Shown here piece after piece: positions 1-64,000 of a DNA stretch of 64,000 bases. The notes beneath the pieces were generated by a model. That model was not told where the DNA came from, made no database searches, and saw only the letters and a list, made by a program, of their open reading frames with translations. Position 1 is the first letter of the stretch. Each line of letters begins with the position of its first letter. Source of the DNA: Peptoniphilus pacaensis (GTDB taxonomy: Bacteria > Bacillota > Clostridia > Tissierellales > Peptoniphilaceae); NCBI RefSeq assembly GCF_900088125.1, contig NZ_FLQT01000003.1, forward strand, positions 991,071-1,055,070, in the 5' to 3' direction. The translations under genes and the position numbers were made by a program.

Positions 1-84
1 TTCTATGACATCGGCCACGTCCTGAAAGTCGTCGTCTTCCATGGCGCGGTCCACAAATTTTTCAATGGCATTTTTATCTTTCAA
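1..84 (-). CDS. N-terminus of an unidentified protein (partial)
   Basis: A reading frame begins with TTG at 84 and runs off the left edge of the window, so only 28 codons are visible. The start is supported by an AAAGGAG ribosome binding site about eight bases upstream. An in-frame-looking ATG nearby (its own frame) closes after five codons, which favours the TTG. The visible peptide is short and acidic, with an Asp/Glu cluster around residues 16-19, and I do not recognise it. It is transcribed away from the helicase gene. Confidence 0.45.
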   Translation of the reverse strand, partial: MKDKNAIEKFVDRAMEDDDFQDVADVIE

Positions 85-221
85 TCCCCATACTCCTTTC
101 AGCCTTGTTATCCAAAGCATTCTACTCTTAGTTTAGCATATGGGAAAAAATCGGGGGCGGTTTTTTCGCCTTTTAAAAAATCTTTACCGATACTTAAACA
201 TTAAATCTTTTTTGAAAAGCC

Positions 222-250
222 TTGCAATTGTTCGTCCCATCTCCCATAAT
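222..250 (+). promoter_or_regulatory. Sigma-A-type promoter of the DEAD-box helicase gene
   Basis: TTGCAA at 222-227 is separated by 17 bases from CATAAT at 245-250. Transcription would start near 257, giving a leader of about 75 nucleotides. Confidence 0.6.
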
Positions 251-288
251 GGAAAGAAGTGAAATAATCAGATAAATAAACGAACTGA

Positions 289-314
289 GTGGTCCGCGGG
301 ACTGCTTTTTTTTT
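289..314 (+). terminator. Terminator-like hairpin inside the helicase leader (possible attenuator)
   Basis: A seven-pair stem (two wobbles, loop GCG) at 289-305 is followed by nine T at 306-314. It lies between the promoter and the ribosome binding site, so it could stop transcription before the gene. It has the form of an intrinsic terminator, but it sits in a 5' leader rather than after a gene. Confidence 0.45.
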
Positions 315-331
315 GAAACGAGGAGGAACTT

Positions 332-1972
332 TTGAAATTTAATGAATTTAATCTGTCGCCCGCCATTTTAAAGGGCATCGAGGCCATGGGCTTTGAGGAA
401 GCTTCGCCGATTCAGGCTCAGAGCATGGCGCCCCTTTTGGAAGGCAGAGACGTCATCGCCCAAGCCCAGACCGGCACGGGCAAAACCGCCGCCTACGGCA
501 TTCCCATGTTGGAGCGGGTGGAGAAGAAGGGCCCGCTCCAAGGCCTGGTGCTCTGCCCCACCCGTGAGCTGTGTCTGCAAGTGGCCAACGAGCTGGCGAA
601 ATTAGGCGCCTATAAAAAAGGCGTGAAGATTCTGCCGGTCTACGGCGGCACCAGCATCGAGCGGCAAATCCGCGCCTTAAAAGGCGGCGTGCAAATCGTC
701 GTGGGCACCCCGGGCCGGGTTATGGACCACATGCGCAGAAAGACCCTGCGCTTCGACGAACTCTCCATGGCCATCTTGGACGAGGCCGACGAAATGTTCG
801 ACATGGGCTTTCGCGACGACATGCGCACCATTTTAGACGAGACGCCGGATAACCGCCAAACCTGTTTCTTCTCCGCCACCATGGAAAGAGACATTATGGA
901 TTTCTCCGCCAAATTCCAACGGGATCCGGAGATCATTCGCATTAAGCACAAGCAGCTCACCGTGGAAAACATCGAGCAGTATTATTTGGAAATGAAGGCC
1001 TCCATGAAGCCGGAAATTTTAAGCCGCCTCGTGGACATCTACGACCCCACTCTGGCCATCGTCTTCTGCAATACGAAGAAGCGGGTGGACGATCTGGTCA
1101 GCGAAATGGCGTCCAGAGGCTATGCCGTGGACGGCCTCCACGGGGATTTGAAGCAGAACCAACGGGACGCCGTCATGAAACGCTTCAGAAATTCTTCCAT
1201 CGACATGCTCGTGGCCACGGACGTGGCGGCCCGGGGCATCGATGTGGGCGACGTGGACATGGTGGTGAACTACGACCTGCCTCAGGACGAGGAGTACTAC
1301 GTTCACCGCATCGGCCGCACGGCGCGGGCGGGGCGCAAGGGCCTGTCCTTCTCCTTTGTCGTGGGCAGGGATATTTACAAGCTGGAAGACATCGTCCGCT
1401 ACACCAAGGCCGATCTCGCCTATATGGAGCTGCCCACCATGGAGCAAATGGACGTGAACAAGCGCGAGAATCTGGAAGGAAAAGTGGCGGAGCTGCTGGA
1501 CGCCGAGGCGGATCTTTCCGAATACAAGCCCATGGTGGAAAGCATGCTCCGCCTGGAGTACGGCGCCGTGGAAATTTCCGCCGCCCTACTAAAGCTTTTA
1601 GACGACAGCAGCCAGTCGAAGAAGCACGACGCTCTGGATGAGGTGGACTACGGAAAGAAATTCCGCGCCAGGGGCCTGAGAAAAGACCGCAAGGGCAAGG
1701 ACAAGAAGGAAAAGGGCGGCAAGAAGCGCTTCTCCAATCACACCAAGCTCTATATGGACAAGGGCAGAAAAGACGGCATCACCCCCAAGGCCGTCCTCGC
1801 CATCTTTAAAAAGGAAACGGATCTGGGCCGAGACATCGTGGGCAATATTTTGATTCGCGATCGCCACACCGTGGTGGAAGTGCCGAAGAAGGCGGCGAAG
1901 AGCGCCATCGAACAATTGGACGGCATGAAGAGCCGGGGCAAGACCTTCCACGTGCGGGTGTACAGAGATTGA
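332..1972 (+). CDS. deaD: DEAD-box ATP-dependent RNA helicase (DeaD/CshA/DbpA type)
   Basis: This 546-residue protein is an ATP-dependent RNA helicase of the cytoplasmic DEAD-box family, which remodels structured RNA and ribonucleoprotein during ribosome assembly or RNA decay. The Q motif lies near residues 23-30. Walker A AQTGTGKT is at 45-52, PTRE at about 77-80, DEAD at 150-153, SAT at 181-183 and HRIGRTAR at 325-332. A lysine-rich linker at about 440-465 leads to a C-terminal DbpA-type RNA-binding domain (about 470-545). That domain points to the DeaD/DbpA branch rather than a minimal helicase. The start is TTG, chosen because GAGGAGG sits just upstream. The gene stands alone behind its own promoter, and its leader carries a terminator-like hairpin, which suggests autoregulation or cold-responsive control (inference). 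Confidence 0.93.
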   Translation: MKFNEFNLSPAILKGIEAMGFEEASPIQAQSMAPLLEGRDVIAQAQTGTGKTAAYGIPMLERVEKKGPLQGLVLCPTRELCLQVANELAKLGAYKKGVKILPVYGGTSIERQIRALKGGVQIVVGTPGRVMDHMRRKTLRFDELSMAILDEADEMFDMGFRDDMRTILDETPDNRQTCFFSATMERDIMDFSAKFQRDPEIIRIKHKQLTVENIEQYYLEMKASMKPEILSRLVDIYDPTLAIVFCNTKKRVDDLVSEMASRGYAVDGLHGDLKQNQRDAVMKRFRNSSIDMLVATDVAARGIDVGDVDMVVNYDLPQDEEYYVHRIGRTARAGRKGLSFSFVVGRDIYKLEDIVRYTKADLAYMELPTMEQMDVNKRENLEGKVAELLDAEADLSEYKPMVESMLRLEYGAVEISAALLKLLDDSSQSKKHDALDEVDYGKKFRARGLRKDRKGKDKKEKGGKKRFSNHTKLYMDKGRKDGITPKAVLAIFKKETDLGRDIVGNILIRDRHTVVEVPKKAAKSAIEQLDGMKSRGKTFHVRVYRD

Positions 1973-2023
1973 TCTTTTTAGTCGATGAAAAATATAATAA
2001 GCTGAGGATATTTCCTTAAAATA

Positions 2024-2055
2024 AAAAGCACTAAGCGTCACTGCCTAGTGCTTTT
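2024..2055. terminator. Bidirectional intrinsic terminator
   Basis: Perfect ten-base arms (AAAAGCACTA and TAGTGCTTTT) flank a 12-base loop. It ends the helicase transcript on the plus strand and the DUF4298 gene on the minus strand, overlapping that gene's stop codon. Confidence 0.8.
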
Positions 2056-2344
2056 GTAATATGGCGTTGGCCAGGCGAATCATTTCCTTGGCCATTTCGT
2101 AATTGTCCCCGATTAAATCGTAGACGGCATCTTCCGTGAGGACGCCGCAGTCCACGGTGATCTCGCCCTCGTCGTAAGCGTCCACATCGTCGAACCAATC
2201 CTGGGAGCTGTAGTACCTGTCCAAGACATCGAAGGCATCCTGGGCCTTTTCAAAGGCGGCCAGGGCCTCTTTAAACTCGGCCACGGCGCGGCTGTGGTCG
2301 TTTAAAATTTCTTCCATGGCGGCGACCCGCTCGTTTCTGTTCAT
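2045..2344 (-). CDS. DUF4298-type small acidic protein
   Basis: This 99-residue acidic, mostly helical cytoplasmic protein has no signal peptide or membrane segment. The layout (an N-terminal helix with EEILNDH, then YYSSQDWFDD, then a C-terminal LIGDNYEMAKEMIRLA helix) matches what I remember of the DUF4298 family, whose function is unknown. A good AGGAG ribosome binding site precedes the ATG. It follows rubrerythrin on the same strand, but a strong terminator lies between them, so it is probably read only weakly by readthrough or from its own start. Confidence 0.7.
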   Translation of the reverse strand: MNRNERVAAMEEILNDHSRAVAEFKEALAAFEKAQDAFDVLDRYYSSQDWFDDVDAYDEGEITVDCGVLTEDAVYDLIGDNYEMAKEMIRLANAILQKH

Positions 2345-2360
2345 TCCCTTCTCCTTTCAT

Positions 2361-2393
2361 AAAAAAAGCACCGAAGCCGAGGCTCAGGTGCTT
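2361..2393 (-). terminator. Terminator of the rubrerythrin gene
   Basis: On the minus strand, an AAGCACC...GGTGCTT stem with an inner GAGCC/GGCTT extension is followed by seven T. Confidence 0.8.
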
Positions 2394-2407
2394 GGTTTCA
2401 ATTTATT

Positions 2408-2989
2408 TTAATAGTTTTCGACAAAGACTTCAAACCATTTTTGCGGGTGGAAGCAGGCGGGGCATTTTTCCGGCGCTTCTTTGCCTTCGTGAATGTAGCC
2501 GCAGTTGTTGCATTTCCAAAGAACGACTTCGTCGCGCTTGAAGAGCTTGCCTTCTTTTACATTTTCCAAAAGCTTCAGGTAGCGGTCGCGGTGCGCTTCT
2601 TCCACTTCGGCGATTTCGATCCAGTTGTCGGCGATTTCGTCGAAGCCTTCTTCACGAGCGATTTTTGCAAACTCGGGATACATATCGGTAGCTTCACCGT
2701 CTTCGCCTTCGGCGGCGTTTTTCAGATTTAATTCCGTGCTGCCCAGGGCGACGGGGTAGTCCCATTTGACTTCCAATTCGTCTTCGTTGAAGTCGTCGAT
2801 TAAGTATCTAAAGAAGCGCTTGCCGTGTTCTTCTTCGTTGCGTGCCGTTTCCAAGAAGATGTTTTTAATTTGAACGGAAGCATCTTTGTCCGCTTGTTTG
2901 GCGTACATGGTGTAGCGTGCAGTGGCTTGGGATTCTCCTGCGAAAGAGATCAACAGATTGTTTGCGGTTTTCGTACCTTTTAATGACAT
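2408..2989 (-). CDS. rbr: Rubrerythrin
   Basis: Rubrerythrin is a cytoplasmic non-haem diiron peroxidase that reduces hydrogen peroxide in anaerobes, using electrons from NADH via rubredoxin-like carriers. This 193-residue protein has the full family architecture. An N-terminal ferritin-like four-helix bundle carries the diiron ligands (GESQATARY near 19-27, ARNEEEHGKRF near 49-59, and the later EVEEAHRDRY). A C-terminal rubredoxin domain has two CxxC pairs (CNNCG and CPAC). The length is normal. AGGAGG lies upstream of the ATG, and a strong promoter is seen at 3030-3058. Codon use leans to GAA, as in the other apparently well-expressed genes of the window. It works with ferritin and AhpCF as the oxidative defence set here. 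Confidence 0.95.
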   Translation of the reverse strand: MSLKGTKTANNLLISFAGESQATARYTMYAKQADKDASVQIKNIFLETARNEEEHGKRFFRYLIDDFNEDELEVKWDYPVALGSTELNLKNAAEGEDGEATDMYPEFAKIAREEGFDEIADNWIEIAEVEEAHRDRYLKLLENVKEGKLFKRDEVVLWKCNNCGYIHEGKEAPEKCPACFHPQKWFEVFVENY

Positions 2990-3029
2990 AATGTCCTCCT
3001 AACTTCCTATAAGTTCTGCGGTTGCCCTC

Positions 3030-3058
3030 AGTATACTCTAATTTATGTCTGCGTTCAA
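3030..3058 (-). promoter_or_regulatory. Promoter of rubrerythrin
   Basis: On the minus strand, TTGAAC (3053-3058) and TATACT (3030-3035) are spaced by exactly 17 bases. Confidence 0.7.
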
Positions 3059-3151
3059 CCGAGGGGGCCGTGATATACTGTAGTCGTGTCAATGGGGGAA
3101 AGTTTCCGAGGGGGACGAAGGGATTTTCCCCGAGCCTAAAGGGACAAAAGC

Positions 3152-3162
3152 TATGTTATAAT
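3152..3162 (+). promoter_or_regulatory. Extended -10 promoter of the tmk operon
   Basis: TGTTATAAT at 3154-3162 is a textbook extended -10 element. The -35 region is poor, as is usual for this class. Transcription would begin just before the tmk ribosome binding site. Confidence 0.55.
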
Positions 3163-3185
3163 GGGAGCGAGGGGGTGTTTCTTTT

Positions 3186-3806
3186 TTGAAGGGATTATTT
3201 ATCGTCATCGAAGGGCCGGACGGCTCGGGCAAATCCACGGTGGCGGAAGGCATACGGCACCATTTTGAAGAAAAAGGCGTCGACGTCCTCCACACGCGGG
3301 AGCCCGGGGGCACGGCGATTTCGGAAGACATTCGAAAGATTTTATTGGATCCCGAAAACAAAGCCATGCACCCGCGGTGCGAGGCCCTATTGTATGCGGC
3401 CTCTCGCGCCCAACATGTGGAAGAGGTGATCCTCCCGGCACTGGAGGCGGGGAAGCTCGTCTTGTGTGAGCGCTTTGTCTTCTCGAGCCTCGTCTATCAG
3501 GGGCTCTGTCGCCGACTGGGAATTCAGTCCGTGGGGGCGGTCAACGCCTTTGCCACCGACGGCTTAAAGGCCGACGTCACCCTGTACTTAGACGTGCCCA
3601 AGGGCACCGGGGACAGCCGCATGAAAGATCGCCTCGCCGACCGCCTGGAGTCCGATCGACGGATCATGGACACGGTGGAGGAGAATTACAGAATTTTAGC
3701 CAATCAGCTGAAAGAGGAGCTGGTCCTTATCGACGCATCCCGGGATGCGGATCAGGTCCTTAAAAGCTGCATAGAAGCCATTGAAAAGGAGTACCGGTTC
3801 AGATGA
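3186..3806 (+). CDS. tmk: Thymidylate kinase
   Basis: Thymidylate kinase phosphorylates dTMP to dTDP with ATP, an essential cytoplasmic step of dTTP synthesis. The 206-residue length is normal. The P-loop GPDGSGKS starts near residue 10, the DR-type substrate motif appears as TREPGGT (about 37-43), and the LID region carries the arginine-rich stretch near 145-155. The start is TTG, preceded by a GAGGGGG ribosome binding site; no closer ATG exists. It opens an operon tmk - PstA-like - PstA-like - holB - ricT - hydrolase. The order resembles the Bacillus tmk-yaaQ-yaaR-holB-yaaT cluster, but yaaR is replaced by a second yaaQ-like gene. Confidence 0.95.
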   Translation: MKGLFIVIEGPDGSGKSTVAEGIRHHFEEKGVDVLHTREPGGTAISEDIRKILLDPENKAMHPRCEALLYAASRAQHVEEVILPALEAGKLVLCERFVFSSLVYQGLCRRLGIQSVGAVNAFATDGLKADVTLYLDVPKGTGDSRMKDRLADRLESDRRIMDTVEENYRILANQLKEELVLIDASRDADQVLKSCIEAIEKEYRFR

Positions 3807-4123
3807 AACTTATATTTGCTATCGTGCAAGATCAAGACGCCGCAGGTTTAATCGACGCCCTGACGGAAAAGCGCTTTCGGGTAACGAAGTTATCCTCCTC
3901 CGGGGGCTTTTTAAAAGCCGGCAATACGACCCTTTTAATGGGCGTGAACGAAGAAGACATGGACGCCCTTTTCGACATTATGGAAGAAAATTGCTCCGTG
4001 CGTGAAGAGCCGTCGGCCATGGCTCTCTCGCCGGGGGAATCTTTTATGCCCTATCCTTTAAATGTGCGCGTCGGGGGCGCCACCATATTTATTCTCGACG
4101 TTGCGGAATACAGTCGCTATTAA
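3803..4123 (+). CDS. darA: Cyclic-di-AMP receptor, PstA/DarA (YaaQ) family
   Basis: This 106-residue protein belongs to the PII-like cyclic-di-AMP-binding family (PstA, DarA, DUF970). Known members are homotrimers that bind the nucleotide at subunit interfaces and relay potassium or osmotic stress state. Visible family marks are the N-terminal KLIFAIVQDQD strand, the GGFLKAGNTTLLMGV signature near residues 33-47, and a C-terminal GGATIFILDV strand. It keeps the long loop (about 62-90) between these elements, so it looks like a complete PstA. The ATG overlaps the tmk stop by four bases, showing translational coupling. It is followed directly by a shorter paralogue, which is unusual for the cluster. 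Confidence 0.88.
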   Translation: MKLIFAIVQDQDAAGLIDALTEKRFRVTKLSSSGGFLKAGNTTLLMGVNEEDMDALFDIMEENCSVREEPSAMALSPGESFMPYPLNVRVGGATIFILDVAEYSRY

Positions 4124-4133
4124 GGGGGACGTC

Positions 4134-4409
4134 ATGAATAAAATGGTGTTTGCGATTATCGCCGACCGCTTTATCGGCGATGTCATCGACGAATTATTGG
4201 AGGCGGACATTTCCGTGACGGAAATGGCTTCCACCGGGGGCTTTCTGAAGGAAGGCAACACCACGGTGGTCATCGGCGTTTCCAATGAGCAATACGACCA
4301 GCTGAAAGAAATTTTGGACCGCGTCGTCGGCAGTCGCGACGACAAGGACAGCATCCACGCCGGCGCCCACGTCTTTGCCATCGACTTGGTCAAGGGCTTA
4401 CGCATTTGA
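4134..4409 (+). CDS. Second PstA/DarA-like protein, shortened loop
   Basis: This 91-residue protein is clearly related to the preceding gene. It shares the MVFAIIADR start strand, the GGFLKEGNTTVVIGV signature near residues 33-47 and a C-terminal AHVFAIDL strand. The loop between signature and C-terminal strand is about 20 residues shorter. In the family the variable loops help to read out ligand binding, so this copy may sense something different or form mixed trimers (inference). The ATG at 4134 is preceded by AAGGGGGAC; a longer frame upstream would cut into the previous gene without family similarity. Its stop overlaps the holB start. Confidence 0.8.
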   Translation: MNKMVFAIIADRFIGDVIDELLEADISVTEMASTGGFLKEGNTTVVIGVSNEQYDQLKEILDRVVGSRDDKDSIHAGAHVFAIDLVKGLRI

Positions 4410-5236
4410 GTGGGGGGGCCTTTCAATCCCATCTCCACGCCTATATCCTCAAGGGGGCGGGGGAGGAGGCGCTGAAGGAAGCCCGCCGCCTGGCCATGGG
4501 CTATCTGTGCCGTGGGGAAGAGGCGCCTTGCGGTGAGTGCCCTTCCTGCCGGCTCTTTTTATCCGGCGAAGGGCGAGGGGAGAATCATCCCGACTATATG
4601 GAAATCGCCCCAACGAAAAAAACCTCCAAGGCCTCCATTAAAAAGGAGCGCATCGAAAGCGTGCTTAAGCAGGCGGCCATGACCGATTACGGCGAAGGGG
4701 GCAAGGTGTTTCTCTTCGTGGACTTCGACAGCACCACGGTGGAGGGGCAAAACGCTCTGTTAAAAGTCTTGGAAGAGCCGCCGGCGAAGACCCGCTTTCT
4801 GCTTTTGTCTTCGTCCCCCGAAAAGATCTTGCCCACGGTTCGTTCCCGGGCGGGCTTTTTGGATTTAAAGGCGAAGGAGGCCCCGGGAGATCCGGAGCGG
4901 CGCCACCGCACCTTCCGTTTAATGGAGAAGGTGTTTTTGCGGCGGGAAGAAGTTTTTTTTGCGCGCCATTTTTTCGAGGAAGAGAAGGAGCATTTGCCGG
5001 AAATTTTCGATTACATGCTCTCTTACTTGAGGGATTTGGCCGTGGTATACGAGACCGGGGACGTGTCCTTGGTGAAAAATCAGGACTACGGCACGCTGAT
5101 CGCCGAGCAGGCGCAGTCCGCAGGTTCGCGAATTTATGAGATCATCGACGCCCTCTACGAGACGCGGCGCTATATAGAGATGAATGTAAATAAAAGCTTT
5201 GCCTTTGAGTGGCTGCTTTTAACTATGGGAGGCTAA
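4406..5236 (+). CDS. holB: DNA polymerase III subunit delta-prime
   Basis: Delta-prime is the rigid stator of the clamp loader that places the sliding clamp on primed DNA. This 276-residue protein has the AAA+ fold marks of the family: a zinc-binding cysteine set (CRGEE..CGECPSC, near residues 33-46), the sensor/arginine region around NALLKVLEEPP and the SRAGF motif near 150. The usual Walker A of the active gamma/tau subunit is absent, as expected for delta-prime. The start is TTG overlapping the TGA of the upstream gene; a GTG four bases further on is in another frame. Its place after the PstA-like genes follows the conserved Gram-positive order. Confidence 0.9.
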   Translation: MSGGAFQSHLHAYILKGAGEEALKEARRLAMGYLCRGEEAPCGECPSCRLFLSGEGRGENHPDYMEIAPTKKTSKASIKKERIESVLKQAAMTDYGEGGKVFLFVDFDSTTVEGQNALLKVLEEPPAKTRFLLLSSSPEKILPTVRSRAGFLDLKAKEAPGDPERRHRTFRLMEKVFLRREEVFFARHFFEEEKEHLPEIFDYMLSYLRDLAVVYETGDVSLVKNQDYGTLIAEQAQSAGSRIYEIIDALYETRRYIEMNVNKSFAFEWLLLTMGG

Positions 5237-5243
5237 AGGAATT

Positions 5244-6119
5244 TTGACAGAAACGAGAGATGTCGTCGGCGTACGCTTTAAGCGCCGGGGAAAAATATAT
5301 TACTTCGATCCCAAGGATGCGGCTCCCGCAGCCGATGCCGGGGTCATCGTGGAAACGGCCCGAGGCGTGGAGTACGGCTATGTGGCCATCGAGCGCAAGG
5401 CGGTGGAAAAAGAATCCATCGTCGGCGAGCTGAAGCCCATTATTCGCACGGCCACGGAAGACGACGAGAGACGTCACGGGGCCAATAGAAATCTGGCCAG
5501 AGAGGCCATGGCGGTGTGCGAGGATAAAATTCGCGAACACGGCCTGAAGATGCATTTGATCAACGCGGAATACACCTTCGACAATTCCAAGCTGCTCTTT
5601 TACTTTACCGCCGACGGCCGAGTGGATTTTCGCGGCCTGGTGCGGGATCTGGCGTCGATTTTCCGCACCCGCATCGAGCTGCGCCAAATCGGCGTGAGAG
5701 ACGAGGCAAAGCTGGTGGGCGGCATCGGCATTTGCGGCAGGGAATGTTGCTGCACCACCTTCCTCGGGGACTTTGCCCCGGTGTCCATTAACATGGCCAA
5801 GGACCAGGGCCTTTCTCTGAATCCCGACGCCATCAGCGGCGTCTGCGGCAGACTTCTGTGCTGCTTGCGCTACGAGCAGGACGGCTACGAGGAGAATTTA
5901 AAGATTCTGCCCCGGGTGGGCCGCACGGTCTATACCTCCGAGGGCCAAGGCGTGGTCGTGAGCACCGACACCTTGCGCGCCTTGGTGAAGGTAAAGATCG
6001 AAACGGATGACGGCGTGGAGTTCGTCGTCGTTTCCGCATCGGATGTTTCGAGAAAGCCCTGCCGGGGAAAGGGGTGCGCCCATGAAGCAAGTGAAGCAAG
6101 TATGGAAGAAGCTGAATAG
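5244..6119 (+). CDS. ricT: PSP1-domain protein RicT (YaaT)
   Basis: RicT carries a PSP1 C-terminal domain. In Bacillus it forms the Y-complex with RicA and RicF, which directs RNase Y cleavage of mRNA and affects competence, sporulation and biofilm. This 291-residue protein shows the cysteine-rich core GICGRECCCTTFL (about 163-175) and CGRLLCCL (about 200-207), which bind iron-sulphur clusters in the studied complex. An acidic C-terminal tail follows. TTG start at 5244, with AAAGGA upstream, seven bases after the holB stop. The partners RicA and RicF are not in this window. Confidence 0.9.
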   Translation: MTETRDVVGVRFKRRGKIYYFDPKDAAPAADAGVIVETARGVEYGYVAIERKAVEKESIVGELKPIIRTATEDDERRHGANRNLAREAMAVCEDKIREHGLKMHLINAEYTFDNSKLLFYFTADGRVDFRGLVRDLASIFRTRIELRQIGVRDEAKLVGGIGICGRECCCTTFLGDFAPVSINMAKDQGLSLNPDAISGVCGRLLCCLRYEQDGYEENLKILPRVGRTVYTSEGQGVVVSTDTLRALVKVKIETDDGVEFVVVSASDVSRKPCRGKGCAHEASEASMEEAE

Positions 6120-8046
6120 AGGCCTCTTTAACGGCGGGCGACTGGTGTGGCTCGCCGCCTTTCTTGCGCTCTTTTTCCTGGACGCCTTTCCCGGCTTCTA
6201 CTTTCAAAAAAAGATTCCCCACGGCGTCGCCGACGTCTTGGTGTGGGGGATCTATTTTTGTGCCGTCATCCTCGTCCTTCTCATCATAAGAAAGTGGGCG
6301 CGGCCCGTGTTCACGCCGGCGGCCACGGAGCTTATTATGCTCGGCCTCCTGGCCTACATGGCAAACGACGTGATCCTATCCACATCGTCACTAGGTCCCT
6401 CATCCGACGCATACACCTACGGGGCCACGGCGGCGGTGGTGGCGGTGATTTGGCTCTTCGCCTTAGGGATCGGGGCGCGAAAAATCTTCCCCATGGGCGC
6501 CGTCCTCGGCGCGCTCCTTATGGCGGGGCTGATCTTTCTCTGTGCCTGGCAGGGGCCCAAGACCCGGAAGGATTTCGCCGCAGCGCAAAAGGAAATTCCC
6601 GCTTCTTACAAAGTGGAAAAAATTACATACGGCCCCAAGAAGGCCTACGACTTCGGCGAGGAAAGCTACAGCCGTTACATGCGCCTGCCCAAGCGGCAAG
6701 ACCGCCTGCGGGAAATGTTTTTCGGCTACACTCCCGCCCATGTGCCCTACGAGGGGGATCTCTATCTGCCCGTGGGAGTCAAGCATGCGCCTCTCGTGGT
6801 CTTCGTTCACGGCAATCACAATATGATCGAAGATAATCAGGGGGGCTACGAGTACCTGGGCCGCTACCTGGCGGCGCGGGGCGTGGCCTTTCAGTCCGTG
6901 GAGCAGTCCCACTTTAACGCCTACTTGGGCAAGGGGCTTTCCGGCGAAAACGACGCCCGGGCGCTGAGCCTCTTGGATCACGCCCGGAAGGTAGTGGAGG
7001 ATCCGCGGCTCAAGGAGCGCATCGACGCCGACAGAATTTACTTCGGCGGCCACAGCCGGGGCGGCGAGGCGGCGGCCATTGCGGCCTCCTTCGCCACCCT
7101 GCCCTACAATCCCGACACGGGCGAGGCGACGAAGAGCCTCAACGTGGCGGGGGTTTTGGCCGTGGCGCCCACAGACGGGCAGTACAAGCCCGGGGACCGT
7201 CCCGTGGATTTGGACGTGCCCTATTTCCTCGTCACCGGGGCGTGGGATCAGGACGTGTCTTCCCTGGAGGGCATGGATCAATACATCCGTGCCCGCGCCT
7301 GGCGGGGACAGCTTATGGTGGACTACGTCAATCACAGCCAATTTAATTCCAATTGGGGCAGGCTGGACCGGGAGGGGCTGGAGGCACTGGCCCTTGCCAC
7401 GGGGAATGTGCTCCCCAAAGAGGAGCAGCAGCGCTATTTAGAAGTGGCGGCCTACGCCTTTGTCAAAGACCCGGCCCTCTTCAGCGATTTCAAAGCCTAT
7501 GTGCCGGAGGCGGGCTATGCCTTGGCCACGGAGCCCGAGGGCTTTGTCCTCGCCGATTTCGAAGAGGACAGCGATCTGACTACGGCCAGCGGCGATGGCG
7601 TATCGCCGGACTTTACCGGGGCGAGCACCTACGAAGAAGGGGCATTCATTCCCTCGGACCGTGGCGGAAACAATCACGTGGCGCGGCTCTTCGGAACCCT
7701 CGTCCTTTCTACGGCAACCGGTGCCGACGGCGACTTCGCCATGGACGTGGCGGCGAAAAGAGGCAGGGCCGACGTGAAGGTAAAACTCGTCGATGCAGCG
7801 GGAGAGACCGTGGAATTTCATCCCGACAAGGACGGCCTTCACAACGCTCTGGAAGCCGGGCTCTTGAAATGGCAGTACGCGGCGAAAACTTGGGAATACA
7901 AGCGGGCATTGGAGACCGTGCGCTTCACGAAAGAAGCCATGGCCGAGGCGAATCCCGCCTTTTCCGTCAAAGATCTGCGCCGGGTGGAAATCACCGCCAA
8001 CGGCCTTACGGAAATCGACAATATACGTATTGAGACCGATGATTAA
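6082..8046 (+). CDS. Membrane-anchored alpha/beta hydrolase, five N-terminal TM segments
   Basis: This 654-residue protein begins with about five hydrophobic membrane segments within the first 170 residues. A large extracytoplasmic alpha/beta-hydrolase domain follows. A VVFVHGNHN oxyanion-type strand lies near residue 237, the nucleophile elbow GHSRGG near 320, a candidate acid Asp in TGAWDQD and a candidate histidine in NHSQF. This fits a serine esterase or dienelactone-hydrolase-like enzyme acting outside the membrane; the substrate cannot be told. The tail beyond residue 500 looks like an extra beta-rich module. The ATG at 6082 lies inside the end of ricT (38-base overlap) and has a GGGGAAAGGGG ribosome binding site, so it is coupled to the operon. 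Confidence 0.75.
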   Translation: MKQVKQVWKKLNRGLFNGGRLVWLAAFLALFFLDAFPGFYFQKKIPHGVADVLVWGIYFCAVILVLLIIRKWARPVFTPAATELIMLGLLAYMANDVILSTSSLGPSSDAYTYGATAAVVAVIWLFALGIGARKIFPMGAVLGALLMAGLIFLCAWQGPKTRKDFAAAQKEIPASYKVEKITYGPKKAYDFGEESYSRYMRLPKRQDRLREMFFGYTPAHVPYEGDLYLPVGVKHAPLVVFVHGNHNMIEDNQGGYEYLGRYLAARGVAFQSVEQSHFNAYLGKGLSGENDARALSLLDHARKVVEDPRLKERIDADRIYFGGHSRGGEAAAIAASFATLPYNPDTGEATKSLNVAGVLAVAPTDGQYKPGDRPVDLDVPYFLVTGAWDQDVSSLEGMDQYIRARAWRGQLMVDYVNHSQFNSNWGRLDREGLEALALATGNVLPKEEQQRYLEVAAYAFVKDPALFSDFKAYVPEAGYALATEPEGFVLADFEEDSDLTTASGDGVSPDFTGASTYEEGAFIPSDRGGNNHVARLFGTLVLSTATGADGDFAMDVAAKRGRADVKVKLVDAAGETVEFHPDKDGLHNALEAGLLKWQYAAKTWEYKRALETVRFTKEAMAEANPAFSVKDLRRVEITANGLTEIDNIRIETDD

Positions 8047-8053
8047 ATCGAAG

Positions 8054-8092
8054 CCCCCCGGGTATATAATTAGGTGAACAGAGTTCGGGGGG
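8054..8092 (+). promoter_or_regulatory. Promoter -10 inside an inverted repeat, overlapping the next ribosome binding site
   Basis: TATAAT at 8065-8070 would start a transcript near 8077. It is flanked by exact arms CCCCCCG (8054-8060) and CGGGGGG (8086-8092). The right arm is also the ribosome binding site of the gene at 8101. Confidence 0.5.
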
Positions 8093-8100
8093 TTAGGTTC

Positions 8101-8364
8101 ATGCACGATACACTTTTAATTAAAACAATCAATAAAGAGAGTGCCGGTTTTAGAAATGTATTTTTCCAAATCGGCGATATGGATGAGCACACCGGCGAGC
8201 TGATGGATCTTTTAAATCGTCCCGACAGCCCCTATGCCGGCCGTTGTCTCTTTCGCTTTAACGGCATTCGTCTCCGATTGGAAGTCGATGAAATCCCCGC
8301 TGTCCTGGCGCTGCTCGTGGAAAAGGGCGTGCCGGTGTATGGCGTATATGAACCGTATTTTTAA
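8101..8364 (+). CDS. Unrecognised 87-residue protein
   Basis: I do not recognise this small cytoplasmic protein. It has no signal peptide, membrane segment or cysteine cluster. It contains an alternating hydrophobic/basic pattern (CLFRFNGIRLRLEVDE) followed by a helix and a final GVPVYGVYEPYF strand, as in a small alpha/beta fold. I prefer the ATG at 8101, with GGGGGGTTAGG upstream, over a GTG at 8074, because the only clear promoter would start transcription at about 8077. It lies 22 bases before ferritin and may share its transcript. Confidence 0.65.
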   Translation: MHDTLLIKTINKESAGFRNVFFQIGDMDEHTGELMDLLNRPDSPYAGRCLFRFNGIRLRLEVDEIPAVLALLVEKGVPVYGVYEPYF

Positions 8365-8386
8365 TGGGTATAGCTAGGAGGAAAAA

Positions 8387-8869
8387 ATGTCTAACGAATT
8401 AAGTAAGAAGCTGAACGAACAATTAAACTTTGAATTGGAATCGGCCTATATCTATATGGCCATGGCTAACTACATGGACGCACAAGGCATGTCCGGCTTC
8501 GACCATTTCTTCGTCCAACAAGCGAAGGAAGAATTGGAACATGCCAGAGATTTCTATGACTTCCTGCAAGAAACCGACTGCGTACCGGAATACGAAGCCA
8601 TTCCGAAGCCGCCAAAGGAATTCGGCAATTTCACCGACACCTTCCGCGCCGCTTACGAGCACGAACAAGAAGTGACCAACCGCATCAAGGCCATTTACAA
8701 GGATGCCGTCGAAGTGGGCTGCATCACCACCCAACAATTCTTGAATAAATTCATCGAAGAACAAAGAGAAGAAGAAGACACCTTCCGCGGAATCGTCGAA
8801 CGCCTCGAACGCATTAACGAATCCTGGAACGGCCTCTATATCCTCGACCACGAATTGGGCCAAAGATAA
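8387..8869 (+). CDS. ftnA: Ferritin (non-haem, bacterial FtnA type)
   Basis: Ferritin is a 24-subunit iron store that oxidises Fe(II) at a diiron centre and keeps Fe(III) in its cavity, which lowers Fenton chemistry. The 160-residue length is typical. Ferroxidase ligands are visible: E16 in LNEQLNFELESAY, E49 and H52 in KEELEHARDF, the helix-C glutamate in YEHEQEVT and EEQREEED further on. The ATG has AGGAGG upstream. GAA-rich codon use suggests high expression. It ends in a clear terminator and forms a functional set with rubrerythrin and AhpCF. Confidence 0.95.
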   Translation: MSNELSKKLNEQLNFELESAYIYMAMANYMDAQGMSGFDHFFVQQAKEELEHARDFYDFLQETDCVPEYEAIPKPPKEFGNFTDTFRAAYEHEQEVTNRIKAIYKDAVEVGCITTQQFLNKFIEEQREEEDTFRGIVERLERINESWNGLYILDHELGQR

Positions 8870-8880
8870 GCAAATAAAAA

Positions 8881-8911
8881 CTCCCTCGCCGGGTGGCGGG
8901 GGAATTTTTTT
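8881..8911 (+). terminator. Terminator of ferritin
   Basis: A CCCTCGCC/GGCGGGGG stem with loop GGGT is followed by AA and seven T. Confidence 0.8.
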
Positions 8912-8967
8912 GTGCCGAAAATTTTCGGCAGATGTTTTTTAAATAGCGCGGGGCTTTATCTTCCGCC

Positions 8968-10917
8968 TTATTTTCGCTCCTTGAGCTCGCCCTTTTCGTA
9001 GAGGGACGCCAGGGTCATGAGTTCTTTCATGGTCGCCTTCGCCTGCATGCCGCCGTCGGTGTCACGCACCAAACGCCTGCGGTCGTATTCCGTCACATAG
9101 GCCAGGGAGGAGGTGATGTCGATGTCGTCCGAGATGCGCTTCTCCTCGTCTTTCATGGGGCTGTGGGTGGCGAGGAGCACGCCGTAGGAATTGGAGATCA
9201 GGGTGTAGCCCGCCGTTCCCGTGGTCTTTCGATAGGCGTGGGCGAAGCCGCCGTCGATGACCAGAACCTTCCCCTCCGCCTTCACGGGATCCTCGCCCTT
9301 TCTGCGCTTCACCGGCGTGTGTCCGTTGATGAGCTTGCCCCTCGCCTCGTCGATGCCGAAGGCGCGAAGGATTTTTTCCGCAAAGGGCGCCTCTTCACGG
9401 AGGCGGTAGTAGGGATCTTTTTCTTCGATATGAGTGACGGGATCCTCGATAAAGTAGCGCTCGAAGGTGGTGATCCGCTCCTTCCCGAAAAGGGGCGAGG
9501 CCTTGCCGCACCAGAGATAGAAGAGCATATTCGAGGCCGCTTTCTGTTTCTCGCCTCGGGCGAAGAAGCTGTCCCGCACCACGCGGTCGAAGGCGTCGAA
9601 GAGCTCCCGCCCGGCCAGAGGCTCGCCTAAAATATCGGTGGAGGCGAAATTGCCGTCCTCGTCGGTGGGTAAACAGCCGTGGAAGAGGAGATTGTCGTTA
9701 CGAATTAAATACATGCTCCCCGATTCGATCATAAAGCGAATATGTTTTTTCAAGCGCTCGCAGGAAGTAAAGCTTTCCGTGAGCCGGGCCGCCACATCTC
9801 TTTCCTCCGCCGTGTAGGCGTAGGGATCCGCGGGATCCACCGTGGGAAAGTCCCCGTCGAGAAGGGGATATCTCTTGCCGCCGACCTCCACGGTCTTGTT
9901 TTCGAAATCGATGCGGTGCAAGAGGCGCATGGAGTCCATACCGTATTCCGGATGGGCGGCGATGAGTTGGCCCTCCGCCTTAAACTGCAGGACGGCCATG
10001 GCCTTGTGCAGCTTCGCCAGGCTTTCGTTTCGCGCCGGATCGGGGTCGGGATTTTTCGGATAAAAAGGCGCCGAGGCTTCATACTTTTCCGCATAGGGCA
10101 CCAGAGGCAGGAGATTGATGCCGTAGCCGTCTTCGATGGTGTGGGCCACATTGTAGCGCAGGGCGATGCGGATCACATTGGCGGCCAGGGCAAAATTTCC
10201 CGTGCAGGCGCCGATCCAGGCGATGTCGTGATTGCCCCACTGAATGTCCACCCGGGGAAGGGCCATAAGGAGATCCATGATTTTTTCCGCCTCTTCCCCC
10301 CGGTCGTAAATGTCCCCTAAGACGTGAAGGGTTTCCACGGCGTAGCGCACGGAAAGATCGGCCAGGTCCTTAATATAGACCTCCCCTTCGCCGTAGGCCA
10401 CGATTTTTTCGTGGAGGGTCTTGACGTAACCCGCCTTGTGGCGCAGGCCCGCTTCTTCCAACAGAAGGAGATTTAAAATCTTTCTCCTATCTTCGGGGAA
10501 GGTGGCTTCCACCTGGCTGTGGTCGTACTTCGCCGCCACCCGTTTCGCCACCACGATTAAATCCGCCAAGGTATGCTTTAAGAGATCGTCGTAGGCTTCC
10601 GGCGCCATGGTTTCTTTCAGCAGCTTTAATTTTTCTTCCGGATAGTAGAGAATGGTGGCCAGTCGCTTGCGATCGGCCTCGTTTTTTTCGGGAAATAATT
10701 CGTCGATGTATCGGCGCAACACCCCCGATGCGTTTCGAAGGACGTGGGTAAATGCCCGGTACTCACCGTGTAAATCGCTGACGAAATGTTCCGTGGGCTT
10801 CGGCAGATTCAGACCGCTTTCCAATAAAAGCGCCTCGGCCAAAGCGCAGTCCCGGGACGGGTACTTTTCGGCCAAGAGGCGGTAGTAATTTTTTTCTAAT
10901 TGAGATAATTGCTCCAT
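8968..10917 (-). CDS. fbp: Fructose-1,6-bisphosphatase class III
   Basis: This enzyme hydrolyses fructose-1,6-bisphosphate to fructose-6-phosphate, the committed step of gluconeogenesis. The 649-residue protein is the class III form found in Bacillota, built on a calcineurin-like metallophosphatase core. Metal-binding motifs are visible as SDLHGEY (about 47-53), GDIYDRG (about 197-203) and GNHD (about 233-236), with a later INGHTPV. AGGAGG lies in front of the ATG. It is divergent from apt across only 65 bases, where the two promoters overlap in a dyad. Having this gene fits growth on amino acids or peptides, with sugar phosphates made by gluconeogenesis. Confidence 0.95.
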   Translation of the reverse strand: MEQLSQLEKNYYRLLAEKYPSRDCALAEALLLESGLNLPKPTEHFVSDLHGEYRAFTHVLRNASGVLRRYIDELFPEKNEADRKRLATILYYPEEKLKLLKETMAPEAYDDLLKHTLADLIVVAKRVAAKYDHSQVEATFPEDRRKILNLLLLEEAGLRHKAGYVKTLHEKIVAYGEGEVYIKDLADLSVRYAVETLHVLGDIYDRGEEAEKIMDLLMALPRVDIQWGNHDIAWIGACTGNFALAANVIRIALRYNVAHTIEDGYGINLLPLVPYAEKYEASAPFYPKNPDPDPARNESLAKLHKAMAVLQFKAEGQLIAAHPEYGMDSMRLLHRIDFENKTVEVGGKRYPLLDGDFPTVDPADPYAYTAEERDVAARLTESFTSCERLKKHIRFMIESGSMYLIRNDNLLFHGCLPTDEDGNFASTDILGEPLAGRELFDAFDRVVRDSFFARGEKQKAASNMLFYLWCGKASPLFGKERITTFERYFIEDPVTHIEEKDPYYRLREEAPFAEKILRAFGIDEARGKLINGHTPVKRRKGEDPVKAEGKVLVIDGGFAHAYRKTTGTAGYTLISNSYGVLLATHSPMKDEEKRISDDIDITSSLAYVTEYDRRRLVRDTDGGMQAKATMKELMTLASLYEKGELKERK

Positions 10918-10931
10918 GATCTCCTCCTTAG

Positions 10932-10960
10932 TTGTTCTATACCCACTTTTTGGGTATAAA
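10932..10960 (+). promoter_or_regulatory. apt promoter with overlapping divergent fbp promoter in a dyad
   Basis: TTGTTC at 10932-10937 and TATAAA at 10955-10960 are 17 bases apart, directing apt. The minus strand has a TATAGA -10 candidate at 10936-10941 for fbp. Exact arms TATACCCA (10938-10945) and TGGGTATA (10951-10958) join the two. Confidence 0.5.
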
Positions 10961-10982
10961 CGATGAAGAAAGAGAGGCGACC

Positions 10983-11498
10983 ATGGATTTAAAAGAAAAA
11001 ATCAGAAGCATGAAAGATTATCCTAAAGAGGGGATCACTTTTCGCGACATCACCACCCTTTTAAAAGACGGTGAGGCCTTCCGCGCCTGCATCGACGCCA
11101 TGAAGGAGCTGGTAAAGGACGAGGACATAGATAAAATCGTGGCCATCGAAGCCCGCGGCTTTTTGCTGGGCGCGCCCTTGGCCTACGACTTGGGCGTGGG
11201 CTTTGTACCCATTCGAAAGCCGGGGAAACTTCCCGCGGCCACCCTGTCCGCCGAATACGATTTGGAATACGGCTCCGACAAAGTGGAAATGCACACGGAT
11301 GCCGTCGAGCCGGGGGAAAGGGTCCTGATCGTCGACGACCTCTTGGCCACCGGCGGCACGGGACGTGCGGCGGTGGAGCTTTGTGAAGCCGCCGGCGCCG
11401 ATGTGATAGGCTGTTTGGTTTTAATCGAGCTGGACGGCTTAGACGGCAGGGAAAAAATGGGCGTGCCCGTCCATTCCCTCATGCACTTTCCCGCTTAA
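10983..11498 (+). CDS. apt: Adenine phosphoribosyltransferase
   Basis: Apt salvages adenine by joining it to PRPP to give AMP. With the start at 10983 the protein has 171 residues, the usual size. It contains EARGFLLG (about 59-66) and the PRPP-binding loop VLIVDDLLATGGT (about 114-126). An upstream in-frame start at 10932 would lie inside the promoter and add an unrelated tail, so I chose the ATG after AGAGAGGCG. The gene is alone behind its promoter. A hairpin after it belongs to the opposite-strand tRNA. It pairs functionally with xpt at 14.8 kb for purine salvage. Confidence 0.94.
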   Translation: MDLKEKIRSMKDYPKEGITFRDITTLLKDGEAFRACIDAMKELVKDEDIDKIVAIEARGFLLGAPLAYDLGVGFVPIRKPGKLPAATLSAEYDLEYGSDKVEMHTDAVEPGERVLIVDDLLATGGTGRAAVELCEAAGADVIGCLVLIELDGLDGREKMGVPVHSLMHFPA

Positions 11499-11504
11499 GG
11501 GCAA

Positions 11505-11526
11505 TAAAAAAACGGCCGAAGGCCGT
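11505..11526 (-). terminator. Terminator of the tRNA-Gly gene
   Basis: On the minus strand, an ACGGCC/GGCCGT stem with a three-base loop is followed by seven T, directly after the CCA end of the tRNA. The same stem may also slow apt transcripts. Confidence 0.7.
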
Positions 11527-11599
11527 GGAGCGGGTGAAGGGAATCGAACCCTCGCGATCGGCTTGGGAAGCCGAGGCTCTGCCACTGAGCTACACCCGC
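11526..11599 (-). tRNA. tRNA-Gly, anticodon CCC
   Basis: A complete 74-nucleotide cloverleaf is readable: acceptor GCGGGTG/CACCCGC with discriminator T and encoded CCA, D-arm GCTC/GAGC, anticodon stem TCGGC/GCCGA with loop TTCCCAA (anticodon CCC, reading GGG), and T-arm GAGGG/CCCTT with TTCGATT. A terminator follows at once. Confidence 0.95.
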
Positions 11600-11643
11600 A
11601 TAAGTAAATTTATTTTACGTCCGAAAAAAATTTCTGTCAAGGC

Positions 11644-11672
11644 TTGAAATGGGAAACTCGTATTGTTAAAAT
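11644..11672 (+). promoter_or_regulatory. Promoter of the thl-crt-hbd operon
   Basis: TTGAAA at 11644-11649 and TAAAAT at 11667-11672 are spaced by exactly 17 bases. Transcription would begin near 11679, leaving a leader of about 150 nucleotides. Confidence 0.65.
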
Positions 11673-11678
11673 ATTTTC

Positions 11679-11829
11679 TATCAAGGGGTGTAATTCATTG
11701 TACCTCGGGGTATAGGACGAAAAGAGAGTATCTCGCCGACACAGTCGGTTGCCACTGCGATGCACGGGAGCTAAGGCCCCGTTCAAAGACGTGCACCGTA
11801 AATTATGAACCTGTGAGGAGGATTCATTT
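11679..11829 (+). promoter_or_regulatory. Structured 5' leader of the thiolase operon, class unknown
   Basis: The leader can fold into three hairpins. These are a GGGGTGTA/TGTACCTC stem at about 11684-11706, a CCGAC-ACA-GTCGG hairpin at about 11736-11748, and a nested stem TGCAC...GTGCA (about 11761-11795) that encloses CGGG/CCCCG. No U-tract precedes the ribosome binding site AGGAGG, so any control would act on translation or RNA stability. A GCCACTG word at 11751-11757 recalls cobalamin riboswitches, but the rest of that core is missing. Confidence 0.4.
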
Positions 11830-13008
11830 ATGAAAAATATCGTCATTGCCAGTGCGGTAAGAACGCCCGTCGGTTCCTTCGGCGGCGCTTACAAAAATGT
11901 CAGCGCCGTAGACCTGGGTGTCGTCGCCGCCAAAGAAGCCATCGCTCGTGCCGGTTTAAAACCGGAAGATATTGACGAAGCCATCATCGGTAATGTACTG
12001 CAAGCGGGCTTGGGACAAAACGTCGCCCGTCAAATCGTCATCCACGCCGGATGCCCCGTAGGCGTTCCCGCCATGACCATTAACAAAGTTTGCGGCTCCG
12101 GCCTTCGCGCCGTTTCCCTGGCAGCACAAATCATTAAAGCAGGCGATGCCGACATCGTTCTCGCCGGCGGTACGGAATCCATGTCCGGCGCACCCTTCCT
12201 CGTAAAAGAAGCCCGCTGGGGCGCTCGCATGAGCGACAAAAAATTCGTCGACGCCATGATCAACGACGCACTGTGGGATGCCTTTAACGACTACCACATG
12301 GGCGTCACCGCGGAAAACGTCGCCGAAGAATACGACGTCACCCGCGCCGATCAAGACGAATTGGCAGCAGGCAGCCAACAACGGGCATCGAAAGCCCGCG
12401 CCGAAGGCCGCTTTAAAGACGAAATCGTCCCCGTTGAAATTCACGGACGCAAGGGCAAAGTTACCATCGTCGACGAAGACGAATACATTCGCGACGGCGT
12501 TACCGTAGAAAGCATCAGCGGACTGAAACCGGTCTTCAAAAAAGACGGCACCGTCACCGCAGCCAACGCATCGGGCATTAACGACGGCGCCGCTATGCTC
12601 GTCGTTATGAGCGAAGAAAAAGCAAAAGAATTAGGCGTCAAGCCTCTGGCTACTTTAGTCAGCTACGCCTCCGCCGGCGTCGATCCCAAGGTCATGGGTA
12701 CGGGCCCCATTCCTTCCTCGAGAAAAGCCATGGAAAAAGCCGGCTGGGAATTCGGCGACCTGGACCTCGTCGAAGCCAATGAAGCCTTTGCCGCACAAGC
12801 ATGTGCCGTAGTCAAGACCCTGGGCTTGGATATGGATAAAGTCAATGTCAACGGCGGCGCCATCGCCATCGGTCACCCGGTCGGCGCATCCGGCGCGCGG
12901 ATTCTCGTCACCTTGCTCTATGAAATGGCAAAGAGAGATGCAAAGAAAGGCCTCGCTACATTATGTATCGGCGGCGGTCAAGGCACGGCCGTTACCGTAG
13001 AACGCTAA
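11830..13008 (+). CDS. thlA: Acetyl-CoA acetyltransferase (thiolase)
   Basis: Thiolase joins two acetyl-CoA into acetoacetyl-CoA, the first step of the clostridial butyrate route; it can also run in reverse. The 392-residue protein has the family marks. The nucleophilic cysteine is in KVCGSGLRA near residue 88. NEAFAAQ is near 316-322, [14 protein letters not shown] near 343-356 and the second catalytic cysteine is in CIGGGQG near 380. AGGAGG precedes the ATG. Codon use is strongly biased (GAA, GGC, GTC), suggesting heavy expression. It leads a three-gene operon thl-crt-hbd that lacks the usual bcd-etfBA members. Confidence 0.96.
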
Positions 13009-13032
13009 ATCGTGCTTGATTGGGGGAAAAAG

Positions 13033-13812
13033 ATGGATTTTAAGTATTTAATCGTTGAAAAGGCGGACAGCATTGCAAAAATCACCATTAACAAACCCAA
13101 GAGCTTAAACGCCCTGAACACGGAATTGTTAACTGAGTTAAGGGATTGCTTCCTCGCACTGGACGACGACGCCGAAGTGAAAGTCGTCGTCATTACCGGC
13201 GAAGGTAAAGCCTTCGTCGCCGGCGCCGACATTTCCGAAATGGCGCCCCTCTCCGCAGCCGAAGCACATAGCTTCGCCAAACTGGGCATGGACACCTTTA
13301 TGTTAATCGAACACCTGTCCAAACCCGTCATCGCCGCAGTCAACGGATTCGCCTTAGGCGGCGGCTGCGAACTGTCTATGGCATGCGACATTCGCATCGC
13401 ATCGGAAAAAGCCGTCTTCGGGCAACCGGAAGTAGGCCTGGGCATTACGCCGGGCTTCGGCGGCACCCAACGCCTGGCCCGCACGGTGGGCGTCGGCATC
13501 GCCAAGGAAATGATCTACACGGCCAGAAACATTAAGGCCGACCGCGCCTATGAAATCGGCTTGGTCAACGCCGTAGTACCCGCGGAAGAATTAGATGAAG
13601 CCGCCATGAAAATGGCACACACCATCGCTTCCAACGGCGCCGTCGCCGTCAGCTACGCCAAGGCCGCCATTGTGGACGGCATTCAAACCGACATCCACAC
13701 GGGCATGGAAATCGAAAAATCCGCCTTCGGCCTGTGCTTCGCCACTGCCGATCAAAAAGAAGGCATGAAAGCTTTCTTAGAAAAACGCAAACCTGAATTT
13801 AAGGGAGAATAA
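13033..13812 (+). CDS. crt: Enoyl-CoA hydratase / 3-hydroxybutyryl-CoA dehydratase (crotonase)
   Basis: Crotonase interconverts 3-hydroxybutyryl-CoA and crotonyl-CoA. From the ATG at 13033 the protein has 259 residues, the normal length. Oxyanion-hole and catalytic regions are visible: AFVAGADISEM (about 61-71), NGFALGGGCELSMACD (about 102-117), and the glutamates of GQPEVGLGITPGFGGTQRL (starting near 131). GGGGGAAAAAG precedes the ATG; the upstream TTG at 13012 has no ribosome binding site. It lies 24 bases after thlA in the same operon and shares its codon bias. Confidence 0.95.
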   Translation: MDFKYLIVEKADSIAKITINKPKSLNALNTELLTELRDCFLALDDDAEVKVVVITGEGKAFVAGADISEMAPLSAAEAHSFAKLGMDTFMLIEHLSKPVIAAVNGFALGGGCELSMACDIRIASEKAVFGQPEVGLGITPGFGGTQRLARTVGVGIAKEMIYTARNIKADRAYEIGLVNAVVPAEELDEAAMKMAHTIASNGAVAVSYAKAAIVDGIQTDIHTGMEIEKSAFGLCFATADQKEGMKAFLEKRKPEFKGE

Positions 13813-13839
13813 AGACAGTTCCTAAAAGGAGGAAATAAA

Positions 13840-14682
13840 ATGAAAATTGGTGTAATCGGTTCCGGTACCATGGGCAGTGGCATTGCTCAAACCATGGCTC
13901 TTCATCACGACGTCGTTATTCGAGACATTATTCCCGAAGCCCTGGAAGGCGCAAAGAAAAAAATCGAAAAAGGCTATAATCGCAATGTGGAAAAAGGCCG
14001 CATGGAAGAAGCCGACGCAAAGGCCGCCTTCGCTCGCATCTCTACCACGGAAGACATTAAGGATTTGAAAGACTGCGACCTGATCGTCGAAGCCGCTACG
14101 GAAAATCCGAAGATCAAAAAAGCCATCTTTACGGAACTCTGCGAAACTTGCGATGAAAAAACCATTCTCGCATCCAACACCTCGTCTTTGAGCATTACCG
14201 ACATCGCCGCCGCCACCAAGCGCCCCGGCAAAGTTATCGGCATGCACTTCTTTAATCCGGTTCCCGCAATGAAACTCGTCGAAGTCATCTGCGGATTGAA
14301 CACCGACGAAGAAACGAAGAAAACCGTCATCGCATTGGCGGAAGAAATCGGCAAGACCCCCGTCGAAGTGGAAGAAGCTCCGGGCTTCGTCGTCAACCGC
14401 ATCCTGATCCCCATGATCAACGAAGGCATCGGCATCGTCGCCGACGGCGTCGCCTCCGTGGAAGATGTGGACACCGCCATGAAACTGGGCGCCAACCACC
14501 CCATGGGCCCCTTGGCACTGGCCGACTTAATCGGTTTGGACGTTTGCCTCGCCATTATGGACGTTCTTTACAACGACTACCACGACAGCAAGTATCGCGC
14601 TCACGTTCTTCTGCGGAAGATGGTCCGCGGCGGCAAGCTGGGTCGCAAGACCGGCGAAGGTTTCTACAAATACGACAAATAA
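13840..14682 (+). CDS. hbd: 3-hydroxybutyryl-CoA dehydrogenase
   Basis: Hbd reduces acetoacetyl-CoA to 3-hydroxybutyryl-CoA with NAD(P)H. This 280-residue protein starts with a Rossmann motif GSGTMGSGIAQ (about 7-17). It contains SNTSSLSIT (about 108-116), the catalytic histidine in MHFFNPVP (about 131-138) and the C-terminal helical dimerisation domain with NHPMGPLALADLIGLD. AGGAGG precedes the ATG. It closes the operon before a strong terminator. Butyryl-CoA dehydrogenase and its electron-transfer flavoprotein are not adjacent, so the last reduction must be encoded elsewhere or the pathway serves a different end. Confidence 0.96.
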   Translation: MKIGVIGSGTMGSGIAQTMALHHDVVIRDIIPEALEGAKKKIEKGYNRNVEKGRMEEADAKAAFARISTTEDIKDLKDCDLIVEAATENPKIKKAIFTELCETCDEKTILASNTSSLSITDIAAATKRPGKVIGMHFFNPVPAMKLVEVICGLNTDEETKKTVIALAEEIGKTPVEVEEAPGFVVNRILIPMINEGIGIVADGVASVEDVDTAMKLGANHPMGPLALADLIGLDVCLAIMDVLYNDYHDSKYRAHVLLRKMVRGGKLGRKTGEGFYKYDK

Positions 14683-14692
14683 AAGAGAAAAG

Positions 14693-14722
14693 ATCGGAGG
14701 CTTCGGCCTTCGATTTTTTTTT
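14693..14722 (+). terminator. Terminator of thl-crt-hbd
   Basis: A nine-pair stem (ATCGGAGGC/GCCTTCGAT, TTCG loop) is followed by a long T run. Confidence 0.85.
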
Positions 14723-14796
14723 GGAAAAGTAAAGTGCCGTGGATAAATCCCCCCATTATTTGTGTTACACTGTTTATTAGAAATAAAGGAGGGGCC

Positions 14797-15384
14797 ATGG
14801 GTTACTTAAAAGAACGAATTAAAAACGAAGGCGTCATCTATCCGGGAAATGTGTTGAAGATCGACTCCTTTCTCAATCATCAGATCGATCCCACGGTAAT
14901 GAAGGAGATCGAAGGGGAGTTTTACGATTACTTTAAGGACCGAAAGGTGACGAAGGTACTCACCGTGGAAGCCTCGGGCATCGCGCCGGCCATTATGGTG
15001 GCGGCTCATTTTGGCGTGCCCATGCTCTTCGCCAAAAAGGCGCGGCCATCCACCCTGAAGGCCGATGACGTTTACGTGACGGATATTTTTTCCTACACGA
15101 AAAACACCTCCTCCAAGGTGGTGGTGAACAAGTCCTATTTAAAGGCGGAGGACTCCGTCTTAATCATCGACGACTTTCTCGCCAACGGGGAAGCCTCCCT
15201 GGGTCTCGTGGACATCGTGAAGCAGGCCGGCGCCACCGTGGCGGGAATCGGCATCTGCGTGGAAAAATCCTTTCAGCCGGGGCGTGAGCGGCTGGAAGAG
15301 GCGGGCCTCGACGTCTATTCCATCGTGCGCATCGAAGCCATCGACTCGGACAAGCAGAGCATTACCTTTAAAGAAGGGCATTAA
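14797..15384 (+). CDS. xpt: Xanthine phosphoribosyltransferase
   Basis: Xpt converts xanthine and PRPP to XMP for guanine nucleotide salvage. The ATG at 14797, behind AAAGGAGGGG, gives 195 residues, the family's usual size. An earlier in-frame start at 14734 would add a non-homologous tail. Characteristic pieces are TVEASGIAPA (about 53-62), PMLFAKKARPS near 75 and the PRPP loop VLIIDDFLANGEA (about 127-139). A TGTTACACT extended -10 lies about 30 bases upstream. No purine riboswitch is seen in the short leader, unlike many Bacillota xpt genes. Confidence 0.93.
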   Translation: MGYLKERIKNEGVIYPGNVLKIDSFLNHQIDPTVMKEIEGEFYDYFKDRKVTKVLTVEASGIAPAIMVAAHFGVPMLFAKKARPSTLKADDVYVTDIFSYTKNTSSKVVVNKSYLKAEDSVLIIDDFLANGEASLGLVDIVKQAGATVAGIGICVEKSFQPGRERLEEAGLDVYSIVRIEAIDSDKQSITFKEGH

Positions 15385-15386
15385 AA

Positions 15387-15427
15387 AAGCGGCCGGAGGG
15401 CAATCGCCTCTCGGCCGTTTTTTTTAG
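15387..15427. terminator. Bidirectional terminator between xpt and nitroreductase
   Basis: A CGGCCG-AGG...CCT-CGGCCG stem has an A run on its left and a T run on its right, so it serves both converging genes. Confidence 0.8.
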
Positions 15428-15948
15428 AAGCTGTCTTTGTGGACCTTGGACGAAATATCGAAATACTTCCGCGCCGGCACCCGCTCGTCGGCGATGCCGA
15501 AGGGAATCAGGCACAGGATGCCGTAGTTTTCCGGAATGTCGAAGAGCTCCTTGACGATTTCCTCAGAGTCTCTGCCCTCGGAGTCGGTTTGCTCCCGAAT
15601 ATTGATCCAGCTCGAAGCGTAGCCTTCGGCGTGGAGCAACAGCCCCAGGTAGGCGGAGGCGATGGTGGCCTCTTCGATCCAGGTGGGCTCTTCCGTGTCG
15701 TTGCCCATGACCACGATGATCTGAGGCGCATCAGCCAGGTACTTGGTGCCGAAGCGCTTTAAGCTCGCCAGGGCCTTCTTCTTTTCCTCATCTTCCACGA
15801 CGAGAAATTCCACCGGGTGGGTATTGCCCTTGCTGGGCCCCATGGAGGCGTAGGTCAACACTTCCGTTAGCGTCTCATCGTCCATTTTTTCTCCGGCCTT
15901 GTATTTGCGAAGCGAACGTCTTTTTTTCACCATATCTTTAAAATCCAT
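15424..15948 (-). CDS. Nitroreductase-family flavoprotein
   Basis: This 174-residue protein is a small FMN-dependent nitroreductase-family enzyme. Such enzymes use NAD(P)H to reduce nitro, quinone or other acceptors, and true substrates are rarely known. The FMN-phosphate motif KKRRSLRKYK (about 8-17) is clear, as are GPSKGNTHP (about 37-45) and the C-terminal IPFGIADE substrate/flavin loop. AGGAGG precedes the ATG. It is divergent from htrA over 140 bases and converges on xpt through a shared terminator. Confidence 0.88.
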   Translation of the reverse strand: MDFKDMVKKRRSLRKYKAGEKMDDETLTEVLTYASMGPSKGNTHPVEFLVVEDEEKKKALASLKRFGTKYLADAPQIIVVMGNDTEEPTWIEEATIASAYLGLLLHAEGYASSWINIREQTDSEGRDSEEIVKELFDIPENYGILCLIPFGIADERVPARKYFDISSKVHKDSF

Positions 15949-16087
15949 AGAAACCTCCTTAAGTATTTGTATCTTTCTTGTTTATACCCAATAAATTTCT
16001 TTGTAAAGGTTTCACAAGAAGTTCACTTGGTTGGGTATAGTTTTATTTAGTAGATGAAAACAATCTGTTTCGATAGAAAGGAAAATA

Positions 16088-17305
16088 ATGGAACCGAATA
16101 GACCTTATGATCAAGACAATCGGCCCACGACCTATTACTACGGGCCGAAGAAGAAACGCCGCGGCGGCTTCCTCATCCTCTGGGCGCTGATTTTTTCTTT
16201 AATCGGCGGCGTGGCGGGAAGCGTCCTTACCTATAGATACATGCCCACGCAGTCTGTGGCAGGTGCTCAGGCGCCGCAAGCCCAACTGCCGGCGGATACG
16301 ACGCGCAAGCATGAAGCCGGCGTGGTGGAAAGCGTGGCGCAGCGAGCCATGCCTTCCGTGGTGGGCATTACCACCTCCACGACGAAAAACACCTTAATGG
16401 GCCCCATGGCCGTTCAAGGCAGCGGCAGCGGCTTTATTATTTCGGAGGACGGCTATATCTTATCCAATGCCCACGTGGTGGGCGCCAAGGGCAACAAGGT
16501 CAAGGTGCTCTTAAACGACCAGACGGAAGCCGAAGGCAAGGTGGTTTGGTCCGACGAGACCTTGGATTTGGGCCTGGTAAAGATCGCGAAGAAGGGCCTT
16601 ACGCCTCTTCCCATGGGGGACAGCGACGGCATTAATATCGGCGAGACCGCCGTGGCCATCGGCAATCCCCTGGGTCTGGACTTTCAACGCTCCGTCACCT
16701 CCGGGGTTATTTCCGGCCTGAACCGAAACATCGGCGAGGTGCAGGGCAATTACATGGACGGCTTGATTCAAACCGACGCCTCCATTAACGCGGGCAATTC
16801 CGGCGGGCCCCTCTTAAACAGCGAGGGCCAGGTCATCGGCATTAACTCCGTGAAGATTTCCTCGGCGGAAGGCCTGGGCTTTTCCATTCCCATTAACACG
16901 GCGAAGCCCATTGTGGAACAGGTCATGAAGACCGGCGACTTTAAATCCGTGGCCCTCGGGATGAGCGGCTACACCGTCAGCGCCGTGGAACGAAGCGGCT
17001 ACGACTTAGGCACCGGCGGCAAGGGCGTCATCGTCGGCGGCGTGGAAGCCCAGTCTCCGGCTGCGGCTGCGGGCCTTCAGGTCAACGACATCATCCTGAA
17101 AATGGGCGATGCAGACATCCAAAGCATGAGCCAACTGCGCCGCGAACTCTATAAGTACAAGGCCGGCGATGCCGTGGATGTGGTGGTATCCAGAAACGGC
17201 AAGAAGGAAACCCTGAAGCTGACCTTTACGGACTACCAAGTGCCCGCGGTTCAGGGCCGAGGCGACGGCGGCTTAGGCCGACTGATTCCGGACTTTAATA
17301 ATTAA
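16088..17305 (+). CDS. htrA: HtrA/DegP-type serine protease with PDZ domain, membrane-anchored
   Basis: HtrA is a surface quality-control protease that degrades misfolded exported proteins under envelope stress. This 405-residue protein has a short cytoplasmic tail with KKKRR, one transmembrane helix (about 27-49), a low-complexity linker, a trypsin-like domain and one C-terminal PDZ domain (about 285-385). The catalytic triad is complete: H129 in LSNAHVV, D160 in ETLDLGLVKI and S238 in AGNSGGPL. The ATG at 16088 follows AAAGGA. A GGGTATAG -10-like element lies near 16030. The size and topology match Gram-positive HtrA paralogues. Confidence 0.94.
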   Translation: MEPNRPYDQDNRPTTYYYGPKKKRRGGFLILWALIFSLIGGVAGSVLTYRYMPTQSVAGAQAPQAQLPADTTRKHEAGVVESVAQRAMPSVVGITTSTTKNTLMGPMAVQGSGSGFIISEDGYILSNAHVVGAKGNKVKVLLNDQTEAEGKVVWSDETLDLGLVKIAKKGLTPLPMGDSDGINIGETAVAIGNPLGLDFQRSVTSGVISGLNRNIGEVQGNYMDGLIQTDASINAGNSGGPLLNSEGQVIGINSVKISSAEGLGFSIPINTAKPIVEQVMKTGDFKSVALGMSGYTVSAVERSGYDLGTGGKGVIVGGVEAQSPAAAAGLQVNDIILKMGDADIQSMSQLRRELYKYKAGDAVDVVVSRNGKKETLKLTFTDYQVPAVQGRGDGGLGRLIPDFNN

Positions 17306-17338
17306 GACCAAGGCCTTGTTTCGGCAAGGTCTTTTTTC
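17306..17338 (+). terminator. Terminator of htrA
   Basis: A CCTTG/CAAGG stem with outer AGA/TCT pairs is followed by six T. Confidence 0.7.
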
Positions 17339-17393
17339 ATGTTCGCTTTTCTCCGGGGCTGTGTTTGACTATAATAAGAGTTAGGAGGAAGCT

Positions 17394-17858
17394 ATGATAC
17401 TGAAAAGCACTGCAGAAACCGAAGCCTTCGGTCTCTATTTAGGCGAAAAGCTAAAGGCCTACGACGTCTTGGCTCTTATCGGCGATTTGGGCACGGGAAA
17501 GACTACCTTTGTCAAAGCCCTGGCCAAGGGCATGGGCCTCACCGGCGACGTGACCAGCGCCACCTTCGCCATTTTAAATATATACGAGGGGGATCTGCCC
17601 CTTTACCATTTCGACGTCTATCGCCTGAAGGACGAGGACGAATTTTTCGACATGGGGGGCGAGGATCTCCTGGATTCCGGCGCCGTCTGTGCCGTGGAGT
17701 GGGCGAACATTATCGAAGACAGCTTGCCCGAGGACGTGCTGCAGCTGGAATTTAAGCGCGTCGACGAAAACACCCGGGAAGTCACGGCCACGGGCTTCGG
17801 CTCCCGGGGCAGGGAACTTGAAGAGGAGGTGGCGACTTATGAAAATTCTCGCCTTTGA
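17394..17858 (+). CDS. tsaE: tRNA t6A synthesis ATPase TsaE
   Basis: TsaE is the ATPase that activates the TsaB-TsaD complex for threonylcarbamoylation of A37 in ANN-decoding tRNAs. The 154-residue protein has Walker A GDLGTGKTTF (about 29-38), SATFAILNIY with the conserved threonine, and HFDVYRL (about 72-78) followed by the VEWAN motif. TAGGAGGAAGCT precedes the ATG. It starts the operon tsaE-tsaB-rimI-tsaD, each gene overlapping or abutting the next. A TATAAT at 17370-17375 is the likely promoter -10. Confidence 0.93.
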   Translation: MILKSTAETEAFGLYLGEKLKAYDVLALIGDLGTGKTTFVKALAKGMGLTGDVTSATFAILNIYEGDLPLYHFDVYRLKDEDEFFDMGGEDLLDSGAVCAVEWANIIEDSLPEDVLQLEFKRVDENTREVTATGFGSRGRELEEEVATYENSRL

Positions 17859-18549
17859 TACGGCGACCATGGAAACCACCTGCGCCCTGGTGGAAGACGA
17901 GAAGGTGGTGGCGGAAGCCTCAGTGAACAGCATGGCGAGCCACTCGGAAGGGCTCATCAATATGATTGAAAACATGCTGGATCGGGCGGATTGGGCCATG
18001 GAGGATTTGGACCTTATCGCTGCCGGCGTGGGGCCCGGCTCCTTTACGGGGCTGAGAATTTCCGTGGTGCTGGCCAAAGTTTTCGCCCGCAGCTTAAACA
18101 TCCCCGTGGTCGGGGTCTCCACCTTAAAGGCCCTGGCGCGGGAGGTGGCCACCGACGGCGTGGTGATTCCCCTCTTCGATGCCAGAAGAGAGCGGGTCTA
18201 TGCCGGCGTCTTTGAAAAAAAGGGCGGCGAGCTTGTGCGCCTGAAAAAAGACGACGCCTATCCCGTAGAATCCATCATAAAAGATGCGCCGAAGGGTGCC
18301 GTCCTCATCGGCGACGGCTTAAAGAAGTACCGGGAGGCCTTCTCTGCGCGAGAGGATTTTATTCTCTATCCCGATCACCTCTCCCGAGTGTCGGCGGCGG
18401 CCATCGCCTTGGAAGGCGCGGCCCAGTTTGAAGCGGAAGGCCCGTCCAATCCCTACGCCCTGGAGCCCAATTACCTGCGGCCCACTCAGGCCATGCGAGA
18501 ATACAGGAGGAAACATGGAGAATCTCTCGACGCGGGAAGCGACGCTTGA
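17839..18549 (+). CDS. tsaB: tRNA t6A synthesis protein TsaB
   Basis: TsaB is the inactive ASKHA-fold partner that dimerises with TsaD in t6A synthesis. From the ATG at 17839 (GAGGAGG upstream) the protein has 236 residues. It begins MKILAFDTAT, a typical TsaB start, and carries GVGPGSFTGLRI (about 71-82), which is close to the family signature. The metal-binding histidines of TsaD are absent, as expected. It overlaps tsaE by 20 bases, so translation is coupled. Confidence 0.93.
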   Translation: MKILAFDTATMETTCALVEDEKVVAEASVNSMASHSEGLINMIENMLDRADWAMEDLDLIAAGVGPGSFTGLRISVVLAKVFARSLNIPVVGVSTLKALAREVATDGVVIPLFDARRERVYAGVFEKKGGELVRLKKDDAYPVESIIKDAPKGAVLIGDGLKKYREAFSAREDFILYPDHLSRVSAAAIALEGAAQFEAEGPSNPYALEPNYLRPTQAMREYRRKHGESLDAGSDA

Positions 18550-18958
18550 TGATTTAGACGACATCATGGCCATTGAAGAGGAAAGCTTCGCCGCCCCCTG
18601 GTCCCGAGACAGTTGGGAGCGGGAGCTGAAAAGCCCCCTTACCTATTACGAAGTGCTCCTATACTTGGACGTGGTCATCGGCTATGTGGGGGCATGGCTT
18701 CTGGGAGATCAGGCCCACATCGGCAATGTGGCCGTGGGCGGCGAATTTCGCGGCAACGGCTACGGCCGCTATATGATGAACCATTACCTTTTCGCCGTCT
18801 ACGACAAGGGGATGCGGGCCGCCACATTGGAAGTGAGAGACGACAATGTGGCCGCCATTAATCTCTACGAATCCCTGGGCTTTCAATTGGAAGGCGTTCG
18901 AAAAAATTACTACGCCCACGTGAAGCGCGACGGGCTGATCTATTGGAAGAGGTGGTAA
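18515..18958 (+). CDS. rimI: Ribosomal protein S18 alanine N-acetyltransferase
   Basis: RimI is a GNAT acetyltransferase that modifies the N-terminus of ribosomal protein S18 and is often co-encoded with t6A genes. The 147-residue protein has the acetyl-CoA loop VGGEFRGNGYGRYM (about 76-89), LEVRDDNVAAINLYESLGF (about 109-127) and a C-terminal tyrosine segment. The ATG at 18515 has AGGAGG upstream and overlaps tsaB by 35 bases. The longer frame upstream is part of tsaB in another register. Confidence 0.9.
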   Translation: MENLSTREATLDDLDDIMAIEEESFAAPWSRDSWERELKSPLTYYEVLLYLDVVIGYVGAWLLGDQAHIGNVAVGGEFRGNGYGRYMMNHYLFAVYDKGMRAATLEVRDDNVAAINLYESLGFQLEGVRKNYYAHVKRDGLIYWKRW

Positions 18959-18959
18959 T

Positions 18960-19955
18960 ATGTTGACACTGGGCGTGGAATCGTCCTGCGACGAAACATC
19001 CGTGGCCGTGGTGCGCGACGGCAGGGAAATTTTGTCCAATATGATTTCATCACAAATCGAAATACACCGGCTCTTCGGCGGCGTGGTGCCGGAGATCGCA
19101 TCCCGCAAGCACGTCTCCGCCATTTTGCCCATGCTGGATTTGGCCCTGGAAGAGGCGGGAATCACCATGGATGATGTGGATCTCATCTGCGCCACCCGGG
19201 GCCCGGGGCTTATCGGCGCCCTTCTCGTAGGGCTTACGGCGGCGCGGGGACTGGCCCTTGCCAATCACAAGCCTTTTGTGGGCGTCAACCACATTCGGGG
19301 CCATATCTGCGCCAATTACCTGACCCACAAGGAGTTGGAGCCTCCCTTCGTCGGGCTCATCGTCTCCGGGGGCCACAGCTATTTGATTCACGTCACCGAC
19401 TACGTGGACTTCACCCTCTACGGCAAGACGAGGGACGACGCCGCCGGCGAGGCCTTTGACAAGGTGGCGAGAGCCATGGGCATCGGCTATCCCGGCGGGC
19501 CCGTCATCGACAAGCTGGCTAAGGAAGGGGAAGAGACCTACGACTTGCCACGGGTCATGCTGGAGCCGGACAGTTACGACTTCAGTTTTTCCGGGCTCAA
19601 GACCGCCGTCTTAAACGAATTGAATCAGGCGAAGCAAAAGGGCGAGGCCATTCGCGTGGAGGACATGGCCGCATCCTTCCAGGCCGCCGTCATCGACGTC
19701 CTCGTGGAAAAATCATTCCGCCTGGCGAAAGAGCTGGGCGAAAAGACCATCGTCCTGGCCGGCGGGGTCAGTGCCAATTCCGCTTTAAGGGCCGCCATGG
19801 AAAGCCGGGGCGAGAGAGAAGGGGTGGCCATTTACTATCCCGATCCCGTGCTCTGTACCGACAATGCCGCCATGATCGCCTCTGTGGGCTATTACAGCCA
19901 TCTGAAAGGCGAAGAGGGCGAGGTCTATGCCGATCCGAATTTGGGCCTGGAATAA
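18960..19955 (+). CDS. tsaD: tRNA N6-adenosine threonylcarbamoyltransferase TsaD
   Basis: TsaD transfers the threonylcarbamoyl group to A37 of tRNA; it is essential in most bacteria. This 331-residue protein has the N-terminal GVESSCDETSVAV, the metal-binding histidine motif HIRGH (about 110-114), SGGHSYL near 133, and the DDAAGEAFDKVAR stretch near 158-170. DNAAMIA appears near the C-terminus. The ATG begins one base after the rimI stop. A strong hairpin terminator closes the operon, and the DnaA-box region begins about 190 bases further on. Confidence 0.95.
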   Translation: MLTLGVESSCDETSVAVVRDGREILSNMISSQIEIHRLFGGVVPEIASRKHVSAILPMLDLALEEAGITMDDVDLICATRGPGLIGALLVGLTAARGLALANHKPFVGVNHIRGHICANYLTHKELEPPFVGLIVSGGHSYLIHVTDYVDFTLYGKTRDDAAGEAFDKVARAMGIGYPGGPVIDKLAKEGEETYDLPRVMLEPDSYDFSFSGLKTAVLNELNQAKQKGEAIRVEDMAASFQAAVIDVLVEKSFRLAKELGEKTIVLAGGVSANSALRAAMESRGEREGVAIYYPDPVLCTDNAAMIASVGYYSHLKGEEGEVYADPNLGLE

Positions 19956-19974
19956 AGAAAATAAACGCTTATTT

Positions 19975-20006
19975 GCCGCAGCGAGAAAGCTGCGGCTTTT
20001 GTTTTG
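19975..20006 (+). terminator. Terminator of tsaEB-rimI-tsaD
   Basis: An eight-pair GCCGCAGC/GCTGCGGC stem with a six-base loop is followed by TTTTGTTTTG. Confidence 0.85.
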
Positions 20007-20141
20007 CCTATGTAAAATCGTGAATGAGAATGAGGGAGAAGGGAAGAGGAATAGTGCACAAAAAGGAAAGTCGGCGGCAAATGCGGTGAAATAGACGAAA
20101 CTTAGATATTCGCCCACGGCTCTTTGCGAATGTCGGGAAAA

Positions 20142-20225
20142 CGTGCATAAGGCTGTGGATAAGGTGGATAACTTCGCAAAATCCCGTGAATAAGGGGGAT
20201 ACAGTGTGGATAGTTCTGTGTATAC
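20142..20225. promoter_or_regulatory. Cluster of six DnaA-box-like 9-mers (oriC-like or DnaA-titration site)
   Basis: Within 84 bases, six 9-mers in one orientation match TGTGNATAA perfectly or nearly. They are CGTGCATAA 20142, TGTGGATAA 20154 (perfect), GGTGGATAA 20163, CGTGAATAA 20185 (two mismatches to the strict box), TGTGGATAG 20205 and TGTGTATAC 20217. The surrounding 19956-20721 carries no convincing gene. Such density is typical of chromosomal origins and of DnaA-binding clusters that titrate DnaA. No dnaA or dnaN gene is in view, so which of the two it is stays open. Confidence 0.55.
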
Positions 20226-20549
20226 TGTGAAGAAAAGGAGAGCTTTCGGAAATGAAACATGAAAATGGAGAGGCGATGAAAATGAGAACGGCATAAAAAG
20301 GGGAAGAAAGGGAAACGGAACACAATAGACGAGAATTTTAGCCTTTTGTAAAATCCGGATGAAAAGATTGTCGCCGAAGAAGGGCGGCGCCCAGTGAATT
20401 TTAAATTTTCTTTTCGACGCAAGGCTGCCTCTTTTTTGTAAGGCGAAGGGTGTTTTTCGTTTGCTGCGACGAGAGCATTTCCATAAAAAGAGGTGAAGAA
20501 CGGTTGCGGTTCGTTCGAATGCAGGTGTTTTGTCGAAAAAGGCCTATTC

Positions 20550-20594
20550 ATTTTTAATATATTTTATAAAAGATGGAGAAACACTATATTAAAT
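20550..20594. other. AT-rich segment near the DnaA boxes (possible unwinding element)
   Basis: A stretch of almost pure A/T, including TTTTTAATATATTTTATAAA, lies about 330 bases from the DnaA-box cluster in the otherwise moderately GC-rich gap 19956-20721. The rest of the gap holds a cstA promoter and no recognisable gene. Confidence 0.4.
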
Positions 20595-20626
20595 GGCGAA
20601 GCAAGCCGATTTATTTCAATTTCCTA

Positions 20627-20654
20627 TTGCTAATGATGGCGAGGGCAGTATAAT
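20627..20654 (+). promoter_or_regulatory. Probable cstA promoter
   Basis: TTGCTA at 20627-20632 and TATAAT at 20649-20654 are spaced by 16 bases, about 70 bases upstream of the cstA start. Confidence 0.5.
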
Positions 20655-20721
20655 AGTTAAGTACATTCTTGACAAACCTTAGACTTACGGTTTTCAAAGA
20701 AAATTTTTTGGGAGGTATATT

Positions 20722-22167
20722 ATGACTACATTTCTCATCGGTCTCGCCATGTTAATCGTCGGCGGTTTTGCCTATGGCCGTTTCACAGAAAAAGTCTTCC
20801 AACCGGATGACAGAGAAACGCCCGCCATCAAAAATCAAGACGGCGTAGACTACGTCCCCATGGACAAGAAGAAAAACGCACTCATTGAATTATTGAACAT
20901 CGCCGGTACCGGTCCGATCTTAGGGCCCATCCAAGGGATTTTATTCGGTCCTTTAGCATTTATTTTAATTCCCATCGGCTGTGTCTTAGGCGGTGCCGTT
21001 CACGACTACATGAGCGGGATGATCTCCATTCGCTCGGAAGGGGAACAAATGCCGTCCTTGATTAAACGGAATTTAGGCGGCAAGGTGTACTCCGTGTACA
21101 ACATTTTCGTCATCGTACTTATGATTTTAGTCGGTGCCGTATTTATTTACACCCCCGGGGACTTGATCGTGGCCAATGTTCTTCACCAAGAAGCCGTCGC
21201 CTCGAACCCCGTGGTATGGATCGTCTATGCCTGCATTTTCGGATACTACATTATTGCGACGCTCTTTCCCATCGACAAGATCATCGGCCGCGTCTATCCC
21301 ATTTTCGGCGGCATCTTGCTTCTGTCGGCGGTAGGTATTTTCTTCGGCCTCTTCGCCAAGGGCTATCAACTGGATAATCTGACCATGAGCAATATGACCG
21401 GCGTACATCCCGACGGCACGCCGCTTCTGCCCGTGTTCTTCGTCACCGTGGCCTGCGGCATCGTTTCGGGCTTCCACTCCACCCAAGCAACCTTAATCGG
21501 TCGCTCTGTCAAGAGTGAAAAAGAAGGCCGTTTCGTCTTCTACGACATGATGATCCTTGAAGGCTTCATCGCCATGATCTGGGCCGCTGCCGCTATGGGC
21601 ATCTACAATAAAGGCATCGACGCCGGCCTCATCGGCAAACCCGCCGTCATCGGCCTCGTGGCCAACGATATGCTGGGAACCATCGGCGGCTTAATCGCCA
21701 TCATCGGCATTATCGTCCTTCCCATCACCTCCGGCGACACGGCCCTGCGCTCGGCTCGTCTCATGATCGCCGACCACTTGCACATTTCTCAAAAATCCAT
21801 GAAGAGCCGCTTGAGTCTCTCCCTGGGTATTTTTGCCGGCGTGTTGGTGATTTTGATCTTCGCAAAACTCAGCCCCAGCGGCTTTAATGTCCTGTGGCAA
21901 TACTTCGCCTGGGCAAACCAAACCATTGCGGTCTTTGCCTTTGCCATGATTGCCATTTACCTGAAACGCCACGGCAGAGCTTATCTGATCTCCTTGATTC
22001 CGGGAATGTTCTACGTCTACGTCATTACGTCTTACATTTTCGGCGCCAAGATCGGCTTCCGCCTGCCCTATATGGCTGCCAATGTTATCGGCATTGCAGC
22101 GGCATTGATCTACGGCTATGTCGTTTCCAAAGAAGGAAGCAAGCAACAAGATATCGTCAATGCTTAA
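20722..22167 (+). CDS. cstA: CstA-family carbon starvation protein (peptide/pyruvate transporter)
   Basis: CstA-family proteins are multi-spanning inner membrane transporters, linked to peptide uptake and, for BtsT, to pyruvate/H+ symport. The 481-residue protein has about a dozen hydrophobic helices. It carries the family's conserved N-terminal segment YVPMDKKK...ALIELLNIAGTGPILGPIQG (about 45-75), then GGAVHDYMSGM near 95 and SGFHSTQATLIGR near 247. Its length matches the shorter Bacillota form rather than the 700-residue E. coli form. GGGAGG precedes the ATG. It stands alone between the DnaA-box region and a clear terminator. Confidence 0.92.
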   Translation: MTTFLIGLAMLIVGGFAYGRFTEKVFQPDDRETPAIKNQDGVDYVPMDKKKNALIELLNIAGTGPILGPIQGILFGPLAFILIPIGCVLGGAVHDYMSGMISIRSEGEQMPSLIKRNLGGKVYSVYNIFVIVLMILVGAVFIYTPGDLIVANVLHQEAVASNPVVWIVYACIFGYYIIATLFPIDKIIGRVYPIFGGILLLSAVGIFFGLFAKGYQLDNLTMSNMTGVHPDGTPLLPVFFVTVACGIVSGFHSTQATLIGRSVKSEKEGRFVFYDMMILEGFIAMIWAAAAMGIYNKGIDAGLIGKPAVIGLVANDMLGTIGGLIAIIGIIVLPITSGDTALRSARLMIADHLHISQKSMKSRLSLSLGIFAGVLVILIFAKLSPSGFNVLWQYFAWANQTIAVFAFAMIAIYLKRHGRAYLISLIPGMFYVYVITSYIFGAKIGFRLPYMAANVIGIAAALIYGYVVSKEGSKQQDIVNA

Positions 22168-22174
22168 AGCTTAA

Positions 22175-22207
22175 AAGAGTGTGGATTTCTCCACACTCTT
22201 TTTTTGT
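22175..22207 (+). terminator. Terminator of cstA
   Basis: An eleven-pair AAGAGTGTGGA/TCCACACTCTT hairpin is followed by a T run. Confidence 0.9.
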
Positions 22208-22223
22208 ACGCATTTTTGACGGA

Positions 22224-22258
22224 AAATAAAACATCCATCGGGATCTCCGATGGATGTT
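22224..22258 (-). terminator. Terminator of the SLH/CAP gene
   Basis: An ACATCCATCGG/CCGATGGATGT hairpin with a five-base loop has TTTTATTTT on the minus strand and overlaps the stop codon. Confidence 0.8.
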
Positions 22259-23408
22259 AACGGCTCAGTCCCAAGGACCCGATGAGGATACCCTCGTCGG
22301 AGCTGTCCTCGTAGCGAAGCACGGGGCCGGCGTAAACTTGTATATTCATGTTTTTGTAGATGGGCGAGAGCATATTGTCTCGGTGGCCCGGACTCATGGA
22401 CCAGGCCTTGAAACATTCTTCCGCCAAAACCTCCGGGTCGATGGCGAGGCCTTGGCTGTTGCTGTAGCCCTTTTTCTTTAAAGGGAATTGGATGAGATTT
22501 TCTCCGACGAAAAAGGCCGGATTCCTTTTGTTCAGATAGTTGTAGGCGGTGTAGTAACCGTCGCCGTTCGGGCGCACGTGGCGCTTGCCGTCTACGCGCA
22601 TATTGCCGTAGAGGGCGAGTTCCTTGGCCCGGGTGTAGGCGCCTGCTTCCAGATTTTTATTTAGGCTCAGGGGGCGGACGCGATGCTTTCTGCGCTCGGC
22701 ATTGAGCCGTTTCAGAAAAGCCCTTTGAAAGGCCTCGTGATCGAAGGTGCGGCGGCGATTGAGGCCGTCGGTCAAATAGAAAAAGCGGTTCATGTCCCTG
22801 TCAAAGACGGGCTCCGTATAGAGGATGTCGTAGAGCGTGAGAAAGACGGATTCGCGGGTGGCGGGGGCGTTTGCGGGCTCGTCGGCTACGGGAAGGGAGA
22901 AGGCCATGGCGCGGTAGATCCAGCTGTCGGGCCAAGTGAAGAGGGCGGCTTCGTCGGCGGTGAGGCCGTCGTCCGCCAGGAGGGTAGCCACCTTCGACGC
23001 CTCGGCGCCGGTGACCCATTGATTGGGGCGGAAGCTGCCGTCTTCGTAGCCGCGGATCAGGGGCACGGGCCGGGCGTCCTCGTGTAATGTGAGGGCGCGG
23101 ATGTAGCCCTTGGCCCAATGGTCCTCCGGTACGTCCTTAAAGGGCGAAGGGGACTGGTTCATGGCCTCCGCTTCGGCTTTGACGCCCAGGGCGCAGGCAA
23201 CGACCTTGGCGAACTGGGCGCGGGTAATGGGACGCGCGAGGGCGAGATCGCCGTTTTCGTCGCCGACGATGAGCCCTTCCTCTTGCAACTTTTGAATTTT
23301 TTCTGCGGGTCTTATTTCTTTCGGCGAAGGAGCGTTTTCGGCGAAAGTGACTTGAGGCGCAGCCATAAGGGCAGCCAAAAGCAGGGCCGCATATTTATTC
23401 TTGTTCAC
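22257..23408 (-). CDS. Secreted SLH-domain and CAP/SCP-domain surface protein
   Basis: This 383-residue exported protein begins with a signal peptide (MNKNKYAALLLAALMAAPQ, likely cut after VTFA). Two S-layer homology repeats (about 30-165, with RPITRAQFAKV and FKDVPEDHWAKGYI) would anchor it to the cell wall polymer. The C-terminal half is a CAP/SCP domain, marked by LNAERRKHRVRPL near 235 and SPGHRDNMLSP near 340. CAP proteins of bacteria are widespread but poorly understood; roles in wall or host interaction are proposed. It lies 14 bases downstream of the CNNM transporter gene on the same strand and is probably cotranscribed. Confidence 0.87.
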   Translation of the reverse strand: MNKNKYAALLLAALMAAPQVTFAENAPSPKEIRPAEKIQKLQEEGLIVGDENGDLALARPITRAQFAKVVACALGVKAEAEAMNQSPSPFKDVPEDHWAKGYIRALTLHEDARPVPLIRGYEDGSFRPNQWVTGAEASKVATLLADDGLTADEAALFTWPDSWIYRAMAFSLPVADEPANAPATRESVFLTLYDILYTEPVFDRDMNRFFYLTDGLNRRRTFDHEAFQRAFLKRLNAERRKHRVRPLSLNKNLEAGAYTRAKELALYGNMRVDGKRHVRPNGDGYYTAYNYLNKRNPAFFVGENLIQFPLKKKGYSNSQGLAIDPEVLAEECFKAWSMSPGHRDNMLSPIYKNMNIQVYAGPVLRYEDSSDEGILIGSLGLSR

Positions 23409-23422
23409 CTTCGCCTCCTTTT

Positions 23423-24763
23423 TTATTTGCTCTCCGCCTTTTCCGGCTTTAAATCCAAGAGCTGAATTTCCACACGGGCGATGCGCTTGTCCGTGATCCC
23501 CAAGGTGGTAAGCTTCACGGAACTGTCGTAGAGGACCTTGTGCTTCTTCGTGTCGCCGGGTTCGGGGATAAAGCCCAAGAGCTCGATGGTAAGGCCGGAA
23601 ATGGTTTCGTGGTTTTCGCTTTCAAGATCCAAATCCAGCTTTTCGTTAATGGTATCCAGCTCCGTCATGCCGTCGGCCACGTAAGTGTAGTCGTTGATTT
23701 TTAAAATCTGCTTCAATTCCTCGTCGTACTCGTCTTCGATTTCGCCGACGATTTCTTCCACAATGTCTTCGATGGTGACCATGCCCGACAGGCCGCCGTA
23801 CTCGTCGATTAAAATCGCCAGGTAATTCTTCGTGGACTGCAGTTCCTGCAGAAGGCGGTCGATGTTTTTCGTTTCGGGAACGAAGTAGGGCTCCTTCATG
23901 ACCTCGTCGATGTCGATGGAGCGGTAGCTGCGCTTGGCGTATTCCACGAAGAGGTCTTTAATGTAAATGGTGCCCACGATATTGTCCGGACTGTCCCGAT
24001 AGACGGGGACGCGGCTGTAGCCGGATTCCAGCATTTCCCGAATCTTTGCCGCGTCGAACTCGTCGTAATCCAACATATACAGGGAGGTGCGCGGCGTCAT
24101 AATTTCGTAGGCCAGCTTGTCGTCGAAGTCCATAATGTTCACCATCATGACTTCGCCGGACTCGTTAATGACCCCGTGCTGTTGGCCGACGCGGAGATAG
24201 CTTTTGATTTCCTCTTCGCTGATATTTTTTTCCACGTCCTTGGAGTAATTGCCCGTGGCCTTTAAGACCAGGGTCGTGGACAGGGCGAGGAATTTCACGT
24301 AAGGCGTCATGAGTTTGGAAAAAAGCGATGCGATGCCGGCGTTTTTCAGCGCCGTCTTGTCCGCCTTTTGCAGGGTCCTGCGCTTGGGTACGAGGACGCC
24401 GAAGACCAAGCTGATATAGGACAGAATCAAGATCACCAGCACGAAGGCTAAGGTGTCGGCCACGCCGGGGCCCACCCTGTGAAGCAGCGGGGCGAGGAGG
24501 GGCACAAAGGCCCTTGCCCCCAAGGCGGCGGCAAAAAAGCTCGCCAAAGTGGTGCCCGTTTGGATGGTGGAGAGAAAACGAGCCTGATTTTTCGTCAAGT
24601 CTAAAATTTTTTGCGCCCGCTTGTCGCCTTCCTCCGCTAAATTGCGAAGTTGCTCCCCATTGGCGGAGACCATGGCGATTTCCGTGGCGGTAAAAAAACC
24701 GTTAATCGCCGTAAGTAAAATAATAAGTAGTAATTCAGGCAGAACCTGCCCAACGGAATCCAT
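23423..24763 (-). CDS. CNNM/HlyC-CorC family membrane protein with CBS pair
   Basis: This 446-residue protein has the standard layout: an N-terminal CNNM (DUF21) membrane domain with about four helices (about 8-155), a CBS domain pair (about 205-330) and a C-terminal CorC/HlyC domain. Family members bind ATP-Mg at the CBS pair and are linked to magnesium export or homeostasis. The CBS linker reads IMTPRTSLYML and the end of the second CBS reads DEYGGLSGMVTIEDIVEEIVGEI, both typical. The membrane motif normally written GE(I/L)xPK appears here as FGVLVPK, losing the acidic residue. RBS AGGAGGA is good. The SLH/CAP gene follows at once. Confidence 0.88.
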   Translation of the reverse strand: MDSVGQVLPELLLIILLTAINGFFTATEIAMVSANGEQLRNLAEEGDKRAQKILDLTKNQARFLSTIQTGTTLASFFAAALGARAFVPLLAPLLHRVGPGVADTLAFVLVILILSYISLVFGVLVPKRRTLQKADKTALKNAGIASLFSKLMTPYVKFLALSTTLVLKATGNYSKDVEKNISEEEIKSYLRVGQQHGVINESGEVMMVNIMDFDDKLAYEIMTPRTSLYMLDYDEFDAAKIREMLESGYSRVPVYRDSPDNIVGTIYIKDLFVEYAKRSYRSIDIDEVMKEPYFVPETKNIDRLLQELQSTKNYLAILIDEYGGLSGMVTIEDIVEEIVGEIEDEYDEELKQILKINDYTYVADGMTELDTINEKLDLDLESENHETISGLTIELLGFIPEPGDTKKHKVLYDSSVKLTTLGITDKRIARVEIQLLDLKPEKAESK

Positions 24764-24836
24764 AAAAATACATTCCTCCTTTTCTAATAGTATATACCCC
24801 GACGGGTAAGAATCATACAGGAGATGAACCCAATTC

Positions 24837-24845
24837 TGTTATACT
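24837..24845 (+). promoter_or_regulatory. Extended -10 promoter of the M18 aminopeptidase
   Basis: TGTTATACT at 24837-24845 lies about 20 bases before the start codon, leaving a very short leader with a GGAAAGGAG ribosome binding site. Confidence 0.5.
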
Positions 24846-24867
24846 TAGAAGAGGGAAAGGAGCGATT

Positions 24868-26130
24868 ATGGATATTAACGATTTGAAATCCTTTGTGGAC
24901 ATGAGCCCCACCTCCTACCAGGTGGTGGAGCATATAAAGATGATGGCGGCGGGCTTTATCCGCCTGGAAAAAGAAGAGGCGTGGCATTTGGAAGAAGGGG
25001 GCAAGTATTACCTCGTCAATGAAGACGGGGCGATCCTTCTCTTTTCTCTCGGAAAGAGAGATCCCGAGACCATGGCTTTTCGCACGGTGATCAGCCACAC
25101 GGACAGCCCGGCTTTGCGCCTGATCCCCGGCGGCATTCGCAGGGAGAAGGACTGCGTGAGGATGGATGTGGAGCCTTACGGGGCCATCATCAATGCCGAT
25201 TGGTTCGACCGGCCCCTGTCTCTTGCCGGCAGAATCATCGCAGACGGCAAGACGGGCGTGGAAAGTATTCCCGTGGACTTTCGGGATGCCGTGGCGACGA
25301 TTCCTCATCTGGCGCCTCATCTGCACAGGGAAGTGAACACGGGCTACGTCTTTAAGGCGGGAAAAGATCTGGTGCCATTGGCATCGAAGGCATGGGACGA
25401 GGGCGGCTTTATAAGAGATCTCGCCGCCCTTGCCGACGTGAAGGCCGAGGATATTTTAGATTACGATCTCTATTTTTATCCTGCCGGGGATTCCGACTTT
25501 ATCGGCGTGGACGAGAAGTGGCTCTCCGCACCGCGGCTGGATAATCTGGCCACGGCCTATCCCGCGGTCATGGCCCTCTTCGACGAAGAGAAGAACGATC
25601 TGACCCAAGTGGTCTATCTCGCCGATCAGGAAGAGATCGGGAGTTTGACCCAAAGCGGCGGCGACAGTAGCTTTTTCGGCAACACCCTGCGGCGCATTGT
25701 CGGCGACTTAGGGGAAGAGGCCTACTACCGCGTTTTGGCGCGGAGCTTTTTGCTCTCCTGCGACATGGCCCATGGCGATCACCCGAACTATCGCGATGCG
25801 GCCAATCCTTCCGCATCCCCCGTCCTGGGCGGCGGCGTCGCCGTAAAGCTTTCGGCTAGCCGAAGCTACGCCACCCAGGGTCACAGCAGCGCCCGCTTTA
25901 AGCGCATGATGAAGGGGGCAGGCCTTAAGGTACAGCTTTTCGCCAATCCCCACGGCCAGCGGGGCGGCTCCACCATCGGGCCCTTGAGCCTGCGCCACGT
26001 GGACATGGAAGCCATCGACATCGGCATCCCCACCTGGGCCATGCACGGGGCGAGGGAAGTAGTCCACGTAGACGACGTGAGGGATTTTTACGACGCCATA
26101 GCGGCATTTTTTAAGGCAGAGAATTTTTAA
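24868..26130 (+). CDS. M18-family aminopeptidase
   Basis: M18 aminopeptidases are cytoplasmic di-zinc peptidases that remove N-terminal (often acidic or hydrophobic) residues from peptides, forming large tetrahedral dodecamers. This 420-residue protein has the metal and catalytic motifs in order: ISHTDSPALRL near 76-86, RLDNLAT near 216, the catalytic acid in DQEEIGS near 255, and a final PTWAMHGAREVVHVDD near 390. The length is typical. GAAAGGAG lies upstream of the ATG. Its neighbour is a lipase-like gene 24 bases on, probably in one transcript. It fits a peptide-fermenting lifestyle. Confidence 0.93.
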   Translation: MDINDLKSFVDMSPTSYQVVEHIKMMAAGFIRLEKEEAWHLEEGGKYYLVNEDGAILLFSLGKRDPETMAFRTVISHTDSPALRLIPGGIRREKDCVRMDVEPYGAIINADWFDRPLSLAGRIIADGKTGVESIPVDFRDAVATIPHLAPHLHREVNTGYVFKAGKDLVPLASKAWDEGGFIRDLAALADVKAEDILDYDLYFYPAGDSDFIGVDEKWLSAPRLDNLATAYPAVMALFDEEKNDLTQVVYLADQEEIGSLTQSGGDSSFFGNTLRRIVGDLGEEAYYRVLARSFLLSCDMAHGDHPNYRDAANPSASPVLGGGVAVKLSASRSYATQGHSSARFKRMMKGAGLKVQLFANPHGQRGGSTIGPLSLRHVDMEAIDIGIPTWAMHGAREVVHVDDVRDFYDAIAAFFKAENF

Positions 26131-26154
26131 AGGCATAAAATCAAGGAGGATCTT

Positions 26155-27198
26155 ATGAAAAAGCGTTCTGAATGGGCACCCATTGCGGGGCTGATTTGCG
26201 GGGCATCGATTATGCCTCAACTGGCGGCTCGGGGAAGGGAAAAACGCACGGCCCGTACCCTGGCCCTCTGGGAGGCGGCGGGTTGCGAACATCGGGCGGC
26301 CATATACGGCGACGACGACGGCATTATAAGCGGCGTGTATAAATCCCCTATCGACGGCATGCCCCTGGCCTTTACCATCATCGAGGCGGTCGAGCCCGTG
26401 GGCTTGGTGCAAATCGTTCACGGGGCGCAGGAACACAAGGGCTATTACAAGGCCTTTGCCCACCGCCTGGCGCGGGCGGGCTACACCGTGCTCCTGTCGG
26501 ACAATCGGGGCCACGGCGATTCCGTCACGGCGAAGCATCCCCGGGCCTATGTCTCATCCATCGACGATATCGTGGCGGATCAATACGCCCTGTCCCTCTT
26601 TTTCAAGAGCCGCTTTCCGGATCTCCCCCTGGCCATGTTCGGCCACTCCTTCGGCTCCTTGATCGCGCGAAACTATATCATGGCCCACGACGACATCATC
26701 GACAAGCTCATCCTTACCGGCGTGGTGTGCTACCCGCCCTCAGCCCATGTGGGACTGTTTTTCGGCAATTTGGAAAGCTTCTATACCACGCCGAAGAAAC
26801 GGGGCGCTTTGGTCCGCCTCATGGACTCGAAGACCAAGGCGGCACTGGATACGATCAGCAACAATCCGGAATTTTTGCGGGCCTTTGAGGCCGACGATAA
26901 ATTGGTCAACGATTACCTTAACGGCGGCGCCATGGCCATTTGGGACAGCGCAGCCCGCTTGAAAGATTACCGCCGCTACGCCGTGAAAAATCCGGGGCTG
27001 AAGGTCCTGGTTTTAAACGGCACGGAGGATCCCTTAACCGGCGGTCCGAAAGGTTTGGCCGACACGGCGAAAACTTTTTACAAATTAGGGTATGAAGAGT
27101 ACGAAAACAAAATCTATCCCCTTATGAAACACGACCTGCTCCACGAAGAGGCCAGCGAGATCGCCATGGGGGACATCATTAAATTTTTAAAGAAATAG
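26155..27198 (+). CDS. Alpha/beta hydrolase, lysophospholipase-like
   Basis: This 347-residue serine hydrolase resembles monoacylglycerol lipase or lysophospholipase L2. IVHGAQEHKGYY (about 87-98) is the HG oxyanion motif with the family's typical E-H. SDNRGHGDS lies near 119, the nucleophile elbow FGHSFGS near 163, the acid Asp in LNGTEDPL near 287 and a C-terminal histidine in KHDLLHE near 328. The first 20 residues are mildly hydrophobic but lack a clear signal cleavage site, so location is uncertain. AAGGAGG precedes the ATG. The thiamine-binding gene follows by 16 bases. Confidence 0.85.
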   Translation: MKKRSEWAPIAGLICGASIMPQLAARGREKRTARTLALWEAAGCEHRAAIYGDDDGIISGVYKSPIDGMPLAFTIIEAVEPVGLVQIVHGAQEHKGYYKAFAHRLARAGYTVLLSDNRGHGDSVTAKHPRAYVSSIDDIVADQYALSLFFKSRFPDLPLAMFGHSFGSLIARNYIMAHDDIIDKLILTGVVCYPPSAHVGLFFGNLESFYTTPKKRGALVRLMDSKTKAALDTISNNPEFLRAFEADDKLVNDYLNGGAMAIWDSAARLKDYRRYAVKNPGLKVLVLNGTEDPLTGGPKGLADTAKTFYKLGYEEYENKIYPLMKHDLLHEEASEIAMGDIIKFLKK

Positions 27199-27214
27199 AC
27201 TATAGGAGGTCATT

Positions 27215-27517
27215 ATGGCAGTAGTAGAATTAACTCTGGTTCCCATCGGAACCCAAAAGACATCCTGCAGCCCCTATGTGGCGGCGGCATACGATGCGGT
27301 AAAAGACAACGACAAGGTGGAAATCCGCCTCAATCCCATGGGTACCGTCCTGGAAGGGGACATCGACGAGCTCTTCGCCTGCGTTCGGAAGATGCAGGAA
27401 GCCGTCTTCGCCTCCGGCGCGGAACGGGTCTATTCCGTCTTGAAAGTCGACGATCGCCGGGACAAAAAGGCGAGCTTGGATCAAAAAGTCAACTCCGTTA
27501 TGGAAAAGTTAGTGTAG
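27215..27517 (+). CDS. MTH1187/YkoF-type thiamine-binding protein
   Basis: This 100-residue protein matches the small MTH1187 family (thiamine-binding fold, ferredoxin-like, usually a homotetramer). The start AVVELTLVPIGT, the SCSPYVAAA segment and the central LNPMGTVLEGDIDELF stretch are typical. Family members bind thiamine or related ligands; a physiological role is not settled. AGGAGG precedes the ATG. It is three bases from the Mrp ATPase gene, so the two are surely cotranscribed. No thiamine transporter or TPP riboswitch is nearby. Confidence 0.8.
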   Translation: MAVVELTLVPIGTQKTSCSPYVAAAYDAVKDNDKVEIRLNPMGTVLEGDIDELFACVRKMQEAVFASGAERVYSVLKVDDRRDKKASLDQKVNSVMEKLV

Positions 27518-27520
27518 CCT

Positions 27521-28297
27521 ATGGAAAAGAAACAATCATTAAAAAAACCCCTGAACGCCAATTCCTCCATCGGCAAGACCATCGCCGTACTAAGCGGCAA
27601 GGGCGGCGTCGGTAAATCCATGGTCACCGGCCTTTTGGCATCGGAAATGAAACGCCGGAACAAGGCCGTGGGCGTCTTGGACGCGGACATTTTAGGCCCC
27701 TCCATTCCGAAAATTTTCGGCACCGACGGTGCGGTCTTTCAAACGGAAAAAGGCATCCGCCCTCTCGTGAGCGATACGGGCATCGACCTTATCAGCGTGA
27801 ACTCCATTTTGGAAAGCCCCACGGACCCCGTGCTGTGGCGGGCCCCGGTAGTGGGCAATATGCTCACCACCTTCTGGAGCGATGTCAACTGGGGCAAGAA
27901 AGATTACCTCTTTATCGACATGCCCCCGGGCACCGGCGACGTGGCCCTCACCGTTTTTCAAACCATGACGGTAGACGGCATCGTCATCGTCACCTCGCCT
28001 CAGGATCTGGTGTCCATGATCGTGGAAAAGGCCATTAAAATGGCGAAGATGATGGGCCTGCCCGTCATCGGCATTGTGGAAAACATGCAGTACTTTATCG
28101 CCCCGGACACCGGCGTGCGCTACGATATTTTCGGCGTGAGCAAAACCGCCGCCATCGCCGAGGAAAAAGGCATCCCCTATCTGGGCGCCCTGCCCATCGA
28201 TCCGAAACTGGCGGAATGTGCCGATGCCGGTCGCATCGAGGACTACAAGGTGGACACCTTGGCCCATATTGTGGACGAAATCGAAAAATTTAAATAA
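27521..28297 (+). CDS. Mrp/NBP35-family P-loop ATPase lacking the CxxC
   Basis: Mrp/ApbC ATPases carry and deliver Fe-S clusters. This 258-residue protein has the deviant Walker A GKGGVGKS (26-33), LDADILGPSIPKIFG (about 53-67) and DMPPGTGD (about 133-140), all diagnostic. In most members a CxxC follows the ENM segment and holds the bridging cluster of the dimer. Here that site reads ENMQYFIAPDTG, so both cysteines are replaced (A194 and T197). The N-terminal MIP18 domain of longer forms is also absent. The ATPase core looks intact, so it may have a role other than cluster carriage. It starts three bases after the thiamine-binding gene. Confidence 0.9.
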   Translation: MEKKQSLKKPLNANSSIGKTIAVLSGKGGVGKSMVTGLLASEMKRRNKAVGVLDADILGPSIPKIFGTDGAVFQTEKGIRPLVSDTGIDLISVNSILESPTDPVLWRAPVVGNMLTTFWSDVNWGKKDYLFIDMPPGTGDVALTVFQTMTVDGIVIVTSPQDLVSMIVEKAIKMAKMMGLPVIGIVENMQYFIAPDTGVRYDIFGVSKTAAIAEEKGIPYLGALPIDPKLAECADAGRIEDYKVDTLAHIVDEIEKFK

Positions 28298-28311
28298 GAA
28301 GCCCTCGAGGC

Positions 28312-28350
28312 GCAAAAAAAGCTATGAGTTTTTGCTCATAGCCTTTTTGA
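28312..28350. terminator. Bidirectional terminator between Mrp and cysteine desulfidase
   Basis: A GCTATGAG/CTCATAGC stem has seven A on its left and five T on its right, serving both converging genes. Confidence 0.85.
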
Positions 28351-28355
28351 TTGCT

Positions 28356-29621
28356 CTATTCGAATTCTTTAATATAGTCCCGATTGCCCAGGACTTCGTT
28401 TAATATGACCTCGTCGGTTTTCTTCATGCCGTAGCGGGCGATGTTGCCCATAACCTCCAGGGTCTCGTCGATATCTTCTTTGACGACGCCGTCGTTGGGA
28501 TTAAAGGAGCGGCCGGCCACAGCCTGATCGTAGGCCAAAAAACCGTTGCGCAAACTGGAGGCGATTTTCATGGCGCAGGAGGCCTTGGCGCCGTCGCAGA
28601 GAATGCCGCCGTTGACGGCCAGGGCGTTGGCCAGGGTTTCTTTGATGACTTCTTTGTCGTCGCCCTTCATAAAGGCGATACCGCAAATGGCGGCGGAGGC
28701 GGCGGAAACCACGCCGCAGAAGGCGGAAAGCTTGCCGATGTTTTTCTTTTGGTAGAGGCCCAGAAGATTGGAAAACAACAGTCCCCTGAGCAGCGTCTCG
28801 CGAGGCAGCTTTTTATCCTCGGCATAGAGGATGAGGGGAACGGAAACTGAAATGCCCTGATTGCCCGATCCGGAATTAATGACCACCGGGTTTTCCGCAC
28901 CGGACATGCGAGCGTCGCTGCCGGCGGCGGTGTAGGCGACGATTTTCTCCCGCAAATCGTCGGGGTGGGCGTCGAGGATCAATCGGCCGATGCCCGAGCC
29001 CCAAGGATTGGCGATGCCTTCCGCAGCAATGGCGGCATTGTATTCGATCTCCTGATCCAAAAGAGCTTCGAAATCCTTCAAATCCACGGTTTTGGCGTAA
29101 TCGTAAATTTCATCGAAGCTGAAATCGATCTGCACCTCTTCTTCCGTGCTTTCGCTTTTTTCAAAGAGCACCTCGTGATCTTTCTCTATGAGAATAATAT
29201 TGGTGTGCTCTTCCGCAATAATGACTTTGGCGTAGGAATCGCCGGCGTAAGCGGTGATGTCGATGTAGAGATTAGCCACATTTTCTTTCAGCGTCACGGC
29301 GATGCGGCCTTCGCGGATAAATTCGTCGCAGGCCGAAAGCCCGGACTTGTCGATGTGAGCCAAGACCTCCAGTTCCTTGGACGGGTCGCCTAAAAGGGCG
29401 CCGGCGGCGATGGAAATGGCGATGCCTTTTCGCCCTTCGGTGCCGGGGACGTAGACGCTGTTGGCGTTTTTAATCATATTGGCGGAAAGATCGGCCTCGA
29501 TTTTTTCCGGCTCCCGTCCCAAGACCTCCCGGGCCTTGGCGGCGGCGTAGGCCAGGGCGATGGGCTCCGTGCAGCCGAAGGCCACTTTCATTTCTCTTTT
29601 CAAATAATCGTTATAATTCAT
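28356..29621 (-). CDS. L-cysteine desulfidase (CyuA/CdsB, UPF0597 family)
   Basis: Family members use a [4Fe-4S] cluster to split L-cysteine into pyruvate, ammonia and sulphide, an oxygen-sensitive cysteine catabolic step. With the ATG at 29621 the protein has 421 residues. The family cysteines are visible in FGCTEPIALA near residue 17 and in AFCGVV, ICGIAF and LCDGAKASCAMK in the C-terminal half, with SGSGNQGI near 260. The start at 29621 is preceded by AAGGAG at good spacing; an ATG eight codons earlier has none. A TTGCCC-18-TATAAT promoter is visible at 29654-29683. Confidence 0.9.
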   Translation of the reverse strand: MNYNDYLKREMKVAFGCTEPIALAYAAAKAREVLGREPEKIEADLSANMIKNANSVYVPGTEGRKGIAISIAAGALLGDPSKELEVLAHIDKSGLSACDEFIREGRIAVTLKENVANLYIDITAYAGDSYAKVIIAEEHTNIILIEKDHEVLFEKSESTEEEVQIDFSFDEIYDYAKTVDLKDFEALLDQEIEYNAAIAAEGIANPWGSGIGRLILDAHPDDLREKIVAYTAAGSDARMSGAENPVVINSGSGNQGISVSVPLILYAEDKKLPRETLLRGLLFSNLLGLYQKKNIGKLSAFCGVVSAASAAICGIAFMKGDDKEVIKETLANALAVNGGILCDGAKASCAMKIASSLRNGFLAYDQAVAGRSFNPNDGVVKEDIDETLEVMGNIARYGMKKTDEVILNEVLGNRDYIKEFE

Positions 29622-29653
29622 GGATGACTCCTTCTTTTCCTTCATTTGATTTT

Positions 29654-29683
29654 ATTATAGTCGATTTTCCCTCCATAGGGCAA
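29654..29683 (-). promoter_or_regulatory. Promoter of the cysteine desulfidase gene
   Basis: On the minus strand, TTGCCC (29678-29683) and TATAAT (29654-29659) are spaced by 18 bases. Confidence 0.5.
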
Positions 29684-29832
29684 TGGAAAGGAGAACCGGC
29701 TCGATTTAAAAAAGAACGACGGAAAGGACGGTTTTTCCCTCTCTTAATTTTTCTCGGTTTTCCAAACCTCGGTTTCGGTATATACTAATAATAGAGAACA
29801 AATCGCAATGAATAAATATTAAGGAGATGACT

Positions 29833-30546
29833 ATGGACAGAGACGTTATCGTCGCCTTGGATTTTCCGTCGAAAGAGGTGGCCCGGGAATTTTTGGCCCG
29901 CTTCGACGGGGAAAAAGAAAAGCCTTTCGTAAAAGTGGGCATGGAATTGTTTTACGCCACGGGGCCCGACTTCGTGCGGGAGTTGAAGGCCGAGGGTTAC
30001 AAGGTCTTTTTGGATTTAAAGCTCCACGACATTCCCAATACCGTGGCGGGAGCCGTGCGTTCCCTCAAGGGCTTGGGCGCCGACATGCTCACCCTCCACG
30101 CATCGGGGGGCAGCGAAATGTTTATGCGTGCCCGGGAAGCGATCAAGGGCATGGACCATGCGCCTACTCTTTTGGCGGTGACGGTGCTCACCTCCTTCTC
30201 CGACGCCGGCAGAAAAGACGCCCTCTTAGGCGAAAATCGCTCGGCGGAAGATGCGGTCCATCACCTGGCCCACTTGGCCCTGCAAAGCGGCGCCGACGGC
30301 ATCGTCTCCTCGGCCATGGAAGGCAAGTATTTAAGGGAACACATTCGCCAATCCTTCCCCCTCGTATGCCCCGGGATCCGTCCGGCGGGGGAAAGCGTCG
30401 GCGATCAAAAGCGGGTGGTCACCCCGGCAGAGGCGCGGGAGATGGGCGTGGATTACATCGTCGTGGGCCGTCCCATTACCCGGGCGGAAGATCCCGTAGC
30501 GGCATACAAGGCCATTAAGGAAGAATTTTTAGGAGGTGCGCAATGA
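29833..30546 (+). CDS. pyrF: Orotidine 5'-phosphate decarboxylase
   Basis: PyrF decarboxylates OMP to UMP, the last step of pyrimidine synthesis. The protein from 29833 has 237 residues, normal for the short bacterial form. The N-terminal VIVALDFPS, the catalytic FLDLKLHDIPNTV (about 61-73, with the D-K-x-x-D tetrad) and the C-terminal VTPAEAREMGVDYIVVGRPI are all present. Two ATGs lie six bases apart; the second is at the better distance from AAGGAG. A TATACT at 29781 may be its -10. It overlaps pyrE in an ATGA junction. Confidence 0.95.
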   Translation: MDRDVIVALDFPSKEVAREFLARFDGEKEKPFVKVGMELFYATGPDFVRELKAEGYKVFLDLKLHDIPNTVAGAVRSLKGLGADMLTLHASGGSEMFMRAREAIKGMDHAPTLLAVTVLTSFSDAGRKDALLGENRSAEDAVHHLAHLALQSGADGIVSSAMEGKYLREHIRQSFPLVCPGIRPAGESVGDQKRVVTPAEAREMGVDYIVVGRPITRAEDPVAAYKAIKEEFLGGAQ

Positions 30547-31169
30547 AAGCCGTCTGCGAATACCTATTAGACATCGGCGCCGTCAGCCTGTCGCCCAAGG
30601 CCCCCTTTACCTGGGCGTCGGGGATCAAGAGCCCCATTTACTGCGACAACCGCCTCATCCTCTCCTATCCCGAGGCGCGGAAGGTGATTGAAGACGCCCT
30701 GGCGGATTTGGTGAAGCGTGAATTTCCCGAAGCGGAAGCCGTGCTCGGTACGGCCACGGCGGGCATTCCCCACGCCTCCTACATCTCCTGGATACTGGAT
30801 ATGCCTTCGGGCTTTATTCGCTCCAAGGCCAAGGACCACGGCAAGAACAAGCGAATCGAAGGGGCCTTTAAAGAAGGGGAGAAGGTCGTGGTGGTGGAAG
30901 ATCTCTTCTCCACCGGCGGCAGCTCCATTGACGCCGCCAAGGCCTGCGAAGCGGAAGGCCTGGATGTGGTGGGCATTATTTCCATTTTCAGCTACGAGCT
31001 GAAGGCGGCGGAAGAAAATTTCGCAGCCTCGGGCTTTAAACACGCCTCCCTGGCCACCTTCCCGGAACTGGCGGAAGTGGCCGTGGCTCGCGGCGATTTA
31101 AGCGCAGATGAAAAAGACCGCCTCAATCAGTGGCGTAAGGATCCCTACGACGAAAGCTGGTGTCGGTAA
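30543..31169 (+). CDS. pyrE: Orotate phosphoribosyltransferase
   Basis: PyrE joins orotate and PRPP to OMP. The 208-residue protein has FTWASGIKSPIYCDNR (about 22-37), the catalytic loop KAKDHGKNKRIEG (about 96-108) and the PRPP motif VVVVEDLFSTGGSS (about 116-129). AGGAGGTGC precedes the ATG, which overlaps the pyrF stop by four bases. Other pyr genes are not in the window, and no PyrR-binding leader is seen upstream of pyrF. Confidence 0.95.
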   Translation: MKAVCEYLLDIGAVSLSPKAPFTWASGIKSPIYCDNRLILSYPEARKVIEDALADLVKREFPEAEAVLGTATAGIPHASYISWILDMPSGFIRSKAKDHGKNKRIEGAFKEGEKVVVVEDLFSTGGSSIDAAKACEAEGLDVVGIISIFSYELKAAEENFAASGFKHASLATFPELAEVAVARGDLSADEKDRLNQWRKDPYDESWCR

Positions 31170-31654
31170 TGAACTGGGCCAAGGTCCTGTTTAGATACCT
31201 GCCCCGGGCCAAAAGAATCATCTCCGATCCCGAGCGCATGGAAAAGCTCGCCAAGGAAAGCTTCTCCCTTTTAAAAGGCGAGGGCAAATTGGCCGAGGTG
31301 CGAAGAGAGGGGCTGCTCCTGTGGAAGCTGGCGAAGGATACGGTCACCGGGCACTACCGGGGTCTGAAGAAGCGAAACCTCTTTCTCATCGTGGCCGGGC
31401 TCATGTATCTGGTGAATCCCATGGATCTTTTGCCGGATTTTCTCTTTGCCGTGGGCTTTGCCGACGACGTGGCCGTGTTAATGTATGTGTTTAAGAAGCT
31501 CGACGGGGAGATCAAGGCCTACGAAGCCTGGCGCGACGAAGAAGCGGAGCCTGCTTCTGATTCCTATATTTATGAAGAGGACGCAAGCTACGGAGCGACC
31601 ATGGAAGAGGCGCCGGATCTGGAAGGCTACGAGGTCATCGACCTGGACGAATAG
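31169..31654 (+). CDS. DUF1232 (YkvA-like) protein
   Basis: This 161-residue protein contains the DUF1232 module: a basic helical region, then a hydrophobic hairpin VAGLMYLVNPMDLLPDFLFAVGFADDVAVL (about 74-103). The NPxDLxPD and GxxDD signatures are typical. Such proteins are membrane-associated and of unknown function. An acidic, disordered tail (about 125-161) is specific to this copy. I use the ATG at 31169, which forms a TAATG junction with pyrE; a GTG at 31160 is possible. Translation is probably coupled to pyrE. Confidence 0.78.
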   Translation: MNWAKVLFRYLPRAKRIISDPERMEKLAKESFSLLKGEGKLAEVRREGLLLWKLAKDTVTGHYRGLKKRNLFLIVAGLMYLVNPMDLLPDFLFAVGFADDVAVLMYVFKKLDGEIKAYEAWRDEEAEPASDSYIYEEDASYGATMEEAPDLEGYEVIDLDE

Positions 31655-31676
31655 TTTTTTGAACAAGTGACGAAGG

Positions 31677-31704
31677 AAAAAGCCCCTGCAGGGGCTTTTT
31701 TTTG
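31677..31704 (+). terminator. Terminator of pyrF-pyrE-DUF1232
   Basis: An AGCCCCTGCAGGGGCT hairpin is followed by eight T. Confidence 0.9.
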
Positions 31705-31737
31705 ATGGGGCGAATCGGCTGCGAGGAGAAAAAGGCT

Positions 31738-31870
31738 TTAACTCTCCACGATATGTAAGAACACTGCAATCAAAATGAGCACCTCAGCTATGTTCAAACA
31801 AACCAATCGGTAAATTTTGGAAGTTTCCGCTATCTTCAACAAATGATAAAGTATAATCTAAATCAATCAC
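31738..31870 (-). pseudogene. Possible remnant of a small membrane protein
   Basis: In this AT-rich stretch, one minus-strand frame begins with GTG at 31870 and stops after 28 codons. A second frame, opened by a shift within the same DNA, gives a hydrophobic tail (LVCLNIAEVLILIAVFLHI) and stops at 31738. Together they look like one short membrane protein broken by a frameshift. The ribosome binding site is too close to the GTG to be good. The rest of 31705-31942 shows nothing else. Confidence 0.25.
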
Positions 31871-31942
31871 TCCTTATTTTTTACTATTTTTTTTGATTTT
31901 TCATAGTGAATTAATTTTACAACCTATCATAAAAATAAAATA

Positions 31943-32581
31943 TCACCATTTATGAATTTCACCATTTATGTCAATTGCGAAAAAGATGTTATAGATGTAA
32001 ATCTGAATAGTTAGCATAATTAGTATAATAATTACCCATAGAATTATGGGTTCATAATAGCTATATTTAAACTTTGCTTTGGATTTTTTAATTAGTGAAT
32101 TAGAAATAAATCTATTAAATAATTCGTATACACCGTATCCTAAACCTGATCCAACTGTATTTGTAATTAAATCATTTACATCTGTCGTTCCAAAACCAAA
32201 CATTTGAATAACTTCTATGGACAATGAAAATAAAAATCCAATGAGTAAAACTTTAGACAAACAATTATATTTCTTATAAAGTAGAGGTAGGAAAAATCCT
32301 AATGGAAGAAACAAAATTATATTTAAAATTGTGTCTTTTGGGCCTCTAATCATATCTATAAATGGTATGAACGAAAATGTTGGAGAATAATTAGGTTTCA
32401 AGCAAATACCAGTTGTAGTTAAAACTCCAACAAGATAAAATGAAAATACAAAAGTCAAAATTATACGTTCTTTACATTGATTATTTCCATATATTTTTAA
32501 GACTATAAAATATAATGTTAATATTAAAACAGTAGGTATATAGCCACTTATTGCGTGACTAAAAACAAAACCCCAATCCAT
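31943..32581 (-). CDS. VanZ-like membrane protein
   Basis: This 212-residue protein has about five to six hydrophobic segments and the VanZ-family features. These are an NIILFLPLGFFLPLL segment (about 85-100), SLSIEVIQMF near 118 and TDVNDLITNTVGSGLGYGVY (about 130-149). VanZ family members give low-level teicoplanin resistance in some settings; most are of unknown role. AGGAGG lies eight bases before the ATG. The gene is far more AT-rich than its surroundings and uses AT-ending codons, so it was probably acquired recently. No other glycopeptide resistance gene is nearby. Confidence 0.85.
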   Translation of the reverse strand: MDWGFVFSHAISGYIPTVLILTLYFIVLKIYGNNQCKERIILTFVFSFYLVGVLTTTGICLKPNYSPTFSFIPFIDMIRGPKDTILNIILFLPLGFFLPLLYKKYNCLSKVLLIGFLFSLSIEVIQMFGFGTTDVNDLITNTVGSGLGYGVYELFNRFISNSLIKKSKAKFKYSYYEPIILWVIIILIMLTIQIYIYNIFFAIDINGEIHKW

Positions 32582-32718
32582 CCAGATATCCTCCTCTATT
32601 TTATGAAAACATTATATCACTATCAATTAGTCAAGGCCAAAATATTGTGCTAGTAAATTTTACGCAATATTATGGATCTGACTTAAACTAAGATATCCAA
32701 AAATATAATTAATAATAA

Positions 32719-32762
32719 AAATAAGACTTTAGGAGTCATGTCAAGCTCTTAAAGTCTTATTT
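32719..32762. terminator. Long perfect inverted repeat, probable terminator
   Basis: Arms AAATAAGACTTTA (32719-32731) and TAAAGTCTTATTT (32750-32762) pair perfectly and extend by four more pairs inward, giving a 17-pair stem. It sits between the VanZ-like gene and ahpF. The rest of 32582-32897 holds only a small TGAGGAG/CTCCTCA hairpin at 32799-32815 and the ahpF terminator. Confidence 0.55.
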
Positions 32763-32841
32763 AAATATTATTTTTTAAGATGAGTGATTACTTCCACATG
32801 AGGAGGAACTCCTCAATGGATGGTTTCATGCGAAAGCGCAC

Positions 32842-32876
32842 AAAAAAAGGAGCCCGGCTTTCACCGAGCTCCCCAA
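32842..32876 (-). terminator. Terminator of ahpCF
   Basis: On the minus strand, a nine-pair GGAGCTCGG/CCGGGCTCC stem is followed by seven T. Confidence 0.8.
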
Positions 32877-32897
32877 TGGTTAATATAGAGCCTTTTT

Positions 32898-34433
32898 TTA
32901 CTCATTGACCATAAGGTAGTTGTAGGCGCCGAGGGCGGCGGTGGCTCCGCTTCCGGCGGCGATGACGATTTGCTTAAAGAGAGTATCCGAGGAGTCTCCT
33001 GCGGCAAACACTCTTTCCACATTGGTCGATCCGTCTTTTGCCGTGAGGATTTCGCCTCGGTCGGAAAGTTCGACGGCGGAATCTTTCAGCCACTCCGTAT
33101 TGGGCACCAGACCCACTTGAATAAAGCAGCCGGAAATGGCGATTTCCGCTTCATCTCCGCTGATTCTGTCCGTGTAGGCGAGCTTTTCCACCTTGCCGTC
33201 GCCGTAAAGGCCCGTAGTTTGGGCATTGGTAATGACCTTCACATTGGAGAGGGTCTTTAATTTTTTCAACAGGGCGTCGTCCGCCTTGAGGTCCGGTAAA
33301 AATTCCAAGACGGTGACGTGCTTGGCGAGGCCGGCGAGGTCGATGGCCGCCTCGATGCCGGAGTTGCCGCCGCCGATGACGGCCACATTTTTCCCCTTGT
33401 AGAGGGGACCGTCACAGTGGGTACAATAGGCGACGCCTTTGTTTCTGAATTCGATTTCGCCGGGAATGCCGATGAGCCGCCAGCGGGCGCCGGTGGCGAT
33501 GATCAGGGTCTTGGCAAAAAGTTTGGCGCCGTTATCCAGACTGACCTCCACCTTGTCGCCCGGGGCTTCGATGCCGTCGGCGAGGACGCCGGTCATGATG
33601 TCCACATCCAGGGCTGCGACCTGGGCCTGCATTTGGTCCATAAAGTCGGGGCCTTCCGTGTATTTAAAGCCGGGAATATTTTCGATGGCCAAGGTTTCTT
33701 TGACCTGACCGCCGAATTCGCCGGCGACGAGGCCGGTTTTAATGCCCTTTCTCGCGGCGTAGATGGCGGCTGTAGCCGCTGCCGGGCCGCCGCCGATAAT
33801 CAAGGTATCGAAGAGGGGCTTGTCCTTAAATTCGTCCTTGTCCACCTTGCTGCCCAGCTTCGTCAAGAGGCTCGAAAGGGATTGCTTGCCTCCTTCGAAA
33901 AAGTCTCCGTCCTTAAAAATGGCGGGCACGGCGAGAACGTCTCTGGATTCCGCCAGCTCTTGGAAGCTGCCGCCGTCGATCATGGTGTGGTTGATCGTCG
34001 GATTGAGGATGGCCATAATGTTTAAGGCCTGAACCACGTCGGGGCAGTTGTGGCAAGAAAGGGACACGACGGTTTCGAAATCCGCCGGCGCCAGGCCTTG
34101 GATTCGCTTTTTGTCGGCATCATCTATTTTCGGCGCCACGCCGCCCGCCTGGAGCATGGCCAGGGCGAAGGAGGCGAACTCGTGGCCCAAGGGAAGGCCG
34201 GCGAAGACGATCCTGCCGTGGTCGAAGCTTCCCTTGATCTCAAAGGAAGGACTGTAGGTCAGCTCCTTTTCCACCAAGGTGATCTTGTCCGACAAGGCCG
34301 CCACTTCTTCGACAAAGTCTCGGACTTTTTTGGAATTTTCGTCGTCATGATGAGCAGAAAGCCCAATAGTGACCTCCGTTTTCAAGAGGTCAAAGTATTG
34401 GGCCAACTGGTTTTTTAGATTTGTATCTAACAT
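32898..34433 (-). CDS. ahpF: Alkyl hydroperoxide reductase subunit F
   Basis: AhpF is the NADH-dependent flavoprotein that recharges AhpC. The 511-residue length is normal. An N-terminal double-thioredoxin-fold domain carries its CxxC in SLSCHNCPDVV near residue 129. The thioredoxin-reductase-like part has the FAD motif IIGGGPAAATAA (about 211-222), the redox CxxC in YCTHCDGP near 345, the NAD motif VIGGGNSGIEAA (about 357-368) and a C-terminal VFAAGDSSD. The ATG is two bases after the ahpC stop, with a GGTAGG site inside ahpC. It completes the peroxide-defence operon. Confidence 0.95.
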   Translation of the reverse strand: MLDTNLKNQLAQYFDLLKTEVTIGLSAHHDDENSKKVRDFVEEVAALSDKITLVEKELTYSPSFEIKGSFDHGRIVFAGLPLGHEFASFALAMLQAGGVAPKIDDADKKRIQGLAPADFETVVSLSCHNCPDVVQALNIMAILNPTINHTMIDGGSFQELAESRDVLAVPAIFKDGDFFEGGKQSLSSLLTKLGSKVDKDEFKDKPLFDTLIIGGGPAAATAAIYAARKGIKTGLVAGEFGGQVKETLAIENIPGFKYTEGPDFMDQMQAQVAALDVDIMTGVLADGIEAPGDKVEVSLDNGAKLFAKTLIIATGARWRLIGIPGEIEFRNKGVAYCTHCDGPLYKGKNVAVIGGGNSGIEAAIDLAGLAKHVTVLEFLPDLKADDALLKKLKTLSNVKVITNAQTTGLYGDGKVEKLAYTDRISGDEAEIAISGCFIQVGLVPNTEWLKDSAVELSDRGEILTAKDGSTNVERVFAAGDSSDTLFKQIVIAAGSGATAALGAYNYLMVNE

Positions 34434-34434
34434 A

Positions 34435-35004
34435 TTAGATTTTACCTACCAGGTCCAGACCCGGCGTAAGGGTGGCGTCCGCTTCGCTTTCCCACTTGGC
34501 GGGGCAAGCTTCACCCGGGTGTTCGGCGACGTATTTGGCCGCCTTGACCTTGTTAATATTGACATTGGCTTTTCTGCCGATGCCGTCGGCGTTGATTTCA
34601 ATGGTTTGAATCACATTGTCCGGATCGATAACCAGGGTGGCGCGATGGGCCTTGCCCGAATCGTCGAGGAGGCCGAGTTCTCCGGTCAGTTCTTTATTGG
34701 AATCGCCGATCATGGTGTATTGAATCTTGCCGATGGCTTCGGAATGATCGTGCCATGCTTTGTGAACGAAGTGGGTGTCCACGGAAACCGAATACACTTC
34801 GGCGCCCAGGGATTTTAATTCGTCGTAAGATTCCTGCATATCTTCGAGCTCCGTGGGGCAGACGAAAGTAAAGTCGGCGGGGTAGAAGATAAGAACGGTG
34901 TAAGAGCCCTTCAAGTCTTCGTCGGACACCGTGACGAATTCGTCCTTCGCCGGATTATAAGCGTCGAGTTTAAACTCCGGTAATGTTTTTCCTATTAAAG
35001 CCAT
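34435..35004 (-). CDS. ahpC: Peroxiredoxin AhpC
   Basis: AhpC is a typical 2-Cys peroxiredoxin that reduces hydrogen peroxide, organic peroxides and peroxynitrite. The 189-residue protein has the peroxidatic cysteine C49 in FTFVCPTE and the resolving cysteine near 169 in GEACPAKW. It also has the GGLG-equivalent region needed for decamer control. The ATG has AAGGAG upstream. It is first in the ahpC-ahpF operon behind a strong promoter covered by a PerR/Fur-like box, so peroxide or iron control is likely. Confidence 0.96.
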
Positions 35005-35046
35005 AATTTTCTCCTTATATTTCTAAAAAATCATACTGCATCTTAC

Positions 35047-35083
35047 TAATGATAATTATAATCAATTCATCGGGCAAAGTCAA
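35047..35083 (-). promoter_or_regulatory. ahpC promoter with an overlapping PerR-like box
   Basis: On the minus strand, TTGACT (35078-35083) and TATAAT (35055-35060) are 17 bases apart. The 15-mer TTATAATTATCATTA at 35047-35061 covers the -10 and matches the remembered PerR consensus TTATAATNATTATAA at 12 of 14 defined positions. Confidence 0.65.
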
Positions 35084-35098
35084 ACACCGGACCACTCT

Positions 35099-37366
35099 TT
35101 AGCCGCTGACTTTTTTCAATTCTTCCACCATATTCAAGCCCTTAATCTTCCTGCGTCCCAAGGCCTGGGCCGCGGCAAAGACGGCGAGGTCCAAGGCGTA
35201 GATAGTTACATAGCTCTTGGCGGCGAAGTGGGGCTCCATGTAGACGGAAAGCTTCGATACGGACAGGGCGAAGAGGTAGCGCACCAGAGGATCAAAAAGA
35301 GGCAGGCTCAGGGGATAAAAGAGCGCCACGGCGATCCCCATGCCCAAGAGATAGACGGATGCCACTTCCCCGTCTCCGTAGCCGAAAATTTTCAGGTAGC
35401 AAATATCCTTTTGAGATTTTTCCAAAATCAGCTTGCTTACGGTATAGACCAGAGTAAAATAGAAAACCATGGCCAAGATACGGGTGGTAAGCAGGGCACC
35501 GTTGAAATTTTCTAAAAAGGCCTCCAGATATGCGCCGGTCTTTGCCCGGTCGATGGTGGTAAGAAGTCGGTCGTCGTCCACGTGCAGGGGCTTTTGAGAC
35601 CAATAGAGATTGAAATTCCCTGCGTCCTTGTCGATAAATTTATTCAGTGCCTCCATGGGCATCAATGCCTGAACGGAGTGAATGTCATGGGCAATGGCGG
35701 CGACTTTTAATTTCCTGTATTCCTTTTTGCCGGGAAGTTTTACTTCGATGGTGTCGCCGATGTTTAGGTCGTCCCGTTTGGCGAGGCCTGTAGAGATCAC
35801 GACCTCGTCGGCCTTCATGGTCGTGGGCAGATCCTTGTCGTAGGCCGTATTCTTGTCCGGGCCAAGGAGATTCAGATCGCTTTTGTCGTCGCCCTTTTTA
35901 TAATCCATGGTCAGGCTCAAGCCCTTGTCGGCGTGAACGTCGGGATCCGGTGCCTTTATCATGTAGGTGTAGTTGTACTTCATGTCTCGCTTTATCGAGT
36001 CTGCATAGTCGTCGAACATGGGGCCCATGGCCATGGAGAAGAGAAGAAGCACATTGCCCACGAACATACCGAAGAACAGGGCGAGGATATTTAATCGATT
36101 TTCCCCCAGGATCCGCAGACGGGCGGCGCGCAAAAGGGAAAGGCCCTCCAGAGACGGTGCGCTCCTTCTTTTTTTGCGATAAAATTCCCGCCGCAAAAAG
36201 CGTAGGGGCGACAGGCGGAAGTAGCGCATAAGAAGCAGGCGGTTGACGAGCCATACGATGCCCAAGGGAATCAAGGTGGTGATGGCGAAGGCCTTCAGCG
36301 AAAGGACGGGCACAAAGGGCGGCAGATTATAAGATGTGTAGTAAAGGTCGGCGTACAGCTCATAGCCCTTCACATAGGCGACAATATTGCCCGCCACCCC
36401 GGCGAAAATCGTGAGGCAGGTGGGGACCAGGCTGTAGTGGCGTATCAGGGCTTTCGTCTCGTAGCCCATGGAGAGGAGGGTGCCGATTACCGGCGCCTCT
36501 TCCCGCAACAGGCCCCGGGTTTGCAGGGCGCTGATAAAGCCCAGGGAAATAAACAGAAGCACCATGGTGATCACCATCATCGGTACATCGCCGCCCATGT
36601 CGTCGACAAAGTATTGGATGCAGCGATTGTCGTAAGTGGTGGTGGCGCCGAGAAGGGGACCCGAGCTTTGTGCATCGGAGAGAATGTCTTCGAACTTGTC
36701 CCGCGCCGCATCCTCCGACAGGCGAGCGTGATTTCTGTAGGCGTAGAGGTAATTCGCTTTTTCCTTCAGGGAATCGAAGGTCTCTTTCGTGACGAAGGCT
36801 ACGGAAAAATGCTTCGTGTCCATGGCCAGATCTCCTTGGGTTTTTAAAATGGTGGAGTAATCCGGCGTAGCCACCAGAGCCGTAATCACATAATCGTCGC
36901 CGTCGAGGATGAGCCTGTCGCCGACCTTAAGCTCGCTCGCTTTGGCCAAGTTGGCGGCGATGGCCACCTCGTTTTTCTTTTCCGGCAGACGGCCGGCGTG
37001 AATGGCGGCGGTATTGATCTCGTCCCGATTGACGAAGGTACGAAGTGTTTTTTCCCGGGAATCGTCATCGCCGGGGATGCGGAAGCTGACGTCCTTGTAA
37101 AAATTTTCCGCGAGATCCAAATCCCTTTTCTCTATGGCCTCCTTCGCCTCTTTTGTTAAAGGATCCGCCATAAGAAACTGCCCGTCCTCCACCTTGTTTT
37201 CCCGAAGACCCCGGTAGTAAATGGGCTTAATGGAATTTTGGCTGATGAAAAAGGACGAGATAAATGTCACGGTGAGAAGGGAGATGAAAAACAGGGGCAA
37301 ATAGGTGCCGGGCTTTTTAAAAAACAGCCGAGGTATTCGCCGGTGAATGGGGTTTTTCATTACCAT
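35099..37366 (-). CDS. ABC transporter permease, FtsX/MacB type
   Basis: This 755-residue permease has an N-terminal helix (about 19-40), a large extracytoplasmic domain (about 45-245), three helices around 265-385, then a second half with another external domain (about 450-640) and three final helices. This two-FtsX-domain plan is that of bacterial exporters with a separate ATPase, as in peptide-resistance or lipoprotein-type exporters. The substrate is unknown. The ATG at 37366 overlaps the ATPase stop; another ATG six bases on is equally plausible from the AGGAGG spacing. Both genes sit behind one promoter with a palindromic operator. Confidence 0.88.
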   Translation of the reverse strand: MVMKNPIHRRIPRLFFKKPGTYLPLFFISLLTVTFISSFFISQNSIKPIYYRGLRENKVEDGQFLMADPLTKEAKEAIEKRDLDLAENFYKDVSFRIPGDDDSREKTLRTFVNRDEINTAAIHAGRLPEKKNEVAIAANLAKASELKVGDRLILDGDDYVITALVATPDYSTILKTQGDLAMDTKHFSVAFVTKETFDSLKEKANYLYAYRNHARLSEDAARDKFEDILSDAQSSGPLLGATTTYDNRCIQYFVDDMGGDVPMMVITMVLLFISLGFISALQTRGLLREEAPVIGTLLSMGYETKALIRHYSLVPTCLTIFAGVAGNIVAYVKGYELYADLYYTSYNLPPFVPVLSLKAFAITTLIPLGIVWLVNRLLLMRYFRLSPLRFLRREFYRKKRRSAPSLEGLSLLRAARLRILGENRLNILALFFGMFVGNVLLLFSMAMGPMFDDYADSIKRDMKYNYTYMIKAPDPDVHADKGLSLTMDYKKGDDKSDLNLLGPDKNTAYDKDLPTTMKADEVVISTGLAKRDDLNIGDTIEVKLPGKKEYRKLKVAAIAHDIHSVQALMPMEALNKFIDKDAGNFNLYWSQKPLHVDDDRLLTTIDRAKTGAYLEAFLENFNGALLTTRILAMVFYFTLVYTVSKLILEKSQKDICYLKIFGYGDGEVASVYLLGMGIAVALFYPLSLPLFDPLVRYLFALSVSKLSVYMEPHFAAKSYVTIYALDLAVFAAAQALGRRKIKGLNMVEELKKVSG

Positions 37367-38055
37367 TGCACCTCCTCGGCGGAGAGGATGTGTTCATTTT
37401 CTTCATAGGACTTCAGGGCGCCGTCGTGAAGGCGGAGAACCACTCCGCACATAGAGGCGATGGCCTCGTTGTGGGTGGCGATAATCACTGTAGTTCTGTA
37501 CTTTCGATTCAGATCCTCGATTAAGTGCAAGACGGCCTTGGCGCTTTCGTAGTCCAAGGCGCCGGTGGGTTCGTCGCAAATAAAGAGGGAGGGCTTTTTC
37601 GCCATGGCACGAGCAATGGACACTCGCTGGGCCTGGCCGCCGGAAATTTCCGAGGGGAATTTATGTAGCTGATCGCCGATGCCCAGCTCCTCGGCCAAGG
37701 TGTCTACGTCCAGGGGATCGTCGGAAAGGTAGGCGCCGGTCAGAATATTTTCCCGAACGGTTAAATTTTCCACCAGATTATAGAATTGGAAGACGAAGCC
37801 CAGCTGCTTTCTACGGTAGCGCTCCAGCTCTTTTTTATTCATCGGCGCCAGGTGATTGCCCGCCACGATAATGTCGCCCTCGTCCATGGTCTCGATGCCG
37901 CCTAAAATATTCAGCAGGGTGGATTTCCCCGAGCCCGAAGGGCCTAAGAGACAGGCCATGCACCCGTCGGGCAGAGTAAAGGTGACGTCCTTTAAAACGT
38001 GGAGCCGTTGATCTTTTGTGCCGTAGCTTTTATGTAAATGGTCGATAGTAATCAT
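37360..38055 (-). CDS. ABC transporter ATP-binding protein, LolD/MacB type
   Basis: The 231-residue ATPase powers the adjacent permease. Walker A GPSGSGKST (about 38-46), the Q-loop in FVFQFYNLV (about 89-97), the ABC signature ISGGQAQRV (about 137-145), Walker B LFICDEPTGALD (about 157-168) and the H-loop in ATHNEA are all intact. The family serves MacB-like, tripartite or antimicrobial-peptide exporters rather than classic uptake systems. GGAGG precedes the ATG. A strong promoter with a 17-base palindrome just downstream of the -10 suggests induction by the exported compound. Confidence 0.93.
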   Translation of the reverse strand: MITIDHLHKSYGTKDQRLHVLKDVTFTLPDGCMACLLGPSGSGKSTLLNILGGIETMDEGDIIVAGNHLAPMNKKELERYRRKQLGFVFQFYNLVENLTVRENILTGAYLSDDPLDVDTLAEELGIGDQLHKFPSEISGGQAQRVSIARAMAKKPSLFICDEPTGALDYESAKAVLHLIEDLNRKYRTTVIIATHNEAIASMCGVVLRLHDGALKSYEENEHILSAEEVQW

Positions 38056-38072
38056 GGGAACCTCCTTTTTGG

Positions 38073-38122
38073 TTGATAGTTGCTATCAAGTCAATTCTAT
38101 GCCAGGAGGCTCTCTTTGTCTA
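38073..38122 (-). promoter_or_regulatory. Promoter and palindromic operator of the ABC exporter
   Basis: On the minus strand, TAGACA (38117-38122) and TAGAAT (38094-38099) are 17 bases apart. The palindrome TTGATAG-TTG-CTATCAA at 38073-38089 covers the transcription start region, where a repressor would block initiation. No regulator gene adjoins it. Confidence 0.6.
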
Positions 38123-38171
38123 TAAAATTATTGCCGGCTCATATATTTTTTTTTATTTTCATTATGCCCGT

Positions 38172-38202
38172 AAAAAAATCCCCTCGACTTGCGAGGGGAA
38201 AG
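38172..38202 (-). terminator. Terminator of acn-icd-cit
   Basis: On the minus strand, a TCCCCTCG/CGAGGGGA stem with a five-base loop is followed by seven T, directly after the citrate synthase stop. Confidence 0.85.
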
Positions 38203-38204
38203 CT

Positions 38205-39563
38205 TTATTGGGTTCTGTCGTCCATGGACAGGTATTTTTTTCTTGAGTTTAAGTGGACGTAGGCCGGGCGAATGATCTTCTTGTCCTGAACCTGCTCCAA
38301 GCGGTGGGCACACCAGCCCGCCATGCGCGCCGTGGCGAAGAGGGGGGTGTAGAGATCCCGGGGGATGCCCAGCATTTGATAGACCAGGCCCGAGTACAAG
38401 TCGATATTGGCGGTGAGGGGATAGCTCGTGCCGTTTCGCTCTTGCAAAAGCCGTCCGCCGATGTCTTCGACTAAGCGAATGAAATTGTATTGATCGCTGT
38501 AGCCCTTTTCTTCGGCGAGGACCTTGGCCTGTTCCTTCAGCAGTTCCGCCCGCGGGTCGCTTAATGTATAGACGGCGTGGCCGATCCCGTAGATCAGGCC
38601 CTTTTCGTCGAAGGCCTGTCCGCCTAGGATGCGGCGCAGGTAGTCTTCGATGTCGTTTTCATTGTGAATGTCACGCACATTGGAGGCGATGTCGTCCAAC
38701 ATGGCGGAGCACATGAGATTGGCGCCGCCGTGGCGAGGTCCCTTTAAGGAGCCCAGGGCCGTGCCGATGGCACTGTAGGTGTCCGTGCCCGAGGAGGAGA
38801 CCACGTGGGTGGCGAAGGTGGAGTTGTTCCCGCCGCCGTGTTCCGCGTGGAGGACCAGCATCAGGTCGAGGATCTTGGCTTCGGCGTCGGTGTAATCGGA
38901 ATTTTTCCGAATCAAAGACAGAATCACTTCCGCCGTGGACATGTCTTTGTCCGGGTAGTGGATGACCAAGCTGTCCCCGTCGATGTAGTGCTTCTTGGCT
39001 TGGTAGTTGTAAGCCATGATCAAAGGCGTCTTGGCGATGAGGCCCACGCTTTGGCGCAGCACATTGGCCGTGGAGGTGCTGTCGGGATCCGCGTCGTAGG
39101 AGTAGAGGCACAGGGTGGAGCGCATCATCTTGTTCATAACGTCTCTGCCCGGCACTTTCAGTATCGTATCTTCTAAGTAATTTTTCGGCAGTTCGCGCTC
39201 TTCCCGCAGGAGGCCCTTAAAGAAAGTCAGATCTTTTTTCGTGGGCAGATTGCCGAAGAGCAGGGTATAGGCGATTTCTTCGTAGCCGAAGCGATTGGTC
39301 TCCTTAAAATCCTTGACCATGTCCTTGACGGAATAGCCGCGGTAGAGGAGATCCCCTTCCATGGGAATCTTTTTGCCGTCGATTTTTTCGTAGCCGGTGA
39401 CGTAGCCGATGCGGGTAATGCCCACGAGCACGCCGGTGCCGTCGGAGTCGCGCAAGCCGTGTTTCACATCGTACTTGGCATAAAGTTCGCGATTGATCGT
39501 ATCCCGTTTCGTGATTTTTTCCGCCAGATCGTCTAAGCGGTGATCCATTTTTTGATTAAGCAT
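38205..39563 (-). CDS. gltA: Citrate synthase
   Basis: Citrate synthase condenses oxaloacetate and acetyl-CoA. The 452-residue protein is the longer Gram-positive anaerobe form. Catalytic histidines are visible in LVLHAEHGGGNNSTF (near 240) and GIGHAVYTLSDPRA (near 328), and the catalytic aspartate in TANIDLYSGLVY (near 390). RPAYVHL is near the C-terminus. The start has AGGTG upstream, ten bases after the isocitrate dehydrogenase stop. It is the last gene of acn-icd-cit, a compact set that makes 2-oxoglutarate from oxaloacetate for glutamate synthesis in an anaerobe without a full cycle. Confidence 0.94.
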   Translation of the reverse strand: MLNQKMDHRLDDLAEKITKRDTINRELYAKYDVKHGLRDSDGTGVLVGITRIGYVTGYEKIDGKKIPMEGDLLYRGYSVKDMVKDFKETNRFGYEEIAYTLLFGNLPTKKDLTFFKGLLREERELPKNYLEDTILKVPGRDVMNKMMRSTLCLYSYDADPDSTSTANVLRQSVGLIAKTPLIMAYNYQAKKHYIDGDSLVIHYPDKDMSTAEVILSLIRKNSDYTDAEAKILDLMLVLHAEHGGGNNSTFATHVVSSSGTDTYSAIGTALGSLKGPRHGGANLMCSAMLDDIASNVRDIHNENDIEDYLRRILGGQAFDEKGLIYGIGHAVYTLSDPRAELLKEQAKVLAEEKGYSDQYNFIRLVEDIGGRLLQERNGTSYPLTANIDLYSGLVYQMLGIPRDLYTPLFATARMAGWCAHRLEQVQDKKIIRPAYVHLNSRKKYLSMDDRTQ

Positions 39564-39572
39564 CTCACACCT

Positions 39573-40562
39573 CTATCTTTCTATCAGGGCGCGGACATAC
39601 GCCTCGGTACTTAACTTGCCGCCGAGATCCGCCGTGCGCGTCTCGGGATCGGACAGGACGTCGTAAATGGCGCGACGAATTTTTTCTGCCGATTCGCCTT
39701 CGCCTATGTCGTCGAGCATGAGACAGGCGCTCAGAAGCATGGCCGTGGGATTGGCGATGCCCTTGCCCTGAATGTCGGGAGCCGAGCCGTGGACGGATTC
39801 GTAAATAGCCATGTCCTTGCCCTTGTTCATGCCGGGAATCATGCCCAAGCCGCCGATGAGGCCTGCGCCTAAGTCGGAGAGGATGTCGCCGTAAAGGTTT
39901 TCCGTGACGATAACATCGAACTGCGCCGGATTCATCACCATCTGCATGGCCATATTGTCCACGAGGATTTCCTTCATGGGCACGGAATAGTCCTTGGCCA
40001 CCTCCCGGGCCACGTCTAAAAACAAACCATCCGTGGCCTTCATAATATTGGCCTTGGTCACCACGGCCACGGATCGGCGATGATTGGCCTCGGCGTAGTC
40101 GAAGGCCGCGCGGATGATCCGCTCCGATTTGTCCCGGGTAATGATTTTAATGGAGTGGGCCTCGTTTTCGGAGATCACTTCCTCCACGCCGGCGTAGAGA
40201 TCTTCCGTGTTTTCCCGGAAGAGAACCATGTCCACGTCGTCGAACTTCATGGGCAGATCCGCCGCGGGCTTTATGGGGCGAATGTTTTGGTAGAGATCGT
40301 ATTTTTTTCTCAGCTCCACATTGAGACTTCTGAAGCCGTAGCCGATGGGAGTGGTAATGGGGCCTTTCAAGGCGATTTTATTTCTCTCCAGGGATTCGAA
40401 GAGGGCGTCGGGGAGATAGGTGCCTTCTCTTTCAAAGACCGCCTTGCCCGCGTTCACCTCCTCAAAGCTCACCGGAACCTTCATGGCTTCGAAGACCTTC
40501 TTTACCGCCTCGGCGATTTCGGGACCGATGCCGTCGCCGGGAATAAGTGTTACGGTTTTCAT
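39573..40562 (-). CDS. icd: Isocitrate dehydrogenase (NAD-type, isocitrate/isopropylmalate family)
   Basis: This 329-residue enzyme belongs to the beta-decarboxylating dehydrogenase family. GDGIGPEI (about 9-16), FRENTEDLYAGVE (about 114-126) with the NTED pattern usual in isocitrate rather than isopropylmalate dehydrogenases, and VTENLYGDILSDLGAGLIGGLG (about 215-236) are visible. Its position between aconitase and citrate synthase confirms the role: isocitrate to 2-oxoglutarate. The short length suggests the NAD-dependent form. Its ATG overlaps the aconitase stop by four bases. Confidence 0.92.
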   Translation of the reverse strand: MKTVTLIPGDGIGPEIAEAVKKVFEAMKVPVSFEEVNAGKAVFEREGTYLPDALFESLERNKIALKGPITTPIGYGFRSLNVELRKKYDLYQNIRPIKPAADLPMKFDDVDMVLFRENTEDLYAGVEEVISENEAHSIKIITRDKSERIIRAAFDYAEANHRRSVAVVTKANIMKATDGLFLDVAREVAKDYSVPMKEILVDNMAMQMVMNPAQFDVIVTENLYGDILSDLGAGLIGGLGMIPGMNKGKDMAIYESVHGSAPDIQGKGIANPTAMLLSACLMLDDIGEGESAEKIRRAIYDVLSDPETRTADLGGKLSTEAYVRALIER

Positions 40563-42475
40563 TTCGCGGCCCTCCTGTTCTTCGTGTAGTTTAAATAGCC
40601 GCCTTCCAAGAGCATGGCCTTTTCACGTTCGCTGAAGTCGCCGACGAGCTCCATGTCGCTTCCGCCGGCCGTTAAGATAAATTCGCCGCTTTCCACGGAG
40701 GCCTTTAAATCCTTCATGGCGATACTTTCGCCTTCGACTAATTTGTCGTAGTCGGAGGGATTTTTAAAGACCAGGGGAAGAATGCCCATATTGATCAGAT
40801 TGGAGCGGTGGATGCGGGCGAAGCTTTTTGCCACGATGGCCTTCACGCCCAGGTAAAGGGGAAGTAGCGCCGCGTGCTCCCGGCTGGAGCCTTGGCCGTA
40901 ATTGTCGCCGCCGACGACGATGCCGCCGCCGTGTTCCTCGGCCCGGGCCTTAAAGTCGTCCACCAAAGTGGAGAAGGCGTGCTTGGACAGCTCGGGGACA
41001 TTGCTCCGGTAGGGCAGAAGCTTTGCCGTAGAGGGGCAGATGTCGTCGGTGGTTACATTGTCCGAAGCCTTGAGGAGAATGATTTTTTCAAAGGCATCTT
41101 CCAAGGGGTGGGCGATAGGGAAGGGCTTAATATTCGGGCCCATCTTTACATCCTTCGGCCGCTCGGTTTTTTCCTTGGGATAGATCAGGTAATTGGTGGC
41201 GTGATCGTAGTGATCGGGCTCTTCCACCGCCGTTACCTCGTCGGGGACGGTAATGTAGCCGGCGATGGCGGAGGCGGCGCAGGTTTCGGGACCGGCGAGA
41301 TAAATCTTCGCGTCCTTCGTGCCGCTTCGGCCCTTAAAGTTTCTGTTAAAGGAACGCAGGCTCACGGCGCCGGATTTCGGTGCCTGCCCCATGCCGATAC
41401 AGGGGCCGCAGGCGCTTTCCAAAATGCGGGCGCCGGCTTCGATCATGGTGGCCAGGGCGCCGTTTTTCGACAGGGCGTTTAATATGGTGGCGCTGCCGGG
41501 GGAGATAACCAGGCTCACGTCTTCGTGAACCTTCTTGCCCTTTAAGATCTGCGCCACCTTCATCATGTCCGTGTAAGAGGAATTGGTGCAACTGCCGATG
41601 GCCACTTGATCCACCCTTACCTTGCCCAGGTCCCTTACCTTTTCGTATTGATCGGGCAAGTGGGGCTTGGCCACGGCGGGCTCGATGTCGGAAAGATTGA
41701 TTTCAAGTACTTCGTCGTAGACCGCATCTTCCGTGGCGGCGAGGGGCATATAAACTTCTTCGCGGCCGTGGCGCTTCAAGAAGGCCCGGGTCACTTCGTC
41801 GGAGGGGAAGACGGAGGTGGTGGCGCCCAGCTCCGCCCCCATATTGCAAATGGTGGCCCGGTCCGTAACGGAAAGATTCTTTACGCCGTCGCCGGAATAT
41901 TCCACGATATAGCCCGTACCGCCCTTGACGGTCTTTTTACCCAGGATAGCGAGGATCACGTCCTTGCCGTTGACGCCGGGCTTTAGCTTGCCGCTGAGGC
42001 GCACGTTGAGCACCTTGGGAACCTTTAAAAAGTAGAAGCCGCTTGCCATGGCCACGGCCACGTCCAAGCCGCCGGCGCCGATGGCGAGGGCGCCCAGGCC
42101 GCCCGCCGTGGGGGTGTGGGAGTCGCTGCCCACCAAAGTCTTGCCCGGTGCGGCGAATTGTTCCAGTTGCACTTGGTGGCAGATGCCGCCGCCGGGTTTG
42201 GAAAAGACCAGCCCGTATTTTGCTGCCGCCGATTGAATAAATTCGTGATCGTCGGGATTTTCAAAACCCGTCTGCAGCATATTGTGGTCGATATAGGCCA
42301 CGGACAGTTCCGTTTGAATGTCGTCGATGCCCATGGCTTCCAATTGTAGATACACCATGGTGCCCGTGGAGTCCTGGGTCAGGGTCTGATCTATTTTTAA
42401 TTTTATCTCTTCTCCGGCCCGGAGTTCGCCTTCCAATAGATGGCTTTCGAGTAATTGGTATGCGATGCTTGTCAT
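40559..42475 (-). CDS. acnA: Aconitate hydratase
   Basis: Aconitase isomerises citrate to isocitrate with a [4Fe-4S] cluster. The 638-residue protein is the shorter bacterial/mitochondrial-like single-chain type. Cluster cysteines lie in GSCTNSSYTD (near 292) and SACGPCIGMG (near 355-364). DSHTPTAGGLG is near 118 and the swivel-domain GDNYGQGSSREHAA near 520-533. AGGAGG precedes the ATG. It leads the acn-icd-cit operon behind a promoter that carries a long dyad, so controlled expression is likely. Confidence 0.95.
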   Translation of the reverse strand: MTSIAYQLLESHLLEGELRAGEEIKLKIDQTLTQDSTGTMVYLQLEAMGIDDIQTELSVAYIDHNMLQTGFENPDDHEFIQSAAAKYGLVFSKPGGGICHQVQLEQFAAPGKTLVGSDSHTPTAGGLGALAIGAGGLDVAVAMASGFYFLKVPKVLNVRLSGKLKPGVNGKDVILAILGKKTVKGGTGYIVEYSGDGVKNLSVTDRATICNMGAELGATTSVFPSDEVTRAFLKRHGREEVYMPLAATEDAVYDEVLEINLSDIEPAVAKPHLPDQYEKVRDLGKVRVDQVAIGSCTNSSYTDMMKVAQILKGKKVHEDVSLVISPGSATILNALSKNGALATMIEAGARILESACGPCIGMGQAPKSGAVSLRSFNRNFKGRSGTKDAKIYLAGPETCAASAIAGYITVPDEVTAVEEPDHYDHATNYLIYPKEKTERPKDVKMGPNIKPFPIAHPLEDAFEKIILLKASDNVTTDDICPSTAKLLPYRSNVPELSKHAFSTLVDDFKARAEEHGGGIVVGGDNYGQGSSREHAALLPLYLGVKAIVAKSFARIHRSNLINMGILPLVFKNPSDYDKLVEGESIAMKDLKASVESGEFILTAGGSDMELVGDFSEREKAMLLEGGYLNYTKNRRAAK

Positions 42476-42544
42476 ACTACCTCCTCATTGCGGTCAAGGA
42501 AACGACAATGCCGTTTTTAAATTCATATAGTCGTCATTACTAAC

Positions 42545-42589
42545 AGTATACCCGTTCTTACTTTAAAATGGTAGAGCATATTTAAAGTA
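42545..42589 (-). promoter_or_regulatory. acn operon -10 with upstream dyad operator
   Basis: TATACT on the minus strand (42545-42550) lacks a good -35. In its place lies a perfect nine-base dyad, TACTTTAAA (42559-42567) and TTTAAAGTA (42581-42589), with centres 22 bases apart, two helical turns. This fits a dimeric regulator acting at the -35 region. Confidence 0.5.
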
Positions 42590-42621
42590 GATTGTATATT
42601 TAATCGTCGACTTTTGCAAAT

Positions 42622-42647
42622 AAAAAGACGACGCGTGGCGCCGCCTC
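42622..42647 (-). terminator. Terminator of the PHP phosphatase gene
   Basis: On the minus strand, a nine-pair GC-rich stem (42626-42646) is followed by five T. The remaining gap up to 42764 shows no gene. Confidence 0.6.
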
Positions 42648-42764
42648 TTCATAAGGGAGTAAGAAATGAAAACTGAACGGGATCGCTGCCCTTTCCTATT
42701 TCCATCATCAGTATAAGGCCCCGATGTTTATCTGCCGTTGTCCTTTTGTAAAAAGAAAATTAAA

Positions 42765-43562
42765 TTACGCCAAGGGTGCGTCCGTGGGCGCCTTCTTTTT
42801 GAAATAACGGATGTGGGTAAAGCCAAGATTCAGCAAATAATCCTTCGCCGAGGAAAAATCTCTGCCGATGTGTTCCGACTTATGGGCATCGGAGGAGAGG
42901 CAGATATTTTTTCCGCCGAGATCTTTATAGAGGGTGAGGATTTCTTTTTTCGGATTGCCGTAGCTCAGGCCCTTATACTTACCCGCCGTGTTGTATTCCA
43001 AAACCAAGTCCCGGCGGATGATATTTTCCAGCACCGCCGCCACCTGATCTCGGTAAAAGGCGAAAGTCGGAATGGCGGATTTGTCGGGCACGTAGCGGTC
43101 CAAATAATCCACGTGGCCCAGGATATGAAAGCCCGACGTGTTTTCCACGGCGGCCACCATGGCGTCGTAATACCTTCTATAGTAGGAATGTAAATCTACG
43201 GCGCCATTTCTTAACGTACCGGCCACGTCCTTATCGTCCAGTGTATGGAGAGAGCCGATGAAAAAATCGAAGCGATCGTCGGCCATGGCGGTTTCGATCC
43301 AGTCGTTCTTCTTTGTATTAAAGCCCATTTCCGCGCCGAGGAGTAATTGGATTTTATCTTCGTAGCGTTCCTTTAAAGGAAGAAGGACGCGAAAGTATTC
43401 GTCGAAGTCGAAGGTATTGTCTAAGGGGCCGTCCACCCGGTCGATGTGATCCGTAAAGGCCAGACCGTCGAGGCCCGCGTCCATGGCCGCGAGAATATTT
43501 TTTTCGCAGTCGGCCATGGAGTCGAAAGAGAAGCGGGAATGGCTGTGTGAGTCGATAAGCAA
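42765..43562 (-). CDS. PHP-domain phosphatase, histidinol-phosphatase (HisJ) type
   Basis: This 265-residue protein has a PHP metallophosphoesterase fold. Metal ligands are visible in IDSHSHSRFS (about 3-12), AFTDHID (about 35-41), GAEMGF (about 76-81), HILGHVDY (near 146) and a final SSDAHKSEH (near 227). That order is the histidinol-phosphatase HisK/HisJ pattern. No histidine genes are near, so the actual substrate may differ; many PHP proteins act on other phosphoesters. AGGAGA precedes the ATG. It is transcribed alone. Confidence 0.82.
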   Translation of the reverse strand: MLIDSHSHSRFSFDSMADCEKNILAAMDAGLDGLAFTDHIDRVDGPLDNTFDFDEYFRVLLPLKERYEDKIQLLLGAEMGFNTKKNDWIETAMADDRFDFFIGSLHTLDDKDVAGTLRNGAVDLHSYYRRYYDAMVAAVENTSGFHILGHVDYLDRYVPDKSAIPTFAFYRDQVAAVLENIIRRDLVLEYNTAGKYKGLSYGNPKKEILTLYKDLGGKNICLSSDAHKSEHIGRDFSSAKDYLLNLGFTHIRYFKKKAPTDAPLA

Positions 43563-43662
43563 GGGATTCTCCTTTCCGTATGGGGAAATTTCTTAATTTC
43601 TGCGTATAAGACCCGAAGCTTGGGTACTATAACAATAGTAACTTATGTATTGGAGGTTGACT

Positions 43663-44229
43663 ATGATTTTTGATTTTGATTTCGGAAGAAAAGAACGGGA
43701 ACGCTATTTAAGAGAAGAACGGGCTCGTAAATTTGCCTTAGGTGCCGTCATCGGCGCAGCCGCCGGTGTTTTATTTGCGCCTCAAAGCGGCAGAAAGACC
43801 CGCGAAGATATCGCCGATCGCTCCAGAGAATTGGCTGAAAACGCAAAGGACACGGCATTGGATGCTGCAGACGAACTGTCCATCCGCGCCTATGAAGCAC
43901 AACAAGCCGTGCAAGATACCTATGACGACTTAAAACTCCGCGCCGCCATTAAGGCCGACGAAGTTCGCGACGATGCGGAAATCGCAAAAGCCAAGGCAAA
44001 AGCCATCGGCCAAATCGTCCGCGAAGAAGGCGCCAATGTGAAGGTCGAATTGAAAGATTCCGCCAAGGCCATCGGCGATGCCGCCAAAGAAGTAGGCGAC
44101 GAAGCCAAGGATCAAGCGGAAGCGACAAAAGATCAGTTGGAAGACAGCGCCGATAAGATCGCCAAAGCCGCAAAAGATGCTGAAAAGAAATCCGAAAAGG
44201 TAGTAAAAGACGAAAAGAAAGACAAGTAG
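43663..44229 (+). CDS. YtxH-domain envelope/stress protein
   Basis: This 188-residue protein begins with a charged segment, then one hydrophobic helix with FALGAVIGAAAGVLFAP and SGRKTRED (about 24-49), the YtxH signature. A long Lys/Asp/Ala-rich coiled-coil tail follows, ending in a KDEKKDK stretch. YtxH proteins are general-stress or envelope-associated proteins of unknown mechanism. The ATG at 43663 follows TGGAGG; an earlier ATG at 43645 has no such site. It pairs with the next gene, as ytxH and ytxG do in Bacillus, though in the opposite order. Confidence 0.82.
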   Translation: MIFDFDFGRKERERYLREERARKFALGAVIGAAAGVLFAPQSGRKTREDIADRSRELAENAKDTALDAADELSIRAYEAQQAVQDTYDDLKLRAAIKADEVRDDAEIAKAKAKAIGQIVREEGANVKVELKDSAKAIGDAAKEVGDEAKDQAEATKDQLEDSADKIAKAAKDAEKKSEKVVKDEKKDK

Positions 44230-44244
44230 AACACGGAGGTCACA

Positions 44245-44739
44245 ATGGACACCATGATTAATCTGCACGACCTCTTGCGCTTTTTACTTTATGTTGCGGG
44301 AATCGGGGCATTGGTCTTTTTAATGATCACCCTGAAAAACGTCGCCGGCATTTTAAAGGTCGTTAAAACCAAATTGGAGACCCACGAAGCCGTTATCGAC
44401 GATACCATGCAAAAACTTCCGACGATTACGGATAATGTCACCATTATCTCGTCCAACGCATCGCGTCTGACCACCGACGCCACGGAAATGGTGGAAGTGG
44501 TAAAGCCGGAAGTGGAAAAGATCGCGGTTACCGTAGGCGATGTCACGGGCACCGTCGACAATGTGGCTCGCACCGTGGACCAAACGTCCATGAAATTAAA
44601 AAACACCGCCGATGTGGTATCCGATTCTATTTCGGACACGGCAAAGACCATTTCCTTCAACGCCAACAATGTAGTGGATTACTTCTACATTATGCGGGAA
44701 GTATTGGAAGCTTTGCGAGATGTATTGCGCACGCGGTAA
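44245..44739 (+). CDS. DUF948/YtxG-like membrane coiled-coil protein
   Basis: The 164-residue protein has one N-terminal transmembrane helix (about 9-30) and a long amphipathic coiled coil with regular Val/Ile and Thr/Asp repeats (about 35-150). This is the layout of DUF948 (YtxG) proteins, which occur with YtxH. No enzyme motif is visible. GGAGGTCACA precedes the ATG, 15 bases after the ytxH stop. The pair probably works at the membrane under stress (inference from Bacillus). Confidence 0.75.
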   Translation: MDTMINLHDLLRFLLYVAGIGALVFLMITLKNVAGILKVVKTKLETHEAVIDDTMQKLPTITDNVTIISSNASRLTTDATEMVEVVKPEVEKIAVTVGDVTGTVDNVARTVDQTSMKLKNTADVVSDSISDTAKTISFNANNVVDYFYIMREVLEALRDVLRTR

Positions 44740-44751
44740 CAGAAGACGAGA

Positions 44752-44778
44752 GAAGCGGTTTGCGCCGCTTCTTTTTTA
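44752..44778 (+). terminator. Terminator of the ytxH-ytxG-like pair
   Basis: A GAAGCGG/CCGCTTC hairpin is followed by six T. The gap 44779-45122 holds the next promoter and a 12-base palindrome GGAAAATTTTCC at 45029-45040, but no gene I can support. Confidence 0.8.
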
Positions 44779-45074
44779 TTGCCTGAAACGACGCCTCAAG
44801 TATAAAGGAAGGACGTTAGAAAAAAATAAAAGCCGTGTAAAAAAAGCGTCCCTTGAAAATATCGGGCGGAGAAAAAATAAACGCTTGCCGAAAATTTTAA
44901 AACAAGCCGCTGCGGGAAAAGAAGGCTTATTTTCCCGGCCACCTCTCTTTATACCCCCGGGAAAAGAGTGAGAAGATGAAAAAACGGGGTGCCGGCACGA
45001 TGTTTTCCCATGTTTCATTTCTTTTCCGGGAAAATTTTCCGAAGAGCTTTTGTGTTAAAAATAAGATTTCCTCT

Positions 45075-45103
45075 TTGTGGTATCGTTCGCCATGGCGTAT
45101 AAT
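45075..45103 (+). promoter_or_regulatory. Promoter of the lipid kinase - LacI pair
   Basis: TTGTGG at 45075-45080 and TATAAT at 45098-45103 are 17 bases apart. Confidence 0.6.
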
Positions 45104-45122
45104 AAACACACGGAGGTAGTTA

Positions 45123-46010
45123 ATGAAAAAGATCAAGATCATCGCCAATCCTTCCAGCGGCAGGGAAGGGGCCGTAGAAATTATTAATAAACTCTTGGTT
45201 CCCTTTGCCTCAAAGGGGACATCTATTTTACTTAATTTTACGCAAGAAGCGGGAGATGCCCGCAAATTTGCCGCCACCGACGACGGGGAAGACTGCATCA
45301 TCTCCATGGGCGGCGACGGCACGGTGAACGAGGTGGTCTCCGGGCTTTACGATGCCAAGAGAGATACGCCTCTCGCCATTTACCCGGCGGGCACGGTCAA
45401 CGACTTTGCCGAGTCCCTGGGCATTCCCAAAGATCCCTACGACTTTTACACCATGGTGGTCTATGGAAAGAAAAGCGCGGTGGACATCGGCCTTTGCGGC
45501 GACAGCGCCTTTATTAATGTCTGTGCCGTCGGCGCCTTTTCGGAAATCGGCTACAGCGTTCCCGAGGAGGCGAAATCCGCCGTGGGCAGGCTCGCCTATT
45601 ACGCCGAGGGCTTTCGCATGTTTCGTGAGAGGGACTTTTTAAAAAGCGGCTTCGACGTGCACATCGACTGCGACGGAGAGATCATCGACACCAAGGCCAT
45701 GATCGTCATGGTCTCCAACTCCAACAGCGTCGGCGGCTTTTCCAAAATTTCCCCCAAAGCCGATGTGAAAGACGGCCTGCTGGAACTGGCGGTTATCGAA
45801 GAGATGAGCATGACCAAGGTCTTCGAGCTGTTTCGCACCATCGGTCTGGGAAAGCATATCGATCACGATCATTTCATTTACCGCCACGGAAAAAAGATTA
45901 CGCTGCGTGCAGACAAACCCATGCACGTGGACATTGACGGCGAAAAGGGTCCCTGCTTGCCACAGACCATTCAAGTGGTGCCGGGCGCCGTTCAACTCAT
46001 TACGAAATAG
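45123..46010 (+). CDS. Diacylglycerol/lipid kinase, YegS/DagK family
   Basis: This 295-residue protein has the DAG-kinase catalytic fold: NPSSGREG (about 9-16), the nucleotide loop GGDGTVNEVVSG (about 61-72) and YPAGTVNDFAESLG (about 83-96), with a C-terminal PMHVDIDGE segment. In Gram-positive bacteria DgkB recycles diacylglycerol from lipoteichoic acid synthesis into phosphatidic acid. The length fits. CGGAGGT precedes the ATG. It is cotranscribed with a LacI-type regulator ten bases downstream. Confidence 0.9.
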   Translation: MKKIKIIANPSSGREGAVEIINKLLVPFASKGTSILLNFTQEAGDARKFAATDDGEDCIISMGGDGTVNEVVSGLYDAKRDTPLAIYPAGTVNDFAESLGIPKDPYDFYTMVVYGKKSAVDIGLCGDSAFINVCAVGAFSEIGYSVPEEAKSAVGRLAYYAEGFRMFRERDFLKSGFDVHIDCDGEIIDTKAMIVMVSNSNSVGGFSKISPKADVKDGLLELAVIEEMSMTKVFELFRTIGLGKHIDHDHFIYRHGKKITLRADKPMHVDIDGEKGPCLPQTIQVVPGAVQLITK

Positions 46011-46019
46011 GAGGTTTTT

Positions 46020-47045
46020 ATGGCATCGACCATTAAAGATGTAGCAAAAATGGCGGACGTGTCCATTTCCACGGTTTCCCGCGTGATTAACGACTCCAAG
46101 CCCGTGAGCCCCGAGGCTCGCCGGCGCGTGCTGCACGCCATCGGCGTTTTGGACTATAAGCCCAACGAGGTGGCGCGGAGTCTGGTTACGAAAAAGAGCA
46201 ATATTATCGGCGTCATCGTCTCCGATATCGGAAACCAATACGTCTCCCAAGTCCTTCGCGGCGTGGAAGAAATCGGACGTATGTACAATTACGATATTCT
46301 CCTGTCCTCGTCCTACGACGATCCCGAAATCGAAATCAAATTCGCCAATCTCTTCAGCCAAAAGCAAGTGGAAGGGATCATTATTATTTCGGAAATTTTA
46401 AATCAAAAGCTCCTCTACAAGTTGGACGAATTTAAAATTCCCTGCGTCGTCATCAATCGCTTCTACAATGTGGACGAGGCGCCCACGGTCACCATAAACA
46501 ACAAGGCGGCGTCCTACAATATGACCGACTATCTGATCAATTTAGGTCACAAATCCATCGGCTACGTGGCCATGCGAAAAGATATGGACCGCACCAACGA
46601 AAAGTACAAGATTCGCGGCTACCGCGACGCCATGCGGGCGGCGGGGCTGAAGCCTTCCATCCTTTACTCCGAAGGCCTGGAAGAAAAAGACGCCCTGGAG
46701 CTCTTTGAAGAACACGAAGAAGAGCTGAGAAGCGGCAAGTACTCCGTCCTTTTCTGTAGCCAAGACCTCATGGCCATCCATCTGATGAATGTTATGCGGG
46801 ATCACGGCATGAACATCCCCGACGACATGTCCTTTGCCGGCTTCGGCGGAAGCACCTTGTCGGAGATTTACCGGCCCAAGCTTACCACGGTGAAGGAGCC
46901 TTATTACGATATCGGCGCCGTGGCCATTCGCAAGCTCTTTAAAATGTTGGACAAGAAAAATGCCGACAAGGGCGAAGAAATGATCCTCCTGCCCGTGGAA
47001 ATCATCAAGCGGCAGAGCGTGGTGGACTTAAATCACAAAAAATAG
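46020..47045 (+). CDS. LacI-family transcriptional regulator
   Basis: The 341-residue protein has an N-terminal helix-turn-helix and hinge typical of LacI regulators: TIKDVAKMADVSISTVSRVIND (about 4-25), then NEVARSLVTKKSNIIGVIV. A periplasmic-binding-like effector domain fills the rest, with a C-terminal TTVKEPYYDIGAVAIRKLF segment. Overall it resembles the CcpA branch, but no HPr-contact residues were checked. AGGAGG precedes the ATG. No sugar genes adjoin it, so its effector and targets are unknown; carbon control of the acn or lipid genes would be a guess. Confidence 0.9.
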   Translation: MASTIKDVAKMADVSISTVSRVINDSKPVSPEARRRVLHAIGVLDYKPNEVARSLVTKKSNIIGVIVSDIGNQYVSQVLRGVEEIGRMYNYDILLSSSYDDPEIEIKFANLFSQKQVEGIIIISEILNQKLLYKLDEFKIPCVVINRFYNVDEAPTVTINNKAASYNMTDYLINLGHKSIGYVAMRKDMDRTNEKYKIRGYRDAMRAAGLKPSILYSEGLEEKDALELFEEHEEELRSGKYSVLFCSQDLMAIHLMNVMRDHGMNIPDDMSFAGFGGSTLSEIYRPKLTTVKEPYYDIGAVAIRKLFKMLDKKNADKGEEMILLPVEIIKRQSVVDLNHKK

Positions 47046-47147
47046 TGGTTAAAAGACAGAAGACCCCCACATATGGTGGAAAATCGGTTATAATGGAAAT
47101 AGCAGATAATTGATTGATTCATTCATATAGATAAAGGAGTATTTCCA

Positions 47148-47552
47148 TTGAAAAAACTCGCTGTGGGTTTGGTCTGTTGTCTCGCGCTCACCGGTTGCGG
47201 CTCTTCCGTCAGCTACAGTGCCGAAGAGCCTGTTGCCGAAGCAAAGCAGAACGAAGCGGTGGAATCGAGGCAAGAGGGCAGACATTTATTAAAAGACGGC
47301 AGCTATGTCTCCGCCGGGCGAGGCATGCAAGGCGACATTCAAGTGGAGCTGCGGGTACGAGACGGTTATATCGACCGTGTCGACGTCGTGGAACATAATG
47401 AAAACGTCGGCGTCGCGGAAGATGCCTTCGATCGTCTGGAAGAGGACGTCCTTCAAAAACAATCGGCGGATGTGGACACGATCTCCGGTGCCACGGAAGC
47501 GTCCTACGGCTTTATGGAAGCCGTGAGAAATTGTATTCGACAAGCGGAATAG
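47148..47552 (+). CDS. FMN-binding-domain lipoprotein
   Basis: This 134-residue exported lipoprotein has a signal sequence ending in the lipobox LTGC (cysteine near 17). The mature part is an FMN-binding domain: DGSYVSAGRGMQGDIQVELRV leads to the flavinylation-type motif ISGATEAS near 112, where an Apbe-like enzyme would attach FMN to the threonine. Such domains shuttle electrons outside the membrane in anaerobes. The start is TTG with AAAGGAG upstream; TATAAT at 47089-47094 is the likely -10. Eight bases separate it from the ProRS-like gene, so both are probably on one transcript. Confidence 0.83.
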   Translation: MKKLAVGLVCCLALTGCGSSVSYSAEEPVAEAKQNEAVESRQEGRHLLKDGSYVSAGRGMQGDIQVELRVRDGYIDRVDVVEHNENVGVAEDAFDRLEEDVLQKQSADVDTISGATEASYGFMEAVRNCIRQAE

Positions 47553-47560
47553 GAGGCCCT

Positions 47561-49228
47561 ATGAAACTTTCACAGTATTACTTACCGACCCTGCGGGAAG
47601 CCCCGGCAGATGCCCGTACCGAAGCCCACAAGTGGATGCTTCGCTCCGGCATGGCCCGGGAAGTAGGCGTGGGGCTCTATTCCCTGTTGCCCTACGGCCT
47701 GGCTTTGTCGGAAGCCATTGAAAAGCGCTTGGAAGATGAATTTTTCGAAGGCGGCCTCCCCGTGGCTTTGTGCGCCCTTCAACCCCGCGCCATGTGGGAG
47801 AGAAGCGGCCGCTGGGACAGCTACGGCAGCGCCATGTATAAAGTGGCGGATCGCACCAATCGCCAGGCGGTACTGGCCCCGGAATCCGAAGAAGCCTTCT
47901 TGTCCTTCGTGGACGGGGAGCTGAAAAGCTACAAGCAACTGCCCCTCTTTTTATACGAAAAAGCCAATCGCTACAGCGATGTACAAAAGCCCGCGGCGGG
48001 CCTCGCCGACGGGCGGGGCGTGCGCGTCGTAGACGGCCTGCGTTTTGACGGCGACGAAGAGGCGGCACGGGCCTTTTTCGAGGAAGCCAAGAGCCGGGCG
48101 AAAAAAATTTTAAAGGACCTGGGCATCGACTATTGCGTCGTGGACCGGGACGATTATCTCATCTATTATGCCACGGCTGAAAATTACAAAGATGCGGTGG
48201 CCCTGGACGGGGATGCGGCCTTTTTAATGGATGAAGCCCCCATTCGCTACCCGGTTCCCGAAGGACAGGAACCGAAAGAGGCGGAGGACATTCACACCCC
48301 CGATGCCCGCACCATTAAAGAATTAAGCGACATGATCGGCGTGGAACCCGCCCGCTGCACGAAAGCCGTGGATCTGCGAGTAGACGGCGAGCCCGTCTTT
48401 GTCTTCGTGCCCGGGGATCGGGATCTGAATCAAAAGAAGCTGGAAAAATACCTGGGCGTCAGCGCCGATCAAATCGACATGCTGGACGAAGAGACCATTT
48501 TGGAAATGGGCACCTTCCCCGGCTTTACCGGCCCCGTGGGCTTGGGAGAGAAGGCGCGGATCATTGTGGACCGCTCCGTCACCTTTATCGACAATATGGT
48601 GGTGGGCGCCAACAAGGAAGACTACCATAAAAAGAACGTGAACTACGGCAGGGATTTCGAAGGCGAAATCGCCGAAGACCTCTTAGACGTGCGCGAAGGG
48701 GATGTGTCCCCCTCGGGCGATCCTTATGAATTCACCACGGCCTTTGAAGTGGCGCGAATCAGAAAGCCTTCCACGGCTTTTTCCGAAGCCATGAACGTGC
48801 GCTTCTTAAACGACGAAGGCAAGGAAGCCCCCTATATTTTAGGCGGAGCCACCTGGCGCACCGGCGCCGTCCTGGCGGCCCTTTTGGAAAACCATCGTGA
48901 CGACGACGGACCGGCCTTCCCCCTTCACATTGGCCCCTTCGACGTGGCCCTTACCGTGGTCAATGTGAAAAAAGAAGAGCAAGTAGAACTGGCCGACGAG
49001 CTTTACCATGCCCTTCGTGATGCAGGCATCGGCGTCCTCTGCGACGACCGCAACGAGCGGGCAGGCGTGAAATTTAAAGACCGGGACCTTTTAGGTATCC
49101 CCCTGCAACTCACCGTAGGCAAGGAAGCCGCGGAAGGCGTCGTGGAATTTAAACGTCGCGGCGGCGATATGGAAAAACTCCCGGCGGAAGATGCCCTTCG
49201 CCGCATTATGGATCAACTCAACGAATAG
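47561..49228 (+). CDS. Prolyl-tRNA synthetase-like protein lacking the class II active-site motifs
   Basis: The 555-residue protein aligns end to end with bacterial-type ProRS: the N-terminal SQYYLPTLREAPADA, WERSGRW (79-85), SYKQLPL (123-129), an INS editing domain (about 225-380) and a C-terminal anticodon-binding domain with CDDRNERAGVKFKD. The active-site motifs are gone. GPTHEE is APESEE (106-111), motif 2 FRDExRPRFG is YSDVQKPAAG (138-147), MKDAYSF is VVDGLRF, and SHEF is TAEN. The motif 3 region GCYGIGVTR is GGATWRTGA (428-436). The INS region keeps a lysine (268) at the expected deacylase position. It is unlikely to charge tRNA; a trans-editing or tRNA-binding role is possible. Annotation pipelines would call it proS. 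The ATG follows AGGAGG. Function is inference; homology is strong. Confidence 0.85.
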   Translation: MKLSQYYLPTLREAPADARTEAHKWMLRSGMAREVGVGLYSLLPYGLALSEAIEKRLEDEFFEGGLPVALCALQPRAMWERSGRWDSYGSAMYKVADRTNRQAVLAPESEEAFLSFVDGELKSYKQLPLFLYEKANRYSDVQKPAAGLADGRGVRVVDGLRFDGDEEAARAFFEEAKSRAKKILKDLGIDYCVVDRDDYLIYYATAENYKDAVALDGDAAFLMDEAPIRYPVPEGQEPKEAEDIHTPDARTIKELSDMIGVEPARCTKAVDLRVDGEPVFVFVPGDRDLNQKKLEKYLGVSADQIDMLDEETILEMGTFPGFTGPVGLGEKARIIVDRSVTFIDNMVVGANKEDYHKKNVNYGRDFEGEIAEDLLDVREGDVSPSGDPYEFTTAFEVARIRKPSTAFSEAMNVRFLNDEGKEAPYILGGATWRTGAVLAALLENHRDDDGPAFPLHIGPFDVALTVVNVKKEEQVELADELYHALRDAGIGVLCDDRNERAGVKFKDRDLLGIPLQLTVGKEAAEGVVEFKRRGGDMEKLPAEDALRRIMDQLNE

Positions 49229-49229
49229 C

Positions 49230-49263
49230 AAAAAACCTCGCGTGGGCGGGGTTTTTCTTTTTC
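49230..49263 (+). terminator. Terminator of the ProRS-like gene
   Basis: An AAAACCTCGC/GCGGGGTTTT stem with a four-base loop ends in T-rich sequence. Confidence 0.7.
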
Positions 49264-49280
49264 CCGTAAAATCGGGAATC

Positions 49281-49325
49281 TGTTATAAAATCGTAACGGC
49301 GAGGGGCCTTTCCTTCGTTTATAAT
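49281..49325 (+). promoter_or_regulatory. -10 elements upstream of the SLH protein
   Basis: TGTTATAAA at 49281-49289 is an extended -10, and a second TATAAT lies at 49320-49325. Neither has a good -35. Confidence 0.4.
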
Positions 49326-49344
49326 AGGTATAAGGAGGGATTCT

Positions 49345-50955
49345 ATGAAGAAAAGCCTGTGCACCCTTTTGGCCCTGTTAATGATCTTTGTGTCCACGGC
49401 AGTTTTTGCCGCGGAAGATGTTCAAACCCAATTGAATCTTCCCCCGACCAAAAATCAAAAAGCAGGGGACGGCTACGGCATGGATTTAAATGTCGTTTTG
49501 CCGGACAATTACAAGAACGATATAAAGACATTTTCCATGTCCTTTCGCGTGGACAAGACCATCCACATCGAAAAAGCTATTTTCGTCGGCGGCCTGGCGG
49601 ACAACGACTACCGCCTCATGTCCACGAAGACCGACAGCTCGAAACAAGAGATTGTGACCTTGATCATTCCCGATGTCAAGGCCCTGAGCCGCCCGAATTT
49701 CACCCTGAAGCTCAGCGGCAAATTTAAAAAAGGCGTAAAGAACGTAAACAAAGTGTCCATGTCCTATGTTATCGCCCTGATGGATAATAAGGGCAATAGC
49801 CGCTCCATTCAAAAAAACGTCGCCAACGATCAAGCGCCGGTGACACCGGCGAAACCGGCGGTGCCTTCCGGTCAAAACACCACGCCGGCACCTTCGGTAC
49901 AAACCCCCGGAACGTCCCCTTCGGGATATCAATTTACCGTGGATCCCATTAAGCCCGGCGACAATACCCTCACGGGCAAAGCCGTTTCCAACGCCGGCGT
50001 CCGCGTCTATCGGGGCAAGACCCTGATCGGCAGCACCCTCGCCGATAAAGACGGCCGCTTCAACCTGGTCATCAATCCCCAACCGGAAGGAAGCGAACTG
50101 ACCTTTATCTTTAAGACCAAGGCCGGGGAAGACGAAGTGCGGGCCGTGGTGGAAAAGAACCCGACGACGACTCCGCCGTCTGTACCCGCGCAAAACAAGA
50201 CGAAAATCGACGACTACCTGCGCGTCCTCAGCTCCGTCAATATGAGCGGAAAAGAAAAACTGGCGCAGCTGCAAGTCAACGCCGCCGTGGCCACGGGGCA
50301 ATTTATCCTCGCCAAAGACAATGCCGGCATCACCGAAATCGCCGGTGCGGAAAATACCTTGGCGGAAGCCATGAAAGTGGCGCGGCCCGCCTACTTCTCG
50401 GGCTATCCCGACGGCAAGTTTCAACCGAAAAAAGCCATGACCCGGGCGGAAGTCTCGGCGGTCTTTGCCCGCATGGCCACAGGCAAGAAAGACCTGGCCG
50501 GCTTCACGTCCTTTAAAGACGTGGACGACAGCCAATGGTTCGCCGCCTCCGTGGGCTATATGGAAAAGCGGGGACTGATCTCCGGCTACCAAGACGGAAG
50601 TTTTAAGCCCCATCAATCCATTACCCGGGCGGAATTTGCCCGCATCCTCGCCGGCTACGCCAATCTGACGCCCACGGCGGGCACGTCCTTTAGCGACGTG
50701 AAATCCAATCACTGGGCCAAAGGCTACATTGGCGCCGTTCAGGAAGCCGGACTCATGAGCGGCGTAGGCAACGGGCGCTTCGCTCCCTCGGCGAAGATTA
50801 CCCGCCAGGAAGTCTGCACGGCACTGAACAAAGTCCAGGGCCGCACGCCGGACAAAGCCTTCCTGGATACCTACGGCAGCAATCCCTTTAAAGACGTGAA
50901 CAAAAAAATGTGGAGCTACTACGAAATATTAGAAGCTACGGGACAACCCCAATAG
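49345..50955 (+). CDS. Secreted S-layer homology (SLH) protein with Ig-like domain
   Basis: This 536-residue exported protein has a signal peptide (KKSLCTLLALLMIFVSTAVFA). An N-terminal beta-rich domain of unknown type (about 25-160) and a Pro/Thr linker (about 165-195) follow. Next comes a Big_6-like Ig domain (KPGDNTLTGKAVSNAGVRVYRG onward, about 205-275). Three C-terminal SLH repeats (about 345-530) include YPDGKFQPKKAMTRAEV and YQDGSFKPHQSITRAEF. SLH repeats bind pyruvylated wall polymers, so the protein is probably an S-layer or surface component. AAGGAGG precedes the ATG. It is monocistronic. Confidence 0.88.
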   Translation: MKKSLCTLLALLMIFVSTAVFAAEDVQTQLNLPPTKNQKAGDGYGMDLNVVLPDNYKNDIKTFSMSFRVDKTIHIEKAIFVGGLADNDYRLMSTKTDSSKQEIVTLIIPDVKALSRPNFTLKLSGKFKKGVKNVNKVSMSYVIALMDNKGNSRSIQKNVANDQAPVTPAKPAVPSGQNTTPAPSVQTPGTSPSGYQFTVDPIKPGDNTLTGKAVSNAGVRVYRGKTLIGSTLADKDGRFNLVINPQPEGSELTFIFKTKAGEDEVRAVVEKNPTTTPPSVPAQNKTKIDDYLRVLSSVNMSGKEKLAQLQVNAAVATGQFILAKDNAGITEIAGAENTLAEAMKVARPAYFSGYPDGKFQPKKAMTRAEVSAVFARMATGKKDLAGFTSFKDVDDSQWFAASVGYMEKRGLISGYQDGSFKPHQSITRAEFARILAGYANLTPTAGTSFSDVKSNHWAKGYIGAVQEAGLMSGVGNGRFAPSAKITRQEVCTALNKVQGRTPDKAFLDTYGSNPFKDVNKKMWSYYEILEATGQPQ

Positions 50956-50960
50956 AAGAA

Positions 50961-50986
50961 GGAAGCCTTCGGGCTTCTTTTTTTGT
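50961..50986 (+). terminator. Terminator of the SLH protein gene
   Basis: A GAAGCC-TTCG-GGCTTC hairpin is followed by seven T. Confidence 0.85.
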
Positions 50987-51041
50987 GGGAGAAACCGTGC
51001 TAAAAAAATTTTTCGTTAAATTAGAGATTATACGAAAAGAC

Positions 51042-51070
51042 TTGCAAAAACGAAAAAATATATATACAAT
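51042..51070 (+). promoter_or_regulatory. Promoter of the SDR gene
   Basis: TTGCAA at 51042-51047 and TACAAT at 51065-51070 are 17 bases apart; a second TATAAT lies at 51070-51075. Confidence 0.5.
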
Positions 51071-51110
51071 ATAATCAAAGCAAACGAATGGTTTTGACAA
51101 AGGAGGCAAG

Positions 51111-51872
51111 ATGATGAAATTTGAAAATAAAGTCATGGTTATTACCGGCGCATCATCCGGTGTCGGGCGGGCGGCCGCCGTTCTCGCGGCAAAACAAGGC
51201 GGCAAGGTTTATGCGATGGCAAGAAGAAAAGAACGCCTGGAAGAGCTGCAAAAAGAAGTGGAAGAGGCGGGATATCCCGGCGTCGTCATTCCCCTGGTTT
51301 GCGATGTAGGCAAGACGGAAGATGTGGCCAAGGCCTTTGATCGGGTGAAAGAAGAAAACGCCAAGCTGGATATTTTAATCGCCAATGCCGGCGTCATGGA
51401 CAAATTCGAGCCCGTGACCCACTGCGACGAAGAGGTCTTCGATCGCATCTACAGCACCAATGTCAAAGGCAACTTCAGAGTCTTTAAAGCGGCCATACCC
51501 CTAATGAAAGGCGGCGGCTCCATCGTGGCCACCTCATCCATTGCGGGCAATCGCGGCGGCAAAGCCGGCGTCGCCTACACCATGTCAAAACATGCCATTA
51601 ACGGTCTCGTGAGAAACACGGCGGCCATGTACGGCAACGACGGCATTCGCTGCAACGCCGTGGCACCGGCGGGGATCCAAACGGAAATCCTGCAAAACTT
51701 AAGCGACGTGGACGAAAAAGGCATGGAAGTCGTGCAACGAGGCGCCAATGTCAATAAAATGTTGGCCATGCCGGAAGAAATCGCCGAAGACCTGCTCTTC
51801 TTGGCATCGGACGAAGCCTCCAATATTAACGGCACGATTTTAGTTTCCGACGGCGGATTGACCGGCATCTAA
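51111..51872 (+). CDS. Short-chain dehydrogenase/reductase
   Basis: The 253-residue protein is a classical SDR. The cofactor motif TGASSGVG lies at about 13-20, NAG near 91-93, and the catalytic set S-Y-K is in ATSSIAG, AYTMSKHA (near 143 and 157-163). A C-terminal NGTILVSDGG segment is typical. The basic residues RRK after the second strand suggest NADP(H). The substrate is unknown; 3-oxoacyl reductase or sugar/steroid-type chemistry would be guesses. AAAGGAGG precedes two adjacent ATGs; the first is used here, the second is also good. Confidence 0.88.
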   Translation: MMKFENKVMVITGASSGVGRAAAVLAAKQGGKVYAMARRKERLEELQKEVEEAGYPGVVIPLVCDVGKTEDVAKAFDRVKEENAKLDILIANAGVMDKFEPVTHCDEEVFDRIYSTNVKGNFRVFKAAIPLMKGGGSIVATSSIAGNRGGKAGVAYTMSKHAINGLVRNTAAMYGNDGIRCNAVAPAGIQTEILQNLSDVDEKGMEVVQRGANVNKMLAMPEEIAEDLLFLASDEASNINGTILVSDGGLTGI

Positions 51873-51884
51873 AATTATGAACGA

Positions 51885-51915
51885 AAAGCTCAGCCTGCGG
51901 ACCGGGCTTTTTTTC
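51885..51915 (+). terminator. Terminator of the SDR gene
   Basis: An AAAGCTC.../...GGGCTTT stem is followed by seven T. Confidence 0.65.
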
Positions 51916-51965
51916 TTGCCCGAAAATGTCGGGGCAGTCGAAGAGGAAGAAAGGCCATAACTTTT

Positions 51966-51994
51966 TTGTTCACGCCAAAAGCCTATGCTATAAT
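51966..51994 (+). promoter_or_regulatory. Promoter of the PHP phosphatase - gltX pair
   Basis: TTGTTC at 51966-51971 and TATAAT at 51989-51994 are 17 bases apart, and TG at 51986 makes it an extended -10. Confidence 0.65.
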
Positions 51995-52018
51995 AGAAAC
52001 GTTAAGGAGGGAGGCAAT

Positions 52019-52738
52019 ATGGATTTATCAATTGATTTACACACGCATACCGTGGCCTCCGGACATGCCTATTCGACCATAAGAGAAAACATCGCCTTCG
52101 CAAAGGCAAGAGGCCTGCGCATCATGGGCACCAGCGACCACGCCAAAGCCATGCGCGGCGTGAGAAGCAACGCCGTTTTCGGCAACTACATGGCCCTGCC
52201 CCGCGTGCTCGACGGCATCGTGCTTTTGTGCGGCGTCGAAGCCAATATTATCGACGTAGACGGCACCATCGACATCGACATGGACCGGCAGAGAGTCGAT
52301 TACGCCATCGTCAGCTTGCACAAGCAGTGCTTTACGCCCTTGGATGAAAAGAGCAACACCGACGCCATCATCAATGCCTGCAAGCACCCGGCCGTACAGA
52401 TCATCGGTCATCCCGACGATGCCCGCTATCCGCTGGATTACGAGCGACTCAGCGATTTTATCGTGGAGCGGGATCTGTTTTGCGAAGTGAACAATTCGTC
52501 GCTGAAAGTCAACGGCCCGCGGATCGGCGCCAAGGAGAATTTGCGCAAGCTGCTGTCTTTGGGAAAAGAGAAAAACATGAAAATCATCGTGGGAAGCGAC
52601 GCCCACATGGACGTAGACGTCGGCCGTTTCGATTTGGCCCGCGCGCTTATCGAAGAGATGGATTATCCGGAGGAATTAATCGTAAACACCTGGGACACGG
52701 AGAAGATTCTACAGGCGTTTACCCTAATGGACAAATAA
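52019..52738 (+). CDS. PHP-domain phosphatase, YcdX type
   Basis: This 239-residue protein is a PHP phosphoesterase of the YcdX branch. Metal motifs appear in DLHTHTVASGHAY (about 6-18), MGTSDHAKAM (about 36-45), CGVEANI near 74, VSLHKQCF near 100, IIGHPDD near 131 and GSDAHMD near 194. YcdX proteins use three zinc or manganese ions; physiological substrates are not established. GGAGGGAGG precedes the ATG. The gltX start follows after nine bases, so the two share a transcript. Confidence 0.85.
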   Translation: MDLSIDLHTHTVASGHAYSTIRENIAFAKARGLRIMGTSDHAKAMRGVRSNAVFGNYMALPRVLDGIVLLCGVEANIIDVDGTIDIDMDRQRVDYAIVSLHKQCFTPLDEKSNTDAIINACKHPAVQIIGHPDDARYPLDYERLSDFIVERDLFCEVNNSSLKVNGPRIGAKENLRKLLSLGKEKNMKIIVGSDAHMDVDVGRFDLARALIEEMDYPEELIVNTWDTEKILQAFTLMDK

Positions 52739-52747
52739 GGAGGAAGT

Positions 52748-54226
52748 ATGGACAATGTACGGGTGCGCTTTGCCCCATCACCCACGGGGTATCTGCACAT
52801 CGGCGGCTTGAGAACCGCCGTATATAACTACCTATATGCGAGACAAAAAGGCGGAAAATTCCTGCTCCGCATCGAAGACACGGACCGAACCCGCTTTGTG
52901 GAAGGCGCCATCGAAAACCTGATTCGCTCCCTGAACTGGGCGGGCCTTGAAATCGACGAAGGCGTCATGATGAAAGACGGGGTCGTCACAGAAGAAGGGG
53001 ACCGGGGCCCCTACATCCAATCCAAGCGATTGGACATTTACAAAAAATACGTGGATCAGCTGCTGGAATCCGGCCACGCCTATTACTGCTTCTGTACCAA
53101 AGAGCGGCTGGACAATTTGCGGGAAGGCCAAAAAATCAAAGGCCAAGTGCCCCGCTACGACGGCCTCTGCCGCTCCATTTCCATGGAAGAAGCCAAGGAA
53201 CGAATCGCCAAGGGCGAAGAATACGTGGTGCGCTTAAAACTTCCCCATGACGAAGACATCAGCTTTATGGACGAAGCCCGGGGCAAGATCACCATTAACA
53301 CCAACGAAATGGACGATCAGGTCCTTATGAAAAGCGACGGCTTCCCCACCTACCACATGGCGGTGGTGGTGGACGACCACCTTATGGGCATCACCCACAT
53401 CATTCGCGGGGAAGAATGGCTGCCCTCCACGCCCAAGCACGTGTACCTGTACCAAGCCTTGGGTTGGGACGTGCCCACCTATATTCATCTCCCCGGCGTC
53501 TTAAACAAAGACCACAAAAAGCTCTCCAAGCGCCAAGGCGACGTGTCCGTGGAAGACTTTAAAGGCCACGGCTACCTGCCGGAAGGCCTGGTCAACTACC
53601 TGGCCCTCGTGGGCTGGTCCCCGGAAGACAATCAGGAAATCTTCTCCATGGACGAACTCATCCAAGCCTTCGACACCAAGCGCATCGCCCGAACCGGCGG
53701 CGTCTTCGACGTGAAGAAATTGGATTGGATCAACAGCCACTACATGAAAGAGCTCTCCGCCGACGAGCTTCTCGACATGGCCATGCCCTATATCGAAGAA
53801 GCCGGCCTCTTTACGAAAGCCGACGTGGAAAAAAATCCCGAGCGCTACCGCGTCTTAATGGAAACCATTCAAGACGGCCTGGACCGCCTGGAACAAGTGC
53901 CCGAAGAATGCGGCTTCCTCTTCGACGAATACGAAGTCACCGAAGACGACGCCCTGGAGCAAATCAATTCCGAAACGGCCCCCGCCGTGCTGGAAGGGCT
54001 GGAAGAAATTCTGAAAGGGATGGATAGCATTTCCCTGGAAGAAGCGGGCAAGCTTATGAAACAAGTGCAAAAGGCGAGCGGCGTAAAAGGCAAAAACCTC
54101 TACATGCCCGCCCGCGCCGCCATGACCGGCAATGTCCACGGCCCGGATCTTTCCAACATCATCTACCTCTTGGGCAAAGACGAAATCTTAAAACGCATCG
54201 AAAAAGCAAAGAGCTATAGAAAATAA
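52748..54226 (+). CDS. gltX: Glutamyl-tRNA synthetase
   Basis: GltX charges tRNA-Glu and, in most Bacillota, also tRNA-Gln for the GatCAB route. The 492-residue protein has the class I HIGH-type motif in APSPTGYLHIGGLRTA (about 9-24) and the KMSKS equivalent KLSKRQGD (about 258-265). Anticodon-binding helices fill the C-terminal third. Both catalytic motifs are intact, in contrast to the ProRS-like protein 4 kb upstream. AGGAGG precedes the ATG. A GC-rich terminator closes the unit. Confidence 0.95.
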   Translation: MDNVRVRFAPSPTGYLHIGGLRTAVYNYLYARQKGGKFLLRIEDTDRTRFVEGAIENLIRSLNWAGLEIDEGVMMKDGVVTEEGDRGPYIQSKRLDIYKKYVDQLLESGHAYYCFCTKERLDNLREGQKIKGQVPRYDGLCRSISMEEAKERIAKGEEYVVRLKLPHDEDISFMDEARGKITINTNEMDDQVLMKSDGFPTYHMAVVVDDHLMGITHIIRGEEWLPSTPKHVYLYQALGWDVPTYIHLPGVLNKDHKKLSKRQGDVSVEDFKGHGYLPEGLVNYLALVGWSPEDNQEIFSMDELIQAFDTKRIARTGGVFDVKKLDWINSHYMKELSADELLDMAMPYIEEAGLFTKADVEKNPERYRVLMETIQDGLDRLEQVPEECGFLFDEYEVTEDDALEQINSETAPAVLEGLEEILKGMDSISLEEAGKLMKQVQKASGVKGKNLYMPARAAMTGNVHGPDLSNIIYLLGKDEILKRIEKAKSYRK

Positions 54227-54257
54227 AAAGCCGCGGCGAAAAGGCCGCGGTTTTTGT
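54226..54257 (+). terminator. Terminator of gltX
   Basis: A CCGCGG...CCGCGG stem is flanked by AAAA and TTTTT. Confidence 0.8.
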
Positions 54258-54306
54258 GTGGGGCGGAGCGATAAAGCCGTGATATACTAATTGCAGGGAG
54301 GTAATT

Positions 54307-55308
54307 ATGGAAAACATCCAATCCGTGTTAATCTACGAAACTGAAGACAGCACTGTAGTAAGTGAAGTCTTAGTTATGAACGAAACCTTATGGATGACCC
54401 AAAAACAAATGGCAAATTTGTTTGATGCAGACAAATCTGTTATTTCTAGGCACTTGAGAAATATATTTGATGAAGGGGAACTAAGAGAAGAGGCAACTCT
54501 TGCAAAAATTGAAAGAGTTAAAAATGAAGGAGATAGAGAGGTTTCCAGACAAGTAAGCTATTATAATCTGGATGCCATTATTGCCTTGGGCTATCGAGTT
54601 AACTCAAAAAAAGCAACTCAGTTTAGAATATGGGCCACCGGCGTTTTAAAAGAATACATGATTAAAGGATTTGCCTTGGACGACGACCGCTTAAAACAGG
54701 GCGAGACTCTTTTTGGCGAAGACTACTTCCAAGAATTGCTCGAGCGTGTACGGTCCATTCGAGCTAGCGAGCGGAGAATTTGGCAAAAGATTACGGATAT
54801 TTTTGCAGAAATATCTATCGATTATGATAAGAATTCTCTGACCACAGTTCAATTTTATGCCAATGTACAGAATAAATTCCACTACGCAATTACCGGTCAA
54901 ACGGCAGCAGAAATCATTTATGAAAAAGCAGATCGTAATAAAGCACATATGGGGCTAACGACTTGGAAAAATGCACCTGATGGACGAATTCTAAAAGCCG
55001 ACACCGGTGTCGCAAAAAATTACTTATCCGAAAAAGAAATCAAACAACTGGAACGTAATGTATCCGGCTATTTTGATTATATCGAAGATTTAATCCAGCG
55101 AAAAAACACCTTCACAATGGAGGCATTCGCTCAAAGCATCGATCGTTTCTTGGAATTTAGAGAGTATAAAATTCTTAAAGGACACGGGGCTGTTGCTATG
55201 AAAGAAGCAAAGCAAAAAGCGGCTGCCGAGTACGAGGCATTTAACAAGATTCAAAAGATAGAGTCGGACTTCGATAAACAAATTAAGGGGATACTGGACA
55301 AGAAATAG
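54307..55308 (+). CDS. RhuM-family protein
   Basis: The 333-residue protein matches the RhuM family (first named in a Salmonella pathogenicity island). It has an N-terminal helix-turn-helix-like part (LWMTQKQMANLFDADKSVISRHL, about 31-53), the conserved YYNLDAIIALGYRVNSKKATQFRIWATGVLKEY (about 87-120) and a helical C-terminal half. Members occur on genomic islands next to restriction or toxin genes; the function is unknown. It is more AT-rich than the housekeeping genes. TATACTAATTGCAGGGAGG lies upstream. It begins the small accessory patch 54.3-55.9 kb. Confidence 0.88.
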   Translation: MENIQSVLIYETEDSTVVSEVLVMNETLWMTQKQMANLFDADKSVISRHLRNIFDEGELREEATLAKIERVKNEGDREVSRQVSYYNLDAIIALGYRVNSKKATQFRIWATGVLKEYMIKGFALDDDRLKQGETLFGEDYFQELLERVRSIRASERRIWQKITDIFAEISIDYDKNSLTTVQFYANVQNKFHYAITGQTAAEIIYEKADRNKAHMGLTTWKNAPDGRILKADTGVAKNYLSEKEIKQLERNVSGYFDYIEDLIQRKNTFTMEAFAQSIDRFLEFREYKILKGHGAVAMKEAKQKAAAEYEAFNKIQKIESDFDKQIKGILDKK

Positions 55309-55494
55309 GACGAGAGTAATTTGGCTATGTAAAGCGCCAATACAATCCAACTGTTGCAAAAAATGCAATAGTTCAAAATATGTTATTGAAAACAAAATCT
55401 ATTCGATAGAACGACTCCTTTAAACGACAATGCATTGAAAATAGAAGAGAGTATGAATATGATAAACAAAAGGAGAATTGAAAGGACGGAGACG

Positions 55495-55731
55495 ATGGCG
55501 AAATGCGTAAATAAAAAAAGCAAAACAAACAAAAGTCGTCTTCAAACGCAAACAGCCACCTTTAGAGGTCGGCAATCTTCCTTTCAGGTTCGAGATGTCG
55601 TTGAGCGAAGATTGAGTCGCCCCGGTAATGAGACCCTTTCCGCCATGGAAGAGGGAAGAAGGATCGCCGCTGATAATGACGCCCCTGCTTATACAACCAT
55701 TGAGGAATTAAAAACGGTTTTGGAAAAATAA
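55495..55731 (+). pseudogene. Truncated RelB/DinJ-type antitoxin, no toxin partner
   Basis: The C-terminal half of this 78-residue frame (ETLSAMEEGRRIAADNDAPAY then TTIEELKTVLEK) is the typical tail of RelB/DinJ antitoxins. The N-terminal half does not resemble the ribbon-helix-helix DNA-binding part and looks shortened or replaced by basic, low-complexity sequence. A GGACGGAG site precedes the ATG at 55495. No toxin gene follows; a terminator comes seven bases after the stop. It is most likely a decayed antitoxin, though a short expressed protein is possible. Confidence 0.55.
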
Positions 55732-55737
55732 AAATAG

Positions 55738-55776
55738 AAGTGGTTGTTTCCAAAATGGAAATAACCACTTTTGGTT
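55738..55776 (+). terminator. Terminator of the RelB remnant
   Basis: An AAGTGGTT-TTTCC/GGAAA-AACCACTT stem is followed by four T. Confidence 0.7.
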
Positions 55777-55841
55777 TAGAAATAGTGAACGAAATCCAAC
55801 CATTGAAAAGTGCAAGAGTTCAACATGAGGTCGCGAAACTT

Positions 55842-55921
55842 TGCTATAATAGACTCAACAGAACCTCTCCACGCTTAATGCAGACTTCCTGCATGCGGAC
55901 CACGGAGAGGGCTTTTTATTT
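55842..55921 (+). ncRNA. Candidate small RNA with its own promoter and terminator
   Basis: TGCTATAAT at 55842-55850 is an extended -10. The transcript, from about 55857, would contain an inner ATGCAG/CTGCAT hairpin enclosed by CCTCTCC (55864-55870) and GGAGAGG (55904-55910), then GCTTTTTATTTT. This makes a self-contained RNA of about 65 nucleotides without a start codon and ribosome binding site. The remainder of 55732-56022 carries only terminators. Confidence 0.45.
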
Positions 55922-55984
55922 TAAGGCGAAGGATGCGAAGGACACCCTTGAAAGTAAATCTTGAAGCGATTCTATATCCCCAAC

Positions 55985-56018
55985 AAAAAAAGCTGCCCTT
56001 GCGAGCAGCTTCTTTTTA
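55985..56018. terminator. Terminator of the Fe-alcohol dehydrogenase (bidirectional form)
   Basis: An AAGCTGC/GCAGCTT hairpin has seven A on its left, which is a T run for the minus-strand gene, and CTTTTT on its right. Confidence 0.75.
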
Positions 56019-56022
56019 TGCC

Positions 56023-57189
56023 TTAAATACAAGCCTTGTAAATCGCCAGCACATCCTCTTCCTTCAGATCCACAAAGCCGCGGATCACGCCGCCGGCGTG
56101 GTCGGCACAAGCCTTGGCCATTTCCGCCAAATGTTCCTCGCCGATGCCCACATCCTTTAAATTCATGGGGATCCCCAGGCGCACGAAGAAATCGTAAAGA
56201 GCGTCGATGGCCTCTTGGGCGGCATCCACATTGTCGTCGGTCTTAATATCGAAGACGCGGCGACCGAAGCGGGCGATCTTTGCCGCGGTCTTGGCACTTA
56301 ACACGTGGCTGAGCCAACGCGGCGTCAAAATAGCCAGCCCCATCCCGTGGGTAATGTCGTAAAAAGCGGAAAGCTCGTGCTCCATGGGGTGCACACTCCA
56401 TGCTTGGCCCTTGCCCGTGGAAAGCAAGCCGTTAATCGCCCAGCTGGATGCCCACATTAAATTGGCCCTGGCTTCCAAATCACCGCCGTCCTTAATCGCC
56501 GCAGGCCCGGCGTGGACACAGGTGCGCAAAATGCCCTCCGACATAGAATCCTGCATAAAGGCACTGTCGTCCACGGAAAAATAATTTTCCATGGTGTGGC
56601 TCATAATATCCGCCGTTCCCGCCGCCGTGTGGTAGGCATTCACCGTCGTCGTGTAAGCGGGATTCATGAGGCTCGCCTTGGGAAGCACCTTGCTGCTCTT
56701 CCAGCCCAGCTTTTCCTTCGTTTCGAGATTGGTGATCACCGATGCCGTATCCATTTCGGAACCCGTGGCCGCCAAAGTCAGCACCGCACAAATCGGCAGA
56801 GCGGCCTTTACCTTCACCTCTTTCTTTACGATGGCCCAGGGATCGCCGGGAGTCAACGTGCCGGCGGCGATGAGCTTCGCCGCGTCAATGGTGGAGCCGC
56901 CGCCGATAGGCACGATGACATCCACCCCTTCCTTCTTCACCCGGTCGATCCCCTTACGCACACTGTCGATGCGGGGATTGGGCTCAATGCCGCCGTGATC
57001 CACCGTCTCCACCCCGGCGGCGCCGAGAGCACCCGTAATCTCGTCGTAAATGCCGTTTCGCTTCACGGAGCCGCCGCCGAAAACAATCAGCGCCTTGTCC
57101 CCGTAAGACTTCACCGCATCGGCAAAAGCACGCACCTGACCCTCGCCGAAAAAAATCGTCGTCGGTACCGAAAAAATAAACTTGTCCAT
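56023..57189 (-). CDS. Iron-containing alcohol dehydrogenase, BdhA/YqhD type
   Basis: This 388-residue enzyme belongs to the group III alcohol dehydrogenases that reduce aldehydes such as butyraldehyde with NAD(P)H. GGGSVKRNGIYDE (about 38-50) and GGGSTIDAAK (about 97-106) are typical of the butanol dehydrogenase/YqhD branch. The metal site is visible in NAYHTAAGTADIMSH near 196 and HPMEHELSAFYDITHG (about 262-277). The ATG at 57189 has AGGAGG upstream; longer frames add a non-homologous tail. Together with thl-crt-hbd it could support reduced C4 products, though bcd is not seen here. Confidence 0.92.
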   Translation of the reverse strand: MDKFIFSVPTTIFFGEGQVRAFADAVKSYGDKALIVFGGGSVKRNGIYDEITGALGAAGVETVDHGGIEPNPRIDSVRKGIDRVKKEGVDVIVPIGGGSTIDAAKLIAAGTLTPGDPWAIVKKEVKVKAALPICAVLTLAATGSEMDTASVITNLETKEKLGWKSSKVLPKASLMNPAYTTTVNAYHTAAGTADIMSHTMENYFSVDDSAFMQDSMSEGILRTCVHAGPAAIKDGGDLEARANLMWASSWAINGLLSTGKGQAWSVHPMEHELSAFYDITHGMGLAILTPRWLSHVLSAKTAAKIARFGRRVFDIKTDDNVDAAQEAIDALYDFFVRLGIPMNLKDVGIGEEHLAEMAKACADHAGGVIRGFVDLKEEDVLAIYKACI

Positions 57190-57314
57190 AATGCCTCCTG
57201 TCCATAGATTCATTTCTTTAACTCTATTATACCCGAAGAAACATGGGCGGCGGCAGGAAAAACGATGAAGAGGAGGGGGAATGGGTATAAATAAAAGCAA
57301 ACAAAGGAGGCAAT

Positions 57315-57803
57315 ATGAACAAGCAAGACATTTACAACTTTTTAGACGAAAAAAACATCGCCTACGAAGTCACCGAACACGAAGCCGTCATGAATATGGA
57401 AGAGCTGAGCAAAGTGGACCTCCTCTACCCGGGCCGCGACGCCAAAAACCTCTTCGTTCGCGACGACAAAAAGAAAAACTACTACCTGATCACCGTCTTC
57501 GGCGACAAGCGCGTGGACCTGAAACAATTTAAAGAAAAACACAACACCCGCCGCCTGTCTTTCGGAAAAGATCACGATCTAAAAGAAAAACTGGATCTGG
57601 AAACCGGCGCCGTGAGCCCCTTCGGCCTCTTAAACGATGCCGAGCACGCCGTGCACTTCTATTTGGACAAGCAATTCACCAAAAACGGCGGCATCATCGG
57701 CATCCATCCCAACGACAACACCGCCACCGTGTGGCTCAAAGCCGAGGACTTAATTAAACTTATCGAAGCGGCGGGAAACCCGGTGCACGTGGTATCCATG
57801 TAA
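57315..57803 (+). CDS. Ala-tRNA(Pro) deacylase ProXp-ala (PrdX/YbaK superfamily)
   Basis: This 162-residue protein is a free-standing homologue of the ProRS editing (INS) domain. Family members hydrolyse Ala-tRNA(Pro). The catalytic-type lysine is visible at K44 in DAKNLFVRD, with KNYYLITVFGDKRVDLK (about 54-70), SFGKDHDL, GAVSPFGLLND (about 90-100) and a C-terminal GIHPNDNTATVWLK. The length is normal for ProXp-ala rather than YbaK. AAAGGAGG precedes the ATG, and TGGGTATAAA lies about 25 bases upstream. ProXp-ala is typical of species whose ProRS lacks INS, so an INS-bearing ProRS-like protein in the same window is notable. Confidence 0.9.
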   Translation: MNKQDIYNFLDEKNIAYEVTEHEAVMNMEELSKVDLLYPGRDAKNLFVRDDKKKNYYLITVFGDKRVDLKQFKEKHNTRRLSFGKDHDLKEKLDLETGAVSPFGLLNDAEHAVHFYLDKQFTKNGGIIGIHPNDNTATVWLKAEDLIKLIEAAGNPVHVVSM

Positions 57804-57821
57804 TCGAAATAGGTGATAAAG

Positions 57822-57830
57822 AAAGCATCT
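57822..57830 (+). other. Left arm of a terminator split by the IS element
   Basis: AAAGCATCT here pairs with AGGTGCTTT at 59395-59403, which is followed by a T run to 59407. Before insertion the two arms would have been about 17 bases apart, forming the terminator of the ProXp-ala gene. Confidence 0.6.
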
Positions 57831-57910
57831 GTGATAGAGTGACCCCATAAAGTTGGACTTAATCGAGTAAGCATTTCGCTTGCTCGATTTTGTTTTACAT
57901 AACATTCCTT

Positions 57911-58711
57911 CTATGCTGCATTCATGCGTTCACGGTATTGCTTCGGACTTAAACCTCCTAACTTTTCTTTGATTCGATCGTTGTTGTAGTAGCGGATAAA
58001 GTGTTCGATGGCCCGCACAAGTTCTTGCCGGCTCCGGTAGACATAGCCGTCGTAGACTTCTCTTTTCAGCACACTGAAGAAGTTCTCCATGGGTGCGTTG
58101 TCGTAGCAGTTGCCTTTTCTGGACATGCTTTGAAAGATGTGGTGCTCTTCTAACATGGCTTGATAGGCGGTCATCTGGTAGCCCCAGCCACGATCGGAGT
58201 GGAAGGTGCGGCGGTAGGGGCAGCCGTTGGTTCGTTCGATGGCTTCTTCTAAGCCTCGTAGCATGGTGACGCCGTTGGGCTGATCGGAGAGGACGTAGCT
58301 GATGATTTCCAGATTGTACATGTCCATGTACGGATCGAGGTAGAGTTTCTTTGTTTGAAGTTTCCCCGCCTCATCTTCTTCGTAGTATTTAAATTCCGTG
58401 GTGTCGGTGGTAATTTTTTGGTAGGGGATGCAGGTGTTGAAGCGTCGATTGATTCGATTTTTCTTGATTTTCCCGACGACGCCTTTGTAGGAGTTGTACT
58501 TCTTGTATTTTCTGCCATAAGCACGAACTTGAAGGCCCATGACCTGAACCAGTCGTTGAACTTTCTTTTTGTTGACCGCCCATCCCCGGTTTTTCAACTC
58601 CAGATGGATCCTTCGGTAGCCATAGTCTTTGTGTTCACGCCGAATGGCCAAGATTTCATCCTTTAACGCTTGATCCTTATCTTCTTCGCTCCACTTTTTC
58701 TGCCAATACAT
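57911..58711 (-). CDS. IS3-family transposase OrfB (DDE integrase domain)
   Basis: The frame encodes the rve/DDE catalytic part of the transposase. Acidic residues are seen in ITTDTTEFKYY, FHSDRGWGYQ and DNAPMENFFSVLKRE, followed by the usual RYYNNDRIKEKLGGLSPKQYR ending. The first ATG in this frame is at 58711, but the frame stays open upstream to about 58806. It is therefore most likely made mainly as an OrfAB fusion by -1 frameshifting at the A6 run, as in related elements. OrfB alone would be 266 residues and starts with the HTH_21-like helical region. Confidence 0.92.
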   Translation of the reverse strand: MYWQKKWSEEDKDQALKDEILAIRREHKDYGYRRIHLELKNRGWAVNKKKVQRLVQVMGLQVRAYGRKYKKYNSYKGVVGKIKKNRINRRFNTCIPYQKITTDTTEFKYYEEDEAGKLQTKKLYLDPYMDMYNLEIISYVLSDQPNGVTMLRGLEEAIERTNGCPYRRTFHSDRGWGYQMTAYQAMLEEHHIFQSMSRKGNCYDNAPMENFFSVLKREVYDGYVYRSRQELVRAIEHFIRYYNNDRIKEKLGGLSPKQYRERMNAA

Positions 58712-58752
58712 AAAGGTGGATTTTGGAAAGTTGATGGCGGCAAGAATCTTTC

Positions 58753-59337
58753 TTAGTTGGAATTGTCCTCGGAGTTTGGCGACGATCCTCGCCTTTTGTT
58801 CATTTTTTCTTCCCTCACCAAACTCCTTAGCTCCTCCAAGTACATCTTTTGAATGGTGAGTATTTCATTCTCCGCTTCCAATTCTTTGATGCGGTTTTCC
58901 AATGCCTCCCGTGTGGATGCATCAAGAGGCTCCTTCTTTGTTGAAGACTTTGGTGTTTGATTGCGATCGTTATTCTTCGTCACAGGTCTCCCTCGCTTAT
59001 GTGATCGCAGACCCTCAACGCCCTCCTCTCGGTACTGTCTGCGCCAGTTGGCGATGATGGACGGATTCGTCAAACCGAGTTCAAGGGCCAATTGTTGGTA
59101 GCTGTATTCGCTCGTTTCGTAGCGTTTAATGGCTTCTAACTTAAACTCTACACTGTACGAGCGTTTATTTCTAGAGCGCATTAAGCCTTCATTGCCAAAA
59201 TGTTTGTAATTGTTGACCCAGCGTTCAATTTGCGAGACGCCGATTTGGTATTTCTTAGCCAAGATTTTATGACCTGCGTGTCCATTCAAATATTCCTCAA
59301 CAATTTTCCTCTTCAATTCATAACTGTATTTTGCCAT
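58753..59337 (-). CDS. IS3-family transposase OrfA (helix-turn-helix)
   Basis: This 194-residue protein has two helix-turn-helix modules. The first is AKYSYELKRKIVEEYLNGHAG... with IGVSQIERWVNNYK near 33-46. The second is YSVEFKLEAIKRYETSEYSYQQLALELGLTNPSIIANWRRQY (about 62-103). A basic linker and a leucine-zipper-like coiled coil (ENRIKELEAENEILTIQKMYLEEL, about 146-169) mediate multimerisation. OrfA binds the element's ends. The ATG at 59337 lies just inside the inverted repeat. The coding end contains six A at 58803-58808, where a -1 slip joins the OrfB frame. Confidence 0.9.
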   Translation of the reverse strand: MAKYSYELKRKIVEEYLNGHAGHKILAKKYQIGVSQIERWVNNYKHFGNEGLMRSRNKRSYSVEFKLEAIKRYETSEYSYQQLALELGLTNPSIIANWRRQYREEGVEGLRSHKRGRPVTKNNDRNQTPKSSTKKEPLDASTREALENRIKELEAENEILTIQKMYLEELRSLVREEKMNKRRGSSPNSEDNSN

Positions 59338-59461
59338 TAAAAGACCCCCAAAGGTTGGATTTTTTTGGTCCAACTTTTGGGGGTCAGTGCATGAAGGTGC
59401 TTTTTTTATTGAGAAAATATTTCCCTTAAAATGTGTAAATTTACGGAATTTATATAGATTT

Positions 59462-59489
59462 TTGATAGGGGGGGGTGGTACAATAAAAT
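59462..59489 (+). promoter_or_regulatory. Promoter of the giant surface protein with a G8 run in its spacer
   Basis: TTGATA (59462-59467) and TAAAAT (59484-59489) are 16 bases apart, and the spacer includes eight consecutive G (59468-59475). Gain of one G would give the optimal 17. The leader that follows (to 59610) has a first AAGGAGG at about 59548 and a second AAAGGAGG before the start codon. Confidence 0.5.
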
Positions 59490-59610
59490 CATATACCGCC
59501 TTGATAAAGTAAAAAAATGACGAAAAAAAGGCAGTGTGTTTTTTAAGGAGGGATTGCAAGGAAAAACACTCGGTAGGCGATAGCAATGAGAAACAGAAAA
59601 GGAGGAAAGC

Positions 59611-62600
59611 ATGGATTTTAAGCATGCGCGAAAGCGAGTGGCAGCAGGTGCCCTGGCGGCCATTATGGTCACAACGGCATTGCCTGTTTCCGTTTTTGCC
59701 GAAACCTATAAAGCAATCGATCCAAAAACGGGCAAGGAGACCATCCAAACCACGGATTGGAACTTAACGGAAGATAATTTAAAAGAAAAGAATTACTGGC
59801 CGCTGGCGAATGGACAATACTTGCGTGAAGTATCCAACTTGGCCGAACCATTGAAAAACCCGATGATCGGTTATGGTGGCTACTTTATTCGCCCCGATGG
59901 CAGAACCGTCATGCGACTGACCATGAGGAAGTTCGACAAGGTTGGCACCGGTGTATGGCACGTCATGCAACTGAAGCTGGAAGACAGCTTCTACGATATG
60001 GTTGACTGGAACGATATCGAAACGGGAATTTACAAAGGCGTTTCGGCAGGTTCGACTCTCGGATGGTACCATGACGACAAAACCTACGATACGATTACAC
60101 CTTTTGGTGTCACCAACATCACCAATGCAGGGACAACCAACGTAAAAGAAGTCAATATTGCCCAAAATGGAAACACAGGCGCCACGGCGGCGATGAATGA
60201 AGTGCCCATCAACTTGGTTTTGAAAAAGGGCCAAACCGTAGATAAGTTCGCCAAAGAACCTTTGGTTCAAATGCGGCTGATGACGAGCGATAGAAAGGAA
60301 ATTGCTTGTTATACGGATAAAGCAACGGGTAGGGGGAACTATTCAACTTACACATTCGCCTCTATCGTGCCTATCAAACACAATTATGAACAAAATCTCT
60401 TAAGAGAAATTCGTCATTCTGTTACGCCGGACCGGTTTTTCCGCGGCGGCGGCTCTTCAGTATACTTCAATAAAGAAAAAGGCTATATTGAAGTCAGACA
60501 CCGCTACAACAAGGTGGGTACGGCGAACAACACAATATACGGACGAGAAATAGGCTATCGGCAAGTGGTAGATAAGCGTTTCTTTGACGTCTTAGAGCCA
60601 ATTGATGCATCGGGCACCATCGCTCATATTTACTCCACAGCGAACAACGGGAATCCATCACCCGGACGTCTAGATAAAGAAGGCAAGCCGACGCCAAAAG
60701 GCTCCGTCGCTGTATTGAAAGAGAACATTAACTTCCCGAAAGGGAGCGATGTGGGCTTTATTCAAATCGCCAATAACGCATTTGATCGTACACAGGAGGC
60801 CCAAGAGGGAATAAAAACCAACCTTACCGTCAACGAGCCCTTAGCATCGTGGCTTGACGGGGTTGAATCCCTCTTAAATGGTGGTCAAAGCACCATCGTC
60901 CGCTACTATGTGAACCCGGAAAAAGTAGAAAAGCTCCTGAATGACAACGATGGCCTCCAATACTTCCCCTTCTATTCCGCTGTTATTACAGACAACAAAG
61001 AAGGACAGTATAAGTACAGCTTTAAGTTGGACAAAGATGTCACCATTCGTGGCGGCGAAAAGATTAAGATTGATTTTGCCGACAAGTTTGGTAGTGGGAT
61101 TCTTTCTGACGCGGCAGCGCCACGAAACCGTGAAATGCGCTTAGGCATTCGTGGACAAGGGACGGAAATGTTCCTGGGATCAAATTTCCTTCATGCCGGA
61201 CAAGGGCAATTCTATGAATACACCGTTCAAAAGGGTATGGACATGACCTTAAAGGCGGGCACGGAACTCTATCTATTTACCAATTATAAGGATGGCGGCG
61301 AAGCTACCCTTCACTTTAAGGATTCGCCGGAGATGTACCGGGCAAATTACGTAGAAGACCACAGCCCCATCGTTATGGACTGGCAAGGCACGTACTCTGC
61401 CGGTACCGTAACCACCACCTACCAAAAGCCTGACGTGGACGAAATTTTCGTCGGCGACACCAAGATTTCCGGTCGCACCGCTTATGAAAATGCGCAAATC
61501 GACATTAAAAAGTCCAAAGAAGACAAGGATGTTCAAAACATTACCGCCAAGCCCGGCGATACATCCAACAAGGCCGACAGCCGTATCGACGTAAAGGTCA
61601 ATGGCGTGAACCAAAAAGGTTATGAATTTGACACGGAAATGCCCGGCAAAGACAAGACCTTTACCATGCCGACCTTGGAAAGAGATATGCCGCTCTTGTT
61701 CAGCAATACCGACGTGGAAACCCTGGCGGGCGAATCCAGACCGCCGGTCGTGGAACAAGTTCAAGCGAAAGTAACATTCGATTTGAACGGCGTCACCTCC
61801 ACCGATAACAAGGCTACTATTGAAAAGATCGCTCCCCTCAGTGCCGAATACAAATACGACATTGAAACCGGAAAGGCCAATGCTAACTATAAGGCCAGCG
61901 GTTTTGAAGGCGACAATGTGAAAAAAGACGCCAAAGGCAACTTGCTCGATCACGATGGCAATCCGCTGAAAGATGATGCATTGAAATTAAGACAAATGCC
62001 CACGAAAGACGCCATTAAATTGCCCCAAGGCAAGAAATTACTCGGTTGGACCACTGTGAAATTGGCAGCCAAAGATGGAAAGAGCGTGGCTGAGCAGTTC
62101 AACGAATTGAAAGACGGCAGCAAGGTCGTCACCAAAGCGAGCGACTGGGCAAAAGCGGAAAAAGAAGCCTATGTCTTTGACGCTAACTCCCCCATCGACA
62201 CCAATCGCACAGTCTACGCTGTTTACGGGGAAGGCATTAACTTAATCCTTCACTCCAACAACACCGCCGATCCTAAGGACGAACAAACGATAACGGTGCC
62301 GATTACGATTTCCGACGTCGATAAGACAAACAAAATCATCGACGCCGTTTCCAGCGCCACCTTATCAAAGATGAAGGGGAACCTGATTATCAAGCAATTG
62401 CCCAAGGTGCCAGTCACCGGCGAGCAAGGGGAGATTGACAAGATTGCGGATACCAAGGCGAAGACCTTTAATATTCCTGAAAACTCCTTTATCGGTTGGA
62501 CCACCACACGCTACACGAACGACGATAGTTCTGGATTTGCTGCAGGGAACAACAACGAACGGATCGGTGAAATCACCCAAGGCCTTGTAGCAAAAGGAAC

Positions 62601-64000
62601 CAAGCGGATTCCTCAAAAAACCGAATGGTTAAAAGACCTGAAGGTCGTTCAAAATACACGTTATATTCCCAACGGCTACTCCGTGGCGGTGCGCGCGGAA
62701 GATGTAAACAAAGCCTACGCAGATGACTTAGCACAAGCCATTGAAGAAGGCAAGGACATTCACCTTTATGCCAACTACCGCCCCTTCTTCGACATCAATG
62801 TCGTGGCTTCGTACAAAAACATCGACACCAAACAAGGCAAGTATGGCAAGTACGTGGACGACGTTGATGGTGCTAAGAAAAAACCTGCAAAGATCGGCCT
62901 TTTGAGACGGACAGCGGTTACCAACTACGGTGAGCCGACGGTTCACCAAAATGCCAACTACTATCCCTTAGGCGATGCCGGCTTAAAAGAGTGGGACGGC
63001 ACGGAAAAAACCTTAACGTGGAAACTGCCCGGCTTTGACGAATTGGGACAACGGATGTCCTATGTATCGGCAGTCGTTCCCGCAGGCATGGAAGATGCCT
63101 ACAAGAACTTCAAGGTGCCCAACTGGGGCGATTTAGGCTTAAAGACCTATCTTCGTTTGCAAGGCGACGCCGCCACGGTAGACCCCAATGCGCCCAAGAA
63201 CTTACACGAAAAAGCGGGCAATCCCTACGGCGATCCCTTGGCGAAAAACCAAGCCTACAGCATCGGTGTTGACGCCTTTACTTCGGCAACATCCAGAACG
63301 GCGACTACGGTCGATCGTCAAAATACAGAGGAAGTCGTCGGCTACACCATTTGGAACACCTCCACACCCTTGGACATTCCGAAACCTGCCTTTGCCAATG
63401 TCTATGACACCGACAAAGAAGCCAAGCTCACTTGGGGCGCGGCGGAAAAGAAAGCCGGAATCAAAGCCATTAAGCTTACCGTTGCAGACGGCACGGAAGT
63501 CGTGCTTGCAAAACAACCCGACGGCAGCTACACAGGCGGCGAATTCACAGCCACGGAAGGAACAGACAAAGATGCAGGTAAGTTAATTATCGGCAGCCTG
63601 AACCTGAAAGGAAAGGCAGGCCAAGACATTGTCGCCAAGTACGTGGTTGAAAAAGCCGGCAAAGACATCGACGGTCAGGAAGGCCGTGTAACCATCAACC
63701 AACGAGGCACCTCCGCTCCGGTTGATCGAATGAAGCAAGTGCCCAATACCCAAGACGGCAAACCCGTCGTGGAATTCGACATTCCCAACCCCACCTTAAA
63801 CAAGCCCACTCCCGGCACGGAATACGTGGCACAAAAGTGGGATAAAGACAACAACAAGTGGGTGGATGTCGGCAAGACCACCATGGAAAACACCGACACC
63901 TTGGGGAAAACCAAGACCATTACCCTCGACGGCGTTAAGGATGGCGACATCGTTCGCATCGTATCCAAGCAACCGGATATGATTCCTGCGGCGTCCAACA
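59611..64000 (+). CDS. Giant secreted surface protein, N-terminal part (continues past the window)
   Basis: A single open frame runs from the ATG at 59611, behind AAAGGAGGAAAGC, to the right edge with no stop: at least 1,463 codons. The signal peptide has a basic start (KHARKR), a hydrophobic core with AAGALAAIMVTTALPVSV and a cut site after VFA. The N-terminal 650 residues look like a large beta-rich adhesin domain that I do not recognise. From about residue 720 there are Flg_new/InlB-B-like segments with GWTT and a terminal AVYG or ANYR (KKLLGWTTVKL near 810 and FIGWTTTRY near 965). Later beta-rich repeats with DTDKEAKLTW and PVDR follow. Wall anchoring must lie beyond the window. It is probably a host- or matrix-binding surface protein (inference). 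Confidence 0.85.
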   Translation, partial: MDFKHARKRVAAGALAAIMVTTALPVSVFAETYKAIDPKTGKETIQTTDWNLTEDNLKEKNYWPLANGQYLREVSNLAEPLKNPMIGYGGYFIRPDGRTVMRLTMRKFDKVGTGVWHVMQLKLEDSFYDMVDWNDIETGIYKGVSAGSTLGWYHDDKTYDTITPFGVTNITNAGTTNVKEVNIAQNGNTGATAAMNEVPINLVLKKGQTVDKFAKEPLVQMRLMTSDRKEIACYTDKATGRGNYSTYTFASIVPIKHNYEQNLLREIRHSVTPDRFFRGGGSSVYFNKEKGYIEVRHRYNKVGTANNTIYGREIGYRQVVDKRFFDVLEPIDASGTIAHIYSTANNGNPSPGRLDKEGKPTPKGSVAVLKENINFPKGSDVGFIQIANNAFDRTQEAQEGIKTNLTVNEPLASWLDGVESLLNGGQSTIVRYYVNPEKVEKLLNDNDGLQYFPFYSAVITDNKEGQYKYSFKLDKDVTIRGGEKIKIDFADKFGSGILSDAAAPRNREMRLGIRGQGTEMFLGSNFLHAGQGQFYEYTVQKGMDMTLKAGTELYLFTNYKDGGEATLHFKDSPEMYRANYVEDHSPIVMDWQGTYSAGTVTTTYQKPDVDEIFVGDTKISGRTAYENAQIDIKKSKEDKDVQNITAKPGDTSNKADSRIDVKVNGVNQKGYEFDTEMPGKDKTFTMPTLERDMPLLFSNTDVETLAGESRPPVVEQVQAKVTFDLNGVTSTDNKATIEKIAPLSAEYKYDIETGKANANYKASGFEGDNVKKDAKGNLLDHDGNPLKDDALKLRQMPTKDAIKLPQGKKLLGWTTVKLAAKDGKSVAEQFNELKDGSKVVTKASDWAKAEKEAYVFDANSPIDTNRTVYAVYGEGINLILHSNNTADPKDEQTITVPITISDVDKTNKIIDAVSSATLSKMKGNLIIKQLPKVPVTGEQGEIDKIADTKAKTFNIPENSFIGWTTTRYTNDDSSGFAAGNNNERIGEITQGLVAKGTKRIPQKTEWLKDLKVVQNTRYIPNGYSVAVRAEDVNKAYADDLAQAIEEGKDIHLYANYRPFFDINVVASYKNIDTKQGKYGKYVDDVDGAKKKPAKIGLLRRTAVTNYGEPTVHQNANYYPLGDAGLKEWDGTEKTLTWKLPGFDELGQRMSYVSAVVPAGMEDAYKNFKVPNWGDLGLKTYLRLQGDAATVDPNAPKNLHEKAGNPYGDPLAKNQAYSIGVDAFTSATSRTATTVDRQNTEEVVGYTIWNTSTPLDIPKPAFANVYDTDKEAKLTWGAAEKKAGIKAIKLTVADGTEVVLAKQPDGSYTGGEFTATEGTDKDAGKLIIGSLNLKGKAGQDIVAKYVVEKAGKDIDGQEGRVTINQRGTSAPVDRMKQVPNTQDGKPVVEFDIPNPTLNKPTPGTEYVAQKWDKDNNKWVDVGKTTMENTDTLGKTKTITLDGVKDGDIVRIVSKQPDMIPAASN

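Follow-up and report, generated by a model that had tools for sequence, protein, structure and literature searches.

A full-length prolyl-tRNA synthetase relic of Aedoeadaptatus, a probable trans-editing factor for tRNA(Pro)

A prolyl-tRNA synthetase (ProRS) whose gene is intact but whose synthetic site is ruined raises the question of what it is kept for. We addressed this for a gene in a 64-kb stretch of DNA (the window; G000:C3:991071-1055070) from a 1.85-Mb genome of the genus Aedoeadaptatus (Peptoniphilaceae). The gene encodes a full-length bacterial-type (type II) ProRS with an intact frame, called the relic in the following (Table 1). A preliminary description had proposed that the protein keeps ProRS domain order and length, has lost all class II motifs and is either an editing factor made from a whole synthetase or a regulator. 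The solved bacterial ProRS 2j3l aligns with the relic from end to end (E 3e-102), in agreement with the first part of this proposal. Like 2j3l and E. coli ProS, the relic has an INS editing domain between motifs 2 and 3 and a C-terminal anticodon-binding domain; it differs from them in its destroyed synthetic site and in its score of 432.6 bits, which is below the equivalog cut-off of PRK09194 (558). Against TIGR00409 (proline--tRNA ligase) it scores 331.1, above the cut-off of 306.7, and such proteins may therefore carry the proline--tRNA ligase name in annotation.

The FMN-binding lipoprotein gene reported upstream of the relic is present; it is uninformative as to function because it also precedes canonical proS in related genera. 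Seven terminator-like sites were found in the window, compared with 4.0 expected in shuffled sequences, and the one behind the relic gene has the longest stem.

Table 1. Features of the relic gene and its surroundings (positions in the window).
Feature	Position	Strand	Remarks
Relic type II ProRS, proposed trans-editing factor	47561..49228	+	555 aa; domain search, alignment, marker residues
FMN-binding lipoprotein gene, directly upstream of relic	47148..47552	+	Same neighbour as canonical proS in related genera
Ribosome-binding site AGGAGG	47551..47556	+	4 nt 5' of ATG; overlaps upstream FMN_bind stop; read from sequence
N-terminal class II core, residues 1-224, degenerate	47561..48232	+	52% of 62 canonical invariant columns kept
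TxE ('HEE') loop APESEE	47876..47893	+	Thr lost, both Glu retained
Motif 2 loop	47975..48004	+	Arg139 to Ser, Glu141 to Val, Arg143 to Lys, Arg145 to Ala
7-residue deletion site, most of GDSGAMGGxxSHEF loop gone	48149..48163	+	Alignment
INS editing domain, residues 225-370	48233..48670	+	Pfam tRNA_edit 246-361, E 7e-21; 15/15 canonical invariant columns kept
Lys268 codon (E. coli Lys279)	48362..48364	+	Alignment
C-terminal class II core, residues 371-452, degenerate	48671..48916	+	44% of 25 invariant columns kept
Motif 3, Arg436 (E. coli Arg450) to Ala	48839..48871	+	Alignment
Anticodon-binding domain, residues 453-555	48917..49225	+	HGTP_anticodon E 2e-16; 86% of 21 invariant columns kept
Intrinsic-terminator-like stem-loop, then T run	49231..49256	+	Terminator scan
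Free-standing ProXp-ala family protein, possibly redundant Ala-tRNA(Pro) deacylase	57315..57803	+	Matches 5vxb
Presumed IS3-type transposase pair, after ProXp-ala gene	57911..59748	-	By look

Synthetic and editing sites of the relic

The relic was compared with others of its kind in an alignment that placed 18 relics and one intermediate alongside 33 canonical type II ProRS; neither the tree nor the retention tables include L088, the truncated L096 or the split L091. Nine residues served as markers of the synthetic site: T108, E110, E111, R139, E141, R143, R145, R393 and R436 in window numbering (E. coli T109, E111, E112, R140, E142, R144, R146, R407 and R450). All nine are present in each of the 33 canonical rows. 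Two of them, E110 and E111, remain in the window relic; the statement that every class II motif is lost thus holds for seven markers but not for these two. T108, E141, R143, R145, R393 and R436 are absent from all eight Aedoeadaptatus relics and R139, the motif 2 arginine, from seven of them, L010 being the exception.

The strings quoted in the preliminary description (APESEE, YSDVQKPAAG and GGATWRTGA) are present and SHEF is absent, but the way in which some of them were read needs correction. The 'HEE' loop is replaced only in part: its threonine is lost in all eight Aedoeadaptatus relics, whereas both glutamates are retained in all eight. Absence of the histidine says nothing about the relic since this residue is already alanine in 21 of the 33 canonical rows. 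Motif 2 is replaced in the window relic, but its arginine is kept by L010. The SHEF site was removed by a deletion and not by substitution alone, the GDSGAMGGxxSHEF loop being seven residues shorter in all eight relics of the genus by alignment. The reported replacement of the motif 3 arginine (A436) was confirmed. Motif residues that are present but shifted were considered and rejected: three columns separate the arginine of GGATWRTGA from the motif 3 position that follows it, and this arginine is replaced by histidine or aspartate in two of the eight Aedoeadaptatus relics.

The window relic therefore lacks the residues expected of a ligase, the motif 2 arginine and glutamate and the motif 3 arginine (S139, V141, A436). 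A ligase that is still active or has been repurposed, with changes in its active site, could be argued from the TxE glutamates and from the motif 2 arginine of L010. However, the loss of the motif 3 arginine and the motif 2 glutamate in all eight members of the genus, the deletion in the substrate loop and the lack of conservation of the arginine near motif 3 make this reading highly unlikely. An AlphaFold model of the relic, built from a nine-row alignment, is of low quality over the synthetic core (mean pLDDT 67.9), with residues 1-43 and 95-163 below 50, confident in INS and mostly confident in the anticodon-binding domain. Foldseek returned a ProRS match to this model at a TM of about 0.53; neither the model nor this match shows that the core still folds.

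The editing domain presents a very different picture. T246, K268, D337 and H356 (E. coli T257, K279, D350 and H369) are present in all 18 relics, as are G321, G324, P325, G349 and N351, and the window relic carries the complete INS-deacylase signature of Thr, Lys, Gly-Pro, Asp and His (T246, K268, G324, P325, D337 and H356). We take T257, D350 and H369 to be editing-site residues of the E. coli enzyme, and I252 and L255 to be hydrophobic positions of its INS pocket; position 252 is kept in 17 of the 18 relics and position 255 is leucine in 17. Overall, the INS columns of the relics resemble those of canonical ProRS. Lys268, singled out in the preliminary description, is the equivalent of E. 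coli K279, and the K279A enzyme is editing-defective (PMC3973320, available text). The anticodon-binding domain is as well conserved as had been described (Table 1).

Ancestral locus, selection and companion synthetase

In two genomes of the same family, G013 and G008, canonical proS shares its flanking genes with the relic: the FMN-binding gene precedes it, and the S-layer-homology gene follows it, directly in G008 and about 1.6 kb further on in G013. The tree places the Aedoeadaptatus relics among the canonical ProRS of the Peptoniphilaceae, beside those of G013, G008 and G015 (support 84/96, not starred). Given the shared locus and this placement, the window relic is the positional orthologue of ancestral proS and not a duplicate.

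A relic gene is found in all eight Aedoeadaptatus genomes. The other seven proteins are 58-94% identical to that of the window, and their frames are without stops. In a separate comparison the window relic was 94% identical to a protein of Aedoeadaptatus urinae, 77% to one of A. coli and 76% to one of Peptoniphilus rachelemmaiella. Whole-gene dN/dS for four Aedoeadaptatus pairs was 0.095, 0.086, 0.185 and 0.190; a fifth pair was saturated. Because whole-gene dS was saturated in both canonical pairs and in one pair of the genus, dN alone was compared there. INS has a lower dN than the N-terminal part of the core in all five genus pairs and than the C-terminal part in four of the five, whereas in both canonical pairs tried its dN exceeds that of either part of the core. 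The ratio of INS to core protein divergence is 0.62 (0.40-0.80; 28 pairs) for the Aedoeadaptatus relics and 0.82 (6 pairs) for the f3 relics described below, compared with 1.73 (1.28-2.54; 210 pairs) for canonical ProRS of the Peptoniphilaceae and 1.75 (21 pairs) for seven canonical rows from the rest of the order. Constraint has thus moved from the core to the editing domain. The INS and anticodon-binding domains of the relic have been kept under purifying selection. Loss of the synthetic-site motifs is what a decaying pseudogene or a sequencing error would also produce, but eight unbroken frames at these levels of identity, dN/dS of 0.09-0.19 and fixed editing residues leave this explanation hardly credible. 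The earlier view that the gene is maintained, based on its frame and ribosome-binding site, is borne out.

Each of the eight Aedoeadaptatus genomes has one type I (archaeal-type) ProRS above the TIGR00408 cut-off. Its TSE, FRWE and TSWGxSTR motifs are intact in all eight, and the domain search gave no tRNA_edit (INS) match in it in any of the eight genomes. The suggested search for another intact ProRS thus succeeded, and the idea that the window relic is the sole ProRS of its genome was rejected. At least three tRNA(Pro) genes (UGG, CGG and GGG) are present in the window genome, a minimum count because ARAGORN was run over 26 of the 30 tRNA loci and one more stretch; all have C1:G72 and A73.

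Relics in related bacteria

Relics were sought among genomes with a low best type II score in samples of 249 genomes of the order and 293 of the class, which overlap. In the order, 196 of the 249 have a type II match above the NF006625 cut-off. Motifs were read in the 33 aligned canonical rows, in G210 and in G057 alone, so mild losses such as those of G210 may be commoner. Proteins from G046, G074, G124, G129 and G247 were set aside as incomplete, split or fragmentary and were not counted. One of these, the type II ProRS of G046 (L091, G046:C206:5816-7520), is in two frames of 324 and 271 aa, which could be a sequencing error or a real break.

Ten further relics were found, in G118 (same family), G040, G057, the f3 genomes G062, G063, G065 and G066, and in G298, G317 and G360. 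The losses, which the preliminary description suggested looking for in orthologues, are shared throughout the genus, apart from the one retained motif 2 arginine, and relics also occur elsewhere in the order and class. Of these ten, all keep the four editing residues, none has the motif 2 arginine and three retain the motif 3 arginine. The relics of G317 (L131) and G360 (L132) lack some tens of residues near the TxE loop but retain the INS and anticodon-binding domains. The type II ProRS of G210 (L139, G210:C1:24077-25765), in a genome that also has type I ProRS, is above the family cut-off; E110 and R139 are the only two of the nine markers that have changed, and there are more changes in the substrate loop and motif 3. 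It appears to be at the outset of the same process of decay.

A single origin of all 18 relics was rejected by the AU test (p 1.9e-8), a test chosen after the tree was seen and exposed to long-branch pull in the model; a common origin of the Aedoeadaptatus relics and that of G118 was not rejected (p 0.054). Relic and canonical labels change five times on the best tree and three to five times in bootstraps, and the starred branches alone force two changes; the bootstrap is unsettled, and the end branches of four relic rows carry a long-branch flag. On these sequence comparisons, proofreading-only ProRS seems to have arisen several times in related bacteria.

An INS-less ProRS accompanies 17 of the 18 relics, and in 16 of the 18 genomes it is a type I enzyme above the cut-off. 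G298 is without type I ProRS and instead has a 430-aa type II ProRS without INS, with intact motifs (L130 17027-18316). INS-less type II matches like that of G298 also occur in G348, G387, G403, G451 and G508. No INS-less ProRS was found in G066 (82% complete), where about 180 bases of contig precede the relic; at that place its three f3 relatives have the type I gene. In G062, G063 and G065, the three f3 genomes with both genes on one contig, 12-13 nt separate the type I stop from the start of the relic downstream, and this interval contains a ribosome-binding site (start codons read by eye). In G040 and G057 the two genes are divergent on one contig, about 0.5 and 1.9 kb apart.

Among genomes of the order, 50 have a type I match (49 above the cut-off). 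A relic accompanies it in 14 of these and a type II ProRS above the cut-off in five; 30 are devoid of type II ProRS, and the remaining genome is G210, the early case. A relic is therefore not required beside type I ProRS, and 30 losses against 14 relics indicate that takeover ends more often in loss than in a relic. The five genomes with both types are G037, G072, G131, G170 and G196; motifs were read in G037 and G170 only, and G131 is contaminated with a type I fragment.

The f3 relics (L112-L115) have an eroded anticodon-binding domain as well, with 48-62% of invariant columns kept. Anticodon reading is consequently doubtful there unless a partner helps, and the erosion suggests that these relics depend on the adjoining type I ProRS. 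The f3 arrangement is also an argument for a non-catalytic regulator or structural partner that binds tRNA(Pro) or ProRS. HisZ, a paralogue of HisRS, is a regulatory subunit that has no editing domain and carries out no aminoacylation. The relic would resemble it as a class II synthetase relative without aminoacylation. A missing synthetic site, a retained anticodon-binding domain and, in f3, a relic gene placed directly after type I ProRS would suit such a role, and the eroded f3 domain could mean protein-protein contact. However, a regulator does not need hydrolytic residues, yet T246, K268, D337 and H356 are invariant in the relics, and INS evolves more slowly than the core. We consider this alternative quite improbable.

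Trans-editing and its alternatives

We regard it as probable that the relic is a whole synthetase turned trans-editing factor, with ancestral proS kept for proofreading; its substrate would be mischarged tRNA(Pro), probably Ala-tRNA(Pro). Type I ProRS, putatively acquired by transfer, would make all Pro-tRNA(Pro) and, having no INS, would also release mischarged tRNA(Pro). The relic would grip the mischarged tRNA by its Pro anticodon (G35, G36) via the anticodon-binding domain, and the wrong amino acid, most likely alanine, would be hydrolysed in the INS pocket. Editing in cis would thus have become editing in trans through loss of the synthetic step. The available text of Das et al. (PMC3973320) reports that INS editing requires reading of the anticodon by the anticodon-binding domain and not the acceptor stem, which fits the domains retained and the motifs lost in the relic. 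The motif 2 loop and motif 3 would be dispensable, and INS and the anticodon-binding domain would be what trans-editing needs. The scaffold may have been kept because INS relies on the anticodon-binding domain to choose its tRNA; the synthetic site was apparently lost because a second, proofreader-less enzyme took over loading. Related lineages appear to have followed the same route more than once. Against this reading stand the two TxE glutamates retained in the genus and the motif 3 arginine still present in three of the relics outside Aedoeadaptatus.

Other editors of tRNA(Pro) bear on the choice of substrate. The window genome has three free-standing tRNA_edit proteins: a YbaK-type Cys deacylase above its cut-off, a ProXp-x-like protein (best matches 1wdv and 2cx5) and ProXp-ala (Table 1), so clearance of Ala-tRNA(Pro) may be covered twice. 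A ProXp-ala-like protein was scored as present when a single query gave a full-length match with an E value of 1e-15 or lower; the more distant of these matches (28-40% identity) could belong to a different INS-like family. By this measure 11 of the 18 relic genomes have one. G005, G007, G062, G065, G066, G298 and G317 have no intact match, some of these genomes being incomplete (G065 77%, G066 82%); in G005 the gene is a 3' fragment with an in-frame stop. Ten of 12 type-I-only genomes tested have a match (not G038 and G061), as does G170 alone among the both-type genomes G037, G170 and G196. G210 gave no ProXp-ala-like match, and the search gave weak matches at most in G008, G013 and G015, which have canonical ProRS only. 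ProXp-ala may be one answer to an INS-less ProRS and the relic another; some species have both.

The presence of ProXp-ala beside most relics leaves room for a trans-editor with another substrate, be it tRNA(Pro) charged with Cys or with a proline analogue, or a different tRNA, and the choice of amino acid varies across the INS fold family in the available text of PMC11295145. On the other hand, the INS columns of the relics, including the two hydrophobic pocket positions, are like those of canonical ProRS, the window genome already has a Cys deacylase, and seven relic genomes are without an intact ProXp-ala-like match. A different substrate therefore appears unlikely.

The nearest precedent for a proofreading relic of this type is ThrRS-ed, the Ser-tRNA(Thr) hydrolase of some archaea (NCBIfam PRK14938 by description), which also edits in trans for a synthetase partner without an editing domain (PMC7373986, available text); the coexistence with an INS-less ProRS corresponds to this feature. 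In the figure of PMC11295145, ThrRS-ed has hydrolytic and anticodon-binding domains as does the relic. It differs in amino acid and editing fold and is drawn there without a synthetic domain, whereas the relic keeps the whole degenerate core with INS inside it. ProXp-ala, YbaK, ProXp-x and ProXp-ST share a homologous hydrolytic domain and act in trans on tRNA(Pro) or other tRNAs. The available text of PMC11295145 gives the free-standing family as single-domain, except for a plant form that has an extra C-terminal domain and for fusions with ProRS in some eukaryotes. The 555-residue relic does not have this format, since it brings its own tRNA-binding domain and a relic core. ProRSx of Streptomyces is likewise a second bacterial ProRS with a new role, but is active and charges a special tRNA (PMC9437257, available text), whereas the relic is the old copy in the old locus and has no synthetic site. 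ProRSx is the only ProRS entry in the table of that review of duplicated synthetases, as far as its available text goes. We found no report of an editing-only, inactive or second-copy ProRS like the relic in the literature searched, which lay mostly outside subscription journals; an editing-only ProRS made from a whole synthetase is seemingly not in print.

The reading of the relic as a whole-synthetase editing factor is thus supported, as far as sequence comparison can do so, over its regulatory alternative. Its repeated occurrence, the association with INS-less ProRS, the f3 operon and the reversed domain constraint lend it further support. It seems fairly likely to us that the relics mark a recurrent route, in which an INS-less ProRS takes over and the resident INS-bearing ProRS survives as a whole-synthetase trans-editor. 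Intermediates of this route would still be visible, from an early one in G210 and a partial one in G057 to the advanced loss of Aedoeadaptatus. Family f3 would be the extreme, its relic gene lying immediately downstream of that for the new ProRS and the two products possibly forming a two-subunit ProRS.

Free-standing editing factors are mostly known as single domains, and their origin has so far been inferred. If the proposed route is real, that origin could be followed here through a number of stages and in more than one lineage, the plausible trigger being takeover by an INS-less ProRS. A ligase name on the relics would mislead metabolic models and lists of drug targets. The relics would be a natural experiment on the dependence of INS on the remainder of ProRS, and they imply that proofreading of tRNA(Pro) may be worth keeping a 555-residue protein for its editing site.
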